Shown: in pieces, positions 1 through 29,764 of the stretch
Position numbering within the stretch: the stretch's first letter is position 1
Layout of the letters: each line of letters opens with the position of its first letter
Virus record (IMG/VR): IMGVR_UViG_3300042301_005284
Coordinates: 1-29,764 of that record
Source: a virus
Strand: one strand, 5' to 3'
Length of the DNA: 29,764 bases
Position numbers and translations under genes: made by a program
Notes under the pieces: model-generated
Databases searched by the model: none
Told to the model about the DNA's origin: nothing
The model's input: only the letters and a program-made list of their open reading frames with translations

Positions 1-842
1 CTGGTGATACAGTATTTACACCAGAAGATATTGTGTTTTACGAACAATTTCAAATACAAGATCCTCTAGAAAAACGTGGTATAGACCAAAACCTATGGAT
101 TTGGGAACCAGCGGATTATTCAAGGAACTATCTGATCGTAGCTGACGTAGCTCGTGGCGATGGTAAGGATAATTCGGCGTTTCACATCATAGATGTTGAA
201 TCATTCACTCAGGTAGGTGAATATAAGGGACAAATCAGTACTAAGGATTATGGACATCTATTAGTTAGCATTGCAACGGAATACAATAATGCACTACTAG
301 CAGTCGAAAATCAAAGTGTAGGTTGGTCTACTGTACAAACCATTTTGGATAGAGGTTATCAAAACTTTTACTACTCCCCTAAAGGTGGAGTTAACAATAC
401 AGATTCTTTCTTTGATCCATATATGGATGTAAGTAAGATGACACCCGGATTTACTATGTCCTCAACTACACGTCCTATAGCAATTGGTAAATTCCAAGAA
501 GCTGTTATGGATAAAGGAGTGGTTTTCCGCTCCAATCGATTATTGGAAGAAATGAAAGTATTTATATGGAGAAACGGTAGAGCAGAAGCCCAATCAGGTT
601 ACAATGATGACTTGATGATGGCATTTGCTATTGGTTGTTACTTACGTGATACCGCTTTCAAATTAAGACAAAGTAATATGGATATGACTAAAAGTATGCT
701 TAATGGAATTACTGGTAATTCTTCAAAATATTCCGGGGGCTATTCAAATGGTTCTTCGTATGTTGATAAGTATAATAATAACCCATATCAAATAGATAAC
801 CCTTACTCAGACAGCAAAGAAGATATTTCTTGGCTTTTATAA
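1..842 (+). CDS. terL: Terminase large subunit, C-terminal nuclease part (partial, 5' end outside window)
   Basis: The frame is open to the left edge of the window, so the GTG at 33 is an internal Val and the gene begins upstream. What remains is the RNase H-like nuclease domain of a T4 gp17-type packaging motor, which cuts concatemeric DNA at the portal. Visible acidic metal-binding positions are the Asp in LIVADVARGDGKDNS (about 133-180), the Glu in AVENQSVGWSTV (about 298-335) and the Asp pair in YNDDLMMAFAIG (about 600-635). These correspond to the catalytic acidic residues of gp17 as known for the family. The ATPase domain is not in the window. The C-terminal tail is rich in Ser, Asn, Tyr and Gly and looks flexible. 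The portal gene starts 8 bases after the stop, which fits a packaging operon. Confidence 0.93.
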   Translation, partial: GDTVFTPEDIVFYEQFQIQDPLEKRGIDQNLWIWEPADYSRNYLIVADVARGDGKDNSAFHIIDVESFTQVGEYKGQISTKDYGHLLVSIATEYNNALLAVENQSVGWSTVQTILDRGYQNFYYSPKGGVNNTDSFFDPYMDVSKMTPGFTMSSTTRPIAIGKFQEAVMDKGVVFRSNRLLEEMKVFIWRNGRAEAQSGYNDDLMMAFAIGCYLRDTAFKLRQSNMDMTKSMLNGITGNSSKYSGGYSNGSSYVDKYNNNPYQIDNPYSDSKEDISWLL

Positions 843-850
843 ACTAAAAC

Positions 851-2749
851 ATGGCAAACACAGGACTATTCAGTAGATTACAACGATTATTTTCAACAGA
901 TGTAATCATCCGAAACGAAGGAGGATCAAAGTTGAAAGTAATGGATGTTAATAAAATCCAAGTTTCGGGTGAATACGAAACAAATGCACTGATTGATAGA
1001 TTCAATAGAATCTACACTAACTCACACACCTCAATTTATGGTTACCAAAGCAGTTTTAATTACCAAACTTTACGCCCCACACTTTATTCAGAATACGATG
1101 CAATGGATACAGATGCTATCGTTGCTTCTGCCCTAGATATTATTGCTGACGAAAGTACATTACGTAATGATATGGGAGAAGTACTTCAAATTCGTAGCTC
1201 GGATGAAGATGTACAACAAATCCTATATAACCTATTTTATGATGTATTAAACATTGAATTTAACCTATGGCCTTGGATTCGTAACATGTTGAAATACGGT
1301 GATTTTTTCTTAAAACTAGAAATTGCTGAAAAATTTGGTGTATATGGAGTAATTCCTTACAACGCATTCCATATCGAAAGACAAGACGGATACGACAGAG
1401 ACCATCCAGCTTCTGTAAGATTTAGATTTGACCCAGATGGTATCTCATCTCCTTCAGATTATGGTTACTACAATGTACCAAATTCAGGTGGACAAGCTAG
1501 TTCAATTTATTTTGACAACTACGAAATGTCGCATTTCCGTTTGTTAACAGATACTAACTTCTTACCTTACGGTAGATCTTATTTGGAACCAGGACGTAAA
1601 TTGTTTAAACAATATACGATGATGGAAGATGCGATGTTGATTCATAGAATTGTTCGTGCGCCTGAAAAACGTATATTCTATATCAACGTTGGTAATATTG
1701 CACCTGCTGAGGTAGAAAATTTCATGCAGAAAACAATTTCCAAAATGAAACGTACTCCATATATTGATCAACAAACAGGTGATTATAACTTGAAGTACAA
1801 CATGCAAAACTTACTTGAGGATTTCTATATCCCGGTTCGTGGAAATGATCAAGCAACCAAAATTGATAATTTAGGTGGTTTACAGTACGATGGAATCCAG
1901 GATGTTGAATACTTAAGAGATAAATTATTTGCTGCCCTTAAAGTACCTAAAGCATTTATGGGTTACGAAAAAGATTTGACAGGTAAAGCTACATTAGCAG
2001 CTGAAGATATCCGATTCGCACGCACAATTGAACGCATTCAACGTATTGTAGTATCTGAGTTGACTAAAATAGCATTGGTTCACTTATACGCTCAAGGTTA
2101 TACAGACGAATCATTGACAAACTTTGAATTATCTTTAACTACTCCTTCTATTATCTACGATCAAGAAAGAATCGCGTTGATGAAAGAAAAAGTAGATTTA
2201 GCTGCTCAAATGATGGAAAATAAGTTGTTACCAACTGACTATATCTACGAAAATATATTCCACTTGAGTGAAGATCAATACGATGAGTATAGAAACTTGA
2301 TTGCTGAAGATGCTAAACGTAGATTCCGATTAGCTCAAATTGAAAACGAAGGTAATGACCCACTTGAAACAGGTAAATCATATGGTACACCACACGATTT
2401 AGCTGCTCTATATGGTAGAGGTAGATATGATGCTGGTGAAGTACCTGTTGGATATGATGAAAATGCTGATTTAGGTCGTCCTGAAGAAAAAGTAACCAAT
2501 AGAAATACTCAAGATAATGCTCTTGGTAAAGATAGAATTGGAGCTTCTGGAATGAAAAAAGACGGAGATGAATCAGATTCTACAAAAGTAACATATAAAG
2601 GTGGCTCACCACTGGCGTTAGAAACTAAAACCAAACGAAACCCTAATTCTAGAATGTTTAATGATATCAAAAATCAGAAAAAACAAATGATATTTGAGTC
2701 AGATATTAAGGGGAATTCACTCTTAGATGAGTCACAGATACGAGAGTAA
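851..2749 (+). CDS. gp20: Portal vertex protein (T4 gp20-like)
   Basis: This 632-aa protein is the dodecameric portal through which DNA enters and leaves the head; it also nucleates prohead assembly. Family signatures include DTDAIVASALDIIADEST near residue 90, a block near residues 270-285 reading KRIFYINVGNI, then LLEDFYIPVRGNDQATKI and VEYLRDKLFAALKVPKAFMG around residues 320-375. T4 gp20 has a recognisably similar run (RRVFYIDVGNL, MLEDFWLPRR, DIEYFKKKLYRALNVP, from memory). It is about 100 residues longer than T4 gp20 (524 aa). Most of the excess is a hydrophilic C-terminal tail after about residue 500, rich in Asp, Lys, Asn and Gly. It has no Shine-Dalgarno sequence; the leader is A-rich. 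It is probably cotranscribed with the terminase gene. Confidence 0.95.
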   Translation: MANTGLFSRLQRLFSTDVIIRNEGGSKLKVMDVNKIQVSGEYETNALIDRFNRIYTNSHTSIYGYQSSFNYQTLRPTLYSEYDAMDTDAIVASALDIIADESTLRNDMGEVLQIRSSDEDVQQILYNLFYDVLNIEFNLWPWIRNMLKYGDFFLKLEIAEKFGVYGVIPYNAFHIERQDGYDRDHPASVRFRFDPDGISSPSDYGYYNVPNSGGQASSIYFDNYEMSHFRLLTDTNFLPYGRSYLEPGRKLFKQYTMMEDAMLIHRIVRAPEKRIFYINVGNIAPAEVENFMQKTISKMKRTPYIDQQTGDYNLKYNMQNLLEDFYIPVRGNDQATKIDNLGGLQYDGIQDVEYLRDKLFAALKVPKAFMGYEKDLTGKATLAAEDIRFARTIERIQRIVVSELTKIALVHLYAQGYTDESLTNFELSLTTPSIIYDQERIALMKEKVDLAAQMMENKLLPTDYIYENIFHLSEDQYDEYRNLIAEDAKRRFRLAQIENEGNDPLETGKSYGTPHDLAALYGRGRYDAGEVPVGYDENADLGRPEEKVTNRNTQDNALGKDRIGASGMKKDGDESDSTKVTYKGGSPLALETKTKRNPNSRMFNDIKNQKKQMIFESDIKGNSLLDESQIRE

Positions 2750-2760
2750 GAAAATTTCAT

Positions 2761-2770
2761 ATATTTATAA
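2761..2770 (+). promoter_or_regulatory. Late-promoter-like element ATATTTATAA
   Basis: Exact copy of the 10-bp element that recurs upstream of eleven genes in this window. The next start codon is at 2789. This is the only copy that also contains a perfect T4 late promoter octamer, TATAAATA (2766-2773). No conserved -35 sequence is visible, as in T4 late promoters. It would drive the 285/150/650-aa cluster and the protease. Confidence 0.6.
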
Positions 2771-2788
2771 ATAAACAAATATAACAGA

Positions 2789-3646
2789 ATGCAAGTCAAA
2801 CATTCAAAGTATAAAAATACTGGTATCCTTTTCGAACTATTAGTTCGTCAAATTACTACCGATACACTAGATGGTAAGGATTCACCAGCTAAAGATATAC
2901 TTAAAAAATATTTCGTTAAAACGGAATTGGGTCGTGAGTACAAGTTATATGAAACGTTATTGAAAAAAACATCTTTGACTGAAACTAAAGCAAATATTGT
3001 TGTTAGTACATTAACTGAATCCTCACTTACCTTAAATAGAAGCGTTATCAAACGCCAGAAATATAATCTGATTAGCGAAATTCAAAAACATTATGATTTA
3101 AACGAGTTTTTTAACCACAAACTCCCAAATTATAAAGTATTTGCTGCGTTTTATACGTTGTTAGAAATTTCAAATGTTCCACAAAATGCTGATATTGATC
3201 AAACGATCAATAATAAAGTGACTATTTTAGAACATTTAACAGCTGCTCAAATCACGGAAAATAAATTACGTGATGAGGTAATGGATGAGTTTAATAACGT
3301 TGATAAAGATGTACGTTTAATTGCATATAAAATGCTTTTGGAAAGTTTTAATTCCAAATACGATACACTGCATGGTAAACAAAAAGAAATCCTTAAAGAA
3401 TATATCACTTCAATTGATAATACATCTCGTTTAAAAGAATTCTATACTAGCAAAATTAATGAAATTAAAGAAACATTAACTTCATTAAACGCTAACACTA
3501 AAAACAAAGTTACTAAAATCAAAATAGACGAAATTATTAATATCATTCAATTACCAGCTAAAAATGCTAAGATAAATGATGATAATCTAGTTGACTTGTT
3601 ACAATACTATGATTTAATTAATGAATTAGAAACTGTAAATGTCTAA
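2789..3646 (+). CDS. Conserved prohead-cluster protein of unknown function (285 aa)
   Basis: I do not recognise a named function. The protein is predicted by eye to be almost entirely alpha-helical and is rich in Lys, Asn, Leu and Ile, with no membrane segment or signal peptide. It opens with a block reading KNTGILFELLVRQIT (about residues 9-23), followed by LGREYKLYETLLKK near residue 48 and YDLNEFFNHKLPNYK near residue 102. I recall similar blocks in uncultured T4-like phages, but I cannot check that here. It lies between portal and prohead protease, where T4 carries the small prohead core genes 67 and 68. Its 3' end overlaps the next gene by 8 bases, suggesting translational coupling. A role in the prohead core or in portal initiation is inference from position only. 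Confidence 0.85.
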   Translation: MQVKHSKYKNTGILFELLVRQITTDTLDGKDSPAKDILKKYFVKTELGREYKLYETLLKKTSLTETKANIVVSTLTESSLTLNRSVIKRQKYNLISEIQKHYDLNEFFNHKLPNYKVFAAFYTLLEISNVPQNADIDQTINNKVTILEHLTAAQITENKLRDEVMDEFNNVDKDVRLIAYKMLLESFNSKYDTLHGKQKEILKEYITSIDNTSRLKEFYTSKINEIKETLTSLNANTKNKVTKIKIDEIINIIQLPAKNAKINDDNLVDLLQYYDLINELETVNV

Positions 3647-4091
3647 ACTTAAAGAAATAATTCGTAAAAAACTCAAAGAAATGAGCGCTACCGGAACAGG
3701 TGGTGCTTCTTTTACTGCGGGTCAAGGTGAAGGATATGCTACCCCGGCTGCGTTTGCTTCTAAAACTAATTCAAAAGGAACTAAAAATATCTATTACTAT
3801 AAGTTAGGATTTAAACCAGTTCCCGATAAAATTAAAGGATCTGGATTGCAGGTTAAACAACTTTGGGAAGAAGATACATTAAACGAAGTAAACGAATTCC
3901 AACAAAAACGTTTAGATGCGTTAGATGAAATTGAAAAACTAATGAACGAAATTAGTCCATTAATTTCAAATGCTAAAAATGAAACAATTGAACTATATAG
4001 CGGAAACGCAGGTTCATACGATATAACAAAACCAATTGAAATGGTAAAGAGTTATCTCCAAGACATAAAACAACTATTATCAGAAAAATAA
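3639..4091 (+). CDS. Prohead-cluster protein with a capsid-like N-terminal arm (150 aa)
   Basis: A small protein of unknown function that overlaps its upstream neighbour by 8 bases and its downstream neighbour by 1. The first 14 residues are Lys-rich and amphipathic and end in L-K-E, which matches the (L/I)xE rule for cleavage by the T4 prohead protease. Ten residues later comes FTAGQGE (residues 25-31). The major capsid protein in this window has the same heptapeptide ten residues after V-V-E61. Further on there is a Tyr/Lys segment, NIYYYKLGFKPV (about residues 50-61), and then a Glu/Leu-rich helical C-terminal half. I infer a capsid-associated protein that is processed together with the capsid. 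It could also be a prohead core protein. Confidence 0.85.
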   Translation: MSKLKEIIRKKLKEMSATGTGGASFTAGQGEGYATPAAFASKTNSKGTKNIYYYKLGFKPVPDKIKGSGLQVKQLWEEDTLNEVNEFQQKRLDALDEIEKLMNEISPLISNAKNETIELYSGNAGSYDITKPIEMVKSYLQDIKQLLSEK

Positions 4092-6043
4092 TGAAAAAGA
4101 CACTACAAGATCAGTATTTGTTAATTAAAGAAGGTAAAGGACATAAAGGTGTTTTCTTATCAGAAGCAAAACGTCAATTCCCAGATATCGTTCGTAATGC
4201 AGCTACATTTAATGAAGCAGCAGCTTCTCTTATCACTAAAAAAATCATTTCAGAAAATGTAATTGGTTTAGGAGCTATTAATTCTCCATTTGAAGTTAAG
4301 AAAAAACAATCATTTGAAACTGCGTTTGAATCATTTTTAGCTGAAGCTAAGAAAAAAGAAAACGAAGAAGAGAAAGTAAAAGCTGAAGAGAAAAAAGTGT
4401 CTAAACCTGTTGAAGAAGATTACTCACGTAATTTTGATCGTAAAGACGATAAAAACATAGACAACTTGATTTTTGATCAAGTAATGACTGGGTACTACGC
4501 TGAAATGAAAGATCCTAAAAATGCAGATAAAACAATGCAGGAATTGAAGGATATCGTAATGAAAAACTTACAAAAAGATCCTATTTTCTATACAAAGGAT
4601 GGTCAATTTGGAGTTAAAGGTTTAGGATACACAACTGAAGCACCTGGATTAGGTACTCCAAAAGAAGCTAAAGGAAAATACAAATCAAGCGGATATGGTG
4701 ATTTAAAAGAAAGTGTAGAGAAAAAATTTGTATCGAATATTAAAGATCTAGCAACTAAAAAAACAACTAATTTCACCCAGGCACAAAAAATAGCTAAAAT
4801 AGCTCAAAAACGCGAAGAAGACCTTGAAGACAGAAAATTAAGAGATAAACCACTTAATGAAAAAGCATATTTAGGAGCATATGGAAATTACCCACACCAA
4901 TCCACCCCACTAGATATTGAAGATTATTTAGAACAGGTAGAAGGTATGTCTAAATCTGAAGCTATAGAATATTTAGGTAAACAAGGTTTATCTAGTTCAC
5001 AAGCCTTAAAAGTAATCTCTCAAATGGATACAGATGTTAGAGATATGTTTGATGATACAGATGTTAAAATATATAGCGCTGATGATTTATATGAACAAAA
5101 AATACGTGAAGTAATTCGTGAAATGATTGCTGGAGAACTTGAAGAAGTAGCTCAATTATCTACAATAATGGCTCCTTTTAAATCTGAACCAAAAGACACA
5201 AACCCTTCAGACCCAAAAGATCAATATCCATCAATTTCTCCTAAACTAGAAGATTTTTTACGTAGCAAAAAATATTTAAAATCTAGTGGAAATACAATCC
5301 TTATTCGCTCTAAACTATTAAATAAATCAAATTTCCATTTACTCCCAATAGATACAGAGTATGATTCTAATTTTTTGAACTTTCTCAATAATTCTTCCAA
5401 CATTGGAGGATCACCAATTAAACTCCCAGTAGATGGAGTTCTTCAAGATTTTACTCCTCTTAATAATGTTAAGATAAATAGAAATGGAAAACTTTCATTC
5501 TTCAAACCAGCTCCTAAAAATTCAATGAAAGATATAATGGAATCTTTAAAAGAAAGTGTAGAAAAAGATTTATCTGATATCAACAAAGAAGCAGAACAAG
5601 AAGTTTTGCAAACTAAATTGGAAAAAATTGACGCTTTAATCGATCACAGACGTTCTAAACTTTCAAAACTTGACGAAGATGAAGATATGAAAGCTTTAAC
5701 TGATAAGAAAAAAGTTAAAGAACTTGAAAAAGACATCAAAGCACTTGAAAACGCTAAGAAAAAAGTTGAGAAAATAATGTCGAAATTCAAAGGTAAAAAA
5801 GCTGAATCCAAAGAAGTTATTGACGAAATGGATAATGCAGATGCAGTTGTAGCTAATGTTCCTGAGGGTATTGTAAACGATGCTTTAAGAAGATTAGAGA
5901 ATGAAGAAGAAATTGATTCAATCCTTAGCAACTACCAAAATATATCAGTTGAGGATAAAAATAATTTAAGAATTTTTCTTAATTCAAAAAAAGCCTCAAA
6001 CCCTCGTTTAGACCAGGAGTTAAACGATGAAGATCCAGAATAA
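4091..6043 (+). CDS. Large charged prohead-cluster protein, probable core or internal head protein (650 aa)
   Basis: No named family is recognised. The start codon overlaps the previous stop (taATG). The N-terminus has a recognisable block: YLLIKEGKGHKGVF (residues 9-22), then FPDIVRNAATFNEAA and KKIISENVIGL up to about residue 60. I have seen similar blocks in environmental T4-like phages, but I cannot verify this. Residues 85-115 are a Lys/Glu-rich stretch. The middle holds LNEKAYLGAYGNYPHQST and a helical segment, GMSKSEAIEYLGKQGLSSSQ, near residues 285-305. Residues about 480-580 form a strong predicted coiled coil of alternating Lys and Glu. The charge pattern and position between portal and protease suggest a core or internal head protein. 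Function is inference. Confidence 0.85.
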   Translation: MKKTLQDQYLLIKEGKGHKGVFLSEAKRQFPDIVRNAATFNEAAASLITKKIISENVIGLGAINSPFEVKKKQSFETAFESFLAEAKKKENEEEKVKAEEKKVSKPVEEDYSRNFDRKDDKNIDNLIFDQVMTGYYAEMKDPKNADKTMQELKDIVMKNLQKDPIFYTKDGQFGVKGLGYTTEAPGLGTPKEAKGKYKSSGYGDLKESVEKKFVSNIKDLATKKTTNFTQAQKIAKIAQKREEDLEDRKLRDKPLNEKAYLGAYGNYPHQSTPLDIEDYLEQVEGMSKSEAIEYLGKQGLSSSQALKVISQMDTDVRDMFDDTDVKIYSADDLYEQKIREVIREMIAGELEEVAQLSTIMAPFKSEPKDTNPSDPKDQYPSISPKLEDFLRSKKYLKSSGNTILIRSKLLNKSNFHLLPIDTEYDSNFLNFLNNSSNIGGSPIKLPVDGVLQDFTPLNNVKINRNGKLSFFKPAPKNSMKDIMESLKESVEKDLSDINKEAEQEVLQTKLEKIDALIDHRRSKLSKLDEDEDMKALTDKKKVKELEKDIKALENAKKKVEKIMSKFKGKKAESKEVIDEMDNADAVVANVPEGIVNDALRRLENEEEIDSILSNYQNISVEDKNNLRIFLNSKKASNPRLDQELNDEDPE

Positions 6044-6044
6044 G

Positions 6045-6677
6045 ATGACTAAACAACTATTAATAGAGACTAGACATTTCAGCCCCAAACCACTTTCATT
6101 ATTGGAAGGGATGAAAACTAACGGAAATGTTTTCGTTGAAGGTATATTGGCTACTGTTGAAGTTAAAAATGGTAATGGTCGCTACTATCCTAGAGAATTA
6201 TGGGAACGTGAAATCGACAATTTTACACGTAAAATCCAAATGAAATCAACTGAAACATGTGGTGAATTGGACCATCCTGACTCGCAAGTAATCAACCTTA
6301 AAAACGCATCTCATGCGGTGCGTGAATTGTATTGGAAAGGTGATGAAATATGGGGTAAAGTAGAAATTTTCTCTGACATGGGTGATTTAGGTACTTCATC
6401 TGGCCGTATAGCAGGTGCATTAGTTAAAAATGGCTTATTGATTGGTATTTCTTCTCGTGGAATGGGTTCATTAAAAGAAATAGGTGGAGTAATGGAAGTA
6501 CAAGACGACTTCGAATTACTAACTTGGGATTTAGTTTCCAACCCATCCAACCCAGATTCATGGATGAAAAATGGTGCATTAAACGAATCACGTACTACAT
6601 TCTTGGATCCATACGCTAAAACAAACTCACTTATTACCGAAATTTTATGTGCTAAAGGCACATGTCCGATATTTTAA
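6045..6677 (+). CDS. gp21: Prohead core protease (T4 gp21-like)
   Basis: This serine protease (U9/S77-type) processes scaffold and capsid proteins inside the prohead before DNA packaging. Family blocks are NGNGRYYPRELW, CGELDHP with the probable catalytic His (codon at 6273), and GISSRGMGSL with the probable catalytic Ser (codons 6450-6455). T4 gp21 has closely related blocks, GELNHP and GVSSRGLGSL. An ATG at 6027 in the same frame would add six residues and overlap the preceding gene by 17 bases. I prefer 6045, two bases after the upstream stop at 6041-6043, because MTKQLLIET lines up with the T4 gp21 start MNEPQLLIET as I remember it. Length from 6045 is 210 aa against 212 in T4. A terminator follows directly. 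Confidence 0.93.
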   Translation: MTKQLLIETRHFSPKPLSLLEGMKTNGNVFVEGILATVEVKNGNGRYYPRELWEREIDNFTRKIQMKSTETCGELDHPDSQVINLKNASHAVRELYWKGDEIWGKVEIFSDMGDLGTSSGRIAGALVKNGLLIGISSRGMGSLKEIGGVMEVQDDFELLTWDLVSNPSNPDSWMKNGALNESRTTFLDPYAKTNSLITEILCAKGTCPIF

Positions 6678-6700
6678 AATATGCAAACCGGTGAAAAATT

Positions 6701-6725
6701 AGCCCTCATTTGAGGGCTTTTTTTT
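6701..6725 (+). terminator. Intrinsic terminator after the prohead protease gene
   Basis: A perfect 8-bp inverted repeat, AGCCCTCA (6701-6708) and TGAGGGCT (6711-6718), is followed by an unbroken run of T to 6725. The tight loop probably opens the last A-T pair to give 7 bp and a 4-base loop. It separates the packaging/prohead unit from the scaffold/capsid unit. Confidence 0.9.
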
Positions 6726-6769
6726 ACTTTGCGACTTTGAGTATATCAACACATACATATAACCCGAAT

Positions 6770-6799
6770 ATGCCACCTCCCTCACATCTTATGTGGCAT
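6770..6799 (+). promoter_or_regulatory. Inverted repeat in the control region upstream of the scaffold gene
   Basis: ATGCCAC (6770-6776) pairs perfectly with GTGGCAT (6793-6799) across a 16-base C/T-rich loop. There is no T-run, so it is not a simple terminator. It could be an operator or an mRNA structure, and its function is unknown. It lies between the terminator and the promoter-like dyad. Confidence 0.4.
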
Positions 6800-6817
6800 C
6801 AATTAAATGAATTCTAT

Positions 6818-6837
6818 TACGTTTTATAATAAACGTA
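6818..6837 (+). promoter_or_regulatory. Dyad-symmetric promoter-like site upstream of scaffold and capsid genes
   Basis: TACGTTT (6818-6824) and AAACGTA (6831-6837) are perfect inverted repeats flanking TATAAT (6825-6830). The centre reads TTTATAATAAA (6823-6833), which is identical to the core of the late-promoter-like sites at 25777, 27571 and 29316. The upstream ATA of those sites is replaced by the dyad arm. The scaffold start codon is at 6866. I read this as the late promoter for gp22-gp23 with an added symmetrical element that may bind a regulator. Confidence 0.5.
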
Positions 6838-6865
6838 CTTTCCCAACAAAATTAATTTAGGAAAA

Positions 6866-8158
6866 ATGGCAACAAACAGAGAAATGCTTAAAGAAGCAAT
6901 CGCTGACGCTAAAGCTGTTAAAGAAACTGCAATAGCAAACGCAAAAGCTGCTCTAGAAGAAGCCTTCGCACCTCAATTGAAATCAATGTTATCAATGAAA
7001 CTTCAAGAAATTGAAGAATCAGAAGAAAATGACATGAAAACCGAAATGTACGGTATAGAAGAAGAAGAAGAAACCTATACAGAAGAAGCACATGAAGGAA
7101 AAAAGACGGAAATTGATTTGGAAGAACTTTTAGCGGAGCTAGAATTAGAAGAAGGAGATGAAACATCACTTAACGAAGCCGAAGAAGAGGAAGAAGAAGA
7201 CATGGAAATGTCTGACGAAGAATCTGAAGAAGGTGAAGAAGAAGGTGAACCAATCGAACTCGAAGACATGACAGACGAAGATCTAAAAGATATGATCGAA
7301 GATGTTATTAAAGACATGATTGCATCCGGAGAACTTGAAGCTGGTCACGAAGGTGAAGAAGGCGAAGAAGAAGGTGAAGAATCAGAAGAAGGCGAAGAAG
7401 AAGAAATCGACTTAGCAGAACTATTAAGAGAAATCGAAGAAATGGAAGAACCAGTAAAAGAAATAACTGGAATCTTTAAAAAAGATCCAGCTAAGAAAAT
7501 GGCAAGTGCTGCAAAAGAATTTGATGGATTTGTAAAAAGTGAAATTGCATCTAGGGAAATACCAGAAATGGTAAAGGAATTTGGAAATTTATCTCCAAAC
7601 GATCCTAAATACATGGAACTAATTGTTAAGTATCTTGATCATCCTAAGTTTACAACAGCTGCTGGTAATTATATGAGCTCAATTGGTAAAACCACAAGTG
7701 GTGCTAAATATTTAGCTTACTTTAGAGATATTTTTGGCAAAGAAGTCTTTACTACCCCAGCATACGGACCAGAAGGACGTGGTGGTGCTAACGTTGATGA
7801 AACTATGGAAGCTGAATTAAAAGAAGCTTATTCAACAATCGAAACTCTTAAGTCTGAATTGAACGAAATCAATTTGTTAAATGCTAAATTGCTTTACACA
7901 AATAAAATCTTCAAAGCTAAAAACTTGAATGAAAGTCAAAAAGTAAAAGTGTTAAGTTCTTTTGATAAAGCTAACAATGTAGGTGAAGTGAAAATGGTAT
8001 TTGAAACATTAAACGAGGGTATTAAAGTTTCTAAAAACATCATTAAAGAAAACCTAGGTAGCGCATCAAAAACAACAATGACGCCTAACGTTAAAAAACC
8101 AATCGTAGAGTCAAACGAGGCATTCTTAAGAATGCAAAAATTGGCAGGAATTATTTAA
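6866..8158 (+). CDS. gp22: Prohead core scaffolding protein (T4 gp22-like), very acidic
   Basis: This 430-aa protein lies in the gene 22 position, between the gp21 protease and the gp23 capsid. It starts with a helical Ala/Lys/Glu segment to about residue 50, followed by long Glu/Asp tracts (about residues 65-195). A less acidic globular-looking stretch with FKKDPAKKMASAAKEFDGF and YFRDIFGKEVF covers roughly residues 200-300. A helical region containing INLLNAKLLYTNKIFKAKNL follows, and the end reads FLRMQKLAGII. Acidic helical composition, position and processing partner all fit a prohead core scaffold degraded by gp21 during maturation. It is much longer than T4 gp22 (269 aa), mainly through the acidic tracts and the 200-300 stretch. 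A weak TAGGA stands upstream of the start. The dyad at 6818-6837 probably drives it. Confidence 0.85.
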   Translation: MATNREMLKEAIADAKAVKETAIANAKAALEEAFAPQLKSMLSMKLQEIEESEENDMKTEMYGIEEEEETYTEEAHEGKKTEIDLEELLAELELEEGDETSLNEAEEEEEEDMEMSDEESEEGEEEGEPIELEDMTDEDLKDMIEDVIKDMIASGELEAGHEGEEGEEEGEESEEGEEEEIDLAELLREIEEMEEPVKEITGIFKKDPAKKMASAAKEFDGFVKSEIASREIPEMVKEFGNLSPNDPKYMELIVKYLDHPKFTTAAGNYMSSIGKTTSGAKYLAYFRDIFGKEVFTTPAYGPEGRGGANVDETMEAELKEAYSTIETLKSELNEINLLNAKLLYTNKIFKAKNLNESQKVKVLSSFDKANNVGEVKMVFETLNEGIKVSKNIIKENLGSASKTTMTPNVKKPIVESNEAFLRMQKLAGII

Positions 8159-8184
8159 TTTAAACTAAAAACAAAAACAAAAAA

Positions 8185-9873
8185 ATGTCAAGTATTAATT
8201 CATTACTAGAAAGCGCAGCAGGTGGGTGGAAAAACCTACAGAATGACGCAGCTCGTATGTCCTCAAAATGGGGTAAAACGGGATTATTAGAAGGATTAGG
8301 AAGCGAAGTTGATAAAAACAACATGGCTATGATCCTTGAAAACCAAGCAAAACAATTAGTTGTTGAGCAATCAAACACACAAGTTGGAGGTTCAGGATTT
8401 ACAGCAGGTCAAGGTGAAACTTGGGCAGGTGTAGCTCTTCCATTGGTACGTAAAGTATTCGGTTCTTTATCAACTAAAGAATTCATGTCTGTACAACCAA
8501 TGAATTTACCATCTGGACTTGTATTCTTCTTAGATTTCCAATATGGTGATCCAGCAGGTAAAGTTGCTCCAAACGGTAATTTTGGCCCTGCAGGAGATGT
8601 TTACGGTGCTACCTCTTCAATGTACGGTAACACAAACCCAGCTAATGGTGCTGACCCATCTCAAGGTTTGTATGGTGCAGGTCGTTTTGCATACTCAATT
8701 AACCAATTCTCTGCATCTGTTACTAACGTAACTGTAGCTTCAAGTAGCTGGGCTGATTTCCAATATGCTGCTGAATATTCAGCTTCTGCAGTTACAGGAT
8801 TTACTAAAATTAACGTTCCTTTAACAAATGCTACTAATTACGATTCTAAAGGTGTTCGTGCATTCGTTATCGCTTCAGGTTCAGCTGTAACAGCTGCTGC
8901 TAATGCTCGTTTGTTACCTCAGTTCACTACAGTAACAAATAACACTGCATCATTTATCTTTAGTGGTTCTATCGGTTCAGCTGTAGGAACTCTTCCAGCT
9001 GCTGGAACAAATACATTGTTCTTCAACAGACAACCAACTGATAATACACGTGGTGATTTCGAAGATAATTCAGGTGCAGGTTACCCTAACGCTGAGTCTA
9101 CTTCAACAGATCAATTAGCTATTCCACAGATTAACATTAACATGAAATCTGAGGCTATCGTTGCTAAAACACGTAAATTGAAAGCACAATGGACACCAGA
9201 ATTCGCACAGGATTTGAACGCATACCAATCATTGGATGCTGAAGCTGAATTAACATCTATCATGTCTGAGTACATCGCATTAGAGATCGACTTAGAAAAC
9301 TTAGATATGTTGATCCAAGATGCTTCTGCTGCTGATGAGTACTGGAATGCTCAAAACAACCAATCATTGAATGCTGCTAAAACAGGATACGATAACTTGA
9401 ACTTCTACAACACTCAAGGTGCTTGGTTCCAAACATTGGGAACTAAATTCCAAAAAGTAAGTAACAAAATCCACCAGAAAACTCTTCGTGGAGGTGCTAA
9501 CTTCTTGGTATGTTCTCCAGCTGTAGGAACGATTCTTGAATCAATCCCAGGATATGCTTCATCTTCTGATGGTGATGTTACTAAAGCGTCTTACGCATTT
9601 GGTATCCAAAAAGCAGGTCAAATGAACAGCCGTTTCACAGTTTACAAAAACCCTTACATGACGGAAAACGTTATCTTGATGGGTTATAGAGGAGCTCAAT
9701 TCCTTGAAACTGGTGCTGTATTTGCTCCATATGTTCCATTAATCATGACACCTCTTGTGTACGATCCAAACACCTTCACACCACGTAAAGGTTTATTAAC
9801 TCGTTACGCTAAGAAAATGATCCGTCCGGAATTCTACGGTCGCGTATTCGTGTCTGGTTTGAACACTATCTAA
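8185..9873 (+). CDS. gp23: Major capsid protein (T4 gp23-like)
   Basis: This 562-aa protein forms the head lattice. The block FTAGQGETWAGVALPLVRKVF followed by SVQPMNLPSGLVFFLDFQYG (from about residue 72 to 120) matches the T4 gp23 segment with IAAGQ and VQPMNSPTGQVFALRAVYG. The N-terminal region before it corresponds to the cleaved delta domain. The best candidate gp21 cut by position is V-V-E61, with I-L-E52 as an alternative that fits the (I/L)xE rule better. Residues about 140-300 hold Ala/Ser/Thr/Gly-rich sequence, probably the insertion domain. The C-terminal P-domain includes FLVCSPAVGTILESI and PFYG-like RPEFYGRVFVSGL. The codon choice looks regular, as expected for an abundant protein. 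A terminator follows. Confidence 0.96.
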   Translation: MSSINSLLESAAGGWKNLQNDAARMSSKWGKTGLLEGLGSEVDKNNMAMILENQAKQLVVEQSNTQVGGSGFTAGQGETWAGVALPLVRKVFGSLSTKEFMSVQPMNLPSGLVFFLDFQYGDPAGKVAPNGNFGPAGDVYGATSSMYGNTNPANGADPSQGLYGAGRFAYSINQFSASVTNVTVASSSWADFQYAAEYSASAVTGFTKINVPLTNATNYDSKGVRAFVIASGSAVTAAANARLLPQFTTVTNNTASFIFSGSIGSAVGTLPAAGTNTLFFNRQPTDNTRGDFEDNSGAGYPNAESTSTDQLAIPQININMKSEAIVAKTRKLKAQWTPEFAQDLNAYQSLDAEAELTSIMSEYIALEIDLENLDMLIQDASAADEYWNAQNNQSLNAAKTGYDNLNFYNTQGAWFQTLGTKFQKVSNKIHQKTLRGGANFLVCSPAVGTILESIPGYASSSDGDVTKASYAFGIQKAGQMNSRFTVYKNPYMTENVILMGYRGAQFLETGAVFAPYVPLIMTPLVYDPNTFTPRKGLLTRYAKKMIRPEFYGRVFVSGLNTI

Positions 9874-9882
9874 TATTAGATA
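9867..9882. repeat. 16-bp perfect palindrome across the capsid stop codon
   Basis: TATCTAATATTAGATA is its own reverse complement and contains the TAA stop at 9871-9873. As RNA it could only form a weak A-U-rich hairpin, since there is no loop. It may be chance in A+T-rich DNA, and its function is unknown. Confidence 0.4.
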
Positions 9883-9898
9883 AAAACCGATTATAAAG

Positions 9899-9923
9899 AG
9901 CCGAACGAAAGTTCGGCTTTTTT
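9899..9923 (+). terminator. Intrinsic terminator after the major capsid gene
   Basis: A perfect 8-bp stem, AGCCGAAC and GTTCGGCT, closes a GAAA tetraloop (9907-9910) and is followed by T residues to 9923. GAAA is a stable GNRA loop. The hairpin ends the scaffold/capsid unit and would also protect the 3' end of the capsid mRNA. Confidence 0.93.
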
Positions 9924-9935
9924 AGTTCTCCCCCA

Positions 9936-9945
9936 ATATTTATTA
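9936..9945 (+). promoter_or_regulatory. Late-promoter-like element, variant ATATTTATTA
   Basis: One mismatch from the consensus ATATTTATAA. It lies between the capsid terminator and the PhoH start codon at 9960, so PhoH has its own likely promoter. Confidence 0.45.
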
Positions 9946-9959
9946 GCAAATATAGTTAT

Positions 9960-10658
9960 ATGAACGATTTTAATAGAACACCACAAGCACAAGAGGTTTT
10001 TAAAACAAAAAGAAAACCTAAAGGTCCAATCAAGTTTGAAATTCAATTAAATGAAGAACAGAAAAGGGCAAAAGAAAAAATCCTACACAATACTGTTACA
10101 GTATTAAAGGGTAAAGCAGGTTCCGGTAAATCGCTCTTAGCGGCTAACATAGCACTTGACTTATTATTTAGTAGAGAAATCGAAAAGATTATCATCACTC
10201 GACCAACTGTAGTAGCAGGACAAGACATTGGTTTCCTACCAGGAGACGTTAATGAAAAACTTGCTCCATTTACTGCTCCGGTATATGAAAACATGCATCG
10301 ATTATACAATAAAGAAAAAATCGAAAAATGTATTTCCGAAGGTGAAATCGAAATTGTACCGGTATCGTTTATGCGAGGTAGAAACTTCACTAATTGTTTA
10401 GTTGTAATTGATGAAGCACAAAACTTAACTGATACACAAATGGAGTTATTGTTGACTCGTATTTGCCATGGTTCAAAAATGATATTCTGTGGAGATGCTG
10501 CTCAAATTGACTTAAAAGACCGTAAAACATCAGGATTTGATGTAGTATGTAAACATATGAAAGACGTTCCTGGATTTGAAGTAATCACATTAGAGAAAAA
10601 TCACAGACACGAGATTGTAGAATTTATCCTAGACGTATACAAAAATCTTAGAGCGTAG
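9960..10658 (+). CDS. phoH: PhoH-family ATPase
   Basis: A 232-aa P-loop NTPase of the PhoH family. The Walker A motif is GKAGSGKS (residues 51-58). The Walker B motif lies in CLVVIDEAQNLT (about residues 146-157). Between them are the family blocks KIIITRPTVVAGQDIGFLPG and VPVSFMRGRNF. The length fits a single PhoH domain preceded by a short basic N-terminal extension. Cellular PhoH proteins have been linked to RNA metabolism and phosphate response, and phage copies are common, but their role is unresolved. It stands alone between the capsid terminator and the structural genes downstream, with its own promoter-like element. It is therefore the one likely non-structural enzyme, apart from the homing nuclease, in an otherwise structural block. 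Confidence 0.94.
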   Translation: MNDFNRTPQAQEVFKTKRKPKGPIKFEIQLNEEQKRAKEKILHNTVTVLKGKAGSGKSLLAANIALDLLFSREIEKIIITRPTVVAGQDIGFLPGDVNEKLAPFTAPVYENMHRLYNKEKIEKCISEGEIEIVPVSFMRGRNFTNCLVVIDEAQNLTDTQMELLLTRICHGSKMIFCGDAAQIDLKDRKTSGFDVVCKHMKDVPGFEVITLEKNHRHEIVEFILDVYKNLRA

Positions 10659-10681
10659 CATTGAAATATAAGGTTTTGTTA

Positions 10682-10691
10682 ATATTTATAA
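10682..10691 (+). promoter_or_regulatory. Late-promoter-like element ATATTTATAA
   Basis: Exact consensus copy, nine bases before the start codon at 10701. It would drive the 133-aa protein and the first giant fibre, which follow without a gap. Confidence 0.6.
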
Positions 10692-10700
10692 CAAAAATAA

Positions 10701-11102
10701 ATGGCTGCTGGAAGATATTCTTTTGTAATCGAACAAGGCGCTACTGTAGACTTTCAAGTAGCATATACAGACTCTAATGGAGCTCCTGTAAATTTAACGG
10801 GCTATCAAGCTAGAATGCAAATTAGACCTAGTGTAGGGTCAACTGAAACTTACATCACATTGTCTTCAAGTTTAGACCCGTGTGGAACCGGCTTAAACTT
10901 AAGTGGATCCAATTCGATCAACCCACCTACATCGGGTACCATTGGAGTATACATTTCCGCAGTGTCATCGTCTCAATTGAATTTTACTCAAGGTGTATAC
11001 GATTTAGAAATAGCATCGGGTAGTGGAAATTGTTATGTAGTAACAAGATTATTAGAAGGACAAGTACAATTATCCCCTAATGTAACCCTAGGTAGTTTCT
11101 AA
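10701..11102 (+). CDS. Small beta-rich virion protein, probable fibre-associated protein (133 aa)
   Basis: No named gene is recognised. The sequence RYSFVIEQGATVDFQVAYTD, then VNLTGYQARMQIRPS and GVYDLEIASG, alternates like a beta sandwich. It resembles the N-terminal baseplate/receptor-binding adaptor domains seen in many phages (BppU-like), where a polar Asp-Ser-Asn-Gly turn and an LTGY block recur. I base this on memory of the pattern, not on a search. There are two Cys residues, at about 55 and 113. The stop codon is followed immediately by the start of the 1402-aa fibre (taaATG), so the two products are probably made together. A role as an adaptor or attachment domain for the fibre is inference. 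Confidence 0.8.
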   Translation: MAAGRYSFVIEQGATVDFQVAYTDSNGAPVNLTGYQARMQIRPSVGSTETYITLSSSLDPCGTGLNLSGSNSINPPTSGTIGVYISAVSSSQLNFTQGVYDLEIASGSGNCYVVTRLLEGQVQLSPNVTLGSF

Positions 11103-14100
11103 ATGGCTAGTTCAATTAACATAAACCAAAACAATAATGATATAACCCTACAAGACAATAATAGGAGTATATCAATAACTGACAATAATTCAGGAACTAC
11201 TGTTAATGTAACTCAACCAGTTACCAATGTAGTTACTGTAGCTGCTATTGGACCACAAGGTCCTGTTGGACCTATACCAACATCAGGTTCATTTACAGGT
11301 TCATTTTCCGGATCATTTATAGGAAATTTAACGGGTACTGCTTCAAATGCTACAAGTGCTTCATATGCATTAACAGCATCTTATCTTGAAGGATATATAT
11401 CTCCATTCCCATACAGTGGATCAGCAGTTATAACAGGATCACTAACAGTATCCGGTTCTTCAACATTTACAAATATTGGCCCTGCTATATTTAGCGGATC
11501 CGTAAATGGGAATGGTGGATTTTCTGGTTCATTTAGTGGATCATTTCAGGGGAATGGATCAGGTTTAACTAATCTATCGGCATCAGCTATTGTGGGTTTA
11601 AATTTATCCCAAATTGCTGTTGGTAGTGTATCTGCTTCTGTATCTACAGGTACAGGATCATTCACAGTAACTTCAGGTTCAAGCACATTCATGTTTGTAT
11701 CTAGTTCTGGAAATGTTGGATTTGGAACTACTACACCTGCGTTTAAAGTGGATATAAGTGGAATTGGTAGAATAAATAACTTAACTATTGGAGATGGAAC
11801 ATATAGAGGAACATCTATTACTTTTTCATCACAAGCTGGAGGAGCAGAAAAAAAAGGCATTTACCTTGATTCAGGCGGTAAAATATATTACCAATCCACC
11901 ACAAATTTATTAGGTTTAGATAGCCCATATAATGGAGGTACACTTGCTTTATCATTAGAAGGAAACACAAATAGTGTTCAATTCCATAATATAAGTGGAA
12001 CGGTAGTAAGTAAAATTATATCAAGTACAGGTAACTTTCTAATCAACACAACTACAGATGCAGGCTATAAACTTGACGTTAATGGTACTGCGAGAATTAA
12101 TACTCTCAATATTGGATTAGGTGGAGGTCAACTTTCTACTAATACGGTATTAGGATTTAATGCATTGAATGCCAACACAAGTGGTAGTAATCTTACCGCA
12201 GTCGGAGCCTCAGCATTACAAAATAACACTACAGGAAATGAAAATACAGCTGTCGGTCGCGTTGCATTAGCAGGAAATTCCACCGGAAATTATAACACAG
12301 CAGTAGGATATAATACTTTAACCTCAGCGAATTCCAATAGTAATACAGCAGTAGGACAAGGAGCAGGACGACTTGTAACAGGTGCTGGTAATACAATTAT
12401 GGGACATAATGCCATGGATAGTGGTGGAGTAGCCGCGGGTAACGTTAGTATTGGATACTATTCATTATATGCTAGTACTGCTAGTAATAATACAGCCGTT
12501 GGATACCAATCAGGATATAGCAATACAAGTGGTGAAGTTGTTGCAGTTGGATATAAATCATTATTTAGTAATAGTACAGGTCTTGGAAATACAGCAGTAG
12601 GTTTCCAATCACAATTAAATACTAATACTGGTGGTTACAATACCGCTGTTGGTTCATTAACAATGCAATCCAACACCAACGGATCACAAAATAGTGCCTT
12701 CGGTCAAGCAGCATTGCAAAACAATACTACAGGTAATGATAACACCGGTATTGGTATGCAATCACTTTATAGCAATACATCCGGTGGTCAAAATACTAGT
12801 TTAGGCTTCTATTCCCTCAGATCAAACACTACAGGTTCATCTAATGTTGCTTTAGGTTATATGGCATTAAGATTTAATGATGCATCACAAAATACTGCAA
12901 TTGGATATGGAGCAGGATATGGAGGTATTGCCAATGTGTCAGGATCAAATAATATATTTATTGGATACAATTCAACAGGTGTATCCGTAGGTGAATCAAA
13001 TAGAACTTGGATAGGTAATTCATCAACTACATCAACTTGGTTAGCAGGTAATGTACTAATTGGTACAACTACAGACGCAGGTTATAAACTTGACGTTAAT
13101 GGTACTTTAAGAGTAGTAAACAATGCAAGATTCCAAAATGAAGTAGCTTTTTACAGTACTGACGGGAACAATAAATTTCGAATCCCTGGAAATTCAGGAT
13201 GGACTACTCAAATAAACTATGGTAGTTGGGGTACAGCCGCTATAAAATTTATAGATACTCCAAATGCTGGTATGTTACTTGGTAATACAACAAGTACTAC
13301 AAGTTTAGGGGCAATGTTAGATCTACAGGCAAACGATAAAGGATTATACTTTAATCGTGGCACTATTGCAACAATGCCTAATCTTACAGGAAATGCAGGT
13401 ATGCCTACATTCTCTATTTTATCCCCTGGTAGTGGGTATACGGATGGGTACTACACCGCAGTTACTGCAACAGGTAATTATTTCGGTAGTATGGGAGTAG
13501 CCATTACCGTTGCCAGTGGGGTAGTAACAGCCGTAAATTTGTGGGCTTATGGTACAAAAACCCAAGTAGGTGAAGTATTTACTGTAGCCACAGGTTCTCT
13601 CGGTGTTGGAGGTAGTGGATTTTCTTTTTCATTAACTTCACAAATCAACGCAAACCCAGGATTTACTTTTTATAATACAGCTAGTAATTCAGTTACTTAT
13701 TGGAATGGAACCAATTATGCGACCCCAGTTGTTTCTATGCTAGATCGGGTAAATATAGGTAGTTCAAGTGTTGCAGATAGAAGTGCCATATTACAGGTTA
13801 CTTCAACCACTCAAGGTTTTCTTCCTCCACGCACAAACACAACTGCCTCTATATCATCACCTGCCCAAGGTTTAATGATCTATTTAACCGGTTCAACCAA
13901 TGAAGGTTTATACTACTACAATAGTGGTTCAACACCGGGATGGCGTCGAGTAGCAGATACAACATTTGTAAGCGCTTCATTGAGCGGATCTGCCGGGTAT
14001 TTACCTGTATTCACAGGTGCAAATAGTGTATCAAGCAGTGTAATTTTCCAAAGTGGATCAAATGTTGGGATTGGTACTGCAACGCCAAATGCACCAATTC

Positions 14101-15311
14101 ACATCGTTTATAATCCTGCTCTAACAAATGGAATTAATATTGATGGTACTACAAATAGTTTAAATCATATTGCCTTCTTAAAAAGTGGTGCTGTATATGG
14201 TAGATTAGGCGTTAATGCATCAACAGGTGAATTTAGATGGGATAGTCCAAGTAGTTATTTCCCAACTATTTATTCAAGTGGTGTTGAAGCAATGCGTATT
14301 TCAACTAATCGAAATGTCCTTATAGGTACAACCACAGACTTAGCAAGACTTACAGTAAAAGGATCAGGTGCAACATCTGCTACAACTGCTTTACTTGTAC
14401 AAAATGCAAACGCGTCATCTTCCCTAGCCGTTTTAGACAATGGATATGTTGGTATCAATACAGGATCCGCCCAATATAATTTGGATGTAAATGGTACTGC
14501 GAGGGTGCAAGGTTCCTTATTAACTGATTTATTAACCTTATCAGCACCTGGAAGAACTATTGCTTTTAATTTAAGTTCAGTAGGTGGAACTTTTTCTAAT
14601 ATTAATGCTCCACAGCCTTTTGGAATTGTTTCTAGTGGGTTTGGTGGTATAGTCTTAATAGGTCCGTCCTCTACTACATCAGCGGCAGTAATGGGTGTTT
14701 ATTTAAATTCGGGAAATGCAATTCAAACCGAAGTAATTATCGGTACTCAAACTTCTAATGCTTCATCTATACTAAATCTAAATAGTACGGTGAGAGGCTT
14801 CCTTCCTCCACGCACAAACTTAACATCCAACATATCTACACCTGCCCAAGGTTTAATAACCTATTTAACAGGTTCAACCAACGAAGGTTTATACTATTAC
14901 AATAGTGGATCGTACCAAGGATGGACACGTTTATTAAATGATTCTGGATCACAATCAATCACAGGTTCATTAACAGTAACAAACAATTTAATATTATCCC
15001 AATCATCTTTCACCAATCAAAACACTGCATCTTTAGCATCCGGAACCCAAATAATATCTACAAATGCTACAGGATCATATACTTCAGCCTTCTATAACTA
15101 CACATTATCATCAGGTTCAAATGCTCGAGCTGGTCAAGTAATGAGTGTATGGAACGGCGGATCAATCCAATTTACCGATATCGCCACAACAGACATTGGT
15201 TCCACAACGGCCGTTGCTTTAACCACATCATTGAGCGGAGCAAATGTTATTTTATCAAGTACATTACCATCTTCAGGATGGACAGTTAAAACAGTGATTA
15301 ATTTAATATAG
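11103..15311 (+). CDS. Giant modular fibre protein 1 with YadA-like head repeats (1402 aa)
   Basis: Probable trimeric host-binding fibre or neck whisker. Residues 50-59 are a short collagen-like GPQGPVGPIP, followed by GSFTGSFSGSF repeats. A block reading FTVTSGSSTFMFVSSSGNVG lies near residue 185. YKLDVNGT cassettes occur near residues 322 and 661. Between about 347 and 640 there are many 14-15-residue YadA-like head repeats (NTAVGY / NNTTGNENTAVG type), which fold as left-handed beta rolls in trimeric adhesins. Two GFLPPRTN blocks followed by GLYYYNSGS lie near residues 905 and 1232 and are a direct duplication. I see no S74 endosialidase chaperone at the C-terminus. It abuts the 133-aa gene and lies two genes upstream of gp13, the position of the T4 whisker gene. 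Confidence 0.87.
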   Translation: MASSININQNNNDITLQDNNRSISITDNNSGTTVNVTQPVTNVVTVAAIGPQGPVGPIPTSGSFTGSFSGSFIGNLTGTASNATSASYALTASYLEGYISPFPYSGSAVITGSLTVSGSSTFTNIGPAIFSGSVNGNGGFSGSFSGSFQGNGSGLTNLSASAIVGLNLSQIAVGSVSASVSTGTGSFTVTSGSSTFMFVSSSGNVGFGTTTPAFKVDISGIGRINNLTIGDGTYRGTSITFSSQAGGAEKKGIYLDSGGKIYYQSTTNLLGLDSPYNGGTLALSLEGNTNSVQFHNISGTVVSKIISSTGNFLINTTTDAGYKLDVNGTARINTLNIGLGGGQLSTNTVLGFNALNANTSGSNLTAVGASALQNNTTGNENTAVGRVALAGNSTGNYNTAVGYNTLTSANSNSNTAVGQGAGRLVTGAGNTIMGHNAMDSGGVAAGNVSIGYYSLYASTASNNTAVGYQSGYSNTSGEVVAVGYKSLFSNSTGLGNTAVGFQSQLNTNTGGYNTAVGSLTMQSNTNGSQNSAFGQAALQNNTTGNDNTGIGMQSLYSNTSGGQNTSLGFYSLRSNTTGSSNVALGYMALRFNDASQNTAIGYGAGYGGIANVSGSNNIFIGYNSTGVSVGESNRTWIGNSSTTSTWLAGNVLIGTTTDAGYKLDVNGTLRVVNNARFQNEVAFYSTDGNNKFRIPGNSGWTTQINYGSWGTAAIKFIDTPNAGMLLGNTTSTTSLGAMLDLQANDKGLYFNRGTIATMPNLTGNAGMPTFSILSPGSGYTDGYYTAVTATGNYFGSMGVAITVASGVVTAVNLWAYGTKTQVGEVFTVATGSLGVGGSGFSFSLTSQINANPGFTFYNTASNSVTYWNGTNYATPVVSMLDRVNIGSSSVADRSAILQVTSTTQGFLPPRTNTTASISSPAQGLMIYLTGSTNEGLYYYNSGSTPGWRRVADTTFVSASLSGSAGYLPVFTGANSVSSSVIFQSGSNVGIGTATPNAPIHIVYNPALTNGINIDGTTNSLNHIAFLKSGAVYGRLGVNASTGEFRWDSPSSYFPTIYSSGVEAMRISTNRNVLIGTTTDLARLTVKGSGATSATTALLVQNANASSSLAVLDNGYVGINTGSAQYNLDVNGTARVQGSLLTDLLTLSAPGRTIAFNLSSVGGTFSNINAPQPFGIVSSGFGGIVLIGPSSTTSAAVMGVYLNSGNAIQTEVIIGTQTSNASSILNLNSTVRGFLPPRTNLTSNISTPAQGLITYLTGSTNEGLYYYNSGSYQGWTRLLNDSGSQSITGSLTVTNNLILSQSSFTNQNTASLASGTQIISTNATGSYTSAFYNYTLSSGSNARAGQVMSVWNGGSIQFTDIATTDIGSTTAVALTTSLSGANVILSSTLPSSGWTVKTVINLI
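12072..12087 (+). repeat. Shared fibre cassette CTTGACGTTAATGGTA, fibre 1 copy 1
   Basis: One of six exact copies of this 16-mer across the three fibre genes (others at 13089, 15877, 16903, 22490 and 23444; a variant is at 24361). It encodes the LDVNG core of the YKLDVNGT block. Identity extends upstream through the ACAGA(C/T)GCAGG sequence. Confidence 0.8.
13089..13104 (+). repeat. Shared fibre cassette, fibre 1 copy 2
   Basis: Exact copy of the 16-mer CTTGACGTTAATGGTA, encoding LDVNG directly after the YadA-like head region of fibre 1. Confidence 0.8.
13815..13927 (+). repeat. 113-bp direct repeat inside fibre 1, copy A
   Basis: This segment encodes the first GFLPPRTN...GLYYYNSG block. 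It aligns without gaps to 14796-14908, with scattered, partly synonymous differences. It represents an internal duplication of a carbohydrate-binding-like or structural module within one gene. Confidence 0.8.
14796..14908 (+). repeat. 113-bp direct repeat inside fibre 1, copy B
   Basis: Second copy of the block at 13815-13927, encoding GFLPPRTNLTSNIS and the GLYYYNSGS ending. Both copies end in a Tyr-rich strand. Confidence 0.8.
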
Positions 15312-15317
15312 TTATCT

Positions 15318-15327
15318 ATATTTATCA
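15318..15327 (+). promoter_or_regulatory. Late-promoter-like element, variant ATATTTATCA
   Basis: One mismatch from the consensus. It lies 42 bases before the start codon at 15370, the longest leader of the set. The same variant sequence also occurs inside the endonuclease gene (19648-19657), so a chance match is possible. Confidence 0.4.
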
Positions 15328-15369
15328 TCAAATACATACTATTAACATAATCTTGGATAGGGAAAAGAT

Positions 15370-17832
15370 ATGGCAAACGAATTCATAATAAAGAACGGTT
15401 TCCGTTCACAAGGAAATTCTGAAATAACTGGGTCGATTAATATAGGTGGATCTATAACTGCTGCATCTGCTATTGCAAGAGGAGGTTTGATTAATACTAC
15501 TCTAACGGCTGCAGCTAATAATGACGTGCTTATAGGCTTGGATATTAATCCTACGTTTACTAATGGTGCATTTACGGGTGTTAGTAATTATCTTTTTAAT
15601 ATGTCATCTCCATCAGTATCAGGAGCATCAATATTTGCAAGTAAATACCAATATAATAATGGATGGATAATAAATATTAAGAATGGTACTACAAATCAAA
15701 CTGGTAATATATATCAAGAATACGGTTTAGAACTAGGTAGTACAAATACTAGTGTTGCAGGATTATTAAAAGGAAAATGGGGTGTAGGATATAACATTGG
15801 CACAAATTCAGTCCCCGTTACATTAAGCGTAAATGGAAGTTTAGGTGTTGGGATTACTACAGACGCAGGATACAAACTTGACGTTAATGGTAGTACGAGA
15901 ATAAAAGGAGCAGGCTCTGGATCAGCTACAACTTCTTTTATTGTACAAAACAGTGCCGGAAGTTCAGCCTTAACAATCTTAGATGATAAAAGTGCACAAT
16001 TTGGAGGTGATGTAAGAACCAATTTACTCACCAATTACTACTCAGGTAACGAATTCTATATTAGTTCCCAAGGTAGTAACTCCAGAATAAATTTACAATC
16101 ATTGGGTAATTACAGTGATTATTCAATTAAACTATCCACATATTATAACCAATCAACCACAGGTAGTTACAACCATGTTGTAATAGATGGAGGTGGAGAT
16201 ACTTTTTATCCAACAGGATCTTCAGTAAATAATTTATTAGTAATTTCCCCTAAAATAAATGCCCAAGGAGGAACTAACATATACCGGGGGTTATATATAA
16301 ATCCTGCCAAATTTAATAACCCACAATATACTGATTATAGAGCAATTGAAACTGTAACAGGAAATGTCTTATTAGGAACTACAAGTGGTAATGTTGGGAT
16401 TGGAACTACAACACTAAATGCCTCTCTAGACATCCGCGGAACACAAACCGCAACAGGTTCTATTGCTACAACAATGTTAATAAGTTCATCCTTATCCGCT
16501 TCAGCGAATAGCGATACACTTGTTGGGTTAGACATTAATCCATCATTTAACAATGGTGCATTTACTGGGTTAGATAACCAATCATTAAGGATCACAGGAA
16601 CTTCAGTCTCAGCAACAGGTGATTCTAATGGTATTGGTGCAGCTATTGCAACATTTAGAAATAATAGAACATCAACCACTTTTGATCCTGTATATATTGT
16701 AAAATTCAATAGACAAAACAGCGCTGTTGCCTCATGGTATTTTGGTAATGATGCTAATAATAATGGTGTCATTGTTACAAACAACTCAGCATTAAGAATG
16801 GGTAAAGATTTCGGAGGAACATATACCGAATATTTACGAATGTTTTCTAATGGAAATTTTTTAATACAAAACGGTGGAACTTTCACAGACGCAGGATACA
16901 AACTTGACGTTAATGGTACTGCGAGGGTGGTAGGACAAGCGACTATTCAAACGCTTACAATTGGATTAGGTGGTGGAGCAGTTGCTTCAAATACTGCATT
17001 GGGTTATCAAGCATTAAATGCAAATACAACTGCCATTGCCAATGTTGCGGTAGGTTACCAAGCAGGTTTAAATATTACCACAGGTCAAGAAATGACTAGT
17101 ATAGGTTATCTAGCTTTAAGAAATAATGCAGCTGCAAGTACGGCAATCGGTAGCCAAGCAATGAGTAATGCTACGGGCGGTCAATCGGTAGCCGTTGGAG
17201 CGAATGCCTTGTATTCGGGAACGGGAATTAGTAATACGGCAATAGGTCAGCGTTCATTAATAGCGACAACTTCTGGAACGGGAAATACTGCAATCGGTAG
17301 ACAATCGGGAGGAGCAAATACAACGGGAGGAAATAACATATTCATAGGTAATGGAACGGATGGAGTTTCAGCAACGGAATCAAATCGCACTTGGATAGGT
17401 AATGCAACAACTGCGACAACTTGGTTAGGTGGTAGTTTATTAATTGGAACAACAACCGATGTTACTTCATCTATTGCTACTTTAGAAAGCACAACAAAAG
17501 GCTTTCTTCCTCCACGAATGACTCTAGCTCAACGTACAGCTATTTCATCTCCGGCCGTTGGTCTTATTGTATATGAAACCGGATCAGCTACAACTGAAGG
17601 AATTTGGGTAAATGAAACAACGGGTTGGCAACAATTACTTACAAACACAGGATCACAAAATATTACCGGATCATTAACAGTAACAGGTTCCGCTACTATT
17701 TCAAATGTATTAACTTTAACCCCACAAAATCCACTCCCATCAAGTATACCAACAGGATCATTTGCTGTATCCTCAAGTATACCTCCAAAACCATATTTCT
17801 GGGATGGAACTACCTGGAATGCTTTATATTAA
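15370..17832 (+). CDS. Giant modular fibre protein 2 (820 aa), paralogue of fibre 1
   Basis: Shares modules with fibre 1. YKLDVNGS and YKLDVNGT cassettes lie near residues 168 and 510. A shorter YadA-like head region covers about residues 537-677 and contains NTALGYQALNANTT and NNIFIGNGTDGVSATESNRTWIGN, close to a fibre 1 block. One GFLPPRMTLAQRTAISSPA block lies near residue 710. The start NGFRSQGNSEITGSINIGG is a pattern I associate with fibre N-termini. The end reads PYFWDGTTWNALY, similar to the FYDGTSWVTL end of fibre 3, so the C-terminal tip module is probably shared. There is no chaperone domain. GGGAAAAG precedes the start codon and could serve as a weak ribosome binding site. The segment at about 17140-17440 uses more ACG, TCG and GCG codons than its surroundings. 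Confidence 0.86.
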   Translation: MANEFIIKNGFRSQGNSEITGSINIGGSITAASAIARGGLINTTLTAAANNDVLIGLDINPTFTNGAFTGVSNYLFNMSSPSVSGASIFASKYQYNNGWIINIKNGTTNQTGNIYQEYGLELGSTNTSVAGLLKGKWGVGYNIGTNSVPVTLSVNGSLGVGITTDAGYKLDVNGSTRIKGAGSGSATTSFIVQNSAGSSALTILDDKSAQFGGDVRTNLLTNYYSGNEFYISSQGSNSRINLQSLGNYSDYSIKLSTYYNQSTTGSYNHVVIDGGGDTFYPTGSSVNNLLVISPKINAQGGTNIYRGLYINPAKFNNPQYTDYRAIETVTGNVLLGTTSGNVGIGTTTLNASLDIRGTQTATGSIATTMLISSSLSASANSDTLVGLDINPSFNNGAFTGLDNQSLRITGTSVSATGDSNGIGAAIATFRNNRTSTTFDPVYIVKFNRQNSAVASWYFGNDANNNGVIVTNNSALRMGKDFGGTYTEYLRMFSNGNFLIQNGGTFTDAGYKLDVNGTARVVGQATIQTLTIGLGGGAVASNTALGYQALNANTTAIANVAVGYQAGLNITTGQEMTSIGYLALRNNAAASTAIGSQAMSNATGGQSVAVGANALYSGTGISNTAIGQRSLIATTSGTGNTAIGRQSGGANTTGGNNIFIGNGTDGVSATESNRTWIGNATTATTWLGGSLLIGTTTDVTSSIATLESTTKGFLPPRMTLAQRTAISSPAVGLIVYETGSATTEGIWVNETTGWQQLLTNTGSQNITGSLTVTGSATISNVLTLTPQNPLPSSIPTGSFAVSSSIPPKPYFWDGTTWNALY
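15877..15892 (+). repeat. Shared fibre cassette, fibre 2 copy 1
   Basis: Exact copy of the 16-mer, preceded by ACAGACGCAGGATACAAA as in the other fibre 2 copy. Confidence 0.8.
16903..16918 (+). repeat. Shared fibre cassette, fibre 2 copy 2
   Basis: Exact copy of the 16-mer, followed by the CTGCGAGGGTG extension that is also present after fibre 1 (about 14500) and fibre 3 (about 24380) copies. Confidence 0.8.
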
Positions 17833-17845
17833 CTCATGCTTCAAC

Positions 17846-17855
17846 ATATTTATAA
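17846..17855 (+). promoter_or_regulatory. Late-promoter-like element ATATTTATAA
   Basis: Exact consensus copy, 14 bases before the gp13 start at 17870. No other copy occurs before 21571 outside the endonuclease coding sequence. This site probably drives the whole gp13, endonuclease, gp14 and gp15 unit. Confidence 0.6.
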
Positions 17856-17869
17856 CAAAATATTAAGGT

Positions 17870-19018
17870 ATGAATATTCCAATTTGGCCAGGTTCAAGTA
17901 GCTTCTTCCCAGGCGATACACCTTTCGGATTTTACGATAACGACTATCAATTCCAACAGGATGCTGATAAGTTTGCTACATTTGCATCCCGCAGATTAGG
18001 ATATCCATTAGTTGAAATCGAATTGCAAGATTTGAACTTCTATGCTGCCTTTGAAGAGGCAATTACAACCTATGGAAACGAGCTATACGCTTATCAAGTA
18101 GCAGAAAATTTACTATCTTTCCAAGGTGCTCCAACTTCTATAGGTGCGGCAAATGATCAAGTTGTACAAGACAATATGGCCTCTGTTGTCCGCTTATCTA
18201 ACCAATATGGTGAGGAAGCCGGAGTAGGTGGAACAGTTACTTGGAGAACAGGATCCATGGCTCTAACAGCAAGTAAACAAAATTATGACATGAATGCTTG
18301 GGCACAATCCCAAGGTATTCAAGGTCGAATAGAAATCAAACGTATATTTTACGAGGCACCTCCCGCAATTACAAGATACTTTGATCCATATGCAGGTACA
18401 GGTACGGGAATGATGCAAATGTTAGATAGCTTTGGATGGGGATCATATTCTCCCGCAATTAACTTCATGCTAATGCCTATCAGTTACGATATGCAAAAAA
18501 TTCAAGCAATTGAATTAAACGATCAAATTAGAAAATCACAATACACATTTGAGCTAGTAAACAATCAATTGAGATTGTTTCCAATTCCAATATCCCATTA
18601 CCATAATTTGCGTTTTGAATATATTTTGGAATCTGACCGCAACAACCCATACATGGAAAACAACGGTCAAAGTTTGATTACCAACGCCTCTAATGTACCA
18701 TACGAAAACCCAACATATACCGCGATTAACTCAATTGGTCGTCAATGGATATTTGAATATTCGTTAGCGATTGTAAAAGAAATCCTAGGATATGTTAGAG
18801 GAAAATATGCTACTATTCCAATCCCTGGATCCGAAGTAACATTGAATCAAGGTGATTTGATTGCAGCAGCAACAAGTGAAAAAAACGCGTTAATAGAACG
18901 TTTAAGAGCATACTTTGATACAACTTCTCGCAAAACATTGCTTGCAAATAAAGCAGAAGAAGCACAAAGTCAGATGAGTATCTTAACGGATGTACCAATG
19001 TGTATCTTTATCGGTTGA
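17870..19018 (+). CDS. gp13: Neck protein (T4 gp13-like)
   Basis: A 382-aa protein placed with gp14-like and gp15-like genes. In T4, gp13 and gp14 form the neck that closes the filled head for tail joining. The start MNIPIWPGSSSFFPGDTPFGFYD is followed by a helical segment, FASRRLGYPLVEIELQDLNFYAAFEEAI (about residues 40-67), a block that recurs in environmental gp13-like proteins as I recall them. Later strands include YTFELVNNQLRLFPIP, and a C-terminal helix, LIERLRAYFDTTSRKTLLANKAEEAQ, precedes the end PMCIFIG. It is longer than T4 gp13 (309 aa). Assignment rests on pattern memory and neighbours. The stop TGA at 19016 lies at the insertion point of the homing endonuclease gene. Confidence 0.75.
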   Translation: MNIPIWPGSSSFFPGDTPFGFYDNDYQFQQDADKFATFASRRLGYPLVEIELQDLNFYAAFEEAITTYGNELYAYQVAENLLSFQGAPTSIGAANDQVVQDNMASVVRLSNQYGEEAGVGGTVTWRTGSMALTASKQNYDMNAWAQSQGIQGRIEIKRIFYEAPPAITRYFDPYAGTGTGMMQMLDSFGWGSYSPAINFMLMPISYDMQKIQAIELNDQIRKSQYTFELVNNQLRLFPIPISHYHNLRFEYILESDRNNPYMENNGQSLITNASNVPYENPTYTAINSIGRQWIFEYSLAIVKEILGYVRGKYATIPIPGSEVTLNQGDLIAAATSEKNALIERLRAYFDTTSRKTLLANKAEEAQSQMSILTDVPMCIFIG

Positions 19019-19020
19019 TT

Positions 19021-19782
19021 ATGGTAGTATATTGCACAACAAATAAAACCAATGGAAAAAAGTATATAGGATCAGATTCTAAAAATGACCCTAGATACTA
19101 TGGTTCTGGAGTAAATATAAAAAAAGCTATTAAAAAACATGGTAGAGAAAATTTTGTAAAACAAATTCTTTGCGAAGTAGATACTATAGATTTAATGAAA
19201 GAATTAGAAGAATATTGGATAGATTATTTTGATGCTTATAACAATCCATTATTTTACAATGCCACCAAATATGCTGCGGGTATCTCATCTTTTCCAGAAC
19301 ATAAAAAAATAAATATTTCCATAGCTAATAAGGGGAATAAATATCATACTGGTCACAAACAAACTGAATATCAAAAAGAACAAACTAAAAAAGCAAATAC
19401 TGGAAAAAAACATACGGAAGAATTTAAAGCTTTAAAAAAACAAAAAGCTCTAGGAAACCAATATGCCCTGGGAAATACATTAACCCCAGAACAATGTAAT
19501 AAAATTTCTCTTAAAAAAATCAACCATTCATGTTACTCTAATCCTGAAAGAAATAAAAAGATTAGTGAATCTCTTAGAAACAGACCTAAATCGTCTACTT
19601 TTAATCCTAGATTAAAAAAACCTGTATTACAATACGATTTAGATGGAATATTTATCAAAGAATGGAACAGCGGAAAAGAAGCTGCTCTCTCATTGAACCT
19701 ATGCCAGCCTAACATAAATGCTTGCTGCAATAATAAAATCCCCAAATATAAAGGATTTATTTGGAAATTTAAAAAACAATAG
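19021..19782 (+). CDS. GIY-YIG homing endonuclease (free-standing)
   Basis: A 253-aa nuclease of the GIY-YIG superfamily. The N-terminus carries VVYCTTNKTNGKKYIG, a variant in which GIY is VVY but YIG is intact. A likely catalytic Arg is in DPRYYGSG (residue 25), and the Glu metal ligand is in ELEEYWIDYF (residues 61-64). The middle has NUMOD3-like DNA-binding repeats such as HTGHKQTEYQKEQTKKANTG and GKKHTEEFK. The C-terminal 50 residues (LQYDLDGIFIKEWNSGKEAA to YKGFIWKFKK) match a NUMOD1/IENR1-like module. A start at 19000 is possible but would overlap gp13; I prefer 19021 because the nuclease fold begins there. The Lys-rich, A-rich composition differs from the neck genes around it. It is probably a mobile gene rather than a virion part. 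Confidence 0.92.
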   Translation: MVVYCTTNKTNGKKYIGSDSKNDPRYYGSGVNIKKAIKKHGRENFVKQILCEVDTIDLMKELEEYWIDYFDAYNNPLFYNATKYAAGISSFPEHKKINISIANKGNKYHTGHKQTEYQKEQTKKANTGKKHTEEFKALKKQKALGNQYALGNTLTPEQCNKISLKKINHSCYSNPERNKKISESLRNRPKSSTFNPRLKKPVLQYDLDGIFIKEWNSGKEAALSLNLCQPNINACCNNKIPKYKGFIWKFKKQ

Positions 19783-19785
19783 ATT

Positions 19786-20298
19786 ATGTGCGCTCTTTTT
19801 GGAACACAACGCGACGTCTCCCTAATTAGACACCTCAACCGTGAGTTGTTATGGGATATTATTACACAAGAATGCGTATATTATCAATTTAAAACAGCCG
19901 AAACTAAAACAAACATGTATGGTGAAGCAGCTGGTGCGAAATACTATGGAGCACCTGTGATTCTAAACATGCTTGTTGATAGAGGTGACAATACATCTCC
20001 TACTGGAGATATGGGTGTAGATTATGCTCGTCCAATGACATTCAAATTCTTTAGAGACGATCTAGTAGATGCTAGCCTAGTCCCTGATGTAGGAGATATC
20101 ATCATGTGGTATGAAGGATATTGGGAAGTTGAAAATACAAACGCTAACCAATTCTTTGTGGGTAAAGACCCAGACTACCCATACGCACCAAACCCATTAA
20201 ACCCCGGTTTGGAAAACTATGGTACCAACTTATCCATTATGTGTGTATGTCATTACATTCCTGCGGATCAAGTACAAATTACAAAAGAAAGGATATAA
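19786..20298 (+). CDS. gp14: Neck protein (T4 gp14-like)
   Basis: A 170-aa protein beginning MCALFGTQRDVSLIRHLNRE and containing YGAPVILNMLVDRGD, FKFFRDDLVDASLVPDVGDII and FFVGKDPDYPYAPNPLNPGLE. I recall this series (FGTQRD, RHINREL, FLRDDLVD, PEVGDII, NQFFVGKDP) from environmental T4-like neck proteins. It is shorter than T4 gp14 (256 aa). It probably binds gp13 at the head-tail joint and receives the tail. Its start is three bases after the endonuclease stop. The start site GATTATG is a direct repeat of the sequence at the end of gp13, suggesting that the two neck genes were adjacent before the endonuclease arrived. Confidence 0.78.
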   Translation: MCALFGTQRDVSLIRHLNRELLWDIITQECVYYQFKTAETKTNMYGEAAGAKYYGAPVILNMLVDRGDNTSPTGDMGVDYARPMTFKFFRDDLVDASLVPDVGDIIMWYEGYWEVENTNANQFFVGKDPDYPYAPNPLNPGLENYGTNLSIMCVCHYIPADQVQITKERI

Positions 20299-20301
20299 CA
20301 T

Positions 20302-21564
20302 ATGCCATCAGTTAGAAAACCCAACCCAAAATCCCAAAAACAGATCTCAAACGATCAGGTGGATCCGTATGTTTTCCCTGAAACTGGTGAAACTTTAGGT
20401 AATCCAAACATACCAAGCGAATTCAACCAATTTACTCCAACACAACAAAACGGTGTTTCATTTAACCGTTCGGAGCAAATGTCTTTCAAAGACGATACAA
20501 CAAAACCATTTTCTGTTGGACTACAGGATATAGACGAATCAATAATGTACTATTTCCAAAATGTAATTCGCCCTACAGTAATACAAAATGGTGTTCGATT
20601 AGCAGTCCCAATTATTTATGGTGCTCCTGAACGTTGGAAATCTGTACAAAAAGACGGATACTACAAAGACAAAAACGGAGCAATTATGTCTCCGTTGATT
20701 ATGTTTAAAAGAGATACAATGGATAAAAACCGTTCTCTTACAAACAAATTAGATGCCAATTCCCCCAATTTGTATACATCTTGGGCAAAGACATATAACT
20801 CTAAAAACGACTACTCGAATTTTAGCGTATTAACAAATCGTATACCCGTAGAACAATTCGTGGTAAACGTAGTACCGGACTATGTTAACTTAACATACAG
20901 TTGTGTTATTCAAACGTACTATGTTGAGCAACTAAACAAAATAATTGAGGCAGTAAACTATGCCTCTGATTCATATTGGGGTGATCCTGAACGCTTTAAG
21001 TTCAAAGCATCTATTGATTCATATTCTACAGTTGTAGAAATTGGAGACAGCACAACTCGTGTTGTAAAAGGTACATTTACCATCAAATTATTTGGATACA
21101 TTGTACCAGATACAATCCAAAAAGAAATAACAGCTATCAAAAAATACAATAGTAAAGCCCAAGTTATTATTGGGATAGAAACCGTAAATGGAATAGCAGA
21201 AACTGTAACTTCCACTAAGAAAAAATCCCCTGCAATTGTTCCTTCAACCCCTTCAGGTGGAAGTGGAACAGTAACTAGTGCCGCTATGGTATATTTGAAT
21301 GCAAATACACAGAAAACAGGCACGTTCGTGAACTCCACTACAATGACATTTGCAAGTGGATGGTTAGTTGCCCCTCCTGGAATACCAGCTCCAACAGTAA
21401 ACAATTTTGTTATTTTCTGTAACGGAAATTTAATTGAAGGAACAGCAATCACTTCATTTACACAAGCTGGTGGTGTAACCACATTGGTAATTGACCCTAC
21501 CGCACTAGGATATAGTTTTACTTCAATTGACGAGGTAATCGCAATTGGAAAATTTAGTAGTTAA
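20302..21564 (+). CDS. gp15: Tail completion / sheath stabiliser protein (T4 gp15-like) with C-terminal extension
   Basis: A 420-aa protein directly after gp14, where T4 has gene 15. T4 gp15 caps the tail tube and sheath and joins tail to head. Matching blocks are LAVPIIYGAPERWKS (about residue 95; T4 has IRVPITYASKEHF), VVPDYVNLTYSCVIQTYYVEQLNKIIEAVNY (about residues 194-224; T4 has an equivalent MIYELSIFTRYEDDMFQIVEQI), and FTIKLFGYIVPD (about residues 258-269; T4 has LTFEVNGWMYPP). Hence gp15-like is favoured, although it is 420 aa against 272 in T4. Residues from about 310 onward, after a Ser/Thr/Gly/Pro linker, form a separate beta-rich domain ending in SFTSIDEVIAIGKFSS. The first 50 residues are polar and disordered-looking. 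GAAAGGA upstream is a weak ribosome binding site. Confidence 0.72.
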   Translation: MPSVRKPNPKSQKQISNDQVDPYVFPETGETLGNPNIPSEFNQFTPTQQNGVSFNRSEQMSFKDDTTKPFSVGLQDIDESIMYYFQNVIRPTVIQNGVRLAVPIIYGAPERWKSVQKDGYYKDKNGAIMSPLIMFKRDTMDKNRSLTNKLDANSPNLYTSWAKTYNSKNDYSNFSVLTNRIPVEQFVVNVVPDYVNLTYSCVIQTYYVEQLNKIIEAVNYASDSYWGDPERFKFKASIDSYSTVVEIGDSTTRVVKGTFTIKLFGYIVPDTIQKEITAIKKYNSKAQVIIGIETVNGIAETVTSTKKKSPAIVPSTPSGGSGTVTSAAMVYLNANTQKTGTFVNSTTMTFASGWLVAPPGIPAPTVNNFVIFCNGNLIEGTAITSFTQAGGVTTLVIDPTALGYSFTSIDEVIAIGKFSS

Positions 21565-21570
21565 CGTTTA

Positions 21571-21580
21571 ATATTTATAT
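21571..21580 (+). promoter_or_regulatory. Late-promoter-like element, variant ATATTTATAT
   Basis: One mismatch from the consensus, only four bases before the start codon at 21585. If transcription starts about six bases after TATTTATA, the mRNA would begin at the A of the ATG and be leaderless. Confidence 0.45.
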
Positions 21581-21584
21581 CAAA

Positions 21585-21728
21585 ATGGCAAAAGCAAAAG
21601 CACAAGCAACCGTTTCATTCTTCAAAAAACCTAAAAAGAAAAACCCGGGTGTTCACGCAAAATCGAAATCAAGCAAAAACAAAAATAGCAAAAACTATAC
21701 CAAAACATATACAGCACAAGGTAGATAA
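21585..21728 (+). CDS. Small basic protein (47 aa), unknown function
   Basis: A short gene with its own promoter-like element. The product begins MAKAKAQATVSFFKKPKKKN and continues PGVHAKSKSSKNKNSKNYTK to end in AQGR. About a third of the residues are Lys or Arg, and acidic residues are absent. Its stop codon overlaps the start of fibre 3 (taATG), so the two are translationally coupled. I recall similar short proteins with KKPKKKxPGVHAK in uncultured phages, but I cannot verify this. Possible roles are nucleic-acid binding or binding to acidic surfaces of other virion proteins, and both are guesses. It is real because of the conserved-looking composition, upstream element and tight coupling. 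Confidence 0.75.
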   Translation: MAKAKAQATVSFFKKPKKKNPGVHAKSKSSKNKNSKNYTKTYTAQGR

Positions 21729-24700
21729 TGGCAATAATTCAACCATCACAGTTAGCAACAGGATCATATAATATCTCAGGATCATTTAGCGGTTCATTTC
21801 AAGGAAATGGAGCGGGTTTAAACAATATCCCTTCAAGCGCTATTGTAGGATTGAGTTCCACTCAAATAGCAAGTGGAGCGGTTTCTGCTTCTGTTTCAAC
21901 TGGTACTGGTTCATTTACTGTAACATCTGGCTCTAGTACATTTATGTTTGTATCTAGTTCTGGGAATGTTGGGGTTGGGACTACTACTCCTGCTTCAATT
22001 CTAGATATTTTAGATACCACTTCAGCGGGATCTGGATCTTTAAGTAATCCTGCATTAAATATTAATCAAACTTGGAATACTACAGGAACACCAACTGCGA
22101 TTAATTTAAATGTAACTAACATATCAAGCAGCAACACAGCAGGTTCTCCAAGTATGCTACTTGATTTAAAATTAAATGGATCTAGAAGATTTAGAATTCT
22201 TAGCAATGGTTCCATTGACCCGGGTCAACAGGGCTCATCTATTGGTAGAACTGGATACAATGATTACTTATATGGGAGTTTTAATTCAGGTGGAGCACAT
22301 ATTGGATATCACGCAAATAGCGGACTAAATGGGTTTATAACTAGTGGAGGGCAAGTTTTAAGCATTGGTCAAGTTTGGAGCGGTGGTCCTAATGCATATG
22401 TCCAATTCTATGCGAATAATTCTCAAGTAATGAGATTCACTACCACTACCAACGTCCTAATTGGTACAACTACAGACGCAGGATTCAAACTTGACGTTAA
22501 TGGTACTACTCGATTAAATGGTGCAACTACTCTTGGTGGAAACACAAATTATACAGTAAATGATTTTCAATTTACAGATGGAACTTTTACAAGATTAAGA
22601 TTTCAACCAACTAGAAGTTATATTATTGCCCCAAATGGTGCTTCAATAGAATTAAAAAGTTCAATGACAAGTGGTTATGGAGCACAATTTTTAGGAGTAA
22701 ACGGCAGTAATATAAGTGGTTCAGTTTTCCAATTTACCAATTCCTATTCAGGAAATTTAGGTATTGGAACTTTCCAAAATGTTGTAGAAATAACCCCTAC
22801 AGGTGTAGGAAATGGAAATTCAGGTACCCCTACATTAAGAGGACTTTATTTAAACATCCTAACCACTAACTTTGCAAGAACAATTGCACTTGAAAGTACT
22901 ATAGGAGATATATTACTAGGAACAACATCCGGAAGTGTTAGTATAGGAACATCCACAGACACAGGACATAAACTTACAGTATCCGGTTCCGGTACTTCTG
23001 GTTCCGTTAACTTAAACAATACACTTTATGTAAGTGGAAGTAGAGTAGGAATTGGAACAACAACCCCTAGCTCCAGCCTCCATGTAATGGGTTCAGTCCC
23101 TGTTATATCTAACCTTGCTCAAGGTATCATATTTAATAATACACTTACAGCAGGTTCATCAAGTGATATACTTGTTGGATTAGATATTAATCCATCTTTT
23201 GGAGGTAATACATCTTCAAATTGGCATACACTTAGATTATGGCAACCATTAGACCAATATGGAGATAATAGACCTTACCTTTCTTGGAGATATGGTAACT
23301 CAGGTGGTACCCAATATGATGTTTTTCGTATGTTTATGGATTCCGGTTGGAAGGTTAATTTTAAAAGCACAGGAAATACCCCAGGATTTATATTTACAGG
23401 TGGAAACTTAATGATAAACACCACCACAGACGCAGGTTATAGACTTGACGTTAATGGTACTGCAAGAGTAAGTGGAACAGAATTAAGAGTAGGGAATCTC
23501 CAAATACTAACTTCGGGAAATGCAAGTCAAACAGGTCAAGGGATTGTTGTAACGGGTACTGATACAACATTCCAATTTAATGGTAGTGGAGGTTCCAACG
23601 CTGTAGATATGTTCCAATTTAGAAACCATTATGGCGCATCAATAACAGGGACACCTGTAACTGTAGATAAAAGTGTTATAAGAATTTATGGTGGATTTAG
23701 CTCAGGAAATACATCCAATTTATCAGGTAATACATTATCAATTACTCCAACATATAATCTCACCGGAGGAACTACTACATTTGTAAGAGGTATTTATTAT
23801 AATCCAACACTTACAAGTTTAACAAATGGAATCCATAGGGCTATAGAAACTGTTACAGGTGATGTAATTCTAGGTTCTACAAGTGGTCGAGTAGCAATTG
23901 GTACTACTGCAGACACAGGACACGAACTTTTAGTATCCGGTTCCGGTGCTTCCGGTTCCGTCAACTTAGACAATACACTTTATGTAAGTGGAAGTAGAGT
24001 AGGAATTGGTGGAACTCCTTCAGCATTTAAGTTAGATATTGTAGGAACAAGTAGCGCTAATATCATAGGAGTTAAAGTTAGAAACACTTCAACCAATGGA
24101 TATACTGAAATAAACTGCTACAATAACACGGGAGGTGATAACGATAGGGTTTATTTTGGAGTAGGCGGAACTGCCACGGGAGATGTATATCAAAATAGAG
24201 GTTATTTTATTAGTAGCCTTGCTTTGGAAGGTATCACATTTACTGCGGGGAAAACCACTACGGGAGATATGCGTTTCTTTACGGGTGGTAACAACGAAAG
24301 ATTAAGAATATTCGGAAACGGAAACGTAGGCATCAACACCACCACAGACGCAGGATTCAAGCTAGACGTTAATGGTACTGCGAGGGTGCAAGGTGCAGGA
24401 GCGACATCGGCAACATCAGCATTAACAATTCAAAATAGTGCAGGCACAGAACATTTTAGAGTTCAAGATGATGGAGTTTTATTTGTAAGAAGTTCAACTG
24501 CAATAAGAACAAATGTAGCAGGTTCAGATTATTATTTAGATTTAGGTAATATTGTTGTAAGGAATGGAAATGCTACTGCTGCTTCCACTATGTCAATTGG
24601 AAAGGTATCAACAGCTGATGCAAGTTCTATTCTTGATTTAGTTAGTACAACTCGTGGTTTTCTTCCACCAAGAATGACAACAACACAAAAGAACGCCATT

Positions 24701-24787
24701 GTATCACCTGCCGAAGGGTTAATGGTATACGATACAGTATTAAAAAGACCATGTTTCTATGATGGAACTTCATGGGTAACTTTATAG
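21728..24787 (+). CDS. Giant modular fibre protein 3 (1019 aa)
   Basis: Third member of the fibre family, located between the neck genes and the sheath genes. The N-terminus (YNISGSFSGSFQGNGAGL, then the SASVSTGTGSFTVTSGSSTF block) is nearly identical in protein to fibre 1 residues about 137-205 but differs at many synonymous sites. FKLDVNGT or YRLDVNGT cassettes lie near residues 253, 571 and 876. Two 100-bp direct repeats encode VSGSGTSGSVNLNNTLYVSG-type blocks. There is no YadA-like head region, unlike fibres 1 and 2. The C-terminus GFLPPRMTTTQKNAIVSPAE with FYDGTSWVTL resembles the fibre 2 end. No S74 chaperone is seen. A tail-associated or neck-associated fibre is likely, but the attachment site is not shown by the sequence. 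Confidence 0.85.
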   Translation: MAIIQPSQLATGSYNISGSFSGSFQGNGAGLNNIPSSAIVGLSSTQIASGAVSASVSTGTGSFTVTSGSSTFMFVSSSGNVGVGTTTPASILDILDTTSAGSGSLSNPALNINQTWNTTGTPTAINLNVTNISSSNTAGSPSMLLDLKLNGSRRFRILSNGSIDPGQQGSSIGRTGYNDYLYGSFNSGGAHIGYHANSGLNGFITSGGQVLSIGQVWSGGPNAYVQFYANNSQVMRFTTTTNVLIGTTTDAGFKLDVNGTTRLNGATTLGGNTNYTVNDFQFTDGTFTRLRFQPTRSYIIAPNGASIELKSSMTSGYGAQFLGVNGSNISGSVFQFTNSYSGNLGIGTFQNVVEITPTGVGNGNSGTPTLRGLYLNILTTNFARTIALESTIGDILLGTTSGSVSIGTSTDTGHKLTVSGSGTSGSVNLNNTLYVSGSRVGIGTTTPSSSLHVMGSVPVISNLAQGIIFNNTLTAGSSSDILVGLDINPSFGGNTSSNWHTLRLWQPLDQYGDNRPYLSWRYGNSGGTQYDVFRMFMDSGWKVNFKSTGNTPGFIFTGGNLMINTTTDAGYRLDVNGTARVSGTELRVGNLQILTSGNASQTGQGIVVTGTDTTFQFNGSGGSNAVDMFQFRNHYGASITGTPVTVDKSVIRIYGGFSSGNTSNLSGNTLSITPTYNLTGGTTTFVRGIYYNPTLTSLTNGIHRAIETVTGDVILGSTSGRVAIGTTADTGHELLVSGSGASGSVNLDNTLYVSGSRVGIGGTPSAFKLDIVGTSSANIIGVKVRNTSTNGYTEINCYNNTGGDNDRVYFGVGGTATGDVYQNRGYFISSLALEGITFTAGKTTTGDMRFFTGGNNERLRIFGNGNVGINTTTDAGFKLDVNGTARVQGAGATSATSALTIQNSAGTEHFRVQDDGVLFVRSSTAIRTNVAGSDYYLDLGNIVVRNGNATAASTMSIGKVSTADASSILDLVSTTRGFLPPRMTTTQKNAIVSPAEGLMVYDTVLKRPCFYDGTSWVTL
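22490..22505 (+). repeat. Shared fibre cassette, fibre 3 copy 1
   Basis: Exact copy of the 16-mer in fibre 3, preceded by ACAGACGCAGGATTCAAA. Confidence 0.8.
22956..23055 (+). repeat. 100-bp direct repeat inside fibre 3, copy A
   Basis: Aligns without gaps to 23910-24009 and differs at about ten positions by eye. It encodes the DTGHKLTVSGSGTSGSVNLN block and LYVSGSRVGIG. Confidence 0.85.
23444..23459 (+). repeat. Shared fibre cassette, fibre 3 copy 2
   Basis: Exact copy of the 16-mer in fibre 3. A further copy at 24361 has an A for the second T of CTTG. Confidence 0.8.
23910..24009 (+). repeat. 100-bp direct repeat inside fibre 3, copy B
   Basis: Second copy of the block at 22956-23055. 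High DNA identity suggests recent duplication or gene conversion, and recombination between the copies would delete 954 bp in frame. Confidence 0.85.
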
Positions 24788-24814
24788 AAAATTTAACTAA
24801 TCTCAAATAATAAT

Positions 24815-24824
24815 ATATTTATAA
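24815..24824 (+). promoter_or_regulatory. Late-promoter-like element ATATTTATAA
   Basis: Exact consensus copy, five bases before the start codon at 24830. As at 21571, a T4-like spacing from TATTTATA would put the transcript start within a base of the ATG. Confidence 0.55.
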
Positions 24825-24829
24825 ACAAA

Positions 24830-25156
24830 ATGGCAATTCAAGCAACCTCAACATTCGAGTACAATTCCGGAACTTACACAAACCCATATTTCCGTTTAGT
24901 ACTTCATTTACCATTAAGTGGTGATCAAACACCAATTGACTGTTTCATGTACCCATCAAAAGATGCTTACGTAAGTGGAAGCAGTTATATTGCATGTTTA
25001 CCATTTTATGTTTCAAATGCATCTGCATCTTTAGACAACGATGCAAGCAATGTAGTAAACAAATTTTTATTATACGCTACAAATGAAATCACAGGATCAT
25101 TAGAAACAATGAGTGCTGGTTCTACATTTGAAGTAGTTGAAATTCCAACAATTTAA
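24830..25156 (+). CDS. Small beta-rich protein of unknown function (108 aa)
   Basis: Not recognised. The sequence alternates short hydrophobic strands with Ser/Thr/Asn turns: FRLVLHLPLSGDQTPIDCFMYP (about residues 22-43), then SYIACLPFYVSNASASLDND. There is no membrane segment, signal peptide or catalytic motif. It stands between fibre 3 and the sheath genes, next to two other small proteins, and has its own promoter-like element. A minor virion protein, for example one that decorates or anchors a fibre, is possible. That rests on location alone. Confidence 0.75.
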   Translation: MAIQATSTFEYNSGTYTNPYFRLVLHLPLSGDQTPIDCFMYPSKDAYVSGSSYIACLPFYVSNASASLDNDASNVVNKFLLYATNEITGSLETMSAGSTFEVVEIPTI

Positions 25157-25169
25157 TCTAATATAAAAA

Positions 25170-25445
25170 ATGAATACAGAAACAACTCCACAAGGTGGAA
25201 TCGCAATCGAACCAGTAGTTTATCCATTAAACGGAGGAACAGCAACTTTCATGACTGTATTAGTCTTGAACTTTTCAACTGAAGCAACAACATGTACTAC
25301 ATACTGGCAATTACTATCAGATGAAGGTAAACAACTTGCTCAAGATAATTACACTTTAACCGAAGAGCAATTCGCATCTTGGGGTACCGATAATTCAGTA
25401 GTAAATCAATATGTAGCAGATGCAATTGGAGTTACTATTTTGTAA
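25170..25445 (+). CDS. Small conserved phage protein of unknown function (91 aa)
   Basis: Not a named family. The first half is beta-like and hydrophobic (TFMTVLVLNFSTEATTCTTYWQLLSDEG), and the second half is polar: NYTLTEEQFASWGTDNSVVN, ending VADAIGVTIL. I recall a similar YWQLL...NYTLTEEQ...WG.DNS pattern in environmental phage structural regions, but I cannot check it. It starts 13 bases after the previous stop and has no promoter-like element, so it is probably cotranscribed with the 108-aa gene. Confidence 0.75.
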   Translation: MNTETTPQGGIAIEPVVYPLNGGTATFMTVLVLNFSTEATTCTTYWQLLSDEGKQLAQDNYTLTEEQFASWGTDNSVVNQYVADAIGVTIL

Positions 25446-25463
25446 CTTTGAATAGATCCATAT

Positions 25464-25473
25464 ATATTTATAA
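25464..25473 (+). promoter_or_regulatory. Late-promoter-like element ATATTTATAA
   Basis: Exact consensus copy, 21 bases before the start codon at 25495, inside a 49-base gap. Confidence 0.6.
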
Positions 25474-25494
25474 CCACAAATTAATAGTTAAATT

Positions 25495-25758
25495 ATGTCA
25501 ATAGTTACAGAACAAAAGTTTTTATCAGAGGGAGAATTAGCTTCCCTAAAAGAAATCCAATCAAACACACAAGCGTTGATCGCTGAATTAGGTGAAATCG
25601 AGTTAGTTAAGTTACAATTAGAAAACCGTCATGGTGCTGCTAAGAAATTCTTAGAGGAATTGGGAACAAAAGAACAAGAGTTTACAAAATCGGTGTTTGA
25701 CAAATATGGTAAAGCATCTATCAATCCTGAAACGGGTGAGATTACATCTGTAGATTAA
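25495..25758 (+). CDS. Small coiled-coil protein (87 aa), unknown function
   Basis: Residues about 10-68 form one long helix with heptad-like Leu/Ile spacing: ELASLKEIQSNTQALIAELG, then LVKLQLENRHGAAKKFLEEL. The C-terminus reads KYGKASINPETGEITSVD, a short beta-hairpin-like tail. Small coiled-coil proteins with this tail are familiar to me from T4-like environmental phages, with no assigned role. It stands immediately upstream of the sheath pair with its own promoter-like element on each side, so a chaperone or baseplate/tail assembly role is possible but unproven. Confidence 0.78.
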   Translation: MSIVTEQKFLSEGELASLKEIQSNTQALIAELGEIELVKLQLENRHGAAKKFLEELGTKEQEFTKSVFDKYGKASINPETGEITSVD

Positions 25759-25776
25759 TCTAGGTTTAAATACACC

Positions 25777-25786
25777 ATATTTATAA
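25777..25786 (+). promoter_or_regulatory. Late-promoter-like element ATATTTATAA upstream of sheath 1
   Basis: Exact consensus copy extended as ATATTTATAATAAAAT. The sheath 1 start codon follows at 25804. Confidence 0.65.
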
Positions 25787-25803
25787 TAAAATAAATTATC
25801 GCA

Positions 25804-27546
25804 ATGGCAGAAGTAATTGTATCACCTGGTGTATTAGCAATAGAAAACGATCAATCATTTGTAACTCAACAACCTGTACAAGCAGGAGCCGCTATCATAG
25901 GCCCTGCAGTAAAAGGTAAAGTAGGTATCCCTACGATAGTTACTTCATATACAGATTATTTAAATAAGTTTGGTGCTACTTTCCTTAGCGGAAGTAACAC
26001 CTACACTTATTTTACCTCAATAGCAGCATATAACTACTTCAACAATGGAGGAGCTTCATTGCTTGTAACTCGTGTAGTAACAGGTTCATTTACAGCCGCA
26101 TCATCTTCATTTATATCTGCTTCTGCACATGCTGCAGGTTCCCCTTACAATACAGATGTATTTACCTTAGAGACAATCTCTAAAGGAGAAATCATGAACA
26201 GTACAGGACCAACAGGAAACGTTGGTACTCTATTAAGCGGATCAGCAGATAACTTCAGATGGCAGATTACTTCAGCTAATACATCATCCGGTACGTTCTA
26301 TTTATTGGTTCGTCAAGGTAATGATACAAGTGTTTCCCCATCAATTTTAGAAACATGGGGCCCATTGTCACTAGATCCATATTCAAACGATTACATTGAA
26401 AAAGTAATTGGTAACCAAGTTGAAAATATAGCAAGTGATAACGGTGAATTTTATATTCAATTATCTGGAAGTTATCCAAACAATTCATCTTACGTACGTG
26501 TTAAAGCAGTAAACCAACCTACACCAAATTATTTTGATAATGTAGGTAATCCAAAAGCACAATATACTGGTTCAATTCCATTAAATAATAGTGGCTCATT
26601 TGGTTCAGCAACAGGAAAAAATGTAGTAGCCGGAGGAAGTGCATATTACGAAGCAATCACCTTAGACACTAATATTCAAGGATTAAACGCTAGTAACTAT
26701 ACACAATCAATTTCTCTATTAGCAAATAAAGATGCATTCAAATACAACGTATTAGTTGCACCTGGATTAATGTCTGATATTGGAAGTACATCATTCAATG
26801 CTATTACCGCAATGTATACCATAGCTCAAAATAGAGGAGATATGATGGTAGTATTTGATTCATCAAAATATAACTCCCAAATTGGATCAGTGTTAACAAA
26901 CACAGTAGGATATGATACATCATATGCTGCAACATATTGGCCTTGGGTAAAAACAATTGATCCAAGTACCGCAAACCAAGTTTGGGTACCTGCTTCAACA
27001 TTAATTCCTGGAGTATATGCATTTAACGATAACGTTGCTGCTCCATGGTTTGCACCTGCTGGTGTTAATAGAGGTATTTTAACTACAGCTATACAAGCAG
27101 AACGTGTATTAACTCAAGGAAACAGAGATACATTATATCAATCAAACGTTAATCCAATTGCTACTTATCCTAATACAGGTGTAGTAGTATTTGGACAAAA
27201 AACATTACAAAAGAAAAAAAGTTCATTAGATCGTATCAACGTAAGACGTTTGTTGATCGAATTGAAATCATATATTTCTCAAGTAGCAGATACATTTGTA
27301 TTTGAACAAAATGACACTGTTACTAGAAATAACTTCTTAGCCATTATCAATCCATACTTAGCTTCTGTTCAACAACAACAAGGTTTGACAGCATTTAAAG
27401 TAGTAATGGATGAGACAAACAACCCACCATCTGTAGTAGATAACAACCAGTTAGTAGGTCAAATATATTTACAACCAACTAGAACAGCTGAATTCATTCT
27501 ATTAGACTTTAATATATTACCTACAGGTGCAACGTTTCCTGCTTAG
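25804..27546 (+). CDS. gp18: Tail sheath protein, copy 1 (T4 gp18-like)
   Basis: A 580-aa contractile sheath subunit. The N-terminus VSPGVLAIENDQSF and then QPVQAGAAIIGPAVKGKVGIPT, FGATF and AAYNYFNNGGASLLVTRVV follow the gp18 arrangement (SPGIELKE, GKFQWGP, FGQPT, FLQYGNDLRVVRAV in T4, from memory). The conserved C-terminal core has WVPASTLIPGVYAFNDNVAAPWFAPAG, LDRINVRRLLIELKSYI and LQPTRTAEFILLDF. These C-terminal strands interlock neighbouring subunits in the contracted and extended sheath. All conserved parts are present, so this copy should be functional. A second complete copy lies 46 bases downstream. Length is shorter than T4 gp18 (659 aa), mainly in the surface domains. Confidence 0.95.
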   Translation: MAEVIVSPGVLAIENDQSFVTQQPVQAGAAIIGPAVKGKVGIPTIVTSYTDYLNKFGATFLSGSNTYTYFTSIAAYNYFNNGGASLLVTRVVTGSFTAASSSFISASAHAAGSPYNTDVFTLETISKGEIMNSTGPTGNVGTLLSGSADNFRWQITSANTSSGTFYLLVRQGNDTSVSPSILETWGPLSLDPYSNDYIEKVIGNQVENIASDNGEFYIQLSGSYPNNSSYVRVKAVNQPTPNYFDNVGNPKAQYTGSIPLNNSGSFGSATGKNVVAGGSAYYEAITLDTNIQGLNASNYTQSISLLANKDAFKYNVLVAPGLMSDIGSTSFNAITAMYTIAQNRGDMMVVFDSSKYNSQIGSVLTNTVGYDTSYAATYWPWVKTIDPSTANQVWVPASTLIPGVYAFNDNVAAPWFAPAGVNRGILTTAIQAERVLTQGNRDTLYQSNVNPIATYPNTGVVVFGQKTLQKKKSSLDRINVRRLLIELKSYISQVADTFVFEQNDTVTRNNFLAIINPYLASVQQQQGLTAFKVVMDETNNPPSVVDNNQLVGQIYLQPTRTAEFILLDFNILPTGATFPA

Positions 27547-27570
27547 TAATATATTTTAAAGAGAATATTC

Positions 27571-27580
27571 ATATTTATAA
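27571..27580 (+). promoter_or_regulatory. Late-promoter-like element ATATTTATAA upstream of sheath 2
   Basis: Exact consensus copy extended as ATATTTATAATAAAAAG. The sheath 2 start is at 27593. Each sheath gene therefore has a separate likely promoter. Confidence 0.65.
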
Positions 27581-27592
27581 TAAAAAGATAAA

Positions 27593-29299
27593 ATGGCAAA
27601 TTTTACAGTATCCCCTGGGGTAGCAATTAGTGAGATAGACAACACGTATTTAACAGGGCAACCTGTTCAAGCTGGTGCTGCTATTATAGGCCCAACAGTT
27701 AAAGGACCTGTTGAGACACCAACATTGGTAACTTCTTACTCTGATTTCGTAACGTTATTTGGAGATAGTTTTATTAGTGGTGGTAACGCTTATTCATACC
27801 TTACTTCAATTGCAGCTTACAATTATTTCAACTACGGTGGAACTTCATTATTGGTAGCACGTGTAGTAACAGGATCATATACATCCGCAGTTAGTACCGT
27901 AGCTTCAAATTATTTGAACGTAGCTTCATCTTCATTCACTTTAGAAACGATTTCTGAAGGTGTTATCATGAACAGTTCAGGCTCATTAGATACTTCTGGA
28001 TCATTAGTTTCTGGATCCGCAAATAATATTAGATTTGAAATTACAAATTCCAACACCGGATCAGGTACATTTAACGTAGTAATTAGACGTGGTAATGATA
28101 CTACAAACAATAAAGTTGTTTTAGAAGCATTTAATAGTGTTAATTTAGATCCAAATTCTCCACGATATATTTCTGCAGTAATTGGTGATCAAACATTAAA
28201 TTATAATTCATCTACAGTACAAATGGAATTGTCTGGAAGTTATCCAAACTCATCTAGATTTGTACGTGTTAAAGCGGTTAACTATCCAACACCAAACTAT
28301 TTTGATTCCAATGGAGCCCCAGTAAGTGCATATACAGCATCTATTCCAATGAACGGAAGTGGATCATTTAGTACTGCAACTGGAGATATTTCAGGATCTA
28401 CAGGAGCTACAATGTACGATAATATCGGTATTAATACTCAAGGTTTAATAGGTTCATGCTATAACAACATGATTGCATTGCTTGGAAACCCAGAAGCATA
28501 TCAATTTAATGTATTGTTTGCTCCTGGATTAACAAATGATGCCCATCCCACACAAATTACAAATATTATTTCTAACACACAACAACGTGGAGATAATTTA
28601 TTTGTAACAGATTTAACATTATATAATGGAACCGTTGCTAGTGCAGTAACTCAAGCACAAACAAGAGATACTTCATATGCCGCTACCTACTGGCCTTGGG
28701 TCCGCATCGTAGACCCAGCAACAGGAAAACAAGTATGGGTACCAGCTTCAACTGTAATACCAGGTGTATATGCTTTCAATGATAAAGTAGCTGCTCCATG
28801 GTTTGCACCTGCAGGAATCAACAGAGGTGGATTATCTACAGTATTACAAGCTCAATTTAAATTGTCTCAAGGAAACAAAGATACATTATATTCAAGTAAT
28901 ATTAATCCATTAGCAACATTACCTAAACAAGGTGTTGTAGTATACGGAAATAAAACGTTACAAAAAGCAGCTTCTGCTCTTGATCGTGTAAATGTACGTC
29001 GTTTGATGATTGAATTAAAATCATATATTCGCCAAATTGCAGATACAGTAGTATTTGAACAAAACACTATCGCAACAAGAAATTCATTTATAGCACGTGT
29101 TACTCCATTCTTAGAAGGAATCCAACAAAAACAAGGATTATACGCTTACAAAGTAGTAATGGATGATTCAAATAACGGACCAGCAGTAATTGATCAAAAT
29201 CAATTAGTAGGCCAAATTTATATCCAACCAACACGCACAGCTGAATTTATATCTCTAGATTTCATCTTAACTCCAACAGGAACTGAATTCCCAGGGTAA
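27593..29299 (+). CDS. gp18: Tail sheath protein, copy 2 (T4 gp18-like paralogue)
   Basis: A 568-aa full-length paralogue of copy 1. N-terminal and C-terminal cores align closely: VSPGVAISEIDNTYLTGQPV, TSIAAYNYFNYGGTSLLVAR, WVPASTVIPGVYAFNDKVAA, LDRVNVRRLMIELKSYIRQI and IQPTRTAEFISLDF. The middle domain diverges more in sequence and length, for example between residues about 95 and 150 and around 255-270. By eye the N-terminal 95 residues are over half identical. No stop, frameshift or loss of a conserved block suggests decay. The tail tube gene follows. This could be a mixed sheath, a specialised ring at one end of the tail, or an alternative sheath; the sequence does not say which. Confidence 0.95.
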   Translation: MANFTVSPGVAISEIDNTYLTGQPVQAGAAIIGPTVKGPVETPTLVTSYSDFVTLFGDSFISGGNAYSYLTSIAAYNYFNYGGTSLLVARVVTGSYTSAVSTVASNYLNVASSSFTLETISEGVIMNSSGSLDTSGSLVSGSANNIRFEITNSNTGSGTFNVVIRRGNDTTNNKVVLEAFNSVNLDPNSPRYISAVIGDQTLNYNSSTVQMELSGSYPNSSRFVRVKAVNYPTPNYFDSNGAPVSAYTASIPMNGSGSFSTATGDISGSTGATMYDNIGINTQGLIGSCYNNMIALLGNPEAYQFNVLFAPGLTNDAHPTQITNIISNTQQRGDNLFVTDLTLYNGTVASAVTQAQTRDTSYAATYWPWVRIVDPATGKQVWVPASTVIPGVYAFNDKVAAPWFAPAGINRGGLSTVLQAQFKLSQGNKDTLYSSNINPLATLPKQGVVVYGNKTLQKAASALDRVNVRRLMIELKSYIRQIADTVVFEQNTIATRNSFIARVTPFLEGIQQKQGLYAYKVVMDDSNNGPAVIDQNQLVGQIYIQPTRTAEFISLDFILTPTGTEFPG

Positions 29300-29315
29300 A
29301 AAGGCAGATAGTTAA

Positions 29316-29325
29316 ATATTTATAA
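29316..29325 (+). promoter_or_regulatory. Late-promoter-like element ATATTTATAA upstream of the tail tube gene
   Basis: Exact consensus copy extended as ATATTTATAATAAAAG. The tail tube start codon follows at 29350 after an A-rich leader. Confidence 0.65.
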
Positions 29326-29349
29326 TAAAAGAAACTAAAATAACAAAAA

Positions 29350-29764
29350 ATGGCAATTTTAAATCCAAACGAAATATTTTTCACAGCGTTTGAACCTAAA
29401 CAAAGCAACCGTTTTATCATGTATATGGATGGTATTCCATCATATTTGGTAAAAGGAGTAGGAGCAATTCAATTAACTCAAAATGCAGTTCCTCTTAATC
29501 ACATCAACGTTCAACGTTTTGTAAAAGGAAAAACGACTTGGGGAGATATCCAATTCACAATGTATGAGTCAATTACTCCAAGTGGGGCTCAAGCAGTAAT
29601 GGAATGGGTACGTTTAGGCCACGAATCAGTAACAGGTCGTGATGGTTACTCAGATTTCTATAAAAAAGATTTAAAATTCAATGTAATCGGACCTGTAGGT
29701 GATATCGTTTCAGAATGGATTATCAAAGGAGCTGTAATTACAAGTGTTAACTTTGGAGAATATA
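29350..29764 (+). CDS. gp19: Tail tube protein (T4 gp19-like), 3' end outside window
   Basis: The frame is open from ATG at 29350 to the window end, giving 138 complete codons; T4 gp19 has 163 residues, so most of the protein is here. The sequence starts MAILNPNEIFFTAFEPKQSN, then RFIMYMDGIPSYLVKGVG, TTWGDIQFTMYESITPSGAQ and EWIIKGAVITSVNFGEY. The R-F-x-x-x-x-D-G-I-P-x-x-L-V/I-K pattern and the late I-x-x-V-N/D-F-G-E block are typical of gp19-type inner tube subunits, which stack as hexameric rings inside the sheath. It follows the sheath genes as in T4 (18 then 19). Confidence 0.93.
   Translation, partial: MAILNPNEIFFTAFEPKQSNRFIMYMDGIPSYLVKGVGAIQLTQNAVPLNHINVQRFVKGKTTWGDIQFTMYESITPSGAQAVMEWVRLGHESVTGRDGYSDFYKKDLKFNVIGPVGDIVSEWIIKGAVITSVNFGEY

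Follow-up and report, generated by a model that had tools for sequence, protein, structure and literature searches.

Why should a small protein encoded among the head genes of a T4-like phage carry, close to its N-terminus, a stretch that matches the N-terminal arm of the phage's major capsid protein, and what might such a protein do? The question is raised by a 29.8-kb piece of viral DNA (29,764 nucleotides, analysed as a whole and called the window here), which is a fragment of a T4-like phage and also carries terminase, PhoH and tail genes. By its capsid protein, the closest cultured relative is Flavobacterium phage vB_FspM_immuto (58% identity), and for this reason a Bacteroidota host is likely. 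The gene in question encodes 150 amino acids and sits between the portal gene, together with a 285-aa gene, and the gene for the prohead protease. The head genes of the window are as follows.

851-2749, plus strand: portal protein (gp20; PF07230, E 5.7e-69)
2789-3646, plus strand: conserved 285-aa protein with no function assigned (ORF and gene context)
3639-4091, plus strand: 150-aa arm-mimic gene (ORF with at least 294 IMG/VR relatives and no family match)
4091-6043, plus strand: 650-aa protein between mimic and protease, likely a core protein to judge from its position
6027-6677, plus strand: prohead protease (gp21, Peptidase_S77; PF03420, E 1.8e-26), the proposed processing enzyme
6866-8158, plus strand: acidic scaffold-like protein in the place of gp22, from position and composition
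8185-9873, plus strand: major capsid protein of the gp23 family, 562 aa (PF07068, E 1.4e-69; phrog_138)

The 285-aa gene lies directly upstream of the arm-mimic gene in every locus that was read, and the acidic scaffold-like protein gave no family match in Pfam and PHROG searches. The 650-aa neighbour starts MKKTLQDQYLLIKEGKGHK, a stretch with an L/I-x-E-like site, and may likewise be a core protein that undergoes processing. Elsewhere in the window there are two tandem tail-sheath genes (25804-27546 and 27593-29299, 580 and 568 aa), both matching phrog_23 with E about 1e-73, and a homing endonuclease with a GTG start (19000-19782; phrog_314, E 9e-36) that overlaps the end of the neck-like gene at 17870.

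In the small protein, E14 is followed by ten residues and then by FTAGQGE (residues 25-31, bases 3711-3731), and in the capsid protein, E61 is likewise followed by ten residues and FTAGQGE (residues 72-78, bases 8398-8418). This correspondence of Glu, spacing and heptapeptide was the core of a preliminary description of the DNA, and it proved exact when the ORFs were re-read. FTAGQGE is the sole 7-mer that the small protein has in common with another ORF of at least 40 aa on the plus strand of the window, and the only 5- and 6-mers shared in this set are sub-words of it. The range 3678-3731 runs from E14 to the end of FTAGQGE, and the likeness extends to about base 3755, with YATPAAF in the small protein set against WAGVALP in the capsid protein. 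The two proteins can thereby be divided into the following parts.

3639-3680, plus strand: putative pro-region of the small protein, residues 1-14 (MSKLKEIIRKKLKE), which ends L-K-E14 (sequence)
3681-3755, plus strand: arm-mimic module, residues 15-39 (MSATGTGGASFTAGQGEGYATPAAF; module profile A1 and capsid-arm profile A3)
3711-3731, plus strand: FTAGQGE in the small protein, equal to capsid residues 72-78 (sequence comparison)
3792-4088, plus strand: conserved C-terminal part, made of the YYYKLGFKPVPDK segment and two long helices (alignment A4 and AF2 model)
8185-8367, plus strand: putative capsid pro-region, residues 1-61, which ends V-V-E61 (sequence)
8368-8445, plus strand: capsid N-fist equivalent and the next segment, residues 62-87 (QSNTQVGGSGFTAGQGETWAGVALPL; sequence comparison and capsid-arm profile)

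For the 150-aa protein there was no Pfam, PHROG or PDB sequence match above threshold, and tblastn searches of 50,697 GenBank phage records, with the small protein and stretches related to it, yielded no useful match. The AF2 model has a mean pLDDT of 62.9, with low confidence outside the C-terminal helices (residues 72-122 and 130-148); it places a helix at residues 2-17 of the pro-region and predicts the arm part to be disordered, residues 11-54 being mostly below a pLDDT of 50. No fold match was returned when this model was compared to the PDB with Foldseek, which says little because the mean pLDDT is so low. By Pfam and the AF2 model, the HK97-type capsid domain (PF07068) is absent from the protein, whose body is two long helices, and the capsid likeness is confined to the 25-residue arm. 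In the open-licence literature, neither a description of an arm-mimic protein, of which an earlier account elsewhere is possible, nor particle proteomics for the module-bearing phages (Immutovirus, RM378) was found.

The arm-mimic is a conserved family, spread over a large set of T4-like phages whose hosts are aquatic bacteria. The relatives in IMG/VR (80 loci kept) share the Glu and the motif SxTxxGGASFxxGxGxxYATPxAF, and the capsid proteins encoded on those contigs read SxTxxGGxxFxxGQGExWAGVALPL; the family piece can be written as E and then xSxTG..(SFxxGxG)..YATPxAF, starting right after the Glu. Homologues thus keep both of the features from which the preliminary description had started, and a loss of the motif, which would have told against that description, is not seen. 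When 37 contigs were fetched by their capsid protein alone, each holding portal, protease and capsid genes in that order, the module gene lay between portal and protease in 35 of them. A scan of the DNA for GYATPxAF also found the module placed centrally or at the end in further, longer proteins; these are largely the same gene with another pro-region, or with the C-terminal part lost or split off, and they keep the place after the 285-aa gene and before the protease. The immuto version has 73 aa (QQO91878.1) and that of phage Mel-JY01 has 178 aa (WWT39308.1). In the cultured phage RM378, the module is in p116 (NP_835703.1), which adjoins gp21, with the capsid gene 20 kb away; the Glu is followed by MTTTGDIAGY in the module and by TTQTTEVDGW in the capsid protein, with nine residues from Glu to aromatic in both. 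In L103 (6721-7729) the mimic gene is split just past the module, with the helical C-terminal part as a separate, overlapping gene, and L096 is split in the same way, and two short-module copies occur in one large ORF of jumbo-type phage in L090 and L115 (the latter a 365-kb contig).

Profile searches connect module and capsid arm from both sides. Profile A1, made from 19 modules without any capsid protein, was run in all six frames on 18 whole records, the longest of 365 kb, and matched the module gene in 17, the exception being T4. The sole other gene matched was that of the capsid protein, in nine records and at the arm after the Glu (E 8e-5 to 7e-3; three minus-strand matches were assigned to capsid arms by coordinates), with no third gene in any record. 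Profile A3, made from 18 capsid arms without any module, ranked the capsid arm first over 22 records and the module gene second in 11 (E 8e-8 to 5e-4), with no third gene at E up to 10, and in the six-frame window the 150-aa protein was the single second match (E 1.4e-8). At profile length there was no cross-match between module and capsid arm in the short-linker phages or in L037, for the latter in both directions (A1 and A3). A1 found nothing in T4, S-PM2, HTVC008M, KVP40 or PA5oct, and the MS-detected neighbour proteins of PA5oct had, by eye, no copy of that phage's capsid arm. The resemblance of the small protein to the capsid arm is real and beyond chance.

The resemblance is also specific to the phage, in that the hypervariable module linker follows the capsid protein of the same phage in both sequence and length. 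Linkers, taken from the Glu to the aromatic residue, were paired between the module and the capsid protein of the same contig; own pairs scored a mean of 44.9 versus 27.1 for permuted pairs (sd 1.4), and equal linker length was seen in 59 of 87 pairs versus 23 expected. The excess of own pairs stays when clades are the units (21 clades at 70% capsid-core identity, p < 5e-5). Changes of single traits on the tree are few, with one to three independent changes each, and because these are too few, the single-trait tree tests were replaced by a swap test of whole linkers, which used 169 pairs after three more capsid scans, in tree-disjoint pairs. About 30 favoured the own linker, 15 opposed it and 18 tied (sign test, median p 0.036; Wilcoxon, median p about 0.003), and 81% of the summed difference fell on the own side. 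Clear cases of matched module and capsid linkers are L063 (ISATNQGGASFSSNAGQGAQ / QSSTNQGGAAFSSNVGQGAQ), L471 (ASMTGTGTSISTGASAA / ANATGTGTSISTGNSEA) and L365 (ESSTGGGTAGASFEPGVGMN / SSQTGAGTAGATFTAGVGEQ), with L457 as a further striking one; there are also mismatched clades, with a capsid linker of 21 versus a module linker of 9 (L275, L299, L300).

What such an arm could be doing is suggested by T4. Processing there removes 65 residues from gp23, and the next 25 make up the N-fist; this element contacts four subunits, lies disordered within the prohead, and is relocated to the outer surface as the shell expands (PMC9958956). It becomes ordered on expansion via inter-capsomer contacts (PMC9958956, PMC7136217), and in the five gp23* subunits that face the portal it is disordered, since the neighbouring capsomer is missing there (PMC7136217). 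The shared stretch had been equated beforehand with this part of gp23 by way of the T4 sequence IAAGQ; the region is indeed the same, namely the N-fist with its lattice contacts, but the IAAGQ comparison holds by position only because T4 shows no detectable copy of the module.

With a probability of roughly 0.45, our main reading is that the 150-aa protein is a prohead-core protein that is cut after E14 by the gp21-type protease and thereby presents a new arm at N-fist docking sites. The short helical pro-region would take the protein into the prohead core of a Far-T4-type phage, the protease would cut after E14, as is thought for the capsid protein after E61, and the new N-terminus would be an arm resembling the N-fist of the phage's own capsid protein. 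During maturation, this arm would occupy docking sites of the capsid N-fist, with vacant ones beside the portal or the five-fold vertices as the likeliest, and would anchor or plug, with the helical C-terminal part, or a freed peptide where that part is absent, at the shell. For the 150-aa protein we infer all of this, that is, cleavage, presence in the particle, docking and its site. The view is largely that of the preliminary description, which proposed a protein cut by the capsid's own protease that enters or mimics the lattice contact of the capsid arm, and the resemblance, its conservation and the N-fist position bear it out in part. As the module spans the stretch of the T4 N-fist, docking in N-fist sites would be the natural reading, and a position beside the portal or vertices is a guess. 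A wider claim is more doubtful: that the protein or freed peptide is a "capsid-arm mimic" that would fill those N-fist sites that the capsid protein cannot, such as the portal-facing ring, would finish or signal maturation, and would be a general component of Far-T4 heads that coevolves with the capsid arm.

Cleavage itself can be judged from the Glu junction. The pro-region is a 14-residue helix in the window versus about 135 unrelated residues in L238, L274 and L293, with yet other starts before the Glu in L007 and L032, and these differing pro-regions all end in Glu, with homologous sequence after it. The window protein has a short N-terminal pro-sequence with an L/I-x-E-type motif (MSKLKEIIRKKLKE14), and the arm sequence directly follows the protease-type Glu, as in N-fist-bearing proteins. 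T4-type prohead proteases require a short motif with Glu as its last residue (in SPN3US A-X-E, and an analogous one in T4), and the propeptides known for them range from 10 to more than 120 residues (PMC5694885). From the Glu junction, the context of the protease motif and the gp24-like pro-region, we strongly infer a cut by a gp21-type protease after E14. The foremost alternative stays with the enzyme and takes the shared stretch to be an extended P-prime docking site for the gp21-type protease, which would give the small protein the cut efficiency or timing of the capsid protein with no role in the shell. In its favour, the two proteins become alike from the P1 Glu onward, the P3 residue is L, I or V in all but 5 of 87 modules (82) and V, I or L in nearly all capsid proteins, the module gene adjoins that of the protease, and a common enzyme would explain the covariation. 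We nevertheless hold it to be unlikely, as the known T4-type proteases need only the short motif (PMC5694885), the most divergent position is P1-prime (mostly Met in modules versus Ala, Gln or Glu in capsid proteins), with the conserved positions 4-20 residues downstream, and in the searched genomes the stretch is absent from all other genes, the scaffold included.

A second alternative makes the 150-aa protein a core protein like T4 gp67 or gp68, wholly degraded, with the arm freed as a peptide or leaving the head and the likeness serving core-shell assembly before cleavage. Genes 67 and 68 occupy the same place between gp20 and gp21, and their products end up as small peptides after cutting (PMC9958956). 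One clade (L087, L099, L111, L122, L163), moreover, has the module as the extreme C-terminus and no helical part; a cut after the Glu would there release a peptide of only some 31 residues, and tethering, as the main reading has it, could then not be general. In most clades, however, the Glu is followed by a conserved domain that is partly helical, no sequence likeness of the 150-aa protein to gp67 or gp68 was seen (PHROG, Pfam and tblastn, and the module profile on T4), and the T4 proteins are without a detectable copy of the arm, all of which makes this alternative rather improbable. The products of the module genes in that same clade begin FNIHDWQAKQ, and FDIHKWQAKF, a similar stretch, opens the immuto protein whose gene comes right behind that of the protease (L082:10340-10567); this start is possibly a separate prohead-targeting tag.

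Less probable again is that part of the capsid gene, its 5' end, was duplicated long ago and that the two copies were kept alike by gene conversion or descent, without a shared partner. Such a duplication would suit the module and capsid pairs of L063 and L049, which are alike in DNA as well, and the part of the covariation that is deep co-inheritance according to the tree analysis. The preliminary description had also spoken of copying and pointed to the DNA of the heptapeptide, which does differ at only 2 of 21 bases between the two genes (the 18 aligned codons have 28 of 54 bases and 11 of 18 residues in common). The count stands, but it is not evidence of copying because, over 87 phage pairs, codons at shared residues are identical in 49% versus a background of 45-46%. 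Gene conversion as the main cause was dropped on the same figures, and since codon identity is hardly above background, they point to selection on the protein and mostly not to recent copying of DNA. Module and capsid genes are, besides, about 4.5 kb apart in the window and about 20 kb in RM378, and past the aromatic residue YATPxAF and WAGVALPL are fixed in different forms on the two sides in all clades, so that likeness is maintained in the arm alone. That the Gly/Ser/Thr-rich linkers, for all their low complexity, are similar by chance is refuted by the scores of residue-shuffled modules (6.0, sd 0.7, versus 44.9 for own pairs) and by profile E-values of 1e-8 to 1e-3 when whole genomes were searched and no third gene was hit.

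T4-like phages beyond the classic coliphages abound in water, and in them the genes that separate portal and protease are unnamed. If a core protein carries a second version of the shell's lattice arm, these genes gain a testable role, and it bears on what, if anything, occupies the N-fist sites of T4 that face the portal and vertices. A short, phage-specific peptide of this kind might also place cargo or block maturation in laboratory phages.

Among known systems, the N-fist of T4 gp23* (66-91) is the same stretch and, like the module, has 25 residues right after a cleavage site, but in T4 no second protein with the arm is known or was found here. The T4 internal proteins IPI-IPIII and Alt have a capsid-targeting sequence cut by gp21, and the mimic, also small and presumably of the head, shares with them a short and charged N-terminal pro-sequence whose last residue is a Glu that fits the protease motif; it would likewise be cleaved and packaged. 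The internal proteins, however, are not encoded between gp20 and gp21, no capsid-arm sequence has been described after their cut, and the pro-region of the mimic family can have 14 or about 135 aa. The core proteins gp67 and gp68 share the place of the mimic in the portal-protease interval of the gene order, and differ in being degraded and in having no detectable copy of the capsid arm. The vertex protein gp24 has a ten-residue propeptide, MAKINELLRE, that is cut by gp21 and is similar in character to MSKLKEIIRKKLKE, but gp24 is a full paralogue with the capsid fold, whereas the mimic has the arm alone on an unrelated helical body. Finally, head proteins of SPN3US and phiKZ have A-X-E or S-X-E sites and short or very long propeptides and are cut after the Glu; in gp53 and gp54, which have identical 15-residue N-termini, the shared stretch is the propeptide that is removed, whereas in the mimic it is the part that would remain after the proposed cut, and it matches the capsid protein.
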